Shown piece after piece: positions 1-64,000 of a stretch of DNA of 64,000 nucleotides. The position numbers and the translations under genes were made by a program. The stretch is from Luteimonas sp. S4-F44 (lineage in GTDB: Bacteria; Pseudomonadota; Gammaproteobacteria; Xanthomonadales; Xanthomonadaceae), in contig NZ_CP093340.1 in the NCBI RefSeq assembly GCF_022637415.1, positions 2,418,001 through 2,482,000 on the forward strand, given 5' to 3'. The notes below the pieces were generated by a model. It was given only the letters and a program-made list of their open reading frames with translations. It was not told the origin of the DNA and ran no database searches. Within the stretch, counting starts at the first letter, position 1. Each line of letters opens with the position of its first letter.

Positions 1-281
1 TGGAGGCGATCCGCGACGCGCTCGACGCCGGCGGCGAGGCCTCGCGCATCGAGACCGCGATGCTGCACCGCGCCGAGAGCTGGCGCACGCGCCTGCTCGA
101 CGAGGGCGACGCCGCGCTGGCCGAACTGCTGGAGGCCTACCCGCAGGCCGACCGCCAGCGCCTGCGCCAACTGGTGCGCAATGCGCTGGCCGAGCGGGCC
201 AAGCACAAGCCGCCGGCGGCGTTCCGGGAGCTGTTCCGGCTGCTGCGCGACACGGTGGCGCAGAAGACCGAAGCACCGTGA
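1..281 (+). CDS. darP: Ribosome-associated protein DarP/YjgA (DUF615), 3' part
   Basis: Only the last 93 codons are in the window, read from base 3 to a TGA at 279-281; the start lies upstream. The fragment matches the C-terminal half of the YjgA/DUF615 family: a long helical segment with [12 protein letters not shown], then [18 protein letters not shown] and the family ending [14 protein letters not shown]. Family members bind late 50S ribosomal precursors and help large-subunit assembly in the cytoplasm. In many gammaproteobacteria this gene sits beside pmbA/tldE; here it faces tldD convergently across 77 bases, which suggests pmbA is just outside the window. Family assignment rests on the recognisable C-terminal signature only. 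Confidence 0.85.
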
Positions 282-358
282 AGCACTCTCGCTGACCGGC
301 TGCATGCGCTCGACCGTGCTGGTTGGCATCACCAAACCCGCCCCACCCGTTCCCACGC

Positions 359-1822
359 TCAAGCCTGGGTACCGCCCACGGTGAGTCCATCGATCAGCAG
401 CGATGGCTGGCCCACGCCCACCGGGACGCTCTGGCCATCCTTGCCGCAGATGCCCACGCCGTCGTCGAGCGCCATGTCGTGGCCGACCATGCGCACGCGC
501 TGCATCGTCTCGGGCCCATTGCCGATCAAGGTGGCGCCCTTGACCGGCGCGGTGATGCGGCCGTCCTCGATCAGATAGGCCTCGGTCGCCGAGAACACGT
601 ACTTGCCGCTGGTGATGTCGACCTGGCCGCCGCCGAAGTTGACCGCGTACAGCCCTTTTTTCACCGAGCGGATCATGTCCTGCGGGTCGTCGCGGCCGGC
701 GAGCATGTAGGTGTTGGTCATGCGCGGCATCACCCGGTGCGCGAACGACTCGCGGCGGCCGTTGCCGGTCGAGGCGACACCGCTCAGGCGCGCGTTGAGG
801 GTGTCGTGCATGTAACCGGTCAGCACGCCGTCCTCGATCAGCGTGGTGCATCGGGTCGGCGTGCCTTCGTCGTCGACATTCAACGAACCGCGACGACCAG
901 CCAGCGTGCCGTCGTCGACGATCGTCACCCCGGGCGCGGCCACGCGCTGCCCGACACGACCGGCGTAGGTGCTGGTGCCCTTGCGATTGAAGTCGCCTTC
1001 CAGGCCATGGCCGACGGCCTCGTGCAACAGCACGCCGGGCCAGCCGGCGCCGAGCACGACCGGCATCACCCCGGCCTGCGCGTCGACCGCCTCGAGGTTC
1101 ACCAGCGCTTGGCGCAGCGCTTCGCGCGCGAAGTGTTCCGGGCGTCCGTCACCGAGCAGTTCAGCATAGCTGTAGCGCCCGCCGTAGCCGGCATAGCCGG
1201 ACTCGCGGCGCCCGTCCTGCTCGACCAGCACCTGGATGTTGAGCCGGACCAGCGGCCGCACGTCACCGGCGAGCACGCCATCGCTGCGCGCGACCAGGAT
1301 GGTGTCCACGCCGCCCGTCAGACTGACGCTGACCTGCTGCACGCGCGGATCGGCGGCACGCAGGAAGCGGTCGATCCGGCGCAGCGCCTCGACCTTTTCC
1401 GCGCTGCCCAATGCGTCGATCGGGTCGCCGGACGGGTAGAGATCGTGCGCGCGCGCACGCACCAGCGCCTGCGGCGCATGCGCGCGGCCGTCGCGGGCGA
1501 TCGCACGCGCCGAACGCGCCGCGCCGAGCAGCGCCACCGCATCGATGTCATCGGAATACGCCAGGCCGGTCTTCTCGCCGCTGATCGCGCGCACGCCCAC
1601 GCCCTGCTCGATCGCATGCGAGCCGCTCTTGACGATGCCGTCCTCGACCGACCAGCTCTCGCGGCGCGCATGCTGAAAGTACAGGTCGCCGAAGTCGATG
1701 CCCGGGCCGAGCAAGGCGGAAAAGGTGCGGTCGAGGTGCGCGCTGTCGAGGCCGGCGGGCAACAGCAGACGGGACTGCGCGAGCGCCAGCGCGTCGCCGG
1801 TCGAGGGGGAGAGATCGGTCAT
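359..1822 (-). CDS. tldD: Metalloprotease TldD, canonical cytoplasmic copy
   Basis: This 487-residue protein is the catalytic subunit of the TldD/TldE heterodimer, which in E. coli degrades unfolded peptides and matures microcin B17 and the CcdA antitoxin. The zinc motif [11 protein letters not shown] is present (His267, Glu268, His272), and the third ligand is expected to be the Cys in GICGKDGQ (about Cys459), as in E. coli TldD. The start at 1822 ([10 protein letters not shown]) was chosen because upstream residues in the same frame are low-complexity Arg runs overlapping yhdP. It has no signal peptide, unlike the two TldD-like proteins near 60 kb. It is the last gene of the maf-rng-yhdP-tldD run, an order common in gammaproteobacteria. 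Confidence 0.95.
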
Positions 1823-1889
1823 CTCTGAAGTGTGGGGCCTGGTGGACGAATGGCAACCCACCGCGCGCTGCGGCGACGTCGGCGATCGG

Positions 1890-4800
1890 CTAAGGGCCGG
1901 TCGACGGCGACGGCGTCGCCTCCGGCGGCGGTGCATCGCGGCGCTCGACGACCTCGACCTTCGGATCCTGCCAGGGGCCGCTGACGTGGTAGTTGCGCGC
2001 GCCCATCTCGGCCAACGGCCGCCGCAGCACTGCATTGGCGACCGCGCCCACCGCCGCGCCCACTGGACCTGCGGTCAGCGCACCGACCGCGGGCAGCAGG
2101 TTGCCGGTCTTGGGCAGCACTTCGATGTTCTGGTCGTGGGTGCGCGCCTGCAGGTCGGCGGTGCCGCGGATGCGGATTTCCGCCGCAGGGCCATCGATCG
2201 TCACGCCATCGCTGCGGGCCAGGCCCTGGCCGAAGCGGATCTCGCCGGCAATCCGGCTGAAGCCGAAGCCGCGGTTGAAGAAATCGCGGAAATCGAGCAT
2301 CAGCCGGCGCGGCAGCTCGGCCACGCTCAGCAGGCCCAGCACACGTCCGGCCCCGGGCTCGACCTCGACCAGTTGGCCGTCCTTGACCGTCACCTGCAGC
2401 GCGCCTTCCAGCGATGCGACCGCGAACGCATTGGGCGCGCCGGGCCAGGCGGCATCGAAGTCCACCCGCCCCTGGCCGCCGACGATACTGCCAGCAAATC
2501 CAAGACCGGATGCCAGCCGACCGAAATCATCGCTCTCCAGATCGGCCTCGAGCGTTGTCCGCGCACCGGTGCCGCGTCCAGTCCAGTGGCCGCGCAGTTC
2601 GATCCGGTGCTGGGGCGACTGCACGCGTAAGTGATCGAGCGCGACACCACCGGGCACAGGCACCAGGCTGCCGTCGGCGGTGCCGAGTTGGAGAGTGCCG
2701 ACGCGCAGGTCCTCGACCGCCAGCCGGATCGGCCGCAGCGTCGCCGGATCGATCGTGTCGGCATCGTCGCGGGGCGCTGGCGGCAGCGGTGGCGGTGGCG
2801 GTGGCCCTGCCGACGATGCCTCGCCCGGCGCCTGCGGCTGCATCGGCCAATGCAGCCGCTGCAGCGTCGCGACCACCGGCGCACCGTCGGCGTCGGGCAC
2901 ACGCACGCCTCCCGCGAGCGCCGCACCATCGAAACGCAGGTTGGTGCCGGCGCCCTGCCGGACCGCGGTGATCCGGGTCTGGCCGAAGCCGGCGCCGGGC
3001 AGGCGCAGGTCGAGCGCTGTCAGGTCGATGCCGACCAGGCGCGGCGCATCCTCACCGTCGTCGTCGCTGGCCGCCAAGCCGAGCCAGTCAACGAGTTCGA
3101 TCACCGGGGTTCGCCCGCCGATCGCGATGCCCGACGCCGGCGGCGCCTCGGCGACACGTGCGCTGCCGAACATCAGACGCACGCCGGTCCCGGCATCGCG
3201 CGCACGCGCACGCACCGCGAGCCGATCGCCGAATCCAACCGCGATGTCGCCAGCATCGAACGGCAGCGGCGTTTCGATCGTCGTGCGCAGCGCTTCGCCG
3301 GCCGGTTTGGCCAGCGGCGCTGGCAGCCGCAACGCGGTGCCGACCAGATCCGAGCGCAGCAGCAGGCGCGCCGGCGCCTGGCCCGGCGCGGGCGCGCGCG
3401 CCACCGAGACCTGCACCTGCCAGGGCGCCGCGCCGTCGACATGCGGGCGCAGCCAGTTCAGATCGGGCGCGCGGGCGAGCAGATCGCCGGCGGCGAGCGT
3501 GGTGTCGAGCTCGGCTTCGAACGCCTGGGCGCGATCGCGCACATGCCCCTCGCCCGCGCGCAGCGCCAGCGTGCCGACGCGCCCCTCGGTGCGAGCCGCC
3601 AGGCGCTCACCGGAAAACCCGTTCTGGTCGAACCGCGCGCTGCCGCGCACGCCGGCGAAGTCGAGCGAAAAACGGCGTTCGCGCGCCGACACGCCGTCCA
3701 GCGCGACGCTGCCGTCGAGCCGCACTGGCGCGCCGTGCGGCACCGCCAGCGTCAGTGCGACGCGCGCCGGACCGGACACCTCGAGGTTGTCGAGCGTCTC
3801 GGCATGCTCGGCGTGGAACGGGCTTTGCTGCATCAGCGTCAGCAACGCGCCGGCATCGGCCTGCGTGGTGGCGCGGACGTCGACCGGACTGTGCGAATAG
3901 TGCCGCATGCCGGCCTCGATCGTGCGCACCGGCACCCCGGCCAGTTCGCCCTGCGCGTCCTCGACCGAGAAGCCATCGTTGACGAAACGCACCCGCCCGC
4001 GCATCCGCTCCAGCGCCGGCCAGTCGTCCTGAAAGCGGATCGTCGCATCCTCGATCCGCGCCCGCGCGTCGAACACGCCCCGTCGATCATGTCCGTCGGC
4101 GCTGCTGAAAGGCCAGTCGCCCAGTTCGCCGGAGACGATCGCACGGCCGTCGCGGACGGTGCCGGCGACCAGCGCCATATTCAGCCACTCCATCGCGGCT
4201 GCCGGCATTTCATGGCGCACCCAGAATTTCTTGGCGATCGGCACCTGCGCCGGGTCGACCACCGCCGCTAGGTCGATACGCGGGCGGGCGCCATTGCCGT
4301 GGAACGCCAGGCCACCGCGCACGTCCGCGGCGTAGCCATCGCCTTCGATCCGCAGCGCCGGTGTCTCGACACGCCAGTCGCCATCCTCGCGCCAAGCGGC
4401 GATCTCGCCCTCGAGCCGCAGCGGATGCGGCACGCCGAAGCCCTTGGGCCAATCGAACACCGGACGGGCCTTTGGATCAGGACGGAAGACCAGGCCATCG
4501 GCATCGCCGGCCAGGGTGCCGGTCAGCCCATGCAGCCCCGGCGTCGTTCCGACCGGCGCGAATCCCAGATTCTCGATGCGCGCGGCGACACGGGCCGGTC
4601 CGCCGGGCAACGCGGCGACCTCGACATCGGCCAGCACCGCCTGGGGCGCTGCGGTCTGCAGCCAGTCGCGCAGCGACGGCGACAGGCCATCGCCGAGCGC
4701 GGCCAGCGCCAGCAGCGGTGCGACCTCGACGCGTGCGGCGCGCATGGCGTAACGCGAGCCGCCGGCCAGCACCAGCCCGTCGAGCGTCTGCTCGCGACCG

Positions 4801-5765
4801 TGCTGAACCATGCGCAGCGTCGGCGCGTCGAGTCGCCAGTCCGCGCCCTCGTGCTCCCAGCGCAGTTGTGCGCGCACGCCGTCGAATGCCACCGCGCCTT
4901 GGGCGGCGCTCCGCTGCCCGCTCGGCACGGCGCGTCGCAGCGACAGCGTGTCGAGCGCGATGTCGGCCGTGGCCGCGACCACCCGGCGATCACGCAGTTC
5001 CAGCCACGCCGCGACCCGGCCGTGACCTTCGCCGATCGCCGCACCGCTGGGCGCCAGCAACGGCGACCAGACCTGAAGGTCGTTGCGCGGCATCGCGACG
5101 TAGGCGCGGCCGGTGAGGTCGTCGCGCAATAAATCGACCCGCAGATCCAGCGGCGCCCCGTCGACCTCGACCCAGGCCTTGGCCGCGGCACGCACCCGGC
5201 GCCGGTCGACCTGCATCCGCAGATCCACCCGCGGCAGTGTGTGCCGCAGCGACAGCGAGGGCGCATCGATCGTGAGTCGGGCGCCGATCACCTGCAGCTC
5301 GCCCAGGCCTTCGAGCGCGCCCAGCGGATCTTCGTTAGGCGTCGCGCTGCCCGGCAGACCGCGGACATGCCAGCCGCCGTCGTCGTCGCGCTCAAGGGTC
5401 AGCGCCAGCCCCTGAATCCGCAGCTCGGTCAGCGAGCGGCCCGGCAGCAGGCCCGAATACGGCGCGACCTGGATCTCGGCGCTGTCGATCGGCACTGCGG
5501 TCGCCGGCTCGCCGATGCGCAGCCCGGTCACCCGCAGCAGCGGCCCGCGCCGGCTCCACTCGGTACGCAGGGTCTCGAAGGCGACCGGCCGGCCGGCGCG
5601 CTCGCTGAGCCAGCGCTCGACGCTGCGCGGATTGCGCTCGGCCCACGGCAACGCCAACTGCGCCAGCGCCACGGCGCCGATCGCGATCAGCACCACCGAC
5701 AACGCCGCCACGTACAACGCGCCCAGATGCGCGCGTCGCAGGCGCTTCGCCCACGCCGCGGTCAT
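1890..5765 (-). CDS. yhdP: YhdP family AsmA-like envelope protein
   Basis: A 1291-residue protein with one N-terminal transmembrane segment (about residues 18-39, [20 protein letters not shown]) and a very long periplasmic part rich in beta repeats, the layout of YhdP/DUF3971. YhdP is one of the AsmA-like bridge proteins thought to carry phospholipids from the inner to the outer membrane. A C-terminal AsmA-like block ([20 protein letters not shown]) is recognisable. A proline run ([15 protein letters not shown]) breaks the repeats in the last third. It starts 9 bases after the rng stop, so it is probably co-transcribed with rng. Length is typical (E. coli about 1266). Confidence 0.9.
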
Positions 5766-5774
5766 CGTCGTGCC

Positions 5775-7289
5775 CTAGAGCAGCACAACGTCGAACTGCT
5801 CCTGCAGGTACTGGTCGTCGGACTGGAACCGGATCGACTTGCCGAGGAACTCTTCGAGCTCGACCACCGCAGCAGACTCTTCGTCGGTGATCGCCATCAC
5901 GACCTTGGGCGAGGCGATCACCAACAGCCGGTCGGCATCGAACTGGCGCACCGCGCGCACGATCTCGCGGAAGATCTCGTAGGTCACCGTCTCGACGGTC
6001 TTGACGATGCCGCGGCCGCCGCAGGCGCCGCACGACTCGCCGAGCTGGCGCTGCAGGCTCTCGACGGTGCGCTTGCGGGTCATCTCGACCAGGCCCAGCG
6101 GTGAGAAGTCGTAGACGGTGGTCTTGGCATGGTCGCGCGCGAGCGATTTTTCGAGCGTGCGCAGCACTTGGCGGCGGTGCTCGGGGTCGGCCATGTCGAT
6201 GAAGTCGATAATGATGATGCCGCCCAGGTTACGCAGCCGCAGTTGCCGGGCGACCGCCTGCGCGGCCTCCAGGTTGGTGCGGAACACCGTCTCCTCGAGG
6301 TTGCGCTGGCCCAGGAACGAGCCGGTGTTGACGTCGACGGTGGTCATCGCCTCGGTCTGGTCGATCACCAGCGTGCCGCCGGACTTGAGCGGGACCTCCT
6401 TGTTGAGCGCCCGCTGGATCTCGTCCTCGACCCCGTACAGGTCGAAGATCGGTCGCGACCCGGCATAGCATTCGATCCGGTCCACCAGCCGCGCCTGCTC
6501 GGCCGGTCCGGGCGCCGGCAGGTACTGCGCGGCGAACACGCACAGCTTTTCGTAGGTGTCGCGTGAGTCGACCTTGACCTTGTCGACATCGCGGCGCATC
6601 AGGTCGCGCACCGCGCGCATCGGCAGGGTCAGGTCCTCGTAGACCCGGCTGCCGACCTTCGCCTCGCCGACCGTGCGCTCGATCAGCGCCCAGGCCCGCT
6701 GCAGATAGGCGATGTCCTCGGCCAGCGCTTCCGCACTCTGGCCTTCGGCATTGGTGCGCACGATGTAGCCGTGGCCGCCGGTGGCGGCGGCCAGCTCGGA
6801 CACCAGCGTCTTGAGCCGCACCCGCTCGGCCTCGTCCTCGATCCGCGCCGACACGCCCACCGCGCGCGACTGCGGCAGCAGCACGAGGTAGCGCGAGGGA
6901 ATGCTGATCTGGGTCGTCAGCCGTGCGCCCTTGCTGCCGATCGGGTCCTTGACCACCTGGACGACGATTTCCTGCCCGTCGCGCAGCAGCTCGTTGACCG
7001 GCAGCGTCGGCCCGGACGGCGGGAACAGGCTCTCGCCGTCGCCATCGCCGTTGGCCTGCGGCGCGCGCATCACGTCGTTGGCGTGCAGGAAGGCCGCGCG
7101 CTCCAGGCCGATGTCGACGAACGCCGCCTGCATGCCCGGCATCACCCGCTGCACCCGGCCCTTGTAGATGTTGCCGACCACCCCACGCCGCCAGCCGCGC
7201 TCGATGTGCAGCTCCTGCAGCATGCCGTTCTCGACCACGGCCACGCGCGTCTCGCGCGGGGTGACGTTGATGAGGATCTCTTCCGACAT
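5775..7289 (-). CDS. rng: Ribonuclease G
   Basis: A 504-residue RNase E/G-family endonuclease that matures the 5' end of 16S rRNA and degrades selected mRNAs. The N terminus (MSEEILINVTPRETRVAVVE) and S1 domain (about residues 37-120) are typical of RNase G rather than RNase E, and the long C-terminal degradosome scaffold of RNase E is absent. Catalytic carboxylates sit in TTVDVNTG and IIIIDFIDMAD, and the zinc-link CGACGGRG follows. A short acidic/glycine insertion (QANGDGDGESLFPPSG) lies within the S1 region. maf starts 6 bases upstream and yhdP follows 9 bases downstream. Confidence 0.96.
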   Translation of the reverse strand: MSEEILINVTPRETRVAVVENGMLQELHIERGWRRGVVGNIYKGRVQRVMPGMQAAFVDIGLERAAFLHANDVMRAPQANGDGDGESLFPPSGPTLPVNELLRDGQEIVVQVVKDPIGSKGARLTTQISIPSRYLVLLPQSRAVGVSARIEDEAERVRLKTLVSELAAATGGHGYIVRTNAEGQSAEALAEDIAYLQRAWALIERTVGEAKVGSRVYEDLTLPMRAVRDLMRRDVDKVKVDSRDTYEKLCVFAAQYLPAPGPAEQARLVDRIECYAGSRPIFDLYGVEDEIQRALNKEVPLKSGGTLVIDQTEAMTTVDVNTGSFLGQRNLEETVFRTNLEAAQAVARQLRLRNLGGIIIIDFIDMADPEHRRQVLRTLEKSLARDHAKTTVYDFSPLGLVEMTRKRTVESLQRQLGESCGACGGRGIVKTVETVTYEIFREIVRAVRQFDADRLLVIASPKVVMAITDEESAAVVELEEFLGKSIRFQSDDQYLQEQFDVVLL

Positions 7290-7295
7290 GCGGGC

Positions 7296-7895
7296 TCAGG
7301 CCTCCTGCGCGTCGGCGACGAACGGCCGCGGCGCCAACCCGAAATCGCGCAGCAGCGCACCGGTCTGCTGCAGCGGCAGGCCGACCACGCCCGAATAGCT
7401 GCCGGACAGGTGCGCGACGAACAGCGCCGCACCGCCCTGAATCGCGTAGCCGCCGGCCTTGCCGCGCGGCTCGCCGGTGGCGACATAGGCCGCGATGGTC
7501 GCCTCGTCGAGCGGCGCGAAGGTGACATCGGTGATCACCATCGTCTGGGCCTGTCGATCGGCGCCGACCAGCGCCACCGACGAGATCACCTGGTGCGTCC
7601 GCCCCGAGAGCTTGCGCAGCATCGAGGCAGCTTCGGCATCATCGCGCGGCTTGCCGAAGACGTCGCCATTGAGAACAACCTCGGTGTCGGCGCCGAGCAC
7701 GACCGCGCCGGGCTCGGCTGCCAACGTGCGCAGCCCTGCACCGGCCTTGTCGCGTGCGACACGACGCACGTACTCGTCCGGGCCCTCGCCCGGATCACGG
7801 CACTCGACGACATCGACGTCAATGACCCCGAACGGGAGTCCGAACTGGGCCAGCAAGGCGCGGCGGCGAGGGGATTGCGAGGCGAGATACAGCAT
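7296..7895 (-). CDS. maf: Maf-like nucleoside-triphosphate pyrophosphatase (YhdE type)
   Basis: A 199-residue Maf/HAM1-fold protein. YhdE-type members hydrolyse dTTP, UTP and modified relatives to the monophosphate, limiting misincorporation. The start at 7895 gives MLYLASQSPRRRALLAQFG, the canonical N-terminal phosphate-binding motif (SxSPRR); 23 extra in-frame codons upstream lack conservation. GADTEVVLNGDVFGKP carries the catalytic Asp, and AGGYAIQGGA is the family's later motif. It heads the maf-rng-yhdP-tldD run, and the next gene upstream is divergent. Confidence 0.94.
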   Translation of the reverse strand: MLYLASQSPRRRALLAQFGLPFGVIDVDVVECRDPGEGPDEYVRRVARDKAGAGLRTLAAEPGAVVLGADTEVVLNGDVFGKPRDDAEAASMLRKLSGRTHQVISSVALVGADRQAQTMVITDVTFAPLDEATIAAYVATGEPRGKAGGYAIQGGAALFVAHLSGSYSGVVGLPLQQTGALLRDFGLAPRPFVADAQEA

Positions 7896-8017
7896 CCGGC
7901 AAGGATACCGCGCAGCGGCCGCGCAGCCGTCGACACCACGGGGATCAACCCCGTTCCGGCTCACGACCCGTTCACTGCCCCGTGACGACCCTTGTTCCGT
8001 CGTCCTTGGAGACCACC

Positions 8018-8746
8018 ATGCGCCCCAATCCGCTTCGCCCCTTGCTGCTTGCCTGCAGCCTTGCCCTTGGGACCGTTTCGATGACTGCCACCGCCCAGGA
8101 CCCTCAGGTCGCCACCCCCGCCGACGGCACCATGCTGTCGATCTCGGCCAGGGCCGAGGCCAGCCGCGTGCCCGACATCGCGACCCTGTCGACCGGCGTG
8201 GTCACGCAGGCCGTCGACGCCAACGGCGCCATGCGCGCCAACGCCGAACAGATGACCCGGCTCACCGCTGCAATCAAGGCCGCCGGCATCGCCGAGCGCG
8301 ACGTGCAGACTTCGGGCATCAACCTGAGCCCGCAGTATCACTACGCCGACAACCAGCCGCCGACGATCACTGGCTACCAAGCCAGCAACACGGTCAATCT
8401 GAAGGTCCGCGACCTGCGCCGGCTCGGCTCGGTACTCGATGCCCTGGTCGCCAGTGGCGCCAACCAGATCAACGGGCCGACGTTCGAGATCGACAATGCC
8501 GAAGCGGTGGAGGACGAAGCCCGCGCCGCAGCGCTGAAGCTGGCGCAGCAGCGTGCCGAGCTCTACGCCAATTCGCTCGGCATGCGCGTGCGGCGGATCG
8601 TCAGCATCAGCGAGGGCGGCGGCTTCGCCCCGCCCCGTCCGGCGATGGCAATGCGCATGGTGGCGCAGGACGCCTCCACCCCGATCGCGCCGGGCGAAAG
8701 CTCGCTCAGTGCGAACCTCAATGTCGTGTTCGAACTGGGCCGCTGA
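8018..8746 (+). CDS. Exported SIMPL-domain protein (DUF541)
   Basis: A 242-residue secreted protein: a Sec signal (LLLACSLALGTVSMTATAQD) precedes one SIMPL/DUF541 domain of the kind found in E. coli YggE and BP26 antigen. The family is periplasmic, and YggE has been linked to reduced oxidative stress, but the molecular activity is unknown. The domain is recognisable from ISARAEASRVPDIATLSTGV, the central AIKAAGIAERDVQTSGINLS and TGYQASNTVNLKVRDL. The start at 8018 follows a TTGGAG ribosome site 7 bases away; a start 36 bases upstream lacks one. A 57-codon ORF begins one base after its stop. Confidence 0.9.
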   Translation: MRPNPLRPLLLACSLALGTVSMTATAQDPQVATPADGTMLSISARAEASRVPDIATLSTGVVTQAVDANGAMRANAEQMTRLTAAIKAAGIAERDVQTSGINLSPQYHYADNQPPTITGYQASNTVNLKVRDLRRLGSVLDALVASGANQINGPTFEIDNAEAVEDEARAAALKLAQQRAELYANSLGMRVRRIVSISEGGGFAPPRPAMAMRMVAQDASTPIAPGESSLSANLNVVFELGR

Positions 8747-8747
8747 C

Positions 8748-8921
8748 ATGAGCCGCAAGGACACGCCGCCCGTCGCCCCGCCCAAGCCGGGCCAGACGCC
8801 GGGCTACTCGGAGAATCACCCGCGCGACCACGAGGAGGCGCGCCAGCCCGACCCAAAGCGCAAGCGCAATCCGGACGAAGGCGGTCTGGACCGCGAACCG
8901 GAAAGCATGCCCGGCGAATGA
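8748..8921 (+). CDS. Small charged hypothetical protein, 57 aa
   Basis: The ATG begins one base after the TGA of the SIMPL gene, so translation is probably coupled. The product is short, proline-rich and highly charged (PPVAPPKPGQTPGYSENHP, then KRKRNPDEGGLDREPESMPGE), with no hydrophobic segment or cysteine. It looks intrinsically disordered. No family is recognised. Support comes from its position and from normal third-position GC bias; it could still be a chance ORF. Confidence 0.5.
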   Translation: MSRKDTPPVAPPKPGQTPGYSENHPRDHEEARQPDPKRKRNPDEGGLDREPESMPGE

Positions 8922-9120
8922 CGCGCCAGGCGGTCCGGTCGCGCACCGCGCGGCCGGACCGTCTGTCCGTCGGTAACGACCACCCGTCGCGGGCCGCTTG
9001 CCTCGCCGCAGCATCGGTGCCCAGTTTGCAGGCAGACACGGCGACCGTGCCCGGCGCTGCCGGGGCCCGGGTCGCCACGCTTCCGCTGGCCGCCCGGCCG
9101 GCACGATAAGGAGGTGGCGC

Positions 9121-9807
9121 ATGGTGCTGCAGCAGACCGCTCCCCGTATGCGGGGCTTCGCGAACCCGGACCGCCGTCCGGACCCGGTCCGGATCGTCGG
9201 CATCGCCGGCACCCTCGCCTTCAATGCCGTGGTGTTGTCGGTCCTGCTGGTGCCCGCAGGCGGCAGCGACCGGCTCTCCCTGCCCGATGCCTCGCCGCAG
9301 CTCGAGTTTCGGTGGCTGACGCCGCCACCGCCGGTGCCGCCGCGGCCGCCAGAGATCGGCGAGATCGTCGCACCGCGATCGCTGCCACAGGCCGTCGCCA
9401 CACCCACACCGGTCGCGCCCACGATCGACAGCGCGGCCGTCGCCGTCCCCACACCCGGCCCGGTCACGGCGCCCGCATTCGGTGACGAGGTCGCGGTGGC
9501 GCCCCCCGCACTGACGGCCCCCATGAGCGGCGCGCAGCTGCAATACGCCGCCGCACCGCCGCCGCCCTATCCGCGCGCCTCGCTGCGCGCCGGCCATACC
9601 GGCGTGGTGCAGCTCGAGGTGCATGTGGGCATCGATGGACGGCCGCTGTCGGTGCGGGTGCACCGCAGCAGCGGGTACCGCGACCTCGACCAGGCCGCGC
9701 TGCGACAAGTGCAACGGCACTGGACGTTCCAGCCGGCCATGCGCGACGGTCGGCCGATCGAGGCGATCGGCGTGGTCCCGATCGCCTTCGATCTCGACCG
9801 CGGCTGA
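9121..9807 (+). CDS. tonB: Energy transducer TonB
   Basis: A 228-residue TonB-family protein that couples the inner-membrane proton motive force to TonB-dependent receptors. One transmembrane segment (about residues 24-43, IVGIAGTLAFNAVVLSVLLV) is followed by a Pro-rich periplasmic spacer (PPPPVPPRPPEIGEIV and Pro/Thr/Ala repeats). A classic TonB C-terminal domain ends it (PPPPYPRASLRAGHTGVVQL, then VHRSSGYRDLDQAALR). The start at 9121 is set by an AAGGAGG site 3 bases upstream of a short spacer; an in-frame ATG at 8998 adds only Arg-rich nonsense. ExbB/ExbD genes are not adjacent. The membrane His that E. coli TonB uses (His20) appears to be Asn here. Confidence 0.92.
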   Translation: MVLQQTAPRMRGFANPDRRPDPVRIVGIAGTLAFNAVVLSVLLVPAGGSDRLSLPDASPQLEFRWLTPPPPVPPRPPEIGEIVAPRSLPQAVATPTPVAPTIDSAAVAVPTPGPVTAPAFGDEVAVAPPALTAPMSGAQLQYAAAPPPPYPRASLRAGHTGVVQLEVHVGIDGRPLSVRVHRSSGYRDLDQAALRQVQRHWTFQPAMRDGRPIEAIGVVPIAFDLDRG

Positions 9808-9816
9808 GCGCTGCAG

Positions 9817-9845
9817 CCGGCGCACCGGCACGTCCGGTGCGCCGG
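9817..9845 (+). terminator. 12-bp perfect hairpin after tonB
   Basis: CCGGCGCACCGG (9817-9828), a 5-base loop CACGT and CCGGTGCGCCGG (9834-9845) form a perfect 12-bp stem starting 10 bases after the tonB stop. There is no T run on the plus strand, only AAAAC, so efficiency as an intrinsic terminator is uncertain. It may instead protect the tonB mRNA 3' end. Confidence 0.55.
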
Positions 9846-10093
9846 AAAACGCGGAACACCCGCGCGGCATGGCGCGACCGTGCAGACGTGGCCGCGCGTA
9901 TCGACGGGCACCCCACGGTGTGCGTCGGCGTTCGCCTGCGAAACGATGCGATGCGCAGACCCGCAATTGCAGCGACGTCGCGCGCGGGACGTCCTGCCCG
10001 TTTACGTGTCATCGCGCCGGCCTGTCGACGATGCTGTCCGTAGCGCGCCGGACTCGAAGTAGGAACTTTGCGACGAGCGAAACAATAGGCAAC

Positions 10094-10121
10094 AAAAAAG
10101 CCGACGATCTCGCGTCGGCTT
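10094..10121 (-). terminator. Intrinsic terminator of the tRNA operon
   Basis: On the minus strand AAGCCGACG, loop CGAGAT and CGTCGGCTT form a 9-bp stem immediately followed by a run of six T (complement of 10094-10099). It lies 12 bases past the CCA end of tRNA-Arg. This is a textbook Rho-independent terminator in the right orientation. Confidence 0.9.
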
Positions 10122-10133
10122 CTCTGTTTGTTC

Positions 10134-10210
10134 TGGCGCGCCCGGAAGGATTCGAACCTCCGACCCCCAAGTTCGTAGCCTGGTGCTCTATCCAACTGAG
10201 CTACGGGCGC
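10134..10210 (-). tRNA. tRNA-Arg (ACG)
   Basis: This 77-base gene has a complete cloverleaf. The acceptor stem GCGCCCG/CGGGCGC closes it, followed by discriminator G and an encoded CCA (complement of TGG at 10134-10136). The D arm reads AGCTCAGTTGGATAGAGC. The anticodon stem-loop CCAGG-CTACGAA-CTTGG has anticodon ACG, whose A34 is normally edited to inosine to read CGU/CGC/CGA. The T arm contains GGTTCGAATCC. It follows tRNA-Ser in the same direction, as in many gammaproteobacteria (alaS-csrA-serV-argV order). Confidence 0.98.
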
Positions 10211-10226
10211 CTTGAACAGGAGCGGA

Positions 10227-10255
10227 ATTTTGCAGGTAAAGCAAAATTCCGTCAA
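10227..10255 (-). promoter_or_regulatory. Promoter of tRNA-Arg, inside an inverted repeat
   Basis: On the minus strand, TTGACG (10250-10255) and CAAAAT (10227-10232) are separated by exactly 17 bases. They place transcription start about 10 bases upstream of the mature tRNA-Arg 5' end, a typical stable-RNA layout. The -10 element lies in the perfect 11-bp palindrome CGGAATTTTGC/GCAAAATTCCG (10223-10251), so supercoil-driven cruciform or a bound protein could affect it. Sigma-70 type is inferred from the hexamers only. Confidence 0.65.
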
Positions 10256-10314
10256 TGCCTTTGCGAAGATTTTTTTTCTTTCGTCGGTGTCGCCGACGTC
10301 GAAAATCCAGGCAA

Positions 10315-10407
10315 TGGCGGAGAGTGAGGGATTCGAACCCTCGATGGAGCTTTTGACCCCATACTCCCTTAGCAGGGGAGCCCCTTCGGCCTCTCGGGCA
10401 ACTCTCC
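10315..10407 (-). tRNA. tRNA-Ser (GCT)
   Basis: This 93-base class II tRNA has acceptor stem GGAGAGT/ACTCTCC, discriminator G and an encoded CCA. The anticodon stem-loop CTCCC-CTGCTAA-GGGAG has anticodon GCT, reading AGC/AGU serine codons. A long variable arm (TATGGGGTCAAAAGCTCCAT) follows, and the T arm contains GGGTTCGAATCCC. It lies 52 bases after csrA and 104 bases before tRNA-Arg. Confidence 0.98.
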
Positions 10408-10459
10408 GAAGCATCACGTCATGCGACCAATCGCGCGACGCGGTGCGAAGGATACCGAC

Positions 10460-10675
10460 TCACCGCGTCTGCGGCAAATCCTCGTCCACATCGGCCTGTG
10501 CGTCGACGCCTTCGCCACGGTGGATCCGCTGGTAGATCTCCTCGCGGTGGACGGCGACGTCCTTGGGCGCAGTGATGCCGATGCGCACCTGATTGCCCTT
10601 CACGCCCAGTACCGTCACCGAGACCGAGTCCCCAATCATCAACGTCTCACCGACGCGACGGGTCAGAATCAACAT
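10460..10675 (-). CDS. csrA: Carbon storage regulator CsrA/RsmA
   Basis: A 71-residue CsrA homodimer subunit that binds GGA motifs in mRNA leaders and controls translation of many genes. The N terminus [16 protein letters not shown] is invariant for the family; the RNA-contact region [13 protein letters not shown] is intact. The tail ([18 protein letters not shown]) is a little longer than E. coli CsrA (61 aa) and acidic, as in xanthomonads. A CAGGAGAT site lies just upstream of the ATG. It follows alaS by 157 bases in the conserved alaS-csrA-tRNA order. Confidence 0.97.
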
Positions 10676-10832
10676 AGAAATCTCCTGAGGCCGGCGTGGA
10701 ACGCCCCACCGGCGGGGCCTGAAATTCGGACCGTTCTCGACCTTGGGAACCGATTACAGACCAATTGAACCGTGAAGGATGTCGTCTCGAACGCGGCTGG
10801 TCAACCGGGTCCGAAACGTGTTTAGCGTGCGC

Positions 10833-13475
10833 TTATCCGATCCGCGCCCGGACCCAGGCCTCGACATCGGCCAGTGCCGATCGCAATGCGGGGCCATCCT
10901 CGCCGCCGCCTTGCGCCAAATCCGGGCGCCCACCGCCTTTACCACCGATCCGTCCTGCGATCTCCGACAGCAGTTCGCCGGCCTTGACGCGACCGCTCGC
11001 ACTGCCCGCCACACCCGCGACCAGCGCGGCCCGGCCATCGCTGGCGCCGGCGAGCACGATGACCGCATCGCCCAGTTGCTGCTTGAGCCGATCGACCGCA
11101 TCGCGCAGCGCCTTCGCATCGAGTCCCTCGACGCGTGCGGCCACCACTTTGGTTCCGCCGACGTCGACCGCGCCCTTGGCGAGGTCGGCCGTCGCACCGC
11201 TGGCCGCCTTGGCCTTGAGCGCGTCGAGCTCGCGCTCGAGTTGCTTCTGCCGGTCGAGCAGCGCCCGCAGCCGCTCGCCGACCTCCGCGCCGGTGCCGCC
11301 CAGCAACCCCGCGGCCTGCCGCAGCCGGTCCTCCTCGGCGCGCACATGGTCGAGTGCCGCCTGGCCGGTCAGCGCCTCGATCCGGCGCACGCCGGCCGAC
11401 ACACCGCCCTCGGACACCAGCTTGAACAGCCCGATGCGACCGGTCCGGTCGACGTGGGTGCCGCCGCACAGTTCGACCGACTCGCCCATCGTGACTACGC
11501 GGACACGCTCGCCGTACTTCTCGCCGAACAGCGCAATCGCACCGGCGTCGAGCGCGGCCTGCATGTCCATCTGCTCGATCGAGACCGGATGGTTGGCCCG
11601 GACCTCGACGTTGACCCGGCGCTCGATCTCGGCGAGTTCGTCGGCCGCGACCGGCTGGAAATGCGAGAAGTCGAAGCGCAGGCGCTCGGGCGCCACCAAC
11701 GAACCCTTCTGCGCGACGTGCGTGCCGAGCAGTTCGCGCAACGCGCCATGCAGCAGGTGGGTCGCGCTGTGGTTGAGCACGATCGTGCCACGGCGCTCGG
11801 CATCGACCGCGCCGTGCACACGGTCGCCTCGCCGCAGCGCACCGTCGACCAGCCGACCCAGGTGACCATGGAACTGGCCGGCAAGTTTCTGCGTGTCGCT
11901 GACTTCGAAGCGCGCCCCCTCGGCCTCGAGCACGCCGGTGTCGCCGACCTGCCCGCCCGACTCGCCATAGAACGGTGTGCGGTCCAGGATCACCACCGCC
12001 TCGTCGCCTGCCTCGATCGCATCGACCGGGCGACCGTCCTTGAGCAGCGCGACGACCTCCAAGCCGTCCGCCTGCGTCGCGTCGTAGCCGACGAACACGG
12101 TCGGCGAGAGCTGCGCGACCAGTTCGGCCGGCAGCGCCGTGCCCGACGCGAAGCGTCCTGCCGCGCGCGCGGTCTCACGCTGGCGCTGCATCGCGGCGTC
12201 GAAGCCGGCCATGTCGACCTCCAACCCGCGCTCACGCGCGATGTCGGCGGTGAGGTCGAGCGGGAAGCCATAGGTGTCGTAGAGCCGGAACGCATCCTCG
12301 CCGGGAATCGCGCCCTCGCTGCGGGCGGCGACCTCGTCGAAGATGCGCATGCCGGCATCGAGCGTCTCGGCAAAGCGCTCCTCTTCGGCGCGCAGTGCGC
12401 GTTCGACCAGCGTGCGCTTGTCGCGCAACTCCGGATACGCCTCGCCCATCGTCGCGTCGAGCGTGTCCACCATCGCGTGGAAGAACGGCTGACGCACGCC
12501 CAGCATCCAGCCGTGGCGCAGCGCGCGACGGATGATCCGGCGAAGCACGTAGCCTCGGCCCTCGTTGGAGGGCAGTACGCCGTCGACGATCAGGAAGCTG
12601 CAGGCGCGGATGTGATCGGCGATCACGCGTAGCGACTTGTTCTCCAGGTCCGCGGTGCCGGTGAGTTCGGCGGCCTTGCGGATCAGCGCCTGGAACAGAT
12701 CGATTTCGTAGTTGCTGTGCACGCCCTGCAGGATCGCCGCCAGACGCTCCAGGCCCATGCCGGTATCGACACAGGGCGCGGGCAACGGCGCCAGCGTACC
12801 GTCGGCCTGACGGTCGAACTGCATGAACACCAGGTTCCAGATCTCGATGAAACGGTCGCCGTCCTCGTCGGGCGAACCGGGCGGGCCGCCGGGAATGTGC
12901 GCGCCGTGGTCGTAGAAGATCTCGGTGCACGGACCGCAAGGGCCGGTGTCGGCCATCTGCCAGAAATTGTCGGAAGCGAACGGCGCGCCCTTGTTGTCGC
13001 CGATGCGCACGATGCGGTCCTCCGGCACCCCGACCATGTCGCGCCACAGCGCGTACGCCTCGTCATCGGTCTGATAGACGGTGACCAGCAGGCGTTCGGC
13101 CGGCAGCTTCCAGACTTCGGTCAACAGCTCCCAGGCCCAGGCGATCGCGTCCTTCTTGAAGTAGTCGCCGAACGACCAGTTGCCGAGCATCTCGAAGAAC
13201 GTGTGGTGACGCGCGGTGTAGCCCACCGCATCGAGATCGTTGTGCTTGCCGCCCGCGCGCAGGCAGCGCTGCACGTCGGCCGCACGCACATAGCTGCGCT
13301 TTTCCGCGCCCAGGAACACGTCCTTGAATTGCACCATGCCGGAGTTGGTGAACAGCAGCGTGGGATCGTTGCCCGGCACCAAGGGCGCCGACGGCACGAT
13401 GGTGTGGCCCTTGCTGCGGAAGAACTCGAGGAAATCGCTGCGGATCTGCGCGGTCGTGGAGCTGTGCGTGGTCAT
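10833..13475 (-). CDS. alaS: Alanine-tRNA ligase
   Basis: An 880-residue class II synthetase that charges tRNA-Ala in the cytoplasm. The catalytic domain starts with [20 protein letters not shown] and contains the motif 2 region [19 protein letters not shown]. The editing domain has the zinc-binding pairs HSATHLLH and CGGTH that clear mischarged Ser/Gly. A C-Ala domain with coiled coil completes it; length equals E. coli AlaS (876). It lies between recX and csrA, transcribed in the same direction, as in many gammaproteobacteria. Confidence 0.98.
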
Positions 13476-13631
13476 GTGCCTGGCGTGACGGGACGGGCAT
13501 GCCCCAGGCCGGGAATCACCGCCGTTGGCGGGGCCGGTCCGGAACTCGCGCCCAAGAACCGCAAGATTAGCAGGCCGATCGCCCGCGATGGCCCACCCGT
13601 CCGCCCGGGCGCCATCGGCACCGCCGGGAAT

Positions 13632-14229
13632 TCAGCGCTCGCGCAGTCGCCGGACCGCGGCGTAGGCGAGCTCGCCGCCGAAGCCGCGCCGAAGCAGAAA
13701 ATCCACGGCCTTGCGCCGGAGCACCGGATCGGCCTCAAGCGCAGCCCCGTCGTAGCGCCGGGCCAGCAGGTCGCAGGCCCGGGCCTGCCAGTCGCCCTCG
13801 CCCTCCTCGTCCAGCGCGTCGAGTGCGGCCGCAACCTGCGCCGAATCGAGCTGATGCATCGCCAGTTCGGCCTCGATGCGCAGCGGTCCGTAGCCATTGC
13901 CCGCGCGCGCGCGGGCCAGACTGGCCGCGAATCGGGTGTCGTCCTGCCAGCCCTCGCGGGTCATCCGCTCGACCGCAGCGTCCGCGTCCTCGGTCTCGAC
14001 CCCTTTGGACAGCAGCTTGCGCCGCAGTTCCAACTGCGAGTGCTCGCGCCGCACCAGCAACGACAGCGCCCGTTGCGCCGGGGTCATCTGGCGACCGCGC
14101 CGACGCGGGGTTGCGGCCTCAACTGCATCGCCCTCATCGGCCACCAACGCGCTGCCCCGCCCAACGTCCGGCACGGGACCATCATGGTCCCCGATGCCGG
14201 ACACTAGCCGGGCGCCCGCAGCCTTGGCC

Positions 14230-14255
<26 letters not shown>
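13632..14255 (-). CDS. recX: RecA regulatory protein RecX
   Basis: A 207-residue RecX that binds the RecA filament and limits its activity. Three-helix RecX repeats are visible: [19 protein letters not shown], the [16 protein letters not shown] block and the [15 protein letters not shown] block. The ATG at 14255 would make the gene overlap the end of recA by 26 bases in another frame. An internal ATG at 14087 ([11 protein letters not shown]) gives a shorter, also plausible product that keeps the whole conserved part; the first 56 residues are unconserved, so the start is uncertain. Overlap with recA keeps RecX synthesis linked to RecA. Confidence 0.9.
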
Positions 14256-15264
<1,009 letters not shown>

Positions 15265-15387
15265 CGTGGTGGTCCTTGTCATTCGTGTTCCGGGAAGTTG
15301 GAGGCATCGTTGCAGGCCTGGATCGCACAGGCTGCGACGCGATGCGGTGATCTCGATCCTGCACCGCCATCGGCGTGCAGGTCAGCG

Positions 15388-15421
15388 GGGGAGTCCGCAC
15401 GCGACCTTCGGGATACTCCCC
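15388..15421 (-). promoter_or_regulatory. Hairpin in the lexA-recA spacer
   Basis: GGGGAGT (15388-15394) and ACTCCCC (15415-15421) are perfect complements around a 20-base loop. The hairpin sits about 40 bases after the lexA stop and 125 bases before recA. No T run follows, so it may set relative transcript levels or RNA stability rather than stop transcription fully. This is inferred from sequence only. Confidence 0.4.
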
Positions 15422-15459
15422 GTCGGCCACCGGACGGCGTGCGGTTCATCGGGCGGCCG

Positions 15460-16107
15460 TCACCGGTTCGGCCTGACGAGGCCGCAGTACAGGCCCTCGA
15501 TCGCGAAATCCTGATCGGGCAGCACCTCGATCGGGGCGTAGTCGGGATTGCGCGGCAGCAGGCGGATCCGGTCCTTGCCGATCTTCAGCAGCTTGACGGT
15601 GATCGCGTCGTCGAGCCGGGCGACGACGATCTGGCCCGATTGCGCGTCGCGCGTGCGGTGCACGCCGATCAGGTCGCCCTCGAAGATGCCCTCGTCGCGC
15701 ATCGAATCGCCCTTGACCTTGAGCAGGTAGTCGGGCGACGGCGAGAACAGCACGCGGTCCAGCACGATGTAGTCGTCCGGAGTGGGCATGTCGTCGGGGG
15801 CGTGGGCGCCGATCGGCATACCGGCGGCGACCTGCCCGAGCACCGGCAACCGCAGCGCGTCGCCGGATACGACTTCCGCCAGCGTCGCCTGCTGTGTGGC
15901 GACACGCAGGCGAATCCCGCGTGCGCGGCCGGGCAGCCGTTCGATGGCGCCGGCGGCCTCGAGTGCGTCGAGGTGGTACTGCGCGGCGCGGACGCCGCTG
16001 AATCCGAAGGCGCGGGCGATCTCGGTCTGCGAGGGCGGCATGCCCTCGTGCTCGATGCGGTCGGCGATCATGTCGAGGATCGCGTGTTGGGTCGGCGACA
16101 GGTCCAT
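15460..16107 (-). CDS. lexA: SOS repressor LexA
   Basis: A 215-residue LexA. The winged-helix DNA-binding half includes [20 protein letters not shown]. The self-cleavage site is the Ala-Gly in [10 protein letters not shown]. The Ser-Lys dyad lies in [15 protein letters not shown] and [13 protein letters not shown]. The start at 16107 ([11 protein letters not shown]) matches homologues; upstream in-frame codons read through the operator. Its own LexA box ends 6 bases before the ATG, so the gene is autoregulated. No Shine-Dalgarno is visible, so the mRNA may be nearly leaderless. Confidence 0.97.
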
Positions 16108-16113
16108 GATGAG

Positions 16114-16128
16114 TAGTATTACTACTAA
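16114..16128 (-). promoter_or_regulatory. LexA box upstream of lexA
   Basis: On the minus strand TTAGTAGTAATACTA matches TTAG-N6-TACTA, the LexA site known in Xanthomonas and relatives and distinct from the E. coli CTGT-N8-ACAG box. It is part of a wider near-perfect palindrome built on AGTAGTA/TACTACT. Its edge is only 6 bases from the lexA ATG, so bound LexA would cover the start region. Confidence 0.92.
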
Positions 16129-16158
16129 TAGGCGGCTGAGCAAGCCCCCACCTGCGCC

Positions 16159-17247
16159 TCAGTCGGCGGCCTCCGGGGGCAAGGTCCGCGGCACGGCGGC
16201 GTTGGCGATGGTCCCCAATTCGGCGAGGACCGCGGTCGCATAGCAGCCCGGCGGCAGCGCGAACGCCACCTGCAGCAAGGCCTCGCCCTGCCAGGTCCAG
16301 GCCAGCGCGCCAGGCAGCAGGCGGGTCGCGCGGCGCTCCTGAGATAGGCCGGCATGCTCAAGCCCCTCGCGCAGGGCCAGCGCGCGCGCATCGGCCAGCG
16401 CCGCCAGTTCGACTTCACGGGCAGCACCGACCACCCGCGGCTCGCCCCGACCCCATAGCGGCCCGGTGGGATGGATGTCGTGGGCAGCGACCCGCGCGGC
16501 CAGCGTCTCGCTCCACGGCTCAGGGCCGAACACGCTGCGGCTACCGTCGAGCATCCACACTTCGCCCTCGCAGCCGGTCGCCCAGGTGCCGGCGGTCACG
16601 CGCGCCGCCAGCACCTGGTTGAACAGCGCCGAACGCGCCGAGGACAGCAACAGCGCACGCTGCTCGCGGCCCAGCCGCCGACGCGGCGCGGCGAAGAAGG
16701 CCAGCGCCTTGTCGACATTGCCGCCGCCATGGCCGAAGCGCTGCTCGCCGAAGTAGTTGGGCACGCCGTCGGCGGCGACCGAGCGCAGCCGGGCCTCGAT
16801 CGCCGGGCGGTCGCCGGCCACGTCGCGCAGGGTCAGCACGAAGCGATTGCCGGCCAGCGCGCCGCGCGGCAGCTTGCGTGCATGCCGCGACGTCGCGAGC
16901 ACCCGCAGCCGCTGACCGGGGCCCTCGCCCATTGCCTCGAGCGCCGCGATGTCCGGGTCATCGCGACCGGGCAATTGCACGGTGAAGCGCTGGGTGGTCA
17001 ACGCGTGGCGGTCCTTGAGCCCGGCATAGCCAACCGCGCGCTCGTCGACGCCGGCCCATTGCGCGAGCAGCCGCGCGACGAAAGCGGTGTTCATGCCGCG
17101 CTTTTCGATCGTCAGCAGCAGATGTTCGCCGCTGCCCGAAGGCGCGAAGGCGTCGAGCTCGTCGACCCGGAAATCCTCGGCGTCCTGGCGGATCGTCGCC
17201 GACAGCACCGCCTGCCCGTGGGCGCGCGGCAGCGCGGGCGCACTCAC
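16159..17247 (-). CDS. truD: tRNA pseudouridine(13) synthase TruD
   Basis: A 362-residue TruD that converts U13 of tRNA-Glu to pseudouridine. The catalytic Asp lies in [15 protein letters not shown], and [10 protein letters not shown] plus [11 protein letters not shown] are signature blocks. Its start overlaps the ispF stop by 4 bases (ATGA), so it is translated together with ispF. The next gene downstream, lexA, has its own promoter. In many relatives surE and pcm follow truD; here they are absent. Confidence 0.96.
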
Positions 17248-17735
17248 GCGGCGACGAGCAGGCAGGCGGCCTGCGCGGCGATGCCCTCGCCGCGACCGGT
17301 GAAGCCGAGGGTTTCGCTGGTCGTGGCCTTGACGCTGACGCAGTCCAGTGCGACCCCGAGGTCAGCGGCAATCGCCTCGCGCATCGCCTGCGCATGCGGG
17401 CCGACCTTCGGCCGCTCGCAGATCACGGTGACGTCGGCATTGCCGACCCGCCAGCCGCGTTCGCCGAGCAGCGCATTGCAATGCCGCAGCAGCGCGCGGC
17501 TGTCGGCGCCCTTCCAGCGGTCGTCGCTGGGCGGGAAATGCACGCCGATGTCGCCCAGCGCGAGTGCGCCGAGCATCGCATCGCACAGGGCGTGCAGCGC
17601 GACGTCGCCGTCGCTGTGGGCCAGCACCCCGCGCACATGCGGCACACGCACGCCGCCGATCATCACGTGGTCGCCGTCGCCGAACGCGTGGACGTCGAAG
17701 CCCTGACCGATGCGGAAACGAGGCGTGTCGGACAT
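17244..17735 (-). CDS. ispF: 2-C-methyl-D-erythritol 2,4-cyclodiphosphate synthase
   Basis: This 163-residue enzyme makes MEcPP from CDP-ME phosphate in the MEP isoprenoid pathway. Zinc ligands lie in GQGFDVHAF and the later His of [36 protein letters not shown] is the C-terminal signature. The start at 17735 ([13 protein letters not shown]) has an AGGTG site 6 bases upstream; a second ATG 9 bases earlier is less well placed. It follows ispD by 90 bases and overlaps truD. Confidence 0.97.
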
Positions 17736-17825
17736 GGTGCGCACCTGTGGGAAGGGGGCCGCAGCTTGCCACGGTTCGCCGGCAAGACAAGCGCAGAGCG
17801 CGCGCAGCGCCGCTTGGGCGTGGCG

Positions 17826-18542
17826 TCAGCTGCGCTGCGAGAGCTCGAACGCGAAGCGCGCCAGATCGGCCGGGGTGGTGATCTTGAAGTTGTCGTCGCG
17901 GCCCTCGACCAACAGCGGGCGGGCCCCCTGCCGCTCCATCGCCATCGCCTCGTCGGTCACAGTGATACCGGCGGCATGCGCGGCTTCGAGCGCACGCCCC
18001 AGCTGCAGACGGCGGAACAACTGCGGGGTCAACGCGCGCCACAGCCGCTCACGCGGCTCGGTGCCGTCGATGCCGCCATCGTCGCCGGCCCGTTTGAGGG
18101 TGTCGCGCACCGGCGCGGCGAGGATCGCCCCGACCGGATCGGTGCGCCCGCGCTCGAGCAAGGCGTCGAGATCGGCGGCGGCGAGATTGGGCCGCGCAGC
18201 GTCATGGACGAGCACGAAGTCGTCCGCGCGTACGGTCTCGGGCAGCGCGTGCAGCCCGGCGAGCACCGAATCGGCACGGTTGTCGCCGCCGTCGGCGCGC
18301 AGCAGCGGTGTGTCGCCCAGCCCGGCCCGCAGCTCGTCGAGGTCCACGGCGTCGCTGGCGGCCAGCACCAGCACGATGCCGGCCACGCCCGGGTGGCCGG
18401 CCAGGCACGCCAGCGTATGCGCCAGCACGCTGCGCCCTCCGACCTCCAGGTATTGCTTGGGCACCTCGCCACCGAAGCGCGTGCCACGACCTGCGGCGGG
18501 CACGATGGCCCACAGCCCGCCGCGCGCGGGCTCGGCGATCAC
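17826..18542 (-). CDS. ispD: 2-C-methyl-D-erythritol 4-phosphate cytidylyltransferase
   Basis: A 238-residue IspD that joins CTP and MEP to give CDP-ME. The nucleotide-binding loop [18 protein letters not shown] is canonical, with VLVHDAARP for metal and substrate binding and a C-terminal [15 protein letters not shown]. The start overlaps the ftsB stop by 4 bases, the usual ftsB-ispD-ispF arrangement. Confidence 0.96.
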
Positions 18543-18886
18543 CGGCCGTCTCCGCCGTCCTGGCCCTGGCCGGCCGTGTGCTCGGCCGGCAACGGCGCCA
18601 CCCGCGCATCATCGACCACCCGGTAGAAGGTCTCGCCGGGCTTGATCATGCCCAGCTCGCCGCGCGCGCGCTCCTCGATCGCGGCTTCGCCGGACTTCAG
18701 GTCGGCAACCTCGGCGGCCAGCGCGTCGTTGCGCTGCTGCAAGCCCTCGTTCTGGCGGGCCTGCGCCTCGACCCGCGCACGCAACTCCTCGACCTGCGTC
18801 GTCCCGCCGACGCCATACCACAGCCGGTACTGCAACCAGCCCAGCAGAACGGTTAGCATCAGCATGACGACGAGGATCGCGCGCAT
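18539..18886 (-). CDS. ftsB: Cell division protein FtsB
   Basis: A 115-residue bitopic protein of the FtsQLB complex that activates septal peptidoglycan synthesis. One transmembrane helix (residues 3-23, [21 protein letters not shown]) is followed by a periplasmic coiled coil (residues 30-70). The conserved [20 protein letters not shown] comes next. The last 20 residues are a disordered Gly/Gln tail. It lies 15 bases after eno and overlaps ispD by 4 bases. Confidence 0.93.
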
Positions 18887-18901
18887 GGCGGTGGCCCGGG
18901 A

Positions 18902-20218
<1,317 letters not shown>

Positions 20219-20320
20219 TCAGGGGAAACGCATTGTGGCCGCAGATGTCCGCCGATGGCGCGAATCGGTGCGCAGGACCGTTGGATCCGTCCGACCGCGC
20301 CCCCGCCCGTGCCAGGCGGC

Positions 20321-21154
<834 letters not shown>

Positions 21155-21337
21155 CAGTTTTCCTCCAACCGCCAGCAATCGCCCGTCGAGATCGATGCGA
21201 TTTCACGAAAGGGGCAATGCGCGCCAGTCAACAACGGGGGGGCCATCACTACGTAGCACCCGGTTCTGAAACTTGGTCATCCGCGCAACCGACAGGCAGT
21301 GCAGCGGGAAGCACCACTGCGAACAAGGCCGATCGAC

Positions 21338-23158
<1,821 letters not shown>

Positions 23159-23458
23159 TCAGGCCGGATCGTTGTCCTGATCGGTGGTGCGCTCGGTCTG
23201 GGCGTCGGCGGCGGCAGCTTCGGCCTCGGCCTGCGCATCCTGGGCCTCGTTGACGGCGTCGGCCGCATAGGTCTCCGACGCTGCGCTCTCGGCGGCCTGG
23301 GCGGCGGCCTCGGCGGTCTGCGCGTCCTGTTCGGCCTGCTGCGCCGCGACCTCTGCCTGGCGGACCTGCTGTTGGACGTCCTGGGCATCCTGCGCGAAGG
23401 CAGGGGCGGCGAAGGCGGTGGCAGCGGCGACAGCGAACAGCAGAGTGCGGGTCTTCAT
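23159..23458 (-). CDS. Small exported Ala/Gln/Glu-rich coiled-coil protein
   Basis: A 99-residue protein with a clear Sec signal (MKTRTLLFAVAAATAFAAPA, cleavage near AFA-QDA). The mature part is made almost entirely of Ala, Gln, Glu and Asp (for example QQQVRQAEVAAQQAEQDAQ) and should form one long acidic amphipathic helix. There is no lipobox. A GGAG site lies 8 bases before the ATG. No named family is recognised; the composition resembles small periplasmic helical proteins. It is monocistronic, between a divergent parE and a terminator hairpin. Confidence 0.75.
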   Translation of the reverse strand: MKTRTLLFAVAAATAFAAPAFAQDAQDVQQQVRQAEVAAQQAEQDAQTAEAAAQAAESAASETYAADAVNEAQDAQAEAEAAAADAQTERTTDQDNDPA

Positions 23459-23739
23459 AGGTGGTTCTCCAATGCGGGATAGGTCCCGGTTGCGATACCT
23501 CGATGATGGGTGCGCCCTGGGGGCGCGGTGTGCCGGTTGGAAGCGGCGACGGGGTCCAACCTAGCCACGCGCAACCGGCCTCAAACTGAACAACCGGCCG
23601 CTTACATCGGCTGCACACCGGCTTAACGGATGCGAAAACGATTACATCGCGTCATGGCGCACTTGTGTGTCTTTCGCAGTCCGAATCGACGCCTGGGCAA
23701 TTCCTTTACCATGCGCCGACCTCCCCGCAGCCTCACCGC

Positions 23740-25629
23740 ATGAACAACCGCTACAACGCCGCCGACATCGAAGTGCTCTCGGGCCTGGACCCGGTCAAAC
23801 GCCGCCCGGGCATGTACACCGACACCGCGCGCCCGAACCATCTGGCGCAGGAGGTCATCGACAACGCGGTCGACGAGGCGCTGGCCGGGCATGCACGCGG
23901 CATCGAAGTGCGGCTCTACGCCGACGGCAGCTGCGAGGTCGCCGACGACGGCCGTGGCATGCCGGTGGACATCCATCCTGAGGAGAAGATCCCGGGCGTG
24001 GAACTGATCCTCACGCGGCTGCACGCGGGCGGCAAGTTCAACAACCGCAACTACACCTTCAGCGGCGGCCTGCACGGCGTCGGCGTCAGTGTGGTCAATG
24101 CGCTCTCGACCCTGGTCGAGGTGCACATCAAGCGCGAAGGCAGCGAGCATCGCATCACCTTCCGCGACGGCGACCGCGCCACGCCGCTGGAAGTGGTCGG
24201 CAGCGTCGGCCGCAAGAACACCGGCACGCGCGTGCGCTTCTGGCCCGATCCGAAGTACTTCGACTCGCCCAAGTTCAGCGTGCGGGCGCTGCGCCATCTG
24301 CTGCGCGCCAAGGCGGTGCTCTGCCCTGGCCTGCGCGTCACCTTGCACGACGAGGTCAGCGGCGAGCGCGACGAGTGGTACTACGAGGACGGCCTGCGCG
24401 ATTACCTGCGCGGCGCGCTCGAAGGGCGCGAGCTGCTGCCGCCCGACCTGTTCGTTGGCGGACTGGGCCGCGAGACCGAGACCGTCGACTGGGCGGTCGC
24501 GTGGCTGCCCGAGGGCGAGCTGGTCCAGGAAAGCTACGTCAACCTGATCCCGACCGCGCAGCACGGCACCCACGTCAACGGCCTGCGCACCGGCTTCACC
24601 GACGCGCTGCGCGAGTTCTGCGATTTCCGCAGCCTGTTGCCGCGCGGGGTCAAGCTCGCGCCCGAGGATGTCTGGGACCGTGTCGCGTTCGTGCTGTCGC
24701 TGAAGATGACCGACCCGCAGTTCAGCGGCCAGACCAAGGAACGCCTCTCTTCTCGGCAGGCGGCCGGCTTCATTGAGGGGGCCGCGCATGATGCGTTCTC
24801 GCTGTGGCTCAACCAGCATGTCGACCTGGGCGAGCGGATCGCGCAGTTGGCGATCGAGCGCGCGAGCGCGCGGCTGAAGACCGAGAAGCAGATCGTCCGC
24901 AAGAAGGTCACCCAGGGCCCTGCCCTGCCCGGCAAGCTGGCCGACTGCATCAGCCAGGACCTCTCGCGCACCGAACTGTTCCTCGTCGAGGGTGACTCGG
25001 CGGGTGGCAGCGCCAAGCAGGCGCGCGACAAGGATTTCCAGGCGATCCTGCCGCTGCGCGGCAAGATCCTCAATACCTGGGAGGTGGCCAGCACCACCGT
25101 GCTCGGCTCGGAGGAAGTGCACAACCTCGCGGTCGCGATCGGCTGCGACCCGGGCAAGGACGACATCGCCGGGCTGCGCTACGGCAAGGTCGTGATCCTG
25201 GCCGACGCCGACTCCGATGGCCTGCACATCGCCACGCTGCTCAGTGCGCTGTTCCTGCGGCATTTCCCGGCGCTGGTCGCGGCCGGCCATGTATTCGTCG
25301 CGATGCCGCCGCTGTTCCGCGTCGACGTCGGCAAGCAGGTGTTCTATGCGCTCGACGAGGAAGAGAAGCGCCTGCTGCTGGAGAAGATCGCGCGCGAGAA
25401 GCTCAAGGGCCAGGTCAACGTCACCCGCTTCAAGGGCCTGGGCGAAATGAATCCCTCGCAGTTGCGCGAATCGGCGATCCATCCCGATACCCGGCGCCTG
25501 GTGCAGTTGACCGTGGACGACGACCTGGAAACGCGCTCGCTGATCGATATGTTGTTGGCGAAGAAGCGGGCCGGAGATCGGAAGGCGTGGTTGGAGACCA
25601 AGGGCGATCTGGCAACACTGGAAGTCTGA
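23740..25629 (+). CDS. parE: DNA topoisomerase IV subunit B
   Basis: The 629-residue ATPase subunit of topoisomerase IV, which decatenates chromosomes. The GHKL ATP site includes IDNAVDEALAG, DDGRGMPVD and SGGLHGVGVSVVNALS. The TOPRIM part has ELFLVEGDSAGGSAKQ and ILADADSDGLHIATLL; DSDG rather than the GyrB form supports ParE. The start at 23740 (MNNRYNAADIEVLSGLDPVK) fits homologues, and 25 in-frame codons upstream do not. No ribosome site is obvious. Confidence 0.97.
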   Translation: MNNRYNAADIEVLSGLDPVKRRPGMYTDTARPNHLAQEVIDNAVDEALAGHARGIEVRLYADGSCEVADDGRGMPVDIHPEEKIPGVELILTRLHAGGKFNNRNYTFSGGLHGVGVSVVNALSTLVEVHIKREGSEHRITFRDGDRATPLEVVGSVGRKNTGTRVRFWPDPKYFDSPKFSVRALRHLLRAKAVLCPGLRVTLHDEVSGERDEWYYEDGLRDYLRGALEGRELLPPDLFVGGLGRETETVDWAVAWLPEGELVQESYVNLIPTAQHGTHVNGLRTGFTDALREFCDFRSLLPRGVKLAPEDVWDRVAFVLSLKMTDPQFSGQTKERLSSRQAAGFIEGAAHDAFSLWLNQHVDLGERIAQLAIERASARLKTEKQIVRKKVTQGPALPGKLADCISQDLSRTELFLVEGDSAGGSAKQARDKDFQAILPLRGKILNTWEVASTTVLGSEEVHNLAVAIGCDPGKDDIAGLRYGKVVILADADSDGLHIATLLSALFLRHFPALVAAGHVFVAMPPLFRVDVGKQVFYALDEEEKRLLLEKIAREKLKGQVNVTRFKGLGEMNPSQLRESAIHPDTRRLVQLTVDDDLETRSLIDMLLAKKRAGDRKAWLETKGDLATLEV

Positions 25630-25678
25630 CGGCGACTCGACAGAACTGCTGCATGCCTAGGCCGGTCGCCACGCCGCG

Positions 25679-26605
25679 GTGGTCCCAGTGATCGCCCATA
25701 CCATCCCGGTTGTGCTCGTGGTGCTGCTCGGCGTGTGGTTGCGGCGTTCGCCGCGCACGCCCGAGGGCTTCTTCCCGGCGATCGAGTGGTTCACGTTCTA
25801 TGTCGCATTTCCAGCGCTGTTGTTCGTCAATACCGCGCAATTGGTGGTCTCGGCGGTGCAGTTGCGCGACCTGGCCGCGGCCACGCTGCTGCCGACGTTG
25901 CTGTTCGCCGCCGCCGTCGCGCTGGCGCTGCGGCTGGCCCGTGGCCTGCCCGATGCCAGCCGGTCCTCGGTGATCCAAGGCGCGACCCGGCCGAGCACCT
26001 ACTTCGGTCTGTCGGTCGCCGCGGTCGTGTTCGAGCGCGATACTGCCGCGCTGGTGATGCTGGCGCTGGCGATCTGCCTGCCGGCGGTCAACGTGATCGC
26101 GGTGGTGGCGCTGACCCGTTGGAGCGAACGGCCGGCAAGTCCAGGGCGGGTCGCGCGCGCCTTGGCCGGCAATCCGATCATCATTGCGACCGCCGTCGGC
26201 GCAGCGGTCAATCTCTCCGGGCTGCCACTGCCGGCCGCGCTCACCCATGGCCTGGAGATTCTGGGCGGCGCGGCGCTCGCGCTCGGCCTGGTCTGCGTCG
26301 GCGGCGGCCTGGTGTTCGAATGGTCGGCCTCCCGCCCGGCGGCGATGGCCACGACCTCGGCACTCAAACTGCTGGCGCTGCCGCTGGTCGCAGTGCTCGC
26401 CTGCCGGTTGCTCGGCGCCAGCGAGGGGGTAACGGCCGCCAGTTGCTTCTATGCCGCGCTGCCGACGGCGTCCAACGCCTACATCATGGCGCGCCAGATG
26501 GGCGGCGATGCGCCGCTGATGGCCGCGCTGATCACGTTGCAGACTCTGCTGGCTGTGGTCACGGTGCCGCTGGCGATGCACCTGCCGGCCTGGCTCACGG
26601 GTTGA
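25679..26605 (+). CDS. AEC family (auxin-efflux-carrier-like) transporter
   Basis: A 308-residue, wholly hydrophobic inner-membrane protein with about ten transmembrane helices in two similar halves. It matches the AEC/PF03547 family of bacterial malate, malonate or amino-acid permeases. ATRPSTYFGLSVAA and FYAALPTASNAYIMARQMGG are the family's helix-breaking motifs. The GTG at 25679 is the only early start; a second GTG 9 bases on is an alternative. Substrate cannot be inferred. It follows parE by 49 bases, possibly as a read-through gene. Confidence 0.83.
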   Translation: MVPVIAHTIPVVLVVLLGVWLRRSPRTPEGFFPAIEWFTFYVAFPALLFVNTAQLVVSAVQLRDLAAATLLPTLLFAAAVALALRLARGLPDASRSSVIQGATRPSTYFGLSVAAVVFERDTAALVMLALAICLPAVNVIAVVALTRWSERPASPGRVARALAGNPIIIATAVGAAVNLSGLPLPAALTHGLEILGGAALALGLVCVGGGLVFEWSASRPAAMATTSALKLLALPLVAVLACRLLGASEGVTAASCFYAALPTASNAYIMARQMGGDAPLMAALITLQTLLAVVTVPLAMHLPAWLTG

Positions 26606-26620
26606 CCCGCGGGGGCGGCC

Positions 26621-28042
26621 TCAGCCCTGATCGGCCTGGCCGACAGCCTGCTCGGGAATGCGCCGTGTGCGGCCGAGCTGGGCGAAGATCCCGGCCGAGA
26701 CCAGGGTCAGCGCGCCGACGCAAACGAACGTCCAGCGGAATGCGGCGATGACCGGCTCGCCGCCGCCCGACTCGCCGAAGGCGGCCAGCAGGCCGCCGGC
26801 GGTCGCGACCCCCAGGCTCATCGCCAGCATCATCACCATCGACAGCAGGCTGTTGCCAGCGCTGGCGTGCTCGCCGTCAAGGTCGCGCAGCGTCAAGGTG
26901 TTCATCGCGGTGAACTGCAGCGAGTTGACCGCGCCAAAGCACGCGAACTGGACGATCTGCAGCCACAGCGGCTGGCCCGGCTGCACCAGCGCGAAGCTCG
27001 CCATCGCCAGCCCGGTCAGCACGGTGTTGACCACCAGCACCCGGCGGTAGCCGAAGCGCTGCACCAGCGGCACCACAATGCGCTTGGAGAACATGCCCGC
27101 GACCACGACCGGGATCATCATCATGCCCGCACGCGCCGGTGGCACGCCCAGGCCGACCTGCAGCAGCAACGGGATCAGATACGGCATGCCGCCGCTGCCC
27201 AGCCGCGCGAACAGATTGCCGAGCACGCCAACGCTGAAGGCCCGCACCCGGAACAGCGACAGCGGGAACAGCGGCGCCGGCGTGCGCGCGGCGTGCAGCC
27301 AATAAGCGACCAGCGCACCGAGGCCGGCGACCAGCACCACCACCAGCGCCGCGCCACGGGCGGTGTGCCCCGACAGCGCGTCGACCGACAGCGACACCGC
27401 CGCCATGCCGAAGGCCAGCAGGCCGTAACCGAGCAGATCGAAGCGTGACACCGATGCGCGCAGGTCGGGCATCAGCCGGAGCGCGGCCAGCGCGCCGGCC
27501 ACGCCCAGCGGCAGGTTGATCAGGAAGATCCAGTGCCAGCTCGCGACCTCGACCAGCCAGCCACCGAGCGACGGCCCGATCAGCGGCCCGATCAGGCCCG
27601 GCACGGTGACAAAGGTCATCGCGGCGAGGAACTCGGTGCGCGGCACCGTGCGCAACACCGTGAGCCGGCCGATCGGCAGCAGCATGGCGCCGCCCACGCC
27701 CTGCAGCACGCGCGAGGCGACCAGCACGTGCAACGTCTGCGACAGCGCACAGGCCAGCGAGCCCAAGGTGAAGACGACGATCGCCGCCAGGAACACGCGC
27801 CGGGTCCCAAAACGATCGGCCAACCAGCCCGAGGCCGGGATCAGCACCGCGACCGTCAGCGCATAGGCCACCACCACCGCCTGCATCCGCAGCGGCGACT
27901 GATCGAGACTGGCGGCCATGGCCGGCAGTGCAGTGTTGACGATCGTGGTGTCCAGCATCTGCATGAACACCGCCGCCGCGACCAGCCATAGCATGGGCCG
28001 GTGGGGGCGCAGGACATCGGGTCGCTTCATGGCGGGCAGCAT
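26621..28042 (-). CDS. DHA2-type MFS multidrug efflux transporter
   Basis: A 473-residue major facilitator with about 14 helices. The DHA2 signature appears as MQMLDTTIVNTALPAMAASL in helix 1, and LADRFGTRRVFLAAI is motif A. GLIGPLIGPSLGGWLVE is the helix 5 antiporter motif C. The architecture is close to MdtD/EmrB-like transporters without a partner membrane-fusion protein. The start at 28042 has a GGAGG site; upstream in-frame codons are Arg/Cys-rich. It begins 31 bases after hutG and is probably co-transcribed with it. Confidence 0.88.
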   Translation of the reverse strand: MLPAMKRPDVLRPHRPMLWLVAAAVFMQMLDTTIVNTALPAMAASLDQSPLRMQAVVVAYALTVAVLIPASGWLADRFGTRRVFLAAIVVFTLGSLACALSQTLHVLVASRVLQGVGGAMLLPIGRLTVLRTVPRTEFLAAMTFVTVPGLIGPLIGPSLGGWLVEVASWHWIFLINLPLGVAGALAALRLMPDLRASVSRFDLLGYGLLAFGMAAVSLSVDALSGHTARGAALVVVLVAGLGALVAYWLHAARTPAPLFPLSLFRVRAFSVGVLGNLFARLGSGGMPYLIPLLLQVGLGVPPARAGMMMIPVVVAGMFSKRIVVPLVQRFGYRRVLVVNTVLTGLAMASFALVQPGQPLWLQIVQFACFGAVNSLQFTAMNTLTLRDLDGEHASAGNSLLSMVMMLAMSLGVATAGGLLAAFGESGGGEPVIAAFRWTFVCVGALTLVSAGIFAQLGRTRRIPEQAVGQADQG

Positions 28043-28073
28043 GGGGCCTCCGGCGTCACGGCTCCGCCAAGCG

Positions 28074-28877
28074 TCAGCCGGTCCGGCTCCCCTGTGCGTG
28101 GGCAATCGCAGTCTGGAGCAGGCGCTGCAGGAGCGGCTGCAGCGCCGCGGCACGGGCCGCGTCCCAGGCGAAGCTGGCCTCGTCCATGTAGCACCGCTGG
28201 CTGATCTCCAGTTGGACCGCCTCGATGCCGTCGTCGGGCGCGGCGTAGTGCCGGGTGATGTAGCCGCCGCGGAAGCGGCCGTTGGCGACCCACTCGTAGT
28301 CCGACTGGCCCTCGAGCAATCCAGCGATCCGCGCTTCGAGCGCCAGGCTGCAACTGGTGCCGGCAGCGGTGCCGAGGTTGAGATCGGGCAGGCGCCCCTC
28401 GAACAGGAACGGCAGGGTGCCGCGGATCGAGTGGCCCTCCCACAGCACCACGCGCCGGTGGCGGGCGCGCAGGCGAGCGAGCTCGTCGCGCAAGGCCGCG
28501 TGGTAGGGCCGCCAGTAGCGGTCGACCCGCGCCGCGATCTCGGCCGCGTCCGGCGCGGCCCCCTCCAGGTAGACCGGCCCGCCGTCGAAGCGCACCTGCG
28601 GACACAGCCCGGTGGTGTTCTGCCCCGGATACAGCGAGGTGTCGTCCTCGGGGCGGTTGAGGTCGATCACATAGCGCGAGTAACGCGGCACCAGGATCGA
28701 GGCGCCGAGCCCGCGCGCGAAAGCGTACAACCTGGACACGTGCCAGTCGGTGTCCGGCACGGTCCGGGCTTCGGGGGTGAGTCGCTGTGCGAGGTCGTCG
28801 GGCAGCCGAGTGCCGTCGTGCGGCAGGCTGACCAGCAGCGGCGCGGTGCCGCGATGGAGTTCGAGGATATCGGCCAT
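28074..28877 (-). CDS. hutG: N-formylglutamate deformylase (HutG-like)
   Basis: A 267-residue member of the N-formylglutamate amidohydrolase family, which releases formate and glutamate in the last step of one histidine-degradation route. Metal- and substrate-binding blocks are LLVSLPHDGTRLPDD, DTDWHVSRLYAFARGLGA, RYVIDLNRPEDD and VLWEGHSIRGTLP. The start at 28877 is the first Met before MADILELHRG. No hutH, hutU or hutI is nearby. Instead the gene lies 38 bases after a TonB receptor, so the substrate may differ. Confidence 0.85.
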   Translation of the reverse strand: MADILELHRGTAPLLVSLPHDGTRLPDDLAQRLTPEARTVPDTDWHVSRLYAFARGLGASILVPRYSRYVIDLNRPEDDTSLYPGQNTTGLCPQVRFDGGPVYLEGAAPDAAEIAARVDRYWRPYHAALRDELARLRARHRRVVLWEGHSIRGTLPFLFEGRLPDLNLGTAAGTSCSLALEARIAGLLEGQSDYEWVANGRFRGGYITRHYAAPDDGIEAVQLEISQRCYMDEASFAWDAARAAALQPLLQRLLQTAIAHAQGSRTG

Positions 28878-28915
28878 GGCCCATTGTAGGGCCCCCGCGC
28901 CGCCGCCATCGCGCG

Positions 28916-31684
28916 CTAGAGATCCATCGACCATTCCATCTGCAGCGAACGCCCCAGGGCGTTGTAGAGCCCGCGGTCGTAGAACGGCCAGTTGCCATTG
29001 GTGCGGTCCAGTGGCGGCTTGCGGTTGGCGATGTTGTTGACCGAGAACAGCACCCCGTAACGCTCGCCGAAGCGGTAGGAGACGCTACCGTTGAATGTCG
29101 TCCACGGCCCGATGTCGCGGGCGCTACCGGCCGCGTTCCAACTGCGCGCATTGCGCACGCCCCACAGCGTCGCGGCCAGCGGGCCGCGATTCCAGGCGAC
29201 GCTAGCGGTGGTGCGGTGCTGGAGTTCGTTGGAGTTGGCGCAGCACAGCAGATCCTCGACCGGGTCGTCGGCCTGCGGCTGGCGGTCGTGGCTGAGCGTG
29301 CGGTAGTAGCCCAGATCGAAGTCGAAATCACCGACGCTGCCGGCACTCCAGCGGTAGCGTGCCGCCGCCTGCACGCCGGTCTGGCGCTGGCGCGCCAGGT
29401 TGATGGGATAGGTGCGGACCTCGGCGACGCCGTTGGGGTCGACGGGATCGCTGTCCGGGCGTCGCTGGACCTGGCCGATCACGTCGCGACAGGTCGGCGA
29501 GTCGATGTCGTAACGGGTCTGCCCGTTCTCCGACACACCCAGCCGGCAGTTGGCCTCCAACTCCAGGATGTCGGCGATGCCCAGCAGTTCGACCTCGTCC
29601 TCGATCTCGATCGCGTTGTAGTCGAGCGACATCGTCAGCGCGTTGCCTGGCGTCGACCACACCACGCCGTAGGTGAACGTGCGCGCGGTGATGTCGCGCA
29701 GGTCACGGTTGCCCTGCCCCAGATGCCGGGTGGACTGGTCGGCCTGCGGACAGGCGTCATAGTCGTCAACGCCGTAGCCCGCCTGCCGGCAGCGGTAGTA
29801 GTCGGTGGTGGTGGTGAACCCGCTGGTCTCCGACGCGTAGAGGTAGAACATGTCCGGCGAGCGGAACGCGGTGGCGTAGCTGCCGCGCAGCAGCAGGGTG
29901 TCGAAGGGGCGGAACTCCAGCCCGGCTTTCCAGGTCGGCTTGCCGTTGCCGCCACCACCGTCGAGCGCGTACTTGTCGTAGCGCCCCGACAGGTTGATGT
30001 CGAAATTGCCGGTCACCGGCAGCTGGAACTCGACGCCGGCTGCGTAGAGGTCGCGCTCGCCACGGGCGATCGTGCCGCCGCCGGCGTTACGGAACAGATC
30101 GCGCGCATCGGCCGACTGCGAGCGGTTGGAGAAGCGCTCGCGCTGGCCCTGCACGATCGCCGCAAAGCCCACGGGCCCGGCGGGCAGCGTGAACAGCTCG
30201 GCATGGGTGAGCAGCGCCGTGCCGCCCTGGTTCCAGGCGGTGGACTTGGCGCGATTGATAGCGCTCCAGGCGTCGTACTGCTCGGGCGTGATCGGCCGAT
30301 ACAGCGCCGCCTCGTCGGGGGCATGGATCGGATACCCGGCGGCGTCCACCCCCAGCTTCGGCCCGAGGTAGTGGTCGTCGACGCCGTTGCGGGCGAGGAA
30401 GTCCGTCGCCTTGCGGATGGCGCCGGTGCCCGAGCGGTTGAGATACACGTCGTAGTCGAAACCGCTATCGCCCAGTGTGCCGCGCACGCCGGCCGCGACG
30501 TTGTAGCTACGGGTGTAGACGCGCTGGTCCTTGGCATGCAGGCCCACTTCCTCAGGCGCGAAGATGCGCTGCCACTGCTCGTAGCGACCGGTGGTCTGGT
30601 TGTAGAAGCTCTGGTTCCACGACGGGCTGCCGCCGGTGTACGTCGGCCGGCTGTAGCTGAGCAACACATCGGTGTAGAACTCCGCGTTCTCGCCGAGCGC
30701 ACGGCGCAGGAACAGGCTGCCGCTGGCGCTCTCCGATTCGCTGAGCAGCGAAGCGGTGCCGACATTGCGCAGGCTGCCGCAGTAGCGGCCGCCCCCCGCA
30801 ATGTCGCGCAGCGCGTACTCGGTGCTGCCACCGTAGAGATACGACAGCGGCGCGCAGGTCGCCGCGCCGGGGTCGATGTAGCCCGTTGCACCGACGGTCA
30901 GATCCTGGCGCAGGAACGTGCGCGCCGGATCGACCGGGCCGGTCGGATTGTCGGCAGCGCTGTCGGTGGCATCGCGCTCGAAGGCGTAGATCGGCTTCTG
31001 CGTTTCGTACTGCAGACCGTAGCTGATGTCCCAACCCGCGAACGCATGGCCGGCACTGAGCTGCAGCCGGTGGTTCTCGCCTCCGCCGTCGCTGTAGCCG
31101 CCGACGCGATAGCGCGCATGTACGCCCTCGATGCGGTCCTTGAGCACGATGTTGACCACGCCGGCGATCGCCGCCGAGCCGTAGACCGACGATTGCCCGC
31201 CGGTCAGGATATCGACCCGCTCGACCATGCCCATCGGGATGTTGGCGATGTCGACGATGCTGGTGTTGCCGTTGTAACCGAGCGGGTAGCTGTTGACGGG
31301 CCGACCGTTGATCAGCGTGAGCGTGTAACTCGGCGACAGGCCGAACAGGCTCACGGTCTTGGCACCGGGTGTATAGGTCCCGGTACTCTGCGCGTCCTGG
31401 ACCGGCCCGCTGGACTGCGGCAACGCGCGCAACGCGTCGAACAGATTGGTGAATCCCTGCTGCTCCATCTGCTCGGCAGTGATCGTGGTGACCGGCGACG
31501 GCCCTTCGATCTGCGCACGTGGAATCAACGAACCGGTGACCCGGATCGCGTCGATGTCGGTAGGTTGGCCGCTGGGCCGGGCGGCCTCCGGCGGTTCGGC
31601 AGGCGACGGTGCAGGCGTTTGTGCGGACACGCTGCCCGACACCAGTGCCGCGGCGATCAACATCGACAAGGGACTGCTGCGCAT
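28916..31684 (-). CDS. TonB-dependent outer-membrane receptor
   Basis: A 922-residue receptor. A signal peptide (MLIAAALVSGSVSA) is followed by a TonB-box-like stretch (DIDAIRVTGSLIP). The plug domain (SPVTTITAEQMEQQGFTNLF and GGQSSVYGSAAIAGVVNIVL) precedes a barrel that ends IANRKPPLD and EWSMDL, in place of the usual final Phe. The plug is of the SLIP/VTGS class common in Xanthomonadales. The start at 31684 has a GGGAGAG site; 46 upstream codons are rejected. It is divergent from the LacI gene and likely imports glycans or peptides. Confidence 0.93.
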   Translation of the reverse strand: MRSSPLSMLIAAALVSGSVSAQTPAPSPAEPPEAARPSGQPTDIDAIRVTGSLIPRAQIEGPSPVTTITAEQMEQQGFTNLFDALRALPQSSGPVQDAQSTGTYTPGAKTVSLFGLSPSYTLTLINGRPVNSYPLGYNGNTSIVDIANIPMGMVERVDILTGGQSSVYGSAAIAGVVNIVLKDRIEGVHARYRVGGYSDGGGENHRLQLSAGHAFAGWDISYGLQYETQKPIYAFERDATDSAADNPTGPVDPARTFLRQDLTVGATGYIDPGAATCAPLSYLYGGSTEYALRDIAGGGRYCGSLRNVGTASLLSESESASGSLFLRRALGENAEFYTDVLLSYSRPTYTGGSPSWNQSFYNQTTGRYEQWQRIFAPEEVGLHAKDQRVYTRSYNVAAGVRGTLGDSGFDYDVYLNRSGTGAIRKATDFLARNGVDDHYLGPKLGVDAAGYPIHAPDEAALYRPITPEQYDAWSAINRAKSTAWNQGGTALLTHAELFTLPAGPVGFAAIVQGQRERFSNRSQSADARDLFRNAGGGTIARGERDLYAAGVEFQLPVTGNFDINLSGRYDKYALDGGGGNGKPTWKAGLEFRPFDTLLLRGSYATAFRSPDMFYLYASETSGFTTTTDYYRCRQAGYGVDDYDACPQADQSTRHLGQGNRDLRDITARTFTYGVVWSTPGNALTMSLDYNAIEIEDEVELLGIADILELEANCRLGVSENGQTRYDIDSPTCRDVIGQVQRRPDSDPVDPNGVAEVRTYPINLARQRQTGVQAAARYRWSAGSVGDFDFDLGYYRTLSHDRQPQADDPVEDLLCCANSNELQHRTTASVAWNRGPLAATLWGVRNARSWNAAGSARDIGPWTTFNGSVSYRFGERYGVLFSVNNIANRKPPLDRTNGNWPFYDRGLYNALGRSLQMEWSMDL

Positions 31685-32043
31685 CTGATCTCTCCCATCA
31701 GGACGTAAGGCACGCCCGGCGTGCGCGCCGGCGTGTCGTGGCACCGCAGTGCCGGGTTGTTCGCATCTCGCCCGCCCCGGACGCTGAAACGCATCGGCAG
31801 CGAGCACTCGGACGGACGACATCGCCCCCTCGGCATCGTCCTGCGAATCGATTTAATCGTTTCAAAGTTCGGTGTCAACGCTGCACTGCGGCAAGGGCGT
31901 CGCGACCCGAGATGGGCGACCGTCGCGCTTCGCCTGGAAACAAGCTGCGCCAAGCGGCATCGTTCCCAAGGGATGTTGCAGCGCGGTTTGCCAAGCGCCC
32001 GGATTTTCTGCAGGATCGGCGTAATCCTTAAAACGATCCAGTC
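31685..32043. other. Divergent promoter region between TonB receptor and lacI-type gene
   Basis: These 359 bases hold no gene. The distinctive content is one AT-rich 19-base palindrome at 31847-31865. The lacI-proximal 60 bases are also AT-richer, with an ACGATCC half-site-like sequence just before the ATG. Promoters for both directions must lie here, but no strong -35/-10 pairs could be assigned. Confidence 0.7.
31847..31865. promoter_or_regulatory. LacI-type operator candidate
   Basis: GAATCGATTTAATCGTTTC reads almost the same on both strands; only one symmetric pair of positions and the centre differ. It contains the central CGATT/AATCG arms typical of LacI-family sites. It lies 163 bases upstream of the receptor start and 179 bases upstream of the regulator start, where a local repressor would control both directions. 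Confidence 0.7.
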
Positions 32044-33138
32044 ATGACCCGATCCGAAACGCGTCGACGGGTGACCCTGGCGGACATCGCACGCGCCTGC
32101 GGCGTGTCGCCTGCGACTGTGTCCCTGGTGCTCAGCGGCAGTCCGGTAGTCGCAGCCCGGACCCGGCAACGGGTCGAAGCGGAGATCCGCCGCCAGGGCT
32201 ACGTCTACAACCGCAGCGCCGCAAACCTGCGCCGGAAGATCTCCACCAGCGTCGCGTTGGTGGTCAACGACCTGTCGAACCCCTTCGTCGCGGAATTCGC
32301 CGCCGGCGTGGACGAAGCGCTGGCCGGCGCGGGCTGTGTGATGTTGCTGGGCAGCAGCGGCGAATCGGTCGAGCGTCAGCGCGCAGTGCTGGCGTCACTG
32401 ATCGAGCATGGTCCGGCCGGCGTCATCCTGACGCCCGCGGACGGCACGCGCGCCGACGATCTGCGGCCCGTCGTCGGCCTGCACACCCCCTTGCTGTTGT
32501 TCAACCGCGAGGTCGCAGACGGGGACTGGGACTATCTGGGCGCCGACAACGCGACCGGTGCGCGCCTGGCGACCGAGCACCTGCTCGCACAGGGCCACCG
32601 GCGTATCGCGTTCTTCGGCGGCAGCCGCACATCGAGTTCGTTCCGCCAACGCGCCGACGGCTACCGCGCTGCGCTGACCGACGCCGGCATCGCGCTCGAG
32701 CCGCAGTGGATCGTCGAATGCCCACCCACGCGGATCGCAGCGAGTCTGGCGACCGCGGCGCTGTTCGCGCGCGATCCCGCGCCGACCGCCGTGGTGGCCT
32801 ACAACGACGGCGTGGCCTTCGGGCTGATGATGGGCCTGCGGGCGCGCAACATCGCCCCGGGCCGCGACTTCGCGATCACCGGCTTCGACGACACACCCGA
32901 GGCCTGCGCCCAGGTGCCGGCGCTGACGACACTGGCCACCGGCCCGCGCGCGCTCGGGCGCCAGGCGGTGGACATCGTGCTCGAGCGCGGACGCGCGCCC
33001 GATGCGCCCCGACGCACGACGATCGCGCCGGTGCATCTGGTCGAGCGCGACAGTTCGCTGACCTACGCGCATACATCTGCCGGACAGCCCACCGGCACGG
33101 CGCGTCCCCGCACACGCGATCGGAGCTCTCCGGCATGA
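32044..33138 (+). CDS. LacI-family transcriptional regulator
   Basis: A 364-residue repressor. The N-terminal helix-turn-helix (VTLADIARACGVSPATVSLV) and hinge precede a periplasmic-binding-type sugar domain (LVVNDLSNPFVAEFAAGVDE, AFFGGSRTSSSFRQRADGY, FAITGFDDTPEACAQVPALT). The product probably senses a sugar released by the GH92 enzyme encoded next to it; its ligand is inferred from context. Its stop overlaps the GH92 start by 4 bases (ATGA), so regulator, mannosidase and peptidase form one operon. Confidence 0.93.
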   Translation: MTRSETRRRVTLADIARACGVSPATVSLVLSGSPVVAARTRQRVEAEIRRQGYVYNRSAANLRRKISTSVALVVNDLSNPFVAEFAAGVDEALAGAGCVMLLGSSGESVERQRAVLASLIEHGPAGVILTPADGTRADDLRPVVGLHTPLLLFNREVADGDWDYLGADNATGARLATEHLLAQGHRRIAFFGGSRTSSSFRQRADGYRAALTDAGIALEPQWIVECPPTRIAASLATAALFARDPAPTAVVAYNDGVAFGLMMGLRARNIAPGRDFAITGFDDTPEACAQVPALTTLATGPRALGRQAVDIVLERGRAPDAPRRTTIAPVHLVERDSSLTYAHTSAGQPTGTARPRTRDRSSPA

Positions 33139-36100
33139 CCCGACACCTCTCGACGCGCACGCTGCTGGCGTGCGCGCTCGCCGCCGCCTTCGTGCTCCCC
33201 GCGCAGGCGCAAGACGCGCCCGGCTTCGCCAGTTCGTTCGAATCCGGAGACCCCGAGCCGGCGATGGAGGCGACTGGCGCACTCGCCGTGCGCGTGGGCA
33301 ATGGCCCCGAGGCGCCCTACGCCGCGCGTGTCGGCGCTGGCTACAGCGGTCTGCGGGCATTGCGCTACGAGGCCACGGCACCTGGTCGTCAGCGGCTGTT
33401 CGACGTCGACATCGCCGTCGAGCCCGACACCGAACTGTCGTGGCTGGTGCTGCCGGAGATCGTCGACGGCGATACGGACGCATCGACCTGGGTCTCGCTA
33501 GATCTGCTGTTCGACGACGGCAGCCGGCTGTCGGTCAGCGATGCGCGCGATCAGCACGGGGTCGGGGTTGGCGCAGGTGCACAGGGCGCATCGAAGTCGC
33601 TGTACCCGCAGCAGTGGGCGCGCAAGGCCGTGCGCCTGGGCGACGTGACCGGATTGCGCGGCCGGCGCGTGGTCGCGATCGAACTCGACGTGCAACCGCC
33701 GGGCGGCACCGTCGCGCGCGGCTGGATCGACGACATCGCGCTGGCGCAGGTGCCGCGCCAGACGCGGGCGCATCCCAGCGACTGGGCACTGACCACGCGC
33801 GGTACCCAGTCCAACGGCCGGTTCTCGCGCGGTAACAACTTTCCTGCGACCGCGGTGCCGCACGGCTTCAATTTCTGGACGCCAGTGACCGATGCGGGGG
33901 TGCTGAACTGGCTCTATCGCTGGAACGAGCAGAACGACGCGGCCAACCGGCCGCGACTGCAGGCGCTGGCGCTCAGCCACCAGACCAGTCCTTGGATGGG
34001 CGACCGTCAGACCTTCCAATTCATGCCCTCGAGCGATCGCGGCGTACCCGAAGCGGACCGTCAAGCACGTGCACTGGCGTTCGACCGCAAGACCGAGACC
34101 GCGCGGCCGCACCTGTACCGGGTGCGCTTCGACAACGGCATCGTGGCAGCACTGGCGCCGACCGACCACGCGGCGGTGTTCGAGTTCGCGTTTCCCGGCG
34201 ACGGCGATGCGAATCTGCTCTTCGACAACGTCGATGCGCGTGGCGGGCTGCAACTCGATGCCGCGACCGGGACATTGACCGGCTACACCGATGTGCGCAG
34301 CGGCCTGTCCACCGGCGCGACGCGCATGTTCGTGGTCGCCCGCTTCGATACGCCCTGGCGCGCCAGCGGGACTCTCGACACCGGCCGGCCGACCGGCTAC
34401 GTCAAGTTCGATGTCGACGGCGCGCGCACCGTGCGCATGTATGTCGCGACCTCGCTGATCTCGGTCGATCAGGCCTGGCACAACCTCGCTTTGGAGATGG
34501 ACGCGCGCGACACCGTCGCCAGCGTATCGGAGCGCGCCCGGGCACGATGGGACGCGCTGCTGGGGCGCTTCGAGGTCGACGGCGCCAGCGACGACCAGCG
34601 CACGACGCTCTACTCCAATCTGTATCGGCTGTTCCTGTATCCCAACAGCGGCGCGGAAAACGCCGGCGACGCAACACAGCCCGACTGGCGCTATGCCAGC
34701 CAGATGAGCAGCGCCGACGACAATGCCGAGGGCAACGCCCGGCGTACCTTCGCGCCGGTGCGCGACGGCCGGATCGTGATCAACAACGGGCTGTGGGACA
34801 CCTTCCGCACCGCATGGCCGGCCTACGCGCTGTTCGCGTCAGACGACGCCGGCACGCTCGTCGATGGCTTCCTCGAGCAGTACCGCGCCGGCGGCTGGCT
34901 GGCGCGCTGGTCGTCGCCCGGTTACGCCGACCTGATGGTCGGCACCAGCACCGATGTCGCCTTCGCCGATGCCTGGCGCAAGGGCGTTACCGGGTTCGAT
35001 CCGGTGCTGGCCTACGAGGCCGCGCTCAAGAACGCGACCGTGGTCCCGCCCAGCCGTCACGTCGGCCGCAAGGGCATGGCCGAGGCTACCTTCCGCGGTT
35101 ACGCCGATACCCGCGTGTCCGAGGGCATGTCGTGGACGATGGAGGGGGCGCTCAACGACTTCGGCATTGCCGGGATGGCGCAGGCGCTGGCCGAACACGC
35201 CGACACGCCGCAGGCCCGCCGCTACGACGAGGAAGCCGAGTATTTCCGCTACCGCGCGGCCGCCTATGCGCACCTGTTCGACCGGCAGGCCGGCTTCTTC
35301 CAGGGCCGCGATGCCGGCGGCGGGTGGCGCGTGCCGTCGGCGCAGTACGACCCGCGCGTCTGGGGCCACGACTACACCGAGTCCAACGGCTGGACGTTCG
35401 CGTTCACCGCGCCGCACGACGGCAACGGCCTGGCCGCGCTCTACGGCGGCCGCGAGGCCCTGGCAGCGAAGCTCGACGCGTTCTTCGCCACGCCCGAGAC
35501 GGCGGACCCGACGCTGGTCGGTTCCTACGGCGGCGTGATTCACGAAATGACCGAGGCGCGCGACGTACGCCTGGGCATGTACGCGCACAGCAACCAGCCC
35601 GCGCACCACATTCCATGGATGTATCTCTATGCCGGGCAGCCCTGGAAGACCCAGCGCATCGTGCGCGAGGTGCTTTCGCGGCTGTACCTGGGCAGCGAGA
35701 TCGGCCAGGGCTACCCGGGCGACGAGGACAACGGCGAGATGTCGGCCTGGTATCTGTTCGCCTCGCTCGGCCTGTACCCGCTGCGCATGGGCGCACCCGA
35801 GTATGTGATCGGGTCGCCGCTGTTCGAACGCGCCCGCGTGCAACTGGGCGAAGGCCGGACGCTGGAGATCCGCGCGATCGACAACGCGCCGGACCATGTC
35901 TACGTGCAATCGCTGACCGTCAACGGCCGGCCCTGGCACCGCACGTGGATTCCGCACGAGGTCATCGCGGCCGGTGCCACGCTGGAGTTCCGCATGGGGC
36001 CCGAACCCTCGACCTGGGGCAGCCGACCGGAAGACACGCCGCCCTCGCTGACCCCCGAGGGCCGGGCGCCGACGACGCTCACCGACCTCACGGTCGCGGG

Positions 36101-36494
36101 CGCGCGCGCCACGGTCGCCGGCGACGAAGCAGGTGTGCTGATCGACGACGACGCCACCAGCGGCCTGTGGCTGCGTGGCGACGACACCGCGGTCGAGATC
36201 GCGCTGCCGCAGCCCGGCCGCGCGCACTTCTACACGCTGACCTCCGGCGAGCGCACGATCCGCGACGCCGACTGGACGCTCGAAGGGCGTCGTGGCGGCG
36301 GCCCGTGGCGCACGATCGACACCCGTCGTGCCCAGACCTTCGAGTGGGCGCGCCAGACGCGTCCGTTCCGCATCGAGACGCCTGGCGACTTCGACGCCTA
36401 CCGCGTGCGCTTCTCGGCGCCCGGTCGCCTGCAGTTGGCGGAACTCGAACTGCTCGCCCCCTTTACCCCCGTCCCGCTGGAGACCCGCCGATGA
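33135..36494 (+). CDS. Exported GH92 alpha-mannosidase with extra N- and C-terminal domains
   Basis: A 1119-residue secreted protein; signal peptide residues 1-25 (ACALAAAFVLPAQA). GH92 exo-alpha-mannosidases are calcium-dependent and usually about 750 residues. Here an N-terminal beta-sandwich-like region (FASSFESGDPEPAMEATGAL) precedes the GH92 core, and a discoidin-like region follows at about 980-1115. Core blocks are GLWDTFRTAWPAYALF, the likely catalytic-acid segment YTESNGWTF (Glu749) and GYPGDEDNGEMSAWY with likely base Asp863/Asp865. The usual GNEPSHH reads HSNQPAHH (Gln821), so linkage preference cannot be assumed. It overlaps lacI and the peptidase gene by 4 bases each. Confidence 0.92.
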   Translation: MTRHLSTRTLLACALAAAFVLPAQAQDAPGFASSFESGDPEPAMEATGALAVRVGNGPEAPYAARVGAGYSGLRALRYEATAPGRQRLFDVDIAVEPDTELSWLVLPEIVDGDTDASTWVSLDLLFDDGSRLSVSDARDQHGVGVGAGAQGASKSLYPQQWARKAVRLGDVTGLRGRRVVAIELDVQPPGGTVARGWIDDIALAQVPRQTRAHPSDWALTTRGTQSNGRFSRGNNFPATAVPHGFNFWTPVTDAGVLNWLYRWNEQNDAANRPRLQALALSHQTSPWMGDRQTFQFMPSSDRGVPEADRQARALAFDRKTETARPHLYRVRFDNGIVAALAPTDHAAVFEFAFPGDGDANLLFDNVDARGGLQLDAATGTLTGYTDVRSGLSTGATRMFVVARFDTPWRASGTLDTGRPTGYVKFDVDGARTVRMYVATSLISVDQAWHNLALEMDARDTVASVSERARARWDALLGRFEVDGASDDQRTTLYSNLYRLFLYPNSGAENAGDATQPDWRYASQMSSADDNAEGNARRTFAPVRDGRIVINNGLWDTFRTAWPAYALFASDDAGTLVDGFLEQYRAGGWLARWSSPGYADLMVGTSTDVAFADAWRKGVTGFDPVLAYEAALKNATVVPPSRHVGRKGMAEATFRGYADTRVSEGMSWTMEGALNDFGIAGMAQALAEHADTPQARRYDEEAEYFRYRAAAYAHLFDRQAGFFQGRDAGGGWRVPSAQYDPRVWGHDYTESNGWTFAFTAPHDGNGLAALYGGREALAAKLDAFFATPETADPTLVGSYGGVIHEMTEARDVRLGMYAHSNQPAHHIPWMYLYAGQPWKTQRIVREVLSRLYLGSEIGQGYPGDEDNGEMSAWYLFASLGLYPLRMGAPEYVIGSPLFERARVQLGEGRTLEIRAIDNAPDHVYVQSLTVNGRPWHRTWIPHEVIAAGATLEFRMGPEPSTWGSRPEDTPPSLTPEGRAPTTLTDLTVAGARATVAGDEAGVLIDDDATSGLWLRGDDTAVEIALPQPGRAHFYTLTSGERTIRDADWTLEGRRGGGPWRTIDTRRAQTFEWARQTRPFRIETPGDFDAYRVRFSAPGRLQLAELELLAPFTPVPLETRR

Positions 36495-37189
36495 CCCGAC
36501 CTGCCCGTCTGCTGCCGCTGCTGTGCCTGCTGCCGCTCGCCACCGCTGCGGCGACGGAGACCACGATCGAGCGCGACGGCGTGACGCTCGTCTACCGCGA
36601 CGCGACCGATGCGCTCGATGCCGGCATGCGCGAGCGCATCGTCGAAACGTTCTTCTCGACCTACGCGCGCCAGCGCGCGGACTTCAACCCCGCCGCGGCC
36701 AATGCCGTCGACATCATCATCGACCCGGACTACGACGGCGTCGCGTTCGTCGACAACAAGGGGCAGGCGACGATGACGATCAACCCGGCCTGGCTCGTCG
36801 AGCGCCCCGGCGATGTCGATCTGGTGACCCACGAGGCCATGCACATCGTCCAGTCCTATCCCGGCTACGGCGACGGCGCGCCGGTGTGGCTGACCGAAGG
36901 GATCGCCGATTACGCCCGCGACCGCTACGGCCTCGACAACGCCGCCAGTGGCTGGGCGCTGCCCGAGGCCATCGCCGACGACCACCGGTACGACACCGGC
37001 TACCGGGTCAGCGGTGCATTCCTCAAATGGGCCGACACTGCGCACCCAGGTCTGGTGCGCAAGCTCGATGCCGCGCTTCGGGCGGGGGCCTACACGCCGG
37101 ACACCTGGGCTGCGCTGACCGGCGAGACGGTCGAAGCGACCTGGGCCCGATATGCGCAGGCGCGTGCCGGCGGGCAGAAGGGGGAGTAG
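36491..37189 (+). CDS. Secreted basic secretory protein (BSP)-type peptidase
   Basis: A 232-residue protein with a Sec signal (LLPLLCLLPLATAAATE). The core fits the basic secretory protein family (PF04450): FFSTYARQRADFNP, the zinc-binding motif VTHEAMHIVQSYPG (HEAMH) and WLTEGIADYARDRYG, where Glu is the likely third zinc ligand, as in other zincins. Plant BSPs are linked to defence; bacterial ones are little studied. Start and GH92 stop overlap by 4 bases, so peptidase and mannosidase are made together. Glycoprotein breakdown is the inferred job. Confidence 0.85.
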   Translation: MTRPARLLPLLCLLPLATAAATETTIERDGVTLVYRDATDALDAGMRERIVETFFSTYARQRADFNPAAANAVDIIIDPDYDGVAFVDNKGQATMTINPAWLVERPGDVDLVTHEAMHIVQSYPGYGDGAPVWLTEGIADYARDRYGLDNAASGWALPEAIADDHRYDTGYRVSGAFLKWADTAHPGLVRKLDAALRAGAYTPDTWAALTGETVEATWARYAQARAGGQKGE

Positions 37190-37307
37190 TCACCCGCGTC
37201 CTACAGGCATCCGACGATACGAGATCGGCGCACGACGGTGCCTCGCCCTGCTTTGCAGAATGATGCGCGATGCGCGATGCTTGATGCAGTTCCTCTGGAG
37301 TGCCCCC

Positions 37308-37538
37308 ATGCGCACGACTCTTTCGCTCGACGACGATGTCCTCGCCGCGGCCCGCGCGTTGGCCCAGGCGCAAGGCCGAAGCCTCGGTGAGGTGGTGTCC
37401 GACTTGGTCCGCAAGGGTCTGACGCCGGCCACGCCGCCACCGCGTTATCGCAACGGGATTCCGCTGCTGCCGGCCCGGCCCGGCGCCGAGCGGGCGACGC
37501 TCGAGCTGGTGAACCGGCTGCGCGACGAGGCCCCGTGA
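37308..37538 (+). CDS. VapB-like ribbon-helix-helix antitoxin
   Basis: A 76-residue antitoxin. Residues 1-40 form a ribbon-helix-helix domain (MRTTLSLDDDVLAAARALAQ, then GRSLGEVVSDLVRKGL) that would bind the operon promoter; the C-terminal half (RNGIPLLPARPGAERATL) would wrap the toxin. A TGGAG site 7 bases upstream sets the start. It overlaps the toxin GTG by 4 bases, the standard antitoxin-toxin order. Named VapB-like by its partner. Confidence 0.85.
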   Translation: MRTTLSLDDDVLAAARALAQAQGRSLGEVVSDLVRKGLTPATPPPRYRNGIPLLPARPGAERATLELVNRLRDEAP

Positions 37539-38023
37539 CCGGGGCCCGTCACCGGGTGGCGGAACGCGCGCCCGGCTGGCCACCAGGCGCGCCGGTCCAC
37601 CTGCTCGACGTCAATGTGCTGCTGGCGTTGCTCGATCCTCTCCACGCACACCACGACCGCGCCCACGATTGGTTCGCGCAGGAAGGCGCACGAGGCTGGG
37701 CCTCGTGCCCGATCACCCAGAACGGTGCGCTGCGGATCATGTCCAACCCGCGCTATTCCAACCCGGCCGAGTCGGTCACCGAGGCCGCGCAGGTGCTGGC
37801 CGGCCTGTGCGCGCATCCGGGGCATCGGTTCTGGCCCGATGCACTGAGCCTGCTCGACGCAACGCACGTCGCGCACGACCGGCTATTGACCTCGGGCCAG
37901 GTCACCGATACCTATCTGCTGGCGCTCGCTGTGCAGATGGGCGGTCGCCTGGCCAGCTTCGATCGCCGCTTGGTGGTCGACGCGGTCCGCGGTGGTGCAC
38001 AGGCGCTGCACCTGTTGCCCTAA
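37535..38023 (+). CDS. VapC-like PIN-domain ribonuclease toxin
   Basis: A 162-residue PIN-domain protein of the type abundant in mycobacteria. Acidic residues lie in HLLDVNVLLALL, TDTYLLALAVQMGG and LASFDRRLVV; the middle region has SCPITQNGALRIMSN, the variant PIN motif with Thr-Gln. Such toxins cleave RNA, often tRNA, when the antitoxin is degraded. The GTG start overlaps the antitoxin stop. A terminal ALHLLP ends it normally, so the gene looks intact. Confidence 0.88.
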   Translation: MTGARHRVAERAPGWPPGAPVHLLDVNVLLALLDPLHAHHDRAHDWFAQEGARGWASCPITQNGALRIMSNPRYSNPAESVTEAAQVLAGLCAHPGHRFWPDALSLLDATHVAHDRLLTSGQVTDTYLLALAVQMGGRLASFDRRLVVDAVRGGAQALHLLP

Positions 38024-38043
38024 ACAGCCGAGCTGCGCACCGG

Positions 38044-39423
38044 TCAGCGCATCAGCACCACTTCCTCGGCGCTGGTGGGATGGATGGCGACGGTGTCGTG
38101 GAAGTCGTCCAGCGTGGCGCCCATCTTCAGCGCGACGGCGAAGCCCTGCAGGATCTCGTCGGCGGCGTCGCCGAGCAGGTGCAAGCCGACCACGCGACGT
38201 GCCTCGCCCACGCAGATCAGCTTGAACAGGCTGCACTGCGAGGTGTCGGCCAGCGCCTCGATCATCGGGCGGAAGCGGCTGGTGTACACGTGCACGTCGT
38301 CGCCATGTCGCTCGCGCGCCAGGGCTTCGGTCAGGCCGACCATCGCCAGCGGTGGATGCGAGAAGATCGCACTGGGCACGTTCTGCGCATCGAGGCGCGC
38401 ATCGGGCCGACCGCCGAACAGGCGGTCGCATAGCCGGCGCGCGGCCGCGATCGCGACCGGCGTGAGCGCCGGACCGCATCCGCAGATATCGCCCACCGCA
38501 TGCACGCCCGGCGCGGGCGTGTCCTGGAAGGCATCGACCGGCAGGTGGCCCTGCGGGTCGGGCACGATGCCGACGCGCTCCAGGCCCAGGTCATCGGTGT
38601 TGGGCCGCCGCCCGGTCGCGAACAGGACCTGGTCGTAGTCCGCCAGCCGCTGATCGCCATCGGTCTCGATCGCGATCCGCCCGTCGGTCTGGCGGTGCAG
38701 CGCCTGCGAGGCCGCGCCCAGGTGCAGCACGATCCCCTGCTGGCTGTAGTTGTCCTGCAACTGGGCGACCAGTTCGGGCTCGGCCTGACGCAGCAACCGG
38801 CCGTCGCGCACGACCAGATCCACCTGGCTGCCCAACGCCTGCAACACGCCGGCGAGTTCGACCGCGACGTAGCCGCCACCCACAATCGCCACGCGCGCCG
38901 GCGCCTGCGTCCAGTGGAAGAAATCGTCCGACACCACGCCCAACGACGCACCGGGAATCTGCGGCACGATCGGACGCGATCCGGTCGCGAGCACGATGTG
39001 GGGCGCGCGCAGCAACGCGCCATCGGCCGTCTCCACCGCGCCCTCCCCCGCCAGCCGGCCGCGCGTGGGGAGCAGCAGTACGCCGTCGCGATCGAGCCGC
39101 CGACGATAGCTGGCGTGGATGCCGTGGATGTAGCGCTGGCGGTCGGTCAGAAAGCATGGCCAATCGAAGGTCGCGCGGCCGTCGCGCGGCAGATCGTAGC
39201 CCAGTCGTGCGGCGTGGCCGATGCGCAAGCCCAGATCGGCCGCCAGCCACATCGCCTTCTTGGGCACGCAGCCGGCGTTGACGCAGGTGCCGCCCAGGTT
39301 CCCCGGCTCCAGCAGCGCGACTCGCCGGCCGTACTCGGCGGCGCGGAAGGCCGCGGCGAGCCCGCCCGAGCCGCCACCAACGACGATCAGATCGAATGCC
39401 AGCGCATCGCCGGACGCGCTCAT
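38044..39423 (-). CDS. gor: Glutathione-disulfide reductase
   Basis: A 459-residue flavoprotein that reduces GSSG with NADPH. The FAD site is FDLIVVGGGSGGLAAAFRAA, and the redox pair is in GGTCVNAGCVPKKAMW. The NADPH site GGGYVAVELAGVLQALGS is followed by VVRDGRLLR, the Arg residues that select NADPH. The active-site His-Glu lies in AIHPTSAEEVVLMR. The start overlaps the dadA-like stop by 4 bases. Placement behind an H2O2-producing oxidase-like gene suggests a redox link. Confidence 0.93.
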   Translation of the reverse strand: MSASGDALAFDLIVVGGGSGGLAAAFRAAEYGRRVALLEPGNLGGTCVNAGCVPKKAMWLAADLGLRIGHAARLGYDLPRDGRATFDWPCFLTDRQRYIHGIHASYRRRLDRDGVLLLPTRGRLAGEGAVETADGALLRAPHIVLATGSRPIVPQIPGASLGVVSDDFFHWTQAPARVAIVGGGYVAVELAGVLQALGSQVDLVVRDGRLLRQAEPELVAQLQDNYSQQGIVLHLGAASQALHRQTDGRIAIETDGDQRLADYDQVLFATGRRPNTDDLGLERVGIVPDPQGHLPVDAFQDTPAPGVHAVGDICGCGPALTPVAIAAARRLCDRLFGGRPDARLDAQNVPSAIFSHPPLAMVGLTEALARERHGDDVHVYTSRFRPMIEALADTSQCSLFKLICVGEARRVVGLHLLGDAADEILQGFAVALKMGATLDDFHDTVAIHPTSAEEVVLMR

Positions 39424-40667
39424 GCAAACCTCGACGGCGCAAAGGGGGCCGGGTCGAATCCGGGCGAGCGTCCGCAAATCAGGTCGCGGATCAGATGGGC
39501 AGTGGCGACACTCATGCTGATGCCGAGCATGCCATGCCCCGTCGCCATCCAGATGTGACGATGCCCCGGCGCGGCCCCGATCAGGGGCAGGTCGTCGACA
39601 CAGACCGGGCGCAGGCCGGTCCACGTGTCCTCGCGCGGAGGCGCCGCCGGCAGATGCAGATACTCGCCGGCCGCCTGTTCGATCGCATCGATCCGCACCC
39701 GATTGAGGCTGTGGTCGTAGCCGGCAAACTCCATCGTGCCGCCCAGCCGCAGGCCGGCGTCCCAGACCGTCACGAACACGCTGCGCTCGTGCAATACCAT
39801 CGACCGCTGCGGCGCGGACGCCGGGCGTGCGTACGTCATCGAGTAGCCCTTGCCTGGTTGCACCGGCACACGCAGCCGCAGCCCGCGTGCCACACCGGGC
39901 GACCACGCACCGGCGGCCAGTAGCAGGTCGCGACCGACGAAGTCGCCACGCGAGGTCGCCACATGCACGCCCTCGGCGGTCTCCTCGGCCGACAGCACCG
40001 CGCAGTGCTCCTCCAGCGTGCCGCCCGCCGCGCGGAACGCCGCGGCCAGCCCGGCGACATACGCATCGGGCCGCAGGCGCGCGTCGCCCGGAAAGCGCAC
40101 GATGCCGGCGACCCCCTCACGCAGCGCCGGTTCCTCGCGCAGCGCGCGCGGGCCGTCGATCTGCTCCAGCGCAAGACCCAGCTCGCGCAGTATGCGCGCC
40201 TCGTCCGCGAAGGCCTCGAACTGCGCACGGTCGCGGTAGACGTAATCGATCCCGGTCGCTGCGAACTCGCACTCGATGCCATGATCGGCCAGCCAGTCTG
40301 GGAATGCCGCGCGCGACGCCTGCAGGATCGCGGCCCGCGCTCGCGTGGCGTGCTGCCAGTCGCGGCGGTTGCAACGCAGCGCGAACCCCGCCAGCCATGC
40401 CCACAGCGCGGGATCGAAACGTGGGGCGATGCGCAGCGGTGCGTCGCCGGCGAACATCCAGCGCAACGCACGCGCGATCGCACCCGGCGCCGCCAACGGT
40501 GCGGCATGACTGGGCGTGATCGTGCCGCAGTTGCCGTGCGAGCTGCCACAGCCCGCGGTGCCCGCCTCGAGCACCCGCACCCGACGTCCGGCTTCGACCA
40601 GCGCCAACCCACAAGCGAGGCCGACCGCACCGCCGCCGACGATCAGCACGTCGTCGCGAGCGTTCAT
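39420..40667 (-). CDS. D-amino acid dehydrogenase-like FAD oxidoreductase
   Basis: A 415-residue FAD-dependent deaminating oxidoreductase of the DAO/DadA family: FAD fold VLIVGGGAVGLACGLALVEA, GSSHGNCGTITPSHAAPL (a DadA-like segment) and WTGLRPVCVDDLPLIG. DadA oxidises D-amino acids and passes electrons to the quinone pool. Substrate cannot be fixed from sequence; hydroxyproline or D-proline dehydrogenases are possible alternatives. It overlaps gor downstream and the DUF418 gene upstream by 4 bases each. Confidence 0.83.
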   Translation of the reverse strand: MNARDDVLIVGGGAVGLACGLALVEAGRRVRVLEAGTAGCGSSHGNCGTITPSHAAPLAAPGAIARALRWMFAGDAPLRIAPRFDPALWAWLAGFALRCNRRDWQHATRARAAILQASRAAFPDWLADHGIECEFAATGIDYVYRDRAQFEAFADEARILRELGLALEQIDGPRALREEPALREGVAGIVRFPGDARLRPDAYVAGLAAAFRAAGGTLEEHCAVLSAEETAEGVHVATSRGDFVGRDLLLAAGAWSPGVARGLRLRVPVQPGKGYSMTYARPASAPQRSMVLHERSVFVTVWDAGLRLGGTMEFAGYDHSLNRVRIDAIEQAAGEYLHLPAAPPREDTWTGLRPVCVDDLPLIGAAPGHRHIWMATGHGMLGISMSVATAHLIRDLICGRSPGFDPAPFAPSRFA

Positions 40668-41902
40668 GCCACCTGGTACGCGCGCCGCCACGCCGGCCGA
40701 TGACCATAGGTCGCCCAGCGCCACAGCCATTCCACAGGTCCGTGCCGATGCCGCGCCAGCCAGACAGGACTGATCGCAAGCTGCAGCGCGAACACCACCA
40801 ACACCACGCCGGTCTGCGCCGCGCGCCCGAGGTCGCCCCACAGGCCGGCGCCGTAGCCGTAGAACAGCAACGAACACACCAGCGATTGCGCAAGGTAATG
40901 CGTCAACGCCATGCGGCCGGCCGGCGCGAAGACGCGCAGCGTCCGCTGCCCGGACGCCGATGTCCAGGCCAGCACCAGCAATGCGACATAGGCCAGCGAC
41001 ATCGGCAGCGAGCCGAGCAGCATCAAGCCCGTCGACAGCGCGGCGCGTGGTGCGAGCGGACTGTCGAACGACGTGCCCAGCCCCACGCCCAAAGCCGTGA
41101 ACAGCACCGCGGGCGGCGTCACCCAGGCCAGCAGCCACCACCAGAAGGCGCGGTGCCTGGCGGGTGCACGCAGCCAGCCGCCGCGCAGCAACCAACTGCC
41201 GACCAGGAAGACGCCCGCGATCATCGGCACCTGGAACAGCTGGCTTTGCAGGCCCAGCTGAAGGTAATCGGACACACGACGCTGGGCGATCTCAGCGAAG
41301 CTGCCGTTGGGGTAGATGCGCTCGGCGGCCTCGCGACCCGACGCGAGGGCGTCGGCAAGATCGGCCAGCATCGCGTCAGGCGCCAGCGCCAGCAGCGCGG
41401 CGTTCGCCAGATAGAACGCCCCGACCCCGCCATACAGCATCAGCCCGACGGCGAGTTGCCAGCGCGGCGCGATCTCGCGCGTCGCCAGCAGCAACAGCCC
41501 GGCGATCGCATAGCTGTGCAGGATGTCGCCCCACCACATCAGCGCGATGTGCAGCAGGCCGAAAGCCAGCAGCACCGCCTGACGGCGCAGGACCACCGGC
41601 GCAATCGGATGCCCCGAGGCGGCGATGCGTTCGCTCATCAGCACAAAGCCCATGCCGAACAGCAGCGAGAACATCGTCCAGAACTTGCCGGCGATGAAGA
41701 CATGGACGCCCCAGGCAACCGCCCAGTCCAGACCAGTGGCCTCAGGCGGGATACCCGCGCCCATCTCCTGCGCCGGCCGCGAGAACCCTTCGATGTTCAT
41801 CGCGAACACGCCCAGCAGCGCAACGCCGCGCAGGGCATCGAGGATCTCCAGCCGCTCGGCAGCGGGCACCGGGCCCAGCACGGCGTGCCGTGGCGCACTC
41901 AT
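40664..41902 (-). CDS. DUF418 inner-membrane protein
   Basis: A 412-residue polytopic protein with about ten helices. It starts with the family's EILDALRGVALLGVFAMNI, contains FSLLFGMGFVLMSERIAA and ends with the DUF418 region AFAPAGRMALTHYLAQSLV-like motif (here VFAPAGRMALTHYLAQS). Members include B. subtilis YeiB-like proteins; the function is unknown. The start at 41902 is the Met of MSAPRHAVLG. It is the first gene of the three-gene overlapping operon with dadA-like and gor. Confidence 0.85.
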   Translation of the reverse strand: MSAPRHAVLGPVPAAERLEILDALRGVALLGVFAMNIEGFSRPAQEMGAGIPPEATGLDWAVAWGVHVFIAGKFWTMFSLLFGMGFVLMSERIAASGHPIAPVVLRRQAVLLAFGLLHIALMWWGDILHSYAIAGLLLLATREIAPRWQLAVGLMLYGGVGAFYLANAALLALAPDAMLADLADALASGREAAERIYPNGSFAEIAQRRVSDYLQLGLQSQLFQVPMIAGVFLVGSWLLRGGWLRAPARHRAFWWWLLAWVTPPAVLFTALGVGLGTSFDSPLAPRAALSTGLMLLGSLPMSLAYVALLVLAWTSASGQRTLRVFAPAGRMALTHYLAQSLVCSLLFYGYGAGLWGDLGRAAQTGVVLVVFALQLAISPVWLARHRHGPVEWLWRWATYGHRPAWRRAYQVA

Positions 41903-41972
41903 CGCATGTCCCCCGATCGACCGATCCGGCCCGGCCGCGCGACGCCTCCCCGCGTCGCGCACCGTCTGCGGA

Positions 41973-42452
41973 TCAGTGGTGGTGGCCGCCGTCGCCGTGG
42001 ACGTGGCCGTGCTCGATTTCCTCGGGCGAAGCCTCACGGACGTCGACGATCTCGATATCGAACGCCAGATCCTTGCCGGCCATCGGATGGTTCAGGTCGA
42101 CGTCGACCACGCTCATGCCGACCTTCTCGATTGTCACCGCGCGCGGCCCGAAGCTGGTGTTGAGCACCACCTGCTGGCCGACGCTGAGCTTCTGCTCGCC
42201 GAAGTGCTTCTTGGGCACGCGCTGGGTCATGCCCTCGCGGCGCTCGCCGTAGGCCTCGTCAGCAGTGACCTCGGCCTTGAAGCTCTCGCCGGCCTCGCGC
42301 CCTTCCATCGCCTTTTCAAGGCCCGGAATGATGTTGCCGTGGCCGAACAGGATCGCCAGCGGATCGCGATCGCGCGACGTCTCCACCGGCGCCTGGCCAG
42401 CCTCCGCGACGCTGTAGTGGAAACGGACGACGCGGTCTTTCTCGATCTTCAT
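41973..42452 (-). CDS. slyD: FKBP-type prolyl isomerase SlyD
   Basis: A 159-residue isomerase and metal chaperone. The FKBP fold (DRVVRFHYSVAEAGQAPVET, FGHGNIIPGLEKAMEGREAG) is interrupted by the insert-in-flap chaperone domain (DEAYGERREGMTQRVPKKHF). It ends with a short metal-binding tail HGHVHGDGGHHH. In E. coli SlyD the tail delivers nickel to hydrogenase. The start at 42452 has an AGGGA site 8 bases upstream. It stands alone, divergent from the NlpC/P60 genes. Confidence 0.95.
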   Translation of the reverse strand: MKIEKDRVVRFHYSVAEAGQAPVETSRDRDPLAILFGHGNIIPGLEKAMEGREAGESFKAEVTADEAYGERREGMTQRVPKKHFGEQKLSVGQQVVLNTSFGPRAVTIEKVGMSVVDVDLNHPMAGKDLAFDIEIVDVREASPEEIEHGHVHGDGGHHH

Positions 42453-42543
42453 TGAGGATCCCTGATGGGGCGGCCGCAAGGCCGCTTGAGGACGGTGGCG
42501 CACATGCGGCACGATGCCGGGATTGGCAGGTGGAATGACGTAC

Positions 42544-43119
42544 ATGCAGGTAAGTCCGCATTATCCCGACTCCGACGCGTTCGCGCCAACCGCCCGACGC
42601 CGGGGAGTTGACGTGCTGGCGACGACGCTCGCATTGCTCGCGCTGGCCGGCTGCGGCGGGCGCGACGTCCGCCCGAGCGCACCGGCCGCCTCGACGCCTG
42701 CTCCGCAGCGCACCTGGAACGCGGTATCGCCGACCGACCCGGCGGCGGCCAATGCGGTGCTGATGCGCGCGATCAGCCTGGTCGGCACGCCTTATCGATA
42801 TGGCGGCAACACGCCCGAGGGCGGCTTCGATTGCAGCGGCCTGGTGAACTACGTGTTCCGCGACATGCTCGACGTGCGGCTGCCGCGGTCATCGCGCGAG
42901 CTCTATGCCTACCAGGGACCGAAGATCGACGCCGAGCGCCTGGCACCCGGCGACCTGGTGTTCTTCGGCAGCGGCGGGAGCGTCTCCCACGTCGGCATCT
43001 ACGTTGGCGAGGGGCGCTTCGTGCACGCGCCGAGCACCGGCGGCACCGTGCGTCTGGACCATCTGGACGGCAGCTACTGGCGTCGCAACTACACGGGCTC
43101 ACGACGCGTTCTTCACTGA
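42544..43119 (+). CDS. NlpC/P60 peptidoglycan hydrolase lipoprotein, copy 1
   Basis: A 191-residue lipoprotein with signal LATTLALLALAGC, giving lipidated Cys37 after a longer, polar N terminus. The NlpC/P60 cysteine-peptidase domain has catalytic Cys in GGFDCSGLVNYVF and His in VSHVGIYVGEG, with HAPSTGG as the third element. Such enzymes cut D-Glu-gamma-mesoDap bonds in wall peptides. The start at 42544 sits 10 bases after AGGTGG; an ATG 9 bases earlier is too close to it. A paralogue begins 109 bases downstream. Confidence 0.9.
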   Translation: MQVSPHYPDSDAFAPTARRRGVDVLATTLALLALAGCGGRDVRPSAPAASTPAPQRTWNAVSPTDPAAANAVLMRAISLVGTPYRYGGNTPEGGFDCSGLVNYVFRDMLDVRLPRSSRELYAYQGPKIDAERLAPGDLVFFGSGGSVSHVGIYVGEGRFVHAPSTGGTVRLDHLDGSYWRRNYTGSRRVLH

Positions 43120-43227
43120 ATCGTGAGCACAAACAGGCACTTGCGCGCATTCAGTAACTTTTGCTTAACAACTCCTTCGCGCAAAGCCGGTAGCTTCCCC
43201 CGCTGGTCCGGAAGATGTGAAGCACTC

Positions 43228-43884
43228 GTGACGACGACAGACGCGTCCTTGAATGGCGCTGGCGCCTCCCGCAGCCTCCTTCGCAACACCTCCGCCGCGC
43301 TGCTGCTTGCGCTGGCGACCGCCCCGGCATTCGCAGGCCCTGGCCTGGCCGCCGACTCAGCGGATCAGTTCGATCAGACCACGTCAGTCGCAAAGGCGAT
43401 CGTCACACCCGCCGCCCAGTTGCAGCAGCCACAGATGCTCCTGGCCAGCGACATCAACCAACTCATCGCGATGGAAGTCGACAAGCCGGTGCAGGTCGCC
43501 GACGGACGGGTCGAATCCCTGCTCAAGCGCGCACTCACCCTGCTCGGCACGCCCTACCGCTGGGGTGGTTCCAGTCCCGACAGCGGTTTCGACTGCAGCG
43601 GCCTGGTCGGCTACGTCTTCCGCACCGCCCTGGGCATCGAACTGCCGCGCGTGTCGCGCGAAATGGCCCAGAACGGCGAACGCATCGATCGCACCTCGCT
43701 GACTGCCGGCGACTTGGTCTTCTTCGGCCGCCGCGGCAACCGCATCGACCACGTCGGCATCTACCTGGGCGAAGGCCGCTTCGTCCACGCCCCGCGCAGC
43801 GGCAAGGACGTCATGGTCTCCGACCTCGACTCCGGCTACTGGGCCACCCGCTTCCAGGTCGCCCGCCGCGTCTCCGGCGTCTGA
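43228..43884 (+). CDS. NlpC/P60 peptidoglycan hydrolase, copy 2
   Basis: A 218-residue exported protein with a Sec signal (NTSAALLLALATAPAFA) and no lipobox. After a linker that binds poorly to any known family, the NlpC/P60 domain shows GGSSPDSGFDCSGLVGYVF (catalytic Cys), IDHVGIYLGEG (His) and HAPRSG. It closely resembles copy 1. The GTG at 43228 gives a normal signal peptide; a GTG at 43123 would add 35 unlikely residues. A REP-like palindrome starts 15 bases after the stop and may end transcription. Confidence 0.88.
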   Translation: MTTTDASLNGAGASRSLLRNTSAALLLALATAPAFAGPGLAADSADQFDQTTSVAKAIVTPAAQLQQPQMLLASDINQLIAMEVDKPVQVADGRVESLLKRALTLLGTPYRWGGSSPDSGFDCSGLVGYVFRTALGIELPRVSREMAQNGERIDRTSLTAGDLVFFGRRGNRIDHVGIYLGEGRFVHAPRSGKDVMVSDLDSGYWATRFQVARRVSGV

Positions 43885-43898
43885 GTCACCCGAACCCG

Positions 43899-43976
43899 AA
43901 AACCGGGGTCAGAGTCGCTTTTCCTCCCAGCCACCCGGCTGCGGCGAATCGGAAAAGTCACTCTGACCCCGGTTTT
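43899..43976. repeat. REP-like palindrome, copy 1
   Basis: The left arm AAAACCGGGGTCAGAGT followed by CGCTTTTCC is matched by its reverse complement GGAAAAGT-CACTCTGACCCC with GGTTTT. The arms pair over about 26 bases with two mismatches around a 26-base loop. The right end runs into six T, so on the plus strand it may serve as terminator of the nlpC copy 2 gene. Two more copies occur in this window. Confidence 0.9.
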
Positions 43977-44074
43977 TTGTGGGTGCATCACTGGGCTGAG
44001 TCGTTTCTCGTGCAGGCCTGCCCGCAGATGCGCATCCCCCATCGCGAACGAGTGGCCGCGGCTCCCGCAGTCAT

Positions 44075-44160
44075 AAACCAGGGTCAGAGTCGAATTTAGA
44101 GCCATCGACCGGCGCGACCTGCCCCGGTGCCGGCGAAAAATGGACTCGGACCCCGGTTTT
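44075..44160. repeat. REP-like palindrome, copy 2 (degenerate)
   Basis: AAACCAGGGTCAGAGTCGAATTT faces TGGACTCGGACCCCGGTTTT. The arms share the AACCGGGGTCAGAGT core but carry several mismatches. It lies 99 bases after copy 1 and 8 bases before the stop of the convergent sensor-domain gene. Confidence 0.8.
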
Positions 44161-44168
44161 GGGGTGGC

Positions 44169-45074
44169 TCAGTATTGGGCGGTACGCACCAGCAACTGCT
44201 TGGCGATCGCGCCATGCAGATGGCCGATACCGCGGCACAGGTGCAGGGTGCCGAACAGCAGCAGCACGCCGATGGCCGACAACAGCGGCAGCAGGAACGG
44301 GGCCTGTCTCGGCACGTCGATGCCCCCGATCCAGACGTTCAGATTCAAACCGGGCAGCAGCGATAGCGGGGCGGCGATCAGCGGCAAGGACGCGCTGATC
44401 AAGGTCACCACCAGCGTGAAGTAGACGATGCCCAGCGGCAGCATCAGCAGCATGTACAACAGCGTGCTCCAGGTCCGCGCGTCAGTGAACATGTCGGCGA
44501 TGCGGCCGGCCCAGCTGCGGCCGCGGGCCGCGTACAGCGGCCGGCGCGGCATGCGTTCGCCAAGCATGACCTCGACCAGCCGGCCCTCCACCAGCGACAG
44601 CACCCGCACCGAGCCCAGGAACAGGATCAGCAGCGGAATGCCGACCAGCACAATGACCAGGCTGCCTGAGATCGACAGGCCCAGCAGTACCCACAGGAAG
44701 TAGAAGATGCCGGTCGCCAACGACAACAGCATGTAGAACAGCGACGACCACGTCCGCGGATCGGCGGCGACCCCGAAGAAGCGACCGGCCAGCGAGCTGC
44801 GCGGCGCCGGCGCCGGCGGCCGCAGCGCGGTCTGCACCTTGACCTCGGTGTCGCGGTAGATGTCGGCCACCTCGTCGGGCGCGCCGTAGCTCGAGGCGAC
44901 CGCGGCGATCACCTCGGCCTCGCTGCGGCCCGGATGCTCGGCCAGTTCCGAGCGCAGGTACTCCTCGGCGTCGTACAGCGCGTCCTGCACCAGCGCCGGG
45001 TCGGCGCCGGCCAGCGCGCGGCGTAGATGGTCCAGGTACTCGGGGATGCTTTGCGGCAGACCTTGGGTGTTCAT
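44169..45074 (-). CDS. HAAS/sensor-domain membrane protein, PadR partner
   Basis: A 301-residue protein. Residues 1-75 form a helical HAAS-type domain (SIPEYLDHLRRALAGADPAL, ASSYGAPDEVADIYRDTEV) usually paired with PadR regulators. The rest is a membrane region with an internal duplication: DPRTWSSLFYMLLSLATGIF and DARTWSTLLYMLLMLPLGIV are about 140 residues apart. This fits the putative-sensor domain family. The start at 45074 overlaps the PadR stop by 4 bases. Function is unknown; a link to membrane stress is a guess. Confidence 0.8.
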   Translation of the reverse strand: MNTQGLPQSIPEYLDHLRRALAGADPALVQDALYDAEEYLRSELAEHPGRSEAEVIAAVASSYGAPDEVADIYRDTEVKVQTALRPPAPAPRSSLAGRFFGVAADPRTWSSLFYMLLSLATGIFYFLWVLLGLSISGSLVIVLVGIPLLILFLGSVRVLSLVEGRLVEVMLGERMPRRPLYAARGRSWAGRIADMFTDARTWSTLLYMLLMLPLGIVYFTLVVTLISASLPLIAAPLSLLPGLNLNVWIGGIDVPRQAPFLLPLLSAIGVLLLFGTLHLCRGIGHLHGAIAKQLLVRTAQY

Positions 45075-45445
45075 TCGATCATCCCCTCCAGGACGGCGTC
45101 GACGGAATCGCGGGTGGCGCGCCAGGCGGCGGCCCAATGGCGCAGGGTCGTCCGCCCTGCCTCGGTGATGCGGTAGTAGCGACGCGGCGGCCCGGCATCC
45201 GAGGGCGCGACGTGGCTGTCGAGCAGCCCCGCGGCGCCGAGATTGCGCAGCACCGGATACAGCGCGCTCTGCTTGCCGGCAAGCACGCCGTCGAGCCGTT
45301 CAAGCCGCTTGGCGATCTGGTAGCCGTACATCGGCTCGGCACTGCCGGCCAGGACCGCCAGCAGCGCGAGCGAGACCGTGCCTGCGCTCAGTTCCTTCTG
45401 GAACTTGCGCAGGCCCGCGTCGTCCGCGTCGTCGCTGCCGGTCAA
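45071..45445 (-). CDS. PadR-family transcriptional regulator (TTG start)
   Basis: A 124-residue winged-helix regulator with GYQIAKRLERLDGVLAGKQS, ALYPVLRNLGAAGLLDSHV and GPPRRYYRITEAGRTTL, the canonical PadR core. The start is inferred to be TTG at 45445: a CTTGGAGG site lies 7 bases upstream and the product begins MTGSDDADDAGLRKFQKEL. A frame-open ATG at 45514 would encode the palindrome at 45486-45499, which looks like an operator. It precedes its HAAS/sensor partner with a 4-base overlap. Confidence 0.85.
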   Translation of the reverse strand: MTGSDDADDAGLRKFQKELSAGTVSLALLAVLAGSAEPMYGYQIAKRLERLDGVLAGKQSALYPVLRNLGAAGLLDSHVAPSDAGPPRRYYRITEAGRTTLRHWAAAWRATRDSVDAVLEGMIE

Positions 45446-45485
45446 TGCCTGCCTCCAAGTGCTCGAGCAGGACTCTATTGCGAAC

Positions 45486-45499
45486 TTCGCTATAGCGAA
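45486..45499. promoter_or_regulatory. Perfect palindrome, likely PadR operator
   Basis: TTCGCTATAGCGAA is fully self-complementary, 41 bases upstream of the padR start and 69 bases upstream of the divergent cyclophilin start. A half-site-like TTCGCAATAG follows on the padR side. PadR proteins of this partnered type commonly repress their own operon through such sites; that it does so here is inferred. Confidence 0.65.
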
Positions 45500-45567
45500 T
45501 GTGCCGCTAGTCATGCGACGCGCCAGGTCGGCCACAATCGGGGGCTCGACTCCACTGGACTTCGCCC

Positions 45568-46542
<975 letters not shown>

Positions 46543-46817
46543 GCCACGACACGCCGACCACGCTCCCTGCTGCGCGGATCACCCACGCCGCCTGCACGCC
46601 GAGTCCGCGCATACGAATGCACGATCTTGCACGTTATTATCCATTGATCCAAACTTTGCACCTCACGCAGAACGGGGTGCCTGATGTCGCAGCGCAGGAT
46701 GTGGGACGGACGAAGGTCTTCCCGGGCGGCGACAATGCGCCGCGCCGCGAGCTGGGGACGTGACGCGAGCGTCGCCGTCGTGTGCACACGCGCCCTCGCC
46801 CCCTGCGGTCGCATGCG

Positions 46818-47606
46818 ATGACCACGTCCGGCGACGCGCTGCCACAGGAGCGCCAGCAGACGATCCTGCGCCGGCTCGCGGCCGAGGGGCGGGTCGTGGC
46901 GATTGATCTGGCGACCGAGTTCGGCGTGTCGGAAGATTCAATCCGCCGCGACCTGCGCGAACTCGCCGCGCGGGGCCTGTGCCGACGCGTCTACGGCGGT
47001 GCGCTGCCGCCGACGCCTGACTTCCCGCCGCTGCCCCGCCGGCATCACGAACACGCGGCGGGCAAGCGCGCGCTCGCGATCGCCGCCGTGGCGGCCGCGC
47101 GCATTCGACCCGGCCAGATGCTGCTGCTCGACGCCGGGTCCACGAACAGCGCGATCGCAGCCGCATTACCCGAGCGCCAGGCGCTGACCGTCGCGACCAA
47201 TGCCCCCGACATCGCCCAGGCGCTGATGGCCCGCGACGGCTTCGAGGTTCTGCTGATCGGCGGTCGGATCGATCCGCGCAGCGGCGCGGCGCTCGGCGCG
47301 CAGGCGATGGCGCAGCTGCGCGACCTGCGCGCCGACCTGTGCTTCCCTGGCGCCTGCGCGATTGATGCCGACCACGGCCTGTGGAGCGTCGACGGTGAGC
47401 AGGCCCGCTTCAAGCGCCTGATGATCGAGTCCAGCGGCGAGGCCATCGTGGTGGCGACCAACGCCAAACTCGGCACCCAGGCCGCGCACCGTGTCGCGGC
47501 ACTCGAAGCGATCGCAACGCTGGTCGTCGAACACGATGCATCGCCCGCGCAACAAGCGCGCTTCGGCGCACGCGGCATCACGGTGCATGTCGCCGCGCCC
47601 CCTTGA
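46818..47606 (+). CDS. DeoR-family transcriptional regulator
   Basis: A 262-residue sugar-operon type repressor. Winged helix: ERQQTILRRLAAEGRVVAID and VSEDSIRRDLRELAARGLCR; effector domain: LLLDAGSTNSAIAAALPE, LIGGRIDPRSGAALG and RFKRLMIESSGEAIVVATNA. DeoR proteins usually sense phosphorylated sugars. The start at 46818 is the Met before TTSGDALPQERQQ. Its end overlaps a TTG in the MFS frame, and the two are likely an operon in which the regulator controls the transporter. Confidence 0.9.
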   Translation: MTTSGDALPQERQQTILRRLAAEGRVVAIDLATEFGVSEDSIRRDLRELAARGLCRRVYGGALPPTPDFPPLPRRHHEHAAGKRALAIAAVAAARIRPGQMLLLDAGSTNSAIAAALPERQALTVATNAPDIAQALMARDGFEVLLIGGRIDPRSGAALGAQAMAQLRDLRADLCFPGACAIDADHGLWSVDGEQARFKRLMIESSGEAIVVATNAKLGTQAAHRVAALEAIATLVVEHDASPAQQARFGARGITVHVAAPP

Positions 47607-47650
47607 GCGCCACCGGCCTCCCCCTTCCCTCGTCCCCTACGTCGTTCGCC

Positions 47651-48787
47651 ATGTCCGTCCCGACCTCTTCTCCCCGCGCGCAGCAGTATGCGACGCGCGC
47701 CGCGTTCTTCATTCCTGGGTTTGCCATTGCCGCCTGGGCGCCGATCGTGCCCTTCGCCAAGGCCCGGACCGGCCTTGATGAGGCCTCGCTCGGGCTGGTG
47801 CTGCTGTGCCTGGGCACCGGTTCGCTGCTGGCAATGCCGGCCGCCGGTGCGCTCGCCGCGCGGCAGGGCTGCAAGCGCGTCATGGTGGCCGCGCTGCTGT
47901 TGATCTGCATCACGCTGCCGACGCTCACGCTGGCCGGGACGCCATGGCTGCTGGCGGCTGCGCTGGCAGCATTCGGTGCCGGCATCGGCGCGATGGACTG
48001 CGCGATGAATCTGCAGGCGGTGGCGGTCGAACGCGACGCCGCACGCCCGATGATGTCGGGCTTTCATGCGTTCTACAGCATCGGCGGTTTTGTCGGCGCC
48101 GCCGGCACGACCGCATTGCTGAGCGCGGGCCTGGCGCCGTGGCTGGCGACGGGTCTGGTCGCGTTGATCGTGTTGGCGCTGTATGCGCCGTCGGCCCGGC
48201 ACTGGCGCAGCGAACGGGTGGCGCGCGACACCGCCGCGTTCGCGTGGCCGCGCGGCGTGGTCGCCTTCATCGGTGTGCTGTGTTTCGTCGCGTTCCTGGT
48301 CGAGGGGTCCATGCTCGACTGGAGCGCGGTGTTCCTGCACGAAGTCCGCGGCGTGCAGGCCGCACGCGCCGGGCTCGGCTTCGTCGTGTTCTCGCTGGCG
48401 ATGACGATCGCACGACTGCTCGGCGACGGGCTCGTCCGCCGCCTGGGCGACCGGCGCGCGGTCGTGCTCAGTGCACTGTGCGCGTGCGTGGGTCTGGGCA
48501 TCGCCACGCTGGTACCCAGCGGGGCGATCGCGCTGGCCGGCTACGCGCTGGTGGGCGTGGGCTGCGCCAATGTCGTGCCGGTGATGTTCTCGATGGCCGG
48601 ACGGCAGACGACCATGCCCGAGGCGCAGGCGATCCCGGCGATCAGCACGCTCGGCTATGCCGGCGTGCTCGCAGGTCCGGCGTTGATCGGGTTCGCCGCG
48701 CAGGCGACCGGACTGGTCGTCGCGTTCCTCGGCGTCGCCGCAGCGATGGCCGGTGTCGCGCTGTCGATGCGCTGGCTGCGCGTCTGA
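47651..48787 (+). CDS. MFS transporter (YbjJ/fucose-permease-like)
   Basis: A 378-residue 12-helix permease. FFIPGFAIAAWAPIVPFAKA and the GFHAFYSIGGFVGAAGT loop are typical of YbjJ-type MFS proteins; GDGLVRRLGDRRAVVLSALC carries the second copy of motif A. The ATG at 47651 is preferred; a TTG at 47603 would overlap the deoR stop and add 16 residues. Substrate unknown; the adjacent DeoR suggests a sugar. Confidence 0.85.
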   Translation: MSVPTSSPRAQQYATRAAFFIPGFAIAAWAPIVPFAKARTGLDEASLGLVLLCLGTGSLLAMPAAGALAARQGCKRVMVAALLLICITLPTLTLAGTPWLLAAALAAFGAGIGAMDCAMNLQAVAVERDAARPMMSGFHAFYSIGGFVGAAGTTALLSAGLAPWLATGLVALIVLALYAPSARHWRSERVARDTAAFAWPRGVVAFIGVLCFVAFLVEGSMLDWSAVFLHEVRGVQAARAGLGFVVFSLAMTIARLLGDGLVRRLGDRRAVVLSALCACVGLGIATLVPSGAIALAGYALVGVGCANVVPVMFSMAGRQTTMPEAQAIPAISTLGYAGVLAGPALIGFAAQATGLVVAFLGVAAAMAGVALSMRWLRV

Positions 48788-48899
48788 ACCGCGCAGCCGG
48801 GCCGCGCAACGCGATCGTGGCGGACTCGTCACGCAGGCTTGCCCCCGCTTCTCCCAGCCTCACGCTTGTCCGCCCAATCGAAGACGAAGAGGAACCGCC

Positions 48900-49196
48900 A
48901 TGTCCATGCTCCGCATCCGCCTCACCGGCAGCGACGACACCGCCCGCACGGTGATCAATCTCCTGCAGAGCATCGATGGCATCGAGCATGTCGAGGAGAT
49001 CGACGACCTGATGCCGCACATGGACGACGCCGATTCCAGCTCCGCAGGCCTGAGCGACGTCAACGGCCCGCAGATGCACGAAATCGAGGTCGAGGCCGGC
49101 AATCCCGCGACCGCACGCAAGGTGCGCGAGGCGGTCGAGGCGCTGGCGTTCGACCTCGATGCCCTGGTGGAATTCGAGGAAGAAGAGGAAGGCTGA
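48900..49196 (+). CDS. Small acidic conserved-looking protein, 98 aa
   Basis: Cytoplasmic, no signal peptide or membrane segment. It opens with a beta-alpha-beta pattern (MLRIRLTGSDDTARTVINLL, then HVEEIDDLM) and has a second beta-alpha unit (MHEIEVEAGNPATARKVREA), suggesting a ferredoxin-like or ACT-like fold. The C terminus is an acidic run EFEEEEEG. A GAAGAGG site precedes the ATG. No family name can be given. Confidence 0.7.
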   Translation: MSMLRIRLTGSDDTARTVINLLQSIDGIEHVEEIDDLMPHMDDADSSSAGLSDVNGPQMHEIEVEAGNPATARKVREAVEALAFDLDALVEFEEEEEG

Positions 49197-49326
49197 GTCG
49201 ACGCGGCGTTCTGCGCACGCGTCATCTCCGCCTCGCGCTGAGGTGACGCGACACCCCACAGCAAACACCCTCAGTTCGGCAGGTGTGATGTCCGTAGCGC
49301 CGCAGTCGTACGGCGGCACCGTGCGA

Positions 49327-49671
49327 TCAGAATCGAGCGCCGTCGATCTGCACGATCTTCAACGATGCGAGGTCCAGGCCGTCAATGCAGCGTACGTTGA
49401 CGCACGCCATCGGCACGCCATTCGGCTTGGTACCGCGGCTGTACGGCGCGATGCCGCACACGGTGCAGAAATGATGGTCGATCCGGTGGGTGTTGAAGCC
49501 ATACGTGCCCGCAGTGCCGGTGCCGGTCTCGCGCAAGGCCTCGGCCGGCGCGAACGCCAGCAAGCCGCCACGCCGGCGGCACATCGAGCAGTTGCAGTCG
49601 TAGACCTCAGCGATCTCGCCATCCAGCTCGAATGTCAGGCTGCCGCAATGGCAGCGTCCGCGATAGGTCAT
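49327..49671 (-). CDS. GFA-family zinc protein (DUF636)
   Basis: A 114-residue protein of the glutathione-dependent formaldehyde-activating enzyme fold. Zinc Cys motifs are RCHCGSLTFEL, YDCNCSMCRRRGG and HHFCTVCGI. Most such proteins are not true formaldehyde-activating enzymes, and the substrate is unknown. The start MTYRGRCHCGS has a GGGAGAG site upstream. It is 26 bases downstream of the large membrane gene of the MoxR cluster, same strand. Confidence 0.88.
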   Translation of the reverse strand: MTYRGRCHCGSLTFELDGEIAEVYDCNCSMCRRRGGLLAFAPAEALRETGTGTAGTYGFNTHRIDHHFCTVCGIAPYSRGTKPNGVPMACVNVRCIDGLDLASLKIVQIDGARF

Positions 49672-49697
49672 CGTCGTCTCTCCCTGGGAGGCACAGA

Positions 49698-51509
49698 TTA
49701 GCGAGGTTGGGGCGACGCCAACACCCCTGCACGCCCCAGGCGCGCACGGCCGAGCGCCCACAGCGCGGTCGTTGCCAGCAGCCAGGCCAGCGCCCAGGGC
49801 CAGCTCGAACCGGGGGCCGCGGCCTGCGATGCGCGGCCGCCGGAGCGCTCGCGCACCAACGCCTGTGTCCTGGCGCGTTGCTGCGCGGCCGAAAGAGCCG
49901 GGGCGTCTTCGCTGGCGCGCACCTGCAGCGGCCAGCGCCGATCGGCATCGACGATCCGGTACCAGCCGGCAACGCGTGGCCACAGGCCGGCGCAATCGCG
50001 CGCCGCCGGATCGCGCAGCAGCGGGATCGCGCGCCCGTCCGGGGCGATCGCCTGCGCGTCGGGCCCGAGCCCGCACAGCGCGACGCGCTCGCCGACCCAA
50101 GCCGCCCCCTCGACCGTCGCCGTGTCCCGGTCGCCGGCACGGGCCAGCGTGCCCGCCCAACTACTCCACAATGCCGCGTGCAGGTCGGCGCGGCCGGCCA
50201 GCGGCAGGCGCCAACTGTCGGCCAGCGTGACCAGACCGATGCGGCCACGGCCCCAGGCCTGCCAGCGCATCATGTCCTGCGGGCTGGCCGCACTCGCCGG
50301 CAGCCCTCCCGCCAACGGACGATAGGTCAGCGCCGGCGGTGCCTCGCCCGCCAGCAGCGGATCGAACGGCGCATCGACGCTGCCAGGCCCGGCCCACGCG
50401 CGCAGCCGCGCCGCCTCGCTCGGGCCCGGGTCGGGGCGCCACGTGCGCACCGGCCCCGCTTCGATCGCAAGACCGGTGCCGCGCAGCCACTCGCGCAACG
50501 CCCTCGACGGTGGCTGCGGTGCATGCACCAGCACGCCGAGACCATTCGCCACCGCGCTGCGCAGCGCGGCGCGCGTGCCTGCGCTCAAGCCGTCGAATGC
50601 GCGCGCCTCGAGCAGTACCAGATCCTGCTCGGCCAAGCCGGCCGCATCGAGCGCGGGCGCGTCGCCGACACCGGTGCCGCCGCCCAGGGCCACCCGCCAA
50701 CGCAGGCGCAGGCCCGTGTCCTCGGCCCAGCGGCGCAGCGCGCGCAGGTCCGGGTTCGGCGCACCGGCGAGCAGCAGCACGCGCACCGGAGAGGTCTCTT
50801 CAACGATCACCGGCACCTCGACCCGGGACAGCTCGGCGTCGTCGGCATCGCGCACGCGCACGCTGAACAGCGCAGCGCCGACACCGCGCGCGGTGCCGGC
50901 CAAGCGGAAACCACCCGCCTCGTCCAGCGCGGACGTATCGACGATGCGGCCGGCCGGATCGAACAATGCAGCCTGCGCGCCTTCGCGCCCGGCGACCCGG
51001 CCACGCACCTCGAAGCGCGCGCCCGGCGCGACGTCGCGCAGCGTCTCGAGCGCGACGATGCCGTCCGGCAGTGCCGCCGGCACGAACGCCAGCGCACGAT
51101 CGCCGACCGCGTCACGGTCGCGCGCCGTCAGACCAGCGCCGACGATCGCCAGCGCCTGCACATCGGGGTGACGCCGCAGTGCGGTTGCCAGATCGGGCAT
51201 CCGCAGTGCCCCGAGCGGCCCGTCGCCGGCCTCGGGCAATGCGACCACGCGCGGCGTGCCCGGCACTGGCAAGCCCTGCCATCCGGCGGTCAGTACGACC
51301 AAGGTGTCGCGTGCGACCGGCACCGGCGGCGGCTGCAACGTGCGCGCCAGCAGTCCGGCGGAGACCATGGTCAACACTGCGAGCACACACGTCCGCCATG
51401 CCGCGGGCCGGGCCTCGCGCGGCGCGCGCAGGTGCGCGATCGCCAGCCGCAGGATCGACAACGCGGCGGCGGCGCACAACAGCGGGAGCAACCAGCGCTC
51501 GGGCGTCAT
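49698..51509 (-). CDS. Membrane protein closing the MoxR/DUF58 cluster
   Basis: A 603-residue protein with two N-terminal helices (WLLPLLCAAAALSILRLAI and TCVLAVLTMVSAGLLA), a long periplasmic part and a C-terminal helix (WALAWLLATTALWALG). Segments such as PVRVLLLAGAPNPDLRALRR and GLGVLVHAPQPP resemble the class-I glutamine-amidotransferase-like fold seen in the C-terminal halves of some BatA-cluster proteins, but catalytic residues are not evident. I do not recognise a named family. It overlaps the DUF4175 gene by 4 bases and is the last of five coupled genes. Confidence 0.75.
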   Translation of the reverse strand: MTPERWLLPLLCAAAALSILRLAIAHLRAPREARPAAWRTCVLAVLTMVSAGLLARTLQPPPVPVARDTLVVLTAGWQGLPVPGTPRVVALPEAGDGPLGALRMPDLATALRRHPDVQALAIVGAGLTARDRDAVGDRALAFVPAALPDGIVALETLRDVAPGARFEVRGRVAGREGAQAALFDPAGRIVDTSALDEAGGFRLAGTARGVGAALFSVRVRDADDAELSRVEVPVIVEETSPVRVLLLAGAPNPDLRALRRWAEDTGLRLRWRVALGGGTGVGDAPALDAAGLAEQDLVLLEARAFDGLSAGTRAALRSAVANGLGVLVHAPQPPSRALREWLRGTGLAIEAGPVRTWRPDPGPSEAARLRAWAGPGSVDAPFDPLLAGEAPPALTYRPLAGGLPASAASPQDMMRWQAWGRGRIGLVTLADSWRLPLAGRADLHAALWSSWAGTLARAGDRDTATVEGAAWVGERVALCGLGPDAQAIAPDGRAIPLLRDPAARDCAGLWPRVAGWYRIVDADRRWPLQVRASEDAPALSAAQQRARTQALVRERSGGRASQAAAPGSSWPWALAWLLATTALWALGRARLGRAGVLASPQPR

Positions 51510-53722
51510 CGCGCACCCTCCTGCAGCGCATCGAGATAGCGCGCGCCCATCGCGTCGATCGCGGCGCGGCGCGGCGGCGCCGGCAGCGGACGCTGCAACA
51601 CCTGCCACAACTGCGCGCGCAGGGCCTGCCGGCATGCGGTGCAGGCTGGATCGCGCTGCAGCGCGTCGATCGCGGCCAGCAACGCAAGCGGATCGTCGAG
51701 CGCGCGCGGCTGCGTTTGCGCCCAGGCGACGAGCGCGGCCGGGTCGAAGGCCTCGTCCCAGGCCAGCGCCTGCCAGGCCGCCATCGGGGCGTCGAGTTCG
51801 ACCGCCGCCGGGCCCGGCACCGCACGCGGCGCGATGCCATCGCGATCGCCGCCCAGACGCCGGGCGAAATCGACCGGCGGCAGCGCTGTGCCCACCCGTG
51901 CCAGATAGATGCGGTCGGCCTGCTGGACCTCCTTGATCAGCACCAGTGCGCGGTTCGCCGGCGCCAGCGCTTCGCGCGGCGCGGCCTGGCGCAGGTGCAG
52001 CTCGGACTGCCACATCTCGCGCAACGCGCTGCGCAGCAGTTCGCGCGTCTTCGGGTCGAGCAACGTTGCCGCCTCCGGCAAGTCGTGGGTGTGGCCGAAG
52101 GCCTCGAGTACGTCGTCGGCACGGCCGAACGTCGTCCCGTCAGCGGGCCTGTGGTCATGATCGTGGTCGTGGTCGTCGTGCGCGTCGTCGTGCGCAGGCG
52201 CCGCCTGTGTCGCGGGCGCGGCAGCGGACGGATCGTCTTGACCAAAATCGTCGATCGGCAGGGGCTTGCGCGGCGGCGGGGGCGGCGTGTCGTCGGCGTC
52301 GGCGGTCGGCGGCGGCCGCGCATGGCCTTCCGACTCCTCGCCCAGGAACTGTCCATAGCGCAGGCGCAGCAAGCGCTGATCGACGCCCAGCGTGTCGGAG
52401 CGCGTCTCGAACGTCTCGCGCGTGAGCCGCGGCTGCTCGGCAATCAGCGCTTCGGCATCGAGAATGATCTGGCGCTGGCTGCGGAAGTACGCCGGTAACA
52501 CGTCGCGCGCCAGGCCTTCGAGCCCATCGGCATCGGGTGGCGTCGGCGGCGGCCAACGCAGGATCAGACTGGCGCTGCGGGCCTGTTGCGGTGTGGGCAC
52601 GCGGGTGTCGCGGACCTCGAGCTGAGCCACCAGGTCGCCGCCCTCCTCCAGGCCCAGCGCGGCGGGGTCGAGCGTCGCCACGAACGTGCGCGCCCGTGCG
52701 TCACCGGTGCCGTGCAAAGTGCGGGTGTGGTCCTCGAACGTCACCGCCTCGCCACTGCCGCGGGTCACGGTGATGCGCAGGCGCGCGTCCGCCGCGACGC
52801 CGAAGTCGTCGGTCGCCTCGAACGCCAGCGCCCAGGCACGTTGGCCGCGCGTGTACGTCGACAGCGTGGTCTCGGGCGCGCGCACGCGCACCTCCGGCGG
52901 ACGGTCGGGCAGCGCCTCGAGCCGCCAGGGCTGCGCACGCGCGATGACACCGTCGGTGTCGCCATCGACCGCGATGCGGTACAGCCACGACTGCTCGAGC
53001 CGCAGCGTCGCCGTCCAGTCCTCGCCCTGACGGACGAACGCCAGCGCGCGGCCGTCGTGCAACTGCAGGGCCACGCGCTGCGGCTGCGGCGAAAAGCGCA
53101 GCGTCCAGTGCAACGTCGCCCCGATCGTCGCCTGCGCGTCGAGTTCGGCCTGCGTGCGCGGTGCCAGACCGGTGTAGGCCGGCGACTCGATCCGCAGCGT
53201 TTGCGCGCGCAGCACCGGCGCGCCCGGTGACCCGGTCCGTGTGGGCACGCGGTCGATCGCGCGAGGCGGCGCGGCCGTTGGCCAGGCCAGGGTAGCCACC
53301 GTCAGCGCTACGCCCACCGACCACGCCAAGAGCAGCGCGCGCCACGGCCAGGGCGCCGGTGCCGGTGTCCACGGCCGCGCGGCGAGTCGGCCTTCCAGCC
53401 GCGCACGTTGCAGCTGCGCCAAGGGCGCGAGCGCGGCGGGTTCGGCGAATAGCAATGCGGCGCTGTCCTCCATATCGCGACGATCGGCATCGAGCCGGCG
53501 CACGAGCCAACGCAGGCCGGCACGGCGGATCCGGCGTGTGGCGATGACCGCGGCGAGCGCGACGCCCAGCAACGCTGCCACGACCGCCGCCGCGCCCCCG
53601 GCCATCCGCCAGGCGAGCGCTGCCAGACCAATCGCCACCGGGACGGCCACCAGCACGATGCCCAGGGCCGTGCGCCGACGTGTCGCGGCGCGCACGCGCA
53701 GCAGCGCAGACACGACGCTCAT
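51506..53722 (-). CDS. DUF4175-like membrane protein with His/Asp-rich stretch
   Basis: A 738-residue protein with helices near residues 23-65 and 130-150 and a large periplasmic region. Layout and content match the DUF4175 proteins of MoxR clusters (LRIESPAYTGLAPRTQAELD, RIAVDGDTDGVIARAQPW). A notable piece is a metal-binding-like run HDDAHDDHDHDHDH. An extra helical C-terminal half ends the protein. Molecular function is unknown. It overlaps its neighbours on both sides by 4 bases. Confidence 0.78.
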   Translation of the reverse strand: MSVVSALLRVRAATRRRTALGIVLVAVPVAIGLAALAWRMAGGAAAVVAALLGVALAAVIATRRIRRAGLRWLVRRLDADRRDMEDSAALLFAEPAALAPLAQLQRARLEGRLAARPWTPAPAPWPWRALLLAWSVGVALTVATLAWPTAAPPRAIDRVPTRTGSPGAPVLRAQTLRIESPAYTGLAPRTQAELDAQATIGATLHWTLRFSPQPQRVALQLHDGRALAFVRQGEDWTATLRLEQSWLYRIAVDGDTDGVIARAQPWRLEALPDRPPEVRVRAPETTLSTYTRGQRAWALAFEATDDFGVAADARLRITVTRGSGEAVTFEDHTRTLHGTGDARARTFVATLDPAALGLEEGGDLVAQLEVRDTRVPTPQQARSASLILRWPPPTPPDADGLEGLARDVLPAYFRSQRQIILDAEALIAEQPRLTRETFETRSDTLGVDQRLLRLRYGQFLGEESEGHARPPPTADADDTPPPPPRKPLPIDDFGQDDPSAAAPATQAAPAHDDAHDDHDHDHDHRPADGTTFGRADDVLEAFGHTHDLPEAATLLDPKTRELLRSALREMWQSELHLRQAAPREALAPANRALVLIKEVQQADRIYLARVGTALPPVDFARRLGGDRDGIAPRAVPGPAAVELDAPMAAWQALAWDEAFDPAALVAWAQTQPRALDDPLALLAAIDALQRDPACTACRQALRAQLWQVLQRPLPAPPRRAAIDAMGARYLDALQEGAR

Positions 53723-54852
53723 GCGGCCATGTTCCGACGCGCGGCGGCGGCCAGCCAGCGCTCGAGCGCGAATGCCAGCGCGACCAGCAGCGCCCACCAC
53801 GGCCTGAGGTCGCGCGGCACCGGCGGATAGGCCGTCAGCCCGCTGGCGGGAGTCAGGTCCGCGGCGGCGATGCGTGCCGGCGCCGGCCCGGGCTGCAGAC
53901 GATCGCGCAGTCGTGCAGGGAAACCGGGATCGAGCAGTTCCTGGTCACGCGCCGGGTCGAACGTGCCACGCCAGCGCACACAGGTTGCCGCGCCGCAGGC
54001 CGCACGCTCGAAACCCACGTCATCGACGCTGGCGTGCCAGTCCGTGCCCTCGGGCAGCAACGCCGCCGGGCCCAGCAACAGCGTGCGGCCAGCCGCAGCC
54101 TCGAGCAATGCGGGCGGCGGCGCGCTGGCGCTCCACCATGCGAGCGCGGCCTGCGCGCGCGGCGTCGCATCGGCGGTCGGGCGTTGCAGTGCATCGGCAT
54201 CGTCGGGACGCCAGGCGTGTGCGACCGCGGCCAGCACGCGCAGTGTCGGGTCGTCATCGGCGATGCCGAACACATCGAGCTGCGGCCACCCCGCGCCGGG
54301 GGGCGCGCCCGGCGCGGACGCCTCCGGCACGACCTGCCAGTCCACGGCGCGCGACAAGGTCACGCGCCCGCCATCGGCGCCGTCGATGGTCTCGGGCACG
54401 ACCACCGTCAGTGCGGTGCCGGCAGGCAGCGTCGCGTCCAATTCCCGCAGCAGGCTGGCGACTGGCACCGGGCCCGTCGGTGCGACGGTGTCGCGCGCCT
54501 GCGGAAAGCCCGGCGCCAGCCAACGCACCGGCGCGTCGGGATCGGTTGGCGGCATCGCGTCGGCCGCCACGCCCGGCACGACCACCGTCCATCGCGCCGG
54601 GGCCGCGCCGCCATGCAGCACCGGCCACGCCAGCCACAGTGCGAGCAATGCGAGCAGCAGCAGACGGGCCAGCAGCAAGGGCCAGTCGTCGAAGCGCAGC
54701 CGTCGGCGCGGCTTCGGCCGCTCGCGCAGCCAGCGCAATGCCGCGAACGGCGTGGGCCGCGTGGCGTCGCGGCGCGCCAGGTGCAACAGCAGCGGCAGCA
54801 ACAGCGCCGCCAGCGCAGCGAGCGCGGCCGGTGCGAGCAGGCCGAGGCTCAT
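53719..54852 (-). CDS. BatA-type N-terminal domain protein
   Basis: A 377-residue protein. The first 70 residues match the aerotolerance-regulator N-terminal domain (LGLLAPAALAALAALLLPLLL, LHLARRDATRPTPFAALRWL, then PLLLARLLLLALLALWLAWP), which holds two helices. A periplasmic region follows and a C-terminal helix (WWALLVALAFALERWLAAAA). No VWA metal site is visible, unlike classical BatA. It overlaps DUF58 and DUF4175 genes by 4 bases each. Confidence 0.8.
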   Translation of the reverse strand: MSLGLLAPAALAALAALLLPLLLHLARRDATRPTPFAALRWLRERPKPRRRLRFDDWPLLLARLLLLALLALWLAWPVLHGGAAPARWTVVVPGVAADAMPPTDPDAPVRWLAPGFPQARDTVAPTGPVPVASLLRELDATLPAGTALTVVVPETIDGADGGRVTLSRAVDWQVVPEASAPGAPPGAGWPQLDVFGIADDDPTLRVLAAVAHAWRPDDADALQRPTADATPRAQAALAWWSASAPPPALLEAAAGRTLLLGPAALLPEGTDWHASVDDVGFERAACGAATCVRWRGTFDPARDQELLDPGFPARLRDRLQPGPAPARIAAADLTPASGLTAYPPVPRDLRPWWALLVALAFALERWLAAAARRNMAA

Positions 54853-55751
54853 CGTGGCCGATCGCCGAACAGCGCGCGCAGCACACCCTCGGGCGGCGCA
54901 TCGGCGACATGTGTCGCGAACGCGATGCCCGCGCCGGCCAGTCGAGCCGCGAGCGCGCGCTGCGCCGCACCGAAGCGTACGAGGTAATCGGCGCGCAGCG
55001 CCGGCCCGTCTCCGAGCAGCGCCTCGCCGGTTTCGGGATCGACGAAGCGGCGGCCATCGCAGAACGGGAAATCGCGTTCGTCGGCGGTCAGCACCTGCAG
55101 CGCGACGACCTCGCGCCCGGCCCGCGCCAGCTGCAGCAGCGCGTCGACCGCGCCCGCGTCGAACCAGTCGCCGATCGCGACGACCAGGTCGCCGCGCGCG
55201 ATGCGGCCCCAAACGGGTGCCAGCGTCGCCGGATCGGGCCAGCCACCGGCGGGCGCGGCGCGCGCCAGCGCGTGGCGCAAGCGGTCGCGCTGCCGCGGCC
55301 CGATGCCCGGTGCGACCAGCGCGACGCCGGCGCCACCACAGGTCGCCAGACCGCAGGCATCGCCCTGGCGGTGCGCGATCTCCACCACGCAGGCCGCCAG
55401 CAAACGTGCGACCTCCAGACGCGTACGCTGCGGCGCGGCGTCGTCGGCCTGGGCCATCGACGCGGTGGTGTCGAGCAGCACCCAGGCCCGGACCGGGCTC
55501 TCGCGCTCGGCCTCGCGCACGAAGAAGCGATCGCTGCGTGCGTAGAGCTTCCAATCGATCTGCCGCGGCTCATCACCCGGCTCGTAGGCGCGGTACTGCG
55601 CGAACTCCAGGCCCGCGCCGCGATTGCGGCTGGCGTGCTGGCCCAGGCCGTCACGCCCCCGCGCCTGGCGCGGGCGCAGCCGCAATGCCGCCAGACAGGC
55701 CCGCAACGCAGGCGTCAGCCTATCGCCGGGCGGCGGGCCGTCCGGCGACAT
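54849..55751 (-). CDS. DUF58 domain protein
   Basis: A 300-residue protein with GAGLEFAQYRAYEPGDEPRQ and IDWKLYARSDRFFVREAERE, the defining DUF58 block. A degenerate von Willebrand A-like core (RAWVLLDTTASMAQ) follows. DUF58 proteins partner MoxR AAA+ ATPases. No membrane helix is seen. The start is uncertain: ATG at 55751 is used, and a GTG at 55778 would add nine residues. It follows moxR by 34 bases. Confidence 0.88.
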   Translation of the reverse strand: MSPDGPPPGDRLTPALRACLAALRLRPRQARGRDGLGQHASRNRGAGLEFAQYRAYEPGDEPRQIDWKLYARSDRFFVREAERESPVRAWVLLDTTASMAQADDAAPQRTRLEVARLLAACVVEIAHRQGDACGLATCGGAGVALVAPGIGPRQRDRLRHALARAAPAGGWPDPATLAPVWGRIARGDLVVAIGDWFDAGAVDALLQLARAGREVVALQVLTADERDFPFCDGRRFVDPETGEALLGDGPALRADYLVRFGAAQRALAARLAGAGIAFATHVADAPPEGVLRALFGDRPR

Positions 55752-55785
55752 CGGCGTTGCCGGGTTCGCGGCCGCCACGCTGCGC

Positions 55786-56787
55786 TCAGCGGTCCGGTGC
55801 CGGCAGCGCGCGCAGCAGGCCGGCGACCACCGCATCGGCGTCGATCTGTCCGGCCTCCGCCGCGAACGACAGCACCAGCCGGTGACGCAGCACCGGCGCG
55901 ATCAATGCCGTGACATCCTCGCGCGTCGCTGCAAGCCGGCCCTGCAGCAACGCGCGCGCCTTGGCCGCGAGCACCAGCGACTGTCCGGCGCGCGGCCCGG
56001 CGCCCCAGCGCACGTACTCGCGCACGATTTCGGGGACGCCCTCGCCCGGCCGGGTCGCGCGCACCAGCGCGGCGATCCAGGCCAGCAGGTCGTCGCCCAG
56101 GTGCACCTGGCGCACCAATGCCTGCAGTGTCAGCACCGCAGCGGCGTCCATGACCCGCGGCACTTCGGCCTCCGCCGCCCCCGTCGTGCGCGCGAGGATC
56201 GCCTGCTCCTCGTCGGCATCCGGATAGCCCAGCGCGACATGCAGCAGGAAGCGGTCGAGTTGCGCCTCGGGCAAGGGATAGGTGCCGGCCTGCTCGATCG
56301 GATTCTGCGTCGCCAGCACGAAGAACGGCTGCGGCAGCGCCCGGGTCACGCCGGCATGGCTGACGGTGCGCTCGGCCATCGCTTCGAGCAGCGCCGCCTG
56401 GGTCTTGGGCGGCGTGCGATTGAGCTCGTCGGCCAGCAGCAACTGGGTGAACACCGGCCCTTCCTGGAAACGGAAATGCCGCCGCCCGGTGCCGTGATCC
56501 TCCTCGAGCAGTTCGGTGCCCAGCAGGTCACTGGGCATCAGGTCGGGCGTGAACTGCACACGCCGGAAGTCGAGGTCGAGCGCCTGGCCGAGTGTGCGTA
56601 CCAGCAGCGTCTTGCCCAGCCCCGGCACGCCTTCGAGCAGCACGTGCCCGCCGGCGAGCAGCGCCACCAGCAGCTGCTCGACGACCTCGGCCTGGCCGAC
56701 GACGGCGCGCGCGATCGCATCGCGCAGTGCATCGAGCTGCGCCAGACGCGTCCGCAGGTCGGCTTCGGTGGGGGTGGTGGCGTTCAT
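55786..56787 (-). CDS. MoxR-family AAA+ ATPase
   Basis: A 333-residue MoxR ATPase. Walker A is EGVPGLGKTLLVRTL, Walker B is LLADELNRTPPKTQAALLEA, sensor 1 is VLATQNPIEQAGTYPLPEAQ and the arginine-finger region is LDRFLLH. MoxR proteins act as chaperone-like ATPases for VWA or DUF58 partners and help mature or insert complexes. It lies 25 bases after DUF4159 and begins a tight five-gene block. Confidence 0.93.
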   Translation of the reverse strand: MNATTPTEADLRTRLAQLDALRDAIARAVVGQAEVVEQLLVALLAGGHVLLEGVPGLGKTLLVRTLGQALDLDFRRVQFTPDLMPSDLLGTELLEEDHGTGRRHFRFQEGPVFTQLLLADELNRTPPKTQAALLEAMAERTVSHAGVTRALPQPFFVLATQNPIEQAGTYPLPEAQLDRFLLHVALGYPDADEEQAILARTTGAAEAEVPRVMDAAAVLTLQALVRQVHLGDDLLAWIAALVRATRPGEGVPEIVREYVRWGAGPRAGQSLVLAAKARALLQGRLAATREDVTALIAPVLRHRLVLSFAAEAGQIDADAVVAGLLRALPAPDR

Positions 56788-56812
56788 GCGGCGGGTCCTG
56801 CGAAAGCGGAAG

Positions 56813-57511
56813 TCATGCGGTCAGTGCGTACATCACGATATTGACCGCGAACTTGGTGTTGTCCTGCGCCAGGAAGCGCTTGTTGCGCCAGTCGTAGTCC
56901 CATTCGCAGCCGTAATCCTTGTTGCTGTAGAGCACCGCCAGCCGGCCATCGATCTCGATGCCCTTGAGGTAGTCGTGCACCAGGTCGTCGCCCCAACCGT
57001 TGAGCTCGAAGCCGGTCGCCGGGGGACCGTCGGGAAAGCGGAAGAAGCTGTGGTAGAGCGCATGCGAATTCGGCAGTTTGCGCATCGCCGACGCGCCGAA
57101 GATCGCGGCCATCTGCGTCTCGAACGACTTGGCGAACAGACCGTCGATGTCGTGGTTGCAGTCGTCGACGAACACGAAGCCACCGCCGCGCACATAGCGC
57201 TCGAAGTTGCGCCGCTCGGCCGGACTGAACTCGACCAGGCGATGCCCGGCGAGATAGCAGAACGGCGCGGCGAGCATCTTCGGGTCCGACAGCGCGACCA
57301 CATGCTCGGTCGGATCGACGCGCAGATCGGTGTAGTCGATCAGCGAGGTGATCACATTCGACGGCATCCGCGCATCGACATCCCAGTCGCCCGACTCGTA
57401 GCGCAGCCGGGTGAACCAGAAATCGTAACGCGCCGATTGCGCCGGCACCGGCGGCAAGGCCAGCCCGGCCGCCGCCCCCAGCATCCACTGCAGCGCGCGG
57501 CGCCGATTCAT
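56813..57511 (-). CDS. Exported DUF4159 protein
   Basis: A 232-residue protein. The N terminus MNRRRALQWMLGAAAGLALP has a twin-arginine-like signal. The DUF4159 body (FTRLRYESGDWDVDARMPSN, RVDPTEHVVALSDPKMLAAP, GGFVFVDDCNH) has a Rossmann-like glutamine-amidotransferase-like fold. Function is unknown; in other bacteria it also sits with MoxR, DUF58 and BatA genes. It starts 111 bases after the tldE-like gene. Confidence 0.85.
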   Translation of the reverse strand: MNRRRALQWMLGAAAGLALPPVPAQSARYDFWFTRLRYESGDWDVDARMPSNVITSLIDYTDLRVDPTEHVVALSDPKMLAAPFCYLAGHRLVEFSPAERRNFERYVRGGGFVFVDDCNHDIDGLFAKSFETQMAAIFGASAMRKLPNSHALYHSFFRFPDGPPATGFELNGWGDDLVHDYLKGIEIDGRLAVLYSNKDYGCEWDYDWRNKRFLAQDNTKFAVNIVMYALTA

Positions 57512-57622
57512 CGCACCGATCCGCGTGTCCCGACCCGGGCAGCCAGGGATGAGGCCTGTGACCTGCCCCGCCCGGGCGACGAGCGCCGCCCGGACATCGT
57601 CATCACCCGCGATGCGAACGCC

Positions 57623-58957
57623 TCAGACCGCATCCGACAGCGAGGTGAAAGTGAAATCGCGCAGCCGCATCGGCGGCAGCATCATCACCATCGACGACTC
57701 GTCGCCGCCAACGCGCACCGGCCGGCCGAGCTCGTCGATGTTGTTGAGCATGATCACCGGCGATTCGTTGAAGCGGAAGTTCTTCAGCGGGTACTTGATC
57801 TCGCCGTTCTCGATATAGAACGTGCCATCGCGGGTCAACCCGGTCAGCAGCACGGTCTGCGGATCGACCATGCGGATGTACCAGGTGCGGGTGACCAGGA
57901 TGCCGCGATCGGTGCCGGCGATCAGGTCGGCAGTCGACTTGTCGCCGCCCGACATCAGCAGGTTGCCCGGCCGGCCGACCGCGCGCTTGCCCTGCTGCTG
58001 TGCCCAGAAGCGCGAGTAGTCGAGGTTGGCGACCTTGCCGTTCTCGATGATCGCCATCTTCTCGCGCGGCAGACCGTCGTTGTCCCACGGCAGCACCGGT
58101 GCCTCCGGGTGCCAGGGGTCGGCGACGATGTTGACGCGTGGGTCGTAGACCTGTTCGCCGAGCTTGTTGCCGCCACCACGCTTGGACAGGAAGCTGCGCC
58201 CCTCGTCGGCGGTACGCGCATCGAAGTAGCGCATCATGAACGAGATCAGCCCGGCGGCCGCGGCCGGCTCCAGAATCACGGTGTACTTGCCCGGCTCGAG
58301 CGCCTGGGCCTGGGCCGACTCGCTGGCCTTGCGCATCGCCACGCGCACATCGCGGCCGGCGTCGAACGCGCTGGCGTCCTTGAGGTTGCGCCCGACCCAG
58401 CCCGAGCCACGGCCGTCCTCGGTGCGCACGGTGCAGGTGTAGTTGAAGTTGGTCGCCTGCTGGTAACCGAAGTTGCCGTTGCTGTTGGCGAAGGCGACGA
58501 AGCTGCGGCCGTCGTCGAGGAAGCCGGCGGCCACCAGTTGCTCGGCCCGGCACGGGGCGATCGAATCGGCCGCGACCTGCGCGCGGAACTCGGGGGTGAT
58601 CGCCGCGGTGGATTCGCTGAACGTCGGGCTGGCGCGGTAGTCCTGCTTGCCGATCGCCGGCAGGAACTCGGGGTTTTCCGGCGCCAGCCGGGCGAGGTCT
58701 TCGGCGCGCTTGACCACGTTGCGCAGCGAGGCATCGTCGAAGGCATTGATGCTGGCCGTGCCCACGCGCTTGCCGAAGGCGACCTGCACGCTGAGTTCGG
58801 CATTGCTGACGATGCCGCTGGTGGACACGTTGTTGAGCGCGAAGCGGATGTTGCCGTCGATCGAGCCCGACAGGGTGGCGGTGCACTCGTCGGCGGTGGA
58901 CAGCGCGACGGTCTTCTCGAGCAGTTCGCGAGCCTGGGCTTCGGTGAAGATGGTCAT
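57623..58957 (-). CDS. TldE/PmbA-like protein, no signal peptide
   Basis: A 444-residue TldE-type partner subunit. The PmbA-like pattern includes SSYAFANSNG-like FVAFANSNGNFGYQQATNF, TVILEPAAAAGLISFMM and TRDGTFYIENGEIKYPLKNF. There is no HExxxH, as expected for TldE. The N terminus MTIFTEAQARELLEKTVALS lacks a signal peptide. An AAGGAG site precedes the ATG, 12 bases after the stop of tldD-like 1, so the two are co-translated. Its export and pairing raise a topology question. Confidence 0.87.
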   Translation of the reverse strand: MTIFTEAQARELLEKTVALSTADECTATLSGSIDGNIRFALNNVSTSGIVSNAELSVQVAFGKRVGTASINAFDDASLRNVVKRAEDLARLAPENPEFLPAIGKQDYRASPTFSESTAAITPEFRAQVAADSIAPCRAEQLVAAGFLDDGRSFVAFANSNGNFGYQQATNFNYTCTVRTEDGRGSGWVGRNLKDASAFDAGRDVRVAMRKASESAQAQALEPGKYTVILEPAAAAGLISFMMRYFDARTADEGRSFLSKRGGGNKLGEQVYDPRVNIVADPWHPEAPVLPWDNDGLPREKMAIIENGKVANLDYSRFWAQQQGKRAVGRPGNLLMSGGDKSTADLIAGTDRGILVTRTWYIRMVDPQTVLLTGLTRDGTFYIENGEIKYPLKNFRFNESPVIMLNNIDELGRPVRVGGDESSMVMMLPPMRLRDFTFTSLSDAV

Positions 58958-58969
58958 GGTCGGGACTCC

Positions 58970-60604
58970 TTAGCCGAGCGAACGCGCGGTGTTGATGACG
59001 TTGATGCCGTTGAAACGTGCGGTCGCCGAGCCGTGCGAGACCGCCGAGACCTGGCCGGGCTGGCCCTTGCCGTCGAAGAACGAACCGCCGAGGCGGTAGT
59101 CGCGTTCGTCGCAGACCGCGACGCAGGCGTTCCAGAACTCCGGCGTGCGGATCTGGTAAGCCACGTCCTCGATCATGCCGGCGATCTTGCCGTTGCGGAT
59201 CTCGTAGAACAGCTGACCGCCGAACTGGGCGTTATAGCGCTGCTGGTCGATCGAGAACGAGCCGTCGCCGACGATGTAGATGCCGTTCTCCACATCGCCG
59301 ATCATCTGCTCCACGCTCAGCGGCGTGCGGCCGGCGGCCAGCGAGACGTTGGGCATGCGCTGGAACTGCACGCTGGACCAGGCGTCGGCATAGCTGCAGC
59401 CGTCGGACTCGGTCTTGCCCAGGATGTGCGCCTGGTCGCGCGTGGCCTGGTAGTCGACCAGCTTGCCGGCGTCGATCAGGTTCCAGCGCTTGGTCGCCAC
59501 ACCTTCGTCGTCGAACGCCACTGCGCCCAGGCTCCCGGGCTGGGTCTTGTCGGCGAACACGGTCACCTGGTCGCTGCCGTACTGGAAGCGCTGCTCGCGC
59601 TTGTCGAGCGTGGCGAAGCTGGTGCCGGCGTAGTTGGCCTCGTAGCCGAGCACGCGGTCGAGTTCAAGCGGATGGCCGATCGACTCGTGGATGGTCAGCC
59701 AGGTGTGCGAGGGGTCGAGCACCAGGTCGTAGCGACCGGGCTTGACCGATGGCGCGCGCAGCTTCTCCTGCGCCTGGCGCGCCGCGGCGATCGCGTCCTC
59801 GCGCATGTCGTAGGAGGTGCTGTAGTTGACCACGCCGTTGGGCGAGACGACCTTGCCCGCGGACGCGCCATCGAGGTACTCGAAGCCCATGCCCATCGGC
59901 GCCGACAGACCATCGCGGGTGCGGAACTTGCCGCTGGCCTTGTCGATCGCGGTCACCGTCATCGGCGCCCAGATCCGGTGCACGTCCTGGTCGATGTAGG
60001 ACCCGTCGGTGCTGGCGAAGTACTTCTGCTCGTTGACCAGGAACAGCGTGGAGTTCACGAAGCTGGCACCGGCTGACAGCGCCGCGGCATTGACGCCCAG
60101 CAGCAGGTCCACCTTGTCCTTGACCGGTACCTCCATGCCGTTGCGCGCGATCGGCGTGCGCCAGGCGACCTCGCCCACGCCCTTGACCGGCGCCAGTTGC
60201 ACCGGCGCGGTCTGCACCTTGGCGTTGGCCTGCGCGATCGCGACCGCCTGGCGCGCGGCCTCGGCCACGCCCTGCTCGGTCAGCGAGTTGGTCGCGGCGA
60301 AGCCCCAGGCGCCGCCGGCGACGACACGCACGCCCACGCCGGTCGATTCGGTGCTGACCACGTTCTGGACCTTGTCCTCGCGGGTCATCACGAACTGGCG
60401 CAGATACCGGCCTACGCGTACGTCGCAGTAGCTCGCGCCCGCGGCGGTCGCCGCATTGAGGCCGGCATCGGCCAGTCGCTTCTTGAAGCCCACATCGAGC
60501 GCGGACAGCAGTTGCTCGGCAGCAATGACCTTGCCGAAGACGGCGGGCAGCAACAGGCCACCCGCGCCGACACCAGCGAGGGCGAGGAAATCGCGTCTAT
60601 GCAC
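58970..60604 (-). CDS. TldD-like metalloprotease 1 with twin-arginine signal
   Basis: A 544-residue TldD-family protein. The N terminus MHRRDFLALAGVGAGGLLLP is a twin-arginine signal, so the folded enzyme is probably exported. The zinc motif reads HESIGH (His306, Glu307, His311); Cys494/Cys498 in NACVAVCDERDYRLGG could supply the third ligand. The start is GTG at 60604, supported by a GGGAGA site 7 bases upstream; longer reading lacks a signal. It is a paralogue of tldD-like 2 and leads the tldE-DUF4159-moxR run. Confidence 0.87.
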   Translation of the reverse strand: MHRRDFLALAGVGAGGLLLPAVFGKVIAAEQLLSALDVGFKKRLADAGLNAATAAGASYCDVRVGRYLRQFVMTREDKVQNVVSTESTGVGVRVVAGGAWGFAATNSLTEQGVAEAARQAVAIAQANAKVQTAPVQLAPVKGVGEVAWRTPIARNGMEVPVKDKVDLLLGVNAAALSAGASFVNSTLFLVNEQKYFASTDGSYIDQDVHRIWAPMTVTAIDKASGKFRTRDGLSAPMGMGFEYLDGASAGKVVSPNGVVNYSTSYDMREDAIAAARQAQEKLRAPSVKPGRYDLVLDPSHTWLTIHESIGHPLELDRVLGYEANYAGTSFATLDKREQRFQYGSDQVTVFADKTQPGSLGAVAFDDEGVATKRWNLIDAGKLVDYQATRDQAHILGKTESDGCSYADAWSSVQFQRMPNVSLAAGRTPLSVEQMIGDVENGIYIVGDGSFSIDQQRYNAQFGGQLFYEIRNGKIAGMIEDVAYQIRTPEFWNACVAVCDERDYRLGGSFFDGKGQPGQVSAVSHGSATARFNGINVINTARSLG

Positions 60605-60884
60605 AGCAGGTCTCCCGAGAAGCGAAGGTCCGCAGCGAGCGCGGACGTGGCGATGAGATGGCGACGCGTCCCCTACGCGCCATCCGGATTGATGACATGC
60701 CGCGCGCGCCTCGTCCAGTGACGAATGGCACAGGCCTGCCACCTGAGTCGGATCCTGCGCGCTGCCGACTCGGCGATCACGCCGGCCGACCCCGGCATAC
60801 GACCGATGCCCTTGGCGTGGCGCCGCGGCGACCCTGCACCTTCCGCATCCGCGACCGGCTGCATCCACATCAGGAGATACTGCA

Positions 60885-61442
60885 ATGCCATTGACCCCAA
60901 CCCAGGCGAGCGAGGCCGTCGCCGCCCTGCTCGACGCGAGCGCCGAGCTGTTCTACGGCGGCGACCGGCCAACCGTGTTCGGCGAAGCGATGGTGCCGAT
61001 CGTGATCGAAGTGCCGGGCACCCAGCCCAATGGCAACCTGGCGCCGGCGACCGGCGGCTACGGCATCGAGGCCAGCCAGGGCCTGCTGGGCCTGGACGAC
61101 GAGGTCGCGATCAAGTTCGCACTCGCCCACGAAGCGGGACACGGCATGAGCGAACGGATCCTCGCCGACATCGGCCTGCACGGCATCAGCGGACCGGCCA
61201 CCGAAGTCATCGCCGATCTCGCCTCCGCTTATCTGCTGACCCGGGTCGGGCACGGCTGGCCGGAGGTTCTGGCCAGCGTGCGGGCCTGGCCACAGAACGG
61301 TATCTTCGACGAAGACGCCAGCGGCAATCACCCGTCCGGTGCCGACCGCGTCCGCCATGTCGAGACCCTTGCGCACGCGATGGCGCAGCAGCCACCGCCG
61401 TCGTTCGGCGAGACCGCGCTCGCGATCTGCCAGTCGCTGTAG
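60885..61442 (+). CDS. Small cytoplasmic zincin-like protein (HEAGH)
   Basis: A 185-residue protein without signal peptide. LAHEAGHGMSERI is an HExxH zinc motif, and TEVIADLASAYLL about 20 residues later offers Glu and Asp as third ligand, like the ExxxD of gluzincins. AVAALLDASAELFYG precedes it. No family is recognised; it could be a metallopeptidase or a structural zinc protein. AGGAG lies 9 bases upstream of the ATG. It is on the opposite strand between two tldD-like genes and ends convergent to the second. Confidence 0.75.
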   Translation: MPLTPTQASEAVAALLDASAELFYGGDRPTVFGEAMVPIVIEVPGTQPNGNLAPATGGYGIEASQGLLGLDDEVAIKFALAHEAGHGMSERILADIGLHGISGPATEVIADLASAYLLTRVGHGWPEVLASVRAWPQNGIFDEDASGNHPSGADRVRHVETLAHAMAQQPPPSFGETALAICQSL

Positions 61443-61449
61443 CGGCCCG

Positions 61450-61507
61450 GCGTCGGGACGATGCCACCGCGCTTCGCCCCGACGCGCGCTCGCTGCTACA
61501 GCGAGCG
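61450..61507. terminator. Two hairpins between convergent genes
   Basis: GCGTCGGG (61450-61457) pairs with CCCGACGC (61478-61485). Directly after, CGCTCGCTG and CAGCGAGCG (61487-61507) form a perfect 9-bp stem whose 3-base loop is the TAG stop codon of tldD-like 2. Together they can end transcription from both convergent genes; no T run is present. Confidence 0.55.
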
Positions 61508-63127
61508 TGCGGTGTTGATCACGTTGATGCCGTCGAAGCGCGTGGTCGCCGCGCCGTGCGAGACCGCCGAGACCTGGCCGGGCTGGCCCTTGCCGTCGAA
61601 GAACGAACCGCCGAGGCGATAGTCGCGTTCGTCGCAGATCGCGCTGCAGGCGTTCCAGAATTCCGGCGTGCGGATCTGGTAGGCCGCGTCCTCGACCATG
61701 CCGGCGATCTCGCCATTGCGGATCTCGTAGTACAGCTGTCCACCGAACTGGGCGTTGTAGCGCTGCTGGTCGATCGAGTACGAACCGCGCCCGTGGATGT
61801 AGAGGCCACGCTCGACGCCGGCGATCATCTCGCGCACCGTCAGCGGCGACCGGCCCGGCGACAGCGAGACGTTGGGCATGCGCTGGAATTGCACGCTCGA
61901 CCAGGCGTCGGCGTAGCTGCAGCCATCGGATTCGGTCTTGCCCAGCAGATGCGCCTGATCGCGCGTGGCCTGGTAGTCGACCAGGATGCCGTCCTTGACC
62001 AGGTCCCATTGCTTGCAGCGCACGCCTTCGTCGTCGTAGCCGACCGCGCCCAGGCTGCCGGGCTGGGTCTTGTCGGCGACGAAGTTCACGATCTCGCTGC
62101 CCCAGCGGTAACCGGCGTCGCGCTTGTCGAGTGTGGCGAAGCTGGTGCCGGCGTAGTTGGCCTCGTAGCCGAGCACGCGGTCGAGCTCGAGCGGGTGGCC
62201 GACGTTCTCGTGGATGGTCAGAAACAGGTTCGACGGATCGAGCACGAGGTCGTAACGGCCGGGCTGGACCGAGGGCGCGCGCAACTTCTCGCGGGCCTGC
62301 CGGGCGGCGGCGACCGCGTCCTCGCGCATGTCGTAGGCGCGGTCGTAGGCGACCACGCCGCCAGGCAGTTCGAAACGCTGCGCGGGGTCCGGCGTGAGGT
62401 ACTCGTAGCCCAGCCCCATCGGCGCCGACAGACCATCGCGGGTGCGGAACTTGCCGCTGGCCTTGTCGATCGCGGTGACCGTGAACGGCGCCCAGATCCG
62501 GTGCACGTCCTGGTCGATGTACGAGCCGTCGGTGCTGGCGAAGTACTTCTGCTCGTTGACCAGGAACAGCCGCGAGCCGACGAAATCGGCGCCGGCGGCG
62601 ATCGCGGCGGCATTGACGTCGAGCAGCAGCGCGACCTTGTCCTCGACCGGCACCGCCATACCGTTGCGCGCAATCGGCGTGCGCCAGGCGACCTCGCCCA
62701 CGCCCGCGACCGGCGCCAGTTGCACCGGCGTCGCCTGGATGCGCGCGTTGGCTTTCGCGATCGCCACCGCCTGACGCGCGGCCGCAGCGACGCTGTCGGG
62801 ATCGAGCGCATTGGTCGCCGCGAATCCCCAGGCGCCATCGGCGAGCACACGGATGCCCACGCCGGTGGATTCTTCGTTGACGACGTTCTCCACCCGCGCC
62901 TCGCGGGTCATCACGTACTGGCGCAGATAGCGGCCGATGCGCACATCGCAGTAGCCGGCGCCACCATCGCGCGCGGCCTGCAGGGCAACATCGGCGAGCC
63001 GTCTCTTGACGGCGGGGTCGAGCGCGGTGGTCAGTTCCTCGGCCGCGATCACCCGGCCGATCCCGCCCGGCAAGAACAGGCTGCCCAGCCCGATCCCCCC
63101 CAGGGCCATGAAGTCGCGACGCCGCAT
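61496..63127 (-). CDS. TldD-like metalloprotease 2 with twin-arginine signal
   Basis: A 543-residue paralogue of tldD-like 1, similar along the full length. The N terminus MRRRDFMALGGIGLGSLFLP is a twin-arginine signal. The zinc motif is HENVGH near residue 306, and NACSAICDERDYRLGG carries the matching Cys pair. A GGGGAGAG site sets the start at 63127; ten upstream codons are unlikely. It has no adjacent tldE-like gene, so it may share the partner encoded beside tldD-like 1. Confidence 0.87.
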   Translation of the reverse strand: MRRRDFMALGGIGLGSLFLPGGIGRVIAAEELTTALDPAVKRRLADVALQAARDGGAGYCDVRIGRYLRQYVMTREARVENVVNEESTGVGIRVLADGAWGFAATNALDPDSVAAAARQAVAIAKANARIQATPVQLAPVAGVGEVAWRTPIARNGMAVPVEDKVALLLDVNAAAIAAGADFVGSRLFLVNEQKYFASTDGSYIDQDVHRIWAPFTVTAIDKASGKFRTRDGLSAPMGLGYEYLTPDPAQRFELPGGVVAYDRAYDMREDAVAAARQAREKLRAPSVQPGRYDLVLDPSNLFLTIHENVGHPLELDRVLGYEANYAGTSFATLDKRDAGYRWGSEIVNFVADKTQPGSLGAVGYDDEGVRCKQWDLVKDGILVDYQATRDQAHLLGKTESDGCSYADAWSSVQFQRMPNVSLSPGRSPLTVREMIAGVERGLYIHGRGSYSIDQQRYNAQFGGQLYYEIRNGEIAGMVEDAAYQIRTPEFWNACSAICDERDYRLGGSFFDGKGQPGQVSAVSHGAATTRFDGINVINTARSL

Positions 63128-63204
63128 TGCACTCTCCCCGCGGCGATGGCCGCACAACCCCCGATTCTTCTGCGCTCAGCGCCAATGCGTCAAATCCAAA
63201 CCAC

Positions 63205-63284
63205 AACCGGGGTCAGAGTGCATTTTTGCTCGAAGGCACGCACGCATCATGCGACATGCGAAAAATGCACTTTGACCCCGGTTT
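63205..63284. repeat. REP-like palindrome, copy 3
   Basis: AACCGGGGTCAGAGTGCATTTTT faces AAAAATGCACTTTGACCCC with GGTT; the 23-base arms have a single mismatch. The loop includes GCATCATGCGACATGC, itself partly palindromic. This copy is the most perfect of the three and lies in the divergent region between tldD-like 2 and the DUF885 gene. Confidence 0.9.
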
Positions 63285-63377
63285 GGGGCGCTGGGTCGAG
63301 CCGACACGATCGGCACATGCGGCGCGGTGGCGGCGCCTCTATGCTTGCGCGCTGTCCCAATGCCTGGAAATTGCCGC

Positions 63378-64000
63378 ATGCGCCGTTCTCTGCTCGCCGT
63401 CGCCGTACTCACCGCCGCCCTCGCCGGCTGCAACCGGGAGGCGCCGAGCGCCCCCGCCAACGCGCAGGATGGCGCAGCTGCCACGGCACCCTCGCCCGCC
63501 GACGCGGCATTCGCCGAACTGTCGAAGCGCTACCTCGACGAGGTGATGGCGCTGTCGCCGGTGTCGGCCACGCAGATCGGCGACCACCGCTTCGATGCCG
63601 AGGTCGACGACCTCTCGGCAGCGGGTCGGCAGGCAGGCCTGGACTTCAATCGCCGCTACCTGGCCGAGCTTGGCGCGATCGACTTCGACAAGCTCTCGCG
63701 CGAGAACCGCGTGGACGCGCTGATTCTGCGCAACCAGCTCGAATACGGGATCTGGGACACCGAGGTCATGCAGAGCTGGGCCTGGGATCCGCAGACCTAC
63801 AGCGGGCTGGCCGGCGGCGCGATCTACGGGTTGATGGCACGCGAGTTCGCGCCGATGCCCGAACGTCTGAAGTCGGCGACGCAGCGCATGGAGAAGATTC
63901 CGGCGATCCTCGCCCAGGCGCGCGAGAACCTGGATCCGGCGCGCGTGCCGCCGACCCACGCACGCACGGTCGCGGCGCAGAACAAGGGCGTCCTGGCGCT
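63378..64000 (+). CDS. DUF885 lipoprotein, 5' part
   Basis: The first 207 codons of a gene running out of the window. The signal VAVLTAALAGC gives lipidated Cys18, then an Ala-rich linker. The conserved start of DUF885 follows: YLDEVMALSPVSATQIGDHR and ELGAIDFDKLSRENRVDALI. Family members are uncharacterised, and some resemble zinc peptidases. The distinguishing HExxH-type motif would lie beyond the window, so activity cannot be judged. Confidence 0.85.
   Translation, partial: MRRSLLAVAVLTAALAGCNREAPSAPANAQDGAAATAPSPADAAFAELSKRYLDEVMALSPVSATQIGDHRFDAEVDDLSAAGRQAGLDFNRRYLAELGAIDFDKLSRENRVDALILRNQLEYGIWDTEVMQSWAWDPQTYSGLAGGAIYGLMAREFAPMPERLKSATQRMEKIPAILAQARENLDPARVPPTHARTVAAQNKGVLA

Follow-up and report, generated by a model that had tools for sequence, protein, structure and literature searches.

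A distinct and probably periplasmic branch of TldD/TldE metallopeptidases, with TldE hitchhiking and the pair joined to a MoxR-based membrane module as a single functional unit, is the reading that we favor for a gene set in Luteimonas sp. S4-F44, at a probability of about 0.6. We infer in addition that the substrates are peptides and that the peptidase is coupled to the ATPase. The set was analyzed in a window of 64,000 nucleotides (contig NZ_CP093340.1, positions 2,418,001 to 2,482,000), and it recurs in Pseudomonadota and Bacteroidota as TldD-TldE-DUF4159-MoxR-DUF58-BatA-DUF4175-GATase-like membrane protein.

Gene layout in the window

61496..63127, minus strand: TldD2, 543 aa, HExxxH peptidase of the Asp third-ligand type (Pfam), in a paralogue clade of the tree
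63041..63127, minus strand: TldD2 Tat-type signal region, MRRRDFMALGG... to an approximate end at ...RVIAAE, with the conserved RR motif
62195..62212, minus strand: TldD2 HENVGH metal/catalytic motif
61595..61597, minus strand: TldD2 Asp codon, corresponding to Cys454 of E. coli TldD
60885-61442, plus strand: ORF of 185 aa separating TldD1 and TldD2
58970..60604, minus strand: TldD1, 544 aa, GTG start, HExxxH peptidase of the Asp third-ligand type (Pfam)
60518..60604, minus strand: TldD1 Tat-type signal region, VHRRDFLALAG... to an approximate end at ...KVIAAE
59672..59689, minus strand: TldD1 HESIGH metal/catalytic motif
59072..59074, minus strand: TldD1 Asp codon (FFDGKGQ), corresponding to Cys454 of E. 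coli TldD
57623..58957, minus strand: TldE-like partner, 444 aa, without signal or metal motif (Pfam)
56813..57511, minus strand: free-standing DUF4159 protein (Pfam), signal-like N-terminal stretch MNRRRALQW, GATase1-like fold (model)
55786..56787, minus strand: MoxR AAA+ ATPase (AAA_3; Pfam)
54849..55751, minus strand: DUF58 protein, weak VWA_2 match (Pfam)
53719..54852, minus strand: BatA-type membrane protein, two N-terminal TM, central domain, C-terminal TM
51506..53722, minus strand: DUF4175-like membrane protein (assigned via relatives), three N-terminal TM, large C-terminal domain, His-rich stretch
49698..51509, minus strand: membrane protein with two TM, Ig-like and GATase1-like domains and a C-terminal helix (model)

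TldD1 through the last membrane gene form one tight set, from which TldD2 is separated by the plus-strand ORF. This ORF had no Pfam or NCBIfam match (best PDB match, E 0.88) and was dropped as a part of the system, with no match among 30 loci. An earlier note on this DNA had placed TldE between the two TldDs, which was wrong: it lies downstream of both, 12 bases after TldD1. The gene assignments of that note fared better, as the TldD pair, DUF4159, MoxR, and DUF58 were confirmed by Pfam and the BatA type by its N-terminal domain, with DUF4175 recovered via relatives only. In addition to these genes, the genome has an ordinary TldD and an ordinary PmbA at a distance of about 57-60 kb.

The TldD metal site

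All three PmbA/TldD Pfam domains scored over the curated cut-off in each window TldD, while the NCBIfam TldD equivalog profiles PRK10735 and Arch_mtprotase_TldD were not reached (73.8 and 73.3 bits vs a cut-off of 513; 111 and 111.9 bits vs 635). Among relatives, HExxxH was present in 190 of 191 TldD rows, the remaining row being cut by a contig end; the seven TldDs inspected for apparent loss of HExxGH have HESVAH, which leaves HExxxH intact. The third metal ligand in the window TldDs is Asp, not Cys as in E. coli (Cys454). This residue was Asp in 178 of the 190 HExxxH TldDs, Cys in 11, and unreadable in one; none of the 11 Cys-type TldDs occurred with module genes, and the Asp-type and Cys-type sequences split with a support of 100 in a quick tree. 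Asp had already been noted as an alternative third ligand for a Gemmatimonas sp. The Asp ligand was rejected as a simple mark of export because four of 13 Cys-type relatives have a Tat-like start (L088, L098, L099, and L100, with L088 and L099 looking like one genome).

Tat-type signals on TldD

Only TldD combined a Tat-type motif with a hydrophobic stretch, conserved in orthologues. Both window TldD starts closely resemble the Tat consensus SRRxFLK (PMC3712460), and in TldD1 the hydrophobic stretch (residues 6-24) follows the RR motif. RRx[FILMVA] was found within the first 16 residues in 154 of 179 Asp-side TldDs vs 8 of 5529 controls (16-residue stretches from the same proteins), and [RK][RK]x[FILMVA] in 177 of 179 related TldDs vs 281 of 5529. 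By a looser RR pattern than the one behind the count of 154, Asp-type TldDs in loci with module genes had RR in 132 cases, RK/KR in 18, and neither in none. The TldDs of L091 and L093 had RR by the loose pattern, and on inspection these matches were not signals. Asp-type TldDs overall had RK/KR instead of RR in 22 cases and neither in three, namely L165, at a contig end, L111, whose frame begins within the mature part of the protein, and L137, a copy from an Acidobacteriota MAG without an adjoining module. An IAAE-like cleavage end was seen in only 41 of 179 TldDs.

The twin-arginine-like starts claimed earlier hold up for both TldDs, with the motif conserved in the 154 of 179, but not for DUF4159, where MNRRRALQW bears only a weak likeness to a Tat signal and conservation of the signal is lacking. 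DUF4159 had a signal-like start, judged by eye, in 29 of 30 Pseudomonadota loci (RR 13, RK 3, single Arg 13) and a clear signal, of whatever type, in only one of 48 Bacteroidota-side rows. The tatC gene is present in the window's genome and in 39 of the 40 genomes tested among those behind 79 loci; the sole exception, the MAG of L101, encodes two TldDs, at least one with an RK-type start. In Bacteroidota, tatC offered no contrast as a marker of the module: it is near universal in that sample (246 of 247 genomes), and its presence is therefore no test. Judged from its N terminus, TldD is probably exported by Tat. Among the matches listed for open-licence PMC no paper linked TldD with Tat, and in the same collection no paper was found with TldD, TldE, and twin-arginine together.

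TldE as the partner

TldE has PmbA/TldD-fold domains by Pfam and no metal motif. As the earlier note had held, it carries no signal of its own, which was the case in all 151 TldEs examined, homologues in other genomes included; five RR-pattern matches and the two most hydrophobic values fell, by inspection, before the start or inside a helix. TldE directly followed a TldD in 147 of 151 cases, with a median gap of 20 bases. A signal-less TldE encoded with a signal-bearing TldD is the layout of a Tat hitchhiker, and we infer from these sequences that TldE is one. Since TldD rows outnumber TldE rows (191 vs 151, an excess that comes partly from contig ends), one TldE may serve more than one TldD, or some TldDs may act by themselves.

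Conservation and co-inheritance of the gene set

The conserved gene order that the earlier note had proposed to look for was borne out far beyond Xanthomonadales in the loci examined. TldD1-TldE was followed by DUF4159 in 22 of 22 fetched Xanthomonadaceae loci, with a second TldD after TldE in three, and MoxR came next in all 20 loci not cut at a contig end. The set was kept in seven of seven further Asp-type Pseudomonadota loci (BatA undetected in three), and many Bacteroidota loci hold the set too, with its order either unchanged or rearranged. An Asp-type TldD had no adjoining module gene at 17 loci, and DUF4159 was found elsewhere in eight of the eight genomes checked.

DUF4159 (PF13709, over the curated cut-off at 183.6 bits for 56813-57511) is among the best conserved partners of TldD/TldE. 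Within 60 Xanthomonadaceae genomes, window-type TldD was present in 23; these 23 also have DUF4159, as does one more genome, G007, a 72% complete assembly whose DUF4159 shares 80% identity with the window protein over residues 93-232. Window-type TldD (at least 63% identity) occurred in 13 of 398 sampled Pseudomonadota genomes, and short-frame DUF4159 (229-299 aa) in exactly the same 13, a co-inheritance for which our Fisher tests ignore relatedness; the other 93 DUF4159 matches have frames of 578-1253 aa. DUF4159 was also present in 158 of 247 Bacteroidota without a TldD of this kind. No paper with DUF4159 was found in open-licence PMC.

A co-conserved small substrate gene, which the earlier note had suggested seeking, did not turn up: none recurred next to the module when 30 regions, each up to 20 kb long, were compared (ORFs from 30 aa, matches >60 bits), a search that could miss very short or fast-changing peptides. 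Neither was a conserved precursor peptide, modifying enzyme, or transporter found beside the module in these regions. The only extra recurring cluster, aldehyde dehydrogenases in four of the 30, belongs to a large family and was set aside.

The MoxR membrane module

DUF58 proteins are usual members of Bat-type operons. The BatA-type protein matched only the BatA N-terminal domain in Pfam (E 0.01), and no VWA domain was found. Neither the DUF4175-like protein nor the last membrane protein of the window had a Pfam match of its own; five of 20 members of the former's family match DUF4175 (best E 5.8e-21), the window's protein not among them, and the latter was described by model as two TM, an Ig-like domain, a GATase1-like domain, and a C-terminal helix. 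VIA-align was the sole method by which the modelled structures of DUF4159 and the GATase-like protein were matched against PDB chains. DUF4175 was named in one paper, on AdvA of Acinetobacter, and neither MoxR nor TldD appears in its text.

A working model and its rivals

In the proposed mechanism, TldD would fold, bind metal, and pair with TldE in the cytoplasm, and Tat would carry the folded dimer over the inner membrane, guided by the signal of TldD. Once in the periplasm, the hollow heterodimer would trim or degrade short unfolded peptides, like TldD/E of E. coli. MoxR and DUF58 would act from the cytoplasm via BatA, DUF4175, and the GATase-like protein, three proteins expected to have their large domains on the periplasmic side; this MoxR-driven membrane module may assemble, gate, or feed the peptidase, with DUF4159 possibly bridging the two. 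Peptide or protein quality control in the envelope is the likeliest job, over natural-product maturation. A bolder version, which we consider doubtful, would export TldD, TldE, and DUF4159 together as one Tat complex that binds BatA, DUF4175, and the GATase-like protein by way of their periplasmic domains, as an ATP-powered peptidase machine driven by MoxR-DUF58, with the DUF4159 signal mostly kept in Pseudomonadota and lost in Bacteroidota, where the protein would ride on TldD. We know of no counterpart to such a membrane-spanning, ATP-powered periplasmic peptidase machine.

It is unlikely, though deserving of attention, that TldD alone is exported, as a homodimer or as TldD1-TldD2, and that TldE stays behind as a cytoplasmic folding or metal-loading chaperone. 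The uniform lack of a TldE signal (0 of 151) and the surplus of TldD rows (191 vs 151) would fit this, as would the S. solfataricus TldD homodimer (PMC5810440) and PbsP (PMC12257519), both reported to be active alone. However, TldE is the next gene in 147 of 151 cases, E. coli TldD is inactive without TldE and its homodimer unstable (PMC5810440), and folded complexes can be exported by Tat hitchhiking (PMC4273604). At the other extreme, a TldD that leaves its signal unused and remains a cytoplasmic or inner-face membrane protein is hardly credible: some copies have RK for RR and a few lack a signal, but the N-terminal motif is strongly conserved over phyla against 8 of 5529 controls, with a hydrophobic stretch behind it.

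Activity on something other than a peptide was also weighed. There are lincosamide examples of N-deacetylases in the TldD family. Such members are also reported in the title of a 2022 paper by Vobruba. The exported pair could instead be an N-deacetylase or amidohydrolase whose target is some envelope metabolite, for example a fragment of the cell wall, and Asp does alter the metal site; yet 190 of 191 rows retain HExxxH (in some as HESVAH), and Asp would render the site more thermolysin-like (Ghilarov 2017), and we regard this as quite unlikely. RiPP maturation in the periplasm is very improbable. It has a precedent in the removal of the microcin B17 leader by E. coli TldD/E (PMC5810440), but in the 30 regions, searched in a way that could overlook very short or fast-changing peptides, no small ORF, transporter, or modifying enzyme was conserved along with the module, and the missing small substrate gene speaks against a RiPP pathway; a housekeeping-like role is suggested because the same module is common to Pseudomonadota and Bacteroidota.

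Should the periplasmic TldD/TldE branch prove real, its conservation would open a periplasmic role for a family best known for the protease that matures microcin B17, and it would provide an example of a Tat hitchhiker outside redox enzymes. MoxR/Bat-type ATPase modules are widespread and without an agreed function, and a peptidase closely co-inherited with one gives a concrete, testable handle on what the module does.

Comparison with known systems

The window proteins resemble E. coli TldD/TldE (PmbA; PDB 5NJ5; PMC5810440) in the three-domain fold by Pfam, in HExxxH, in the Glu and Asp after HExxxH and the Gly-Lys after the third ligand, and in a metal-free TldE encoded beside TldD. They differ in the Tat-type signal of the TldDs, Asp for Cys454, and the adjoining MoxR module. 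In the E. coli enzyme, unfolded peptides enter a hollow dimer, according to that paper. As in the Bacteroides aerotolerance (Bat) operons, MoxR and DUF58 accompany a BatA-type two-TM protein, but here no VWA was detected in BatA, and the set adds DUF4159, DUF4175, the GATase-like protein, and TldD/E. Bat proteins have been proposed to form a periplasmic complex and their function is called 'elusive' (PMC3557215). Five loci of other Pseudomonadota likewise have MoxR and DUF58 adjoining DUF4159; unlike the window, these clusters have long DUF4159 frames (918-1182 aa) and no TldD at the loci.

The Tat hitchhikers HybO/HybC and PaoABC, the latter a ternary complex (PMC4273604), have one subunit with a Tat signal and partners without. 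These are redox enzymes, whereas the window pair would be a putatively exported peptidase dimer. A further likeness, by description, is an uncharacterised operon of Stenotrophomonas maltophilia, NIPOLPBK_01784-01792, probably the same operon, which according to PMC7688217 comprises two TldD, a MoxR-like ATPase, a putative protease, a membrane protein, and three hypothetical proteins, and some of whose genes had lower levels in biofilm in every isolate studied there.

Gene organization in the window

The module consists of genes for TldD, TldE, DUF4159, MoxR, DUF58, BatA and DUF4175 proteins and a last membrane protein (GATase-like), and it is both real and widely conserved. In the window its genes form a minus-strand series from 63127 down to 49698, in which TldD1 is the TldD copy directly before TldE and TldD2 is the second copy.

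Genes of the module in the window
61496-63127, minus strand: TldD2
58970-60604, minus strand: TldD1
57623-58957, minus strand: TldE
56813-57511, minus strand: DUF4159 protein
55786-56787, minus strand: MoxR
54849-55751, minus strand: DUF58 protein
53719-54852, minus strand: BatA-type protein
51506-53722, minus strand: DUF4175-like protein
49698-51509, minus strand: membrane protein (last gene of the set)

TldD1 through the last membrane gene looks like a single operon because each of the DUF58, BatA and DUF4175 genes overlaps the next gene by 4 bases, and TldE begins 12 bases past the end of TldD1. TldD2 is separated from this series by a plus-strand ORF. The earlier note had placed TldE between the two TldDs, which was incorrect: it lies downstream of both.

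The nearest named proteins are from Luteimonas, and the database name for the proteins is already TldD/PmbA family protein. A Pfam search found five TldD/PmbA-type genes in this genome, namely TldD1, TldD2, TldE, an ordinary TldD and PmbA. The latter two are found at the window's left end (about 371-1126) and immediately outside it, and all five fall inside about 65 kb.

The ORF between the two TldDs (60885-61442, plus strand; 185 aa) contains an HEAGH motif. Pfam and NCBIfam searches matched nothing in it, its best PDB match was no better than E 0.88, and it had no match in 30 related loci (22 from Xanthomonadaceae and 8 from other Pseudomonadota). It could be a small metallopeptidase belonging to the window's lineage. 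Just upstream of TldD2, an inverted repeat (63205-63283; 23-nt arms, 96% complementary, 33 nt between) looks like a repeat element, with a diverged copy of its arm at 44136-44154. The DUF4175-like proteins carry a His-rich stretch, frequently of the form xHxHD, which is a possible metal site.

Conservation and co-inheritance of the module

This TldD type was found in 23 of 60 Xanthomonadaceae genomes, including that of the window. All 22 other family loci fetched have TldD1-TldE followed by DUF4159, with a second TldD between TldE and DUF4159 in three (L043, L044, L047); the position of second copies varies. The 20 loci reaching past DUF4159 continue with MoxR and DUF58 and, contig permitting, BatA, DUF4175 and the last membrane gene (L046 and L049 stop at DUF4159, and L051 within BatA). 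Beyond the family, the set is kept in seven of eight fetched Pseudomonadota loci, three of which (L083, L084, L085) had no detected BatA; the eighth, L086, is a Cys-type relative with none of the module genes. Aside from aldehyde dehydrogenases (4 of 30 regions), no additional gene recurred in at least four of the 30 regions.

A scan of named genomes gave 79 loci, mostly from Bacteroidota to judge by their titles, which are not an even sample because they come from the best 80 of 578 confirmed matches, ranked by likeness to L086. The TldD-first order occurs in many of these; in rearranged loci, including those of Pedobacter and Chitinophaga, a divergent DUF4159 precedes MoxR, and TldD-TldE stands at the opposite end. 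An Asp-type TldD (defined below) without an adjoining module gene was found at 17 loci, several being short contigs, and all eight of these that were checked have DUF4159 elsewhere in the genome.

DUF4159 was present in the 23 TldD-positive family genomes and in one other (G007, a 72%-complete assembly, on a 3-kb contig). Among 398 sampled Pseudomonadota, 14 genomes had a TldD match at E 1e-60, 13 of them with at least 63% identity and one, the Cys-type G244, with 41%; the third metal ligand was read in 10 of the 13 (leaving out G151, G358 and G449). DUF4159 was found in 106 of the 398, and the genomes with short open frames (229-299 aa) are exactly those 13. The other 93, G244 included, have frames of 578 to 1253 aa, and in five such loci fetched MoxR and DUF58 adjoin and TldD is absent. 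Among 247 genomes of the phylum of the Pedobacter locus L113, TldD was found in 23 and DUF4159 in 181, including all 23. Our Fisher tests of co-occurrence treat genomes as independent and so overstate the association.

Tat-type signals

The earlier note's central idea, that the TldDs are exported by Tat with a signal-less TldE hitchhiking, is well supported by comparison among genomes, with export itself predicted from sequence. TldD1 and TldD2 begin with an RRDF motif, which leads into a hydrophobic stretch closed by IAAE, and all TldDs of the 22 family loci keep the RR. Across several phyla, RRx[FILMVA] occurs within the N-terminal 16 residues of 154 of 179 Asp-side TldDs and [RK][RK]x[FILMVA] in 177, compared with 8 and 281, respectively, of 5529 control stretches from the same proteins; an IAAE-like end is seen in 41 of the 179. 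By a looser RR pattern, 153 of 178 Asp-type TldDs have RR, 22 have RK or KR, and three have neither: one at a contig end (L165), one whose frame begins inside the mature protein (L111), and one from an Acidobacteriota MAG (L137). The window's genome has tatC. Of 40 genomes tested among those carrying the loci from the best 80 of 578 matches, 39 have it as well, the exception being the MAG of L101.

No signal was seen on TldE in 151 rows, where the protein begins right at its first helix; five RR pattern matches and the two top hydropathy values fall in pre-start residues or the helix interior. Of the DUF4159 starts in the 30 Pseudomonadota loci, read by eye, 13 show RR, 3 show RK and 13 have only one Arg, as in NRAQFL; the remaining one, that of L083, has no signal. 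That locus, from the window's class, has two consecutive TldD-TldE pairs. On the Bacteroidota side a clear DUF4159 signal was seen in one of 48 rows, the Balneolota locus L101. The others begin at or near the domain core, except that a longer start could be read in L110 and L154, and L168 is partly masked.

The metal site of TldD

The metal ligands of E. coli TldD are His262, His267 and Cys454 (PMC5810440), and the ordinary TldD of the window's genome, aligned to 5NJ5, has Cys at the corresponding CGK. Sequence alignment puts an Asp at this position in module-type TldDs, because their FFDGKGQ or FNDGKGQ aligns with FTCGKAE of L086, the nearest outside relative; in one alignment of TldDs, the aligner offset the ordinary TldD itself at the Cys site. 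We refer to Asp-type and Cys-type TldDs by this third ligand, which among 190 HExxxH rows is Asp in 178, Cys in 11 and unreadable in one. A quick tree of 92 rows, in which L137 drew a long-branch warning, split the two types with support of 100 and placed the window's TldD2 within a clade of the family's second copies.

The substitution is already known, since Ghilarov et al. noted that the Cys may be replaced by Asp (Gemmatimonas sp.). What we add is that it goes together with a Tat-type signal and a MoxR module. We considered Asp as a simple response to an oxidising periplasm and rejected this, because 4 of 13 Cys-type relatives also have Tat-like starts. Two Cys-type TldDs with such starts (L098, L100), at loci with no MoxR-module genes detected, perhaps represent a second, separate exported type. 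The Methylocystis-type TldD/TldE (L086, L091-L097) lack a signal, and those of L086 adjoin an apparent ABC transporter with a substrate-binding protein (read by eye).

Possible function and known systems

Among the matches listed in open-access PMC, none describes a Tat-exported TldD or this module. A biofilm study of Stenotrophomonas maltophilia mentions a "not-yet-characterized operon" whose gene content agrees with that of the module; in every isolate, some of its genes were expressed at a lower level in biofilm cells (PMC7688217).

The simplest reading is that a folded TldD-TldE dimer would be co-exported, because the signal is conserved on one partner only, the genes are closely adjacent, and E. 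coli TldD depends on TldE (PMC5810440). The hollow dimer of the E. coli enzyme takes in unfolded peptides (PMC5810440), and a periplasmic TldD-TldE linked to the MoxR module would fit a role in clearing or trimming envelope peptides. Precedents for such co-export are hydrogenase-2 and PaoABC (PMC4273604).
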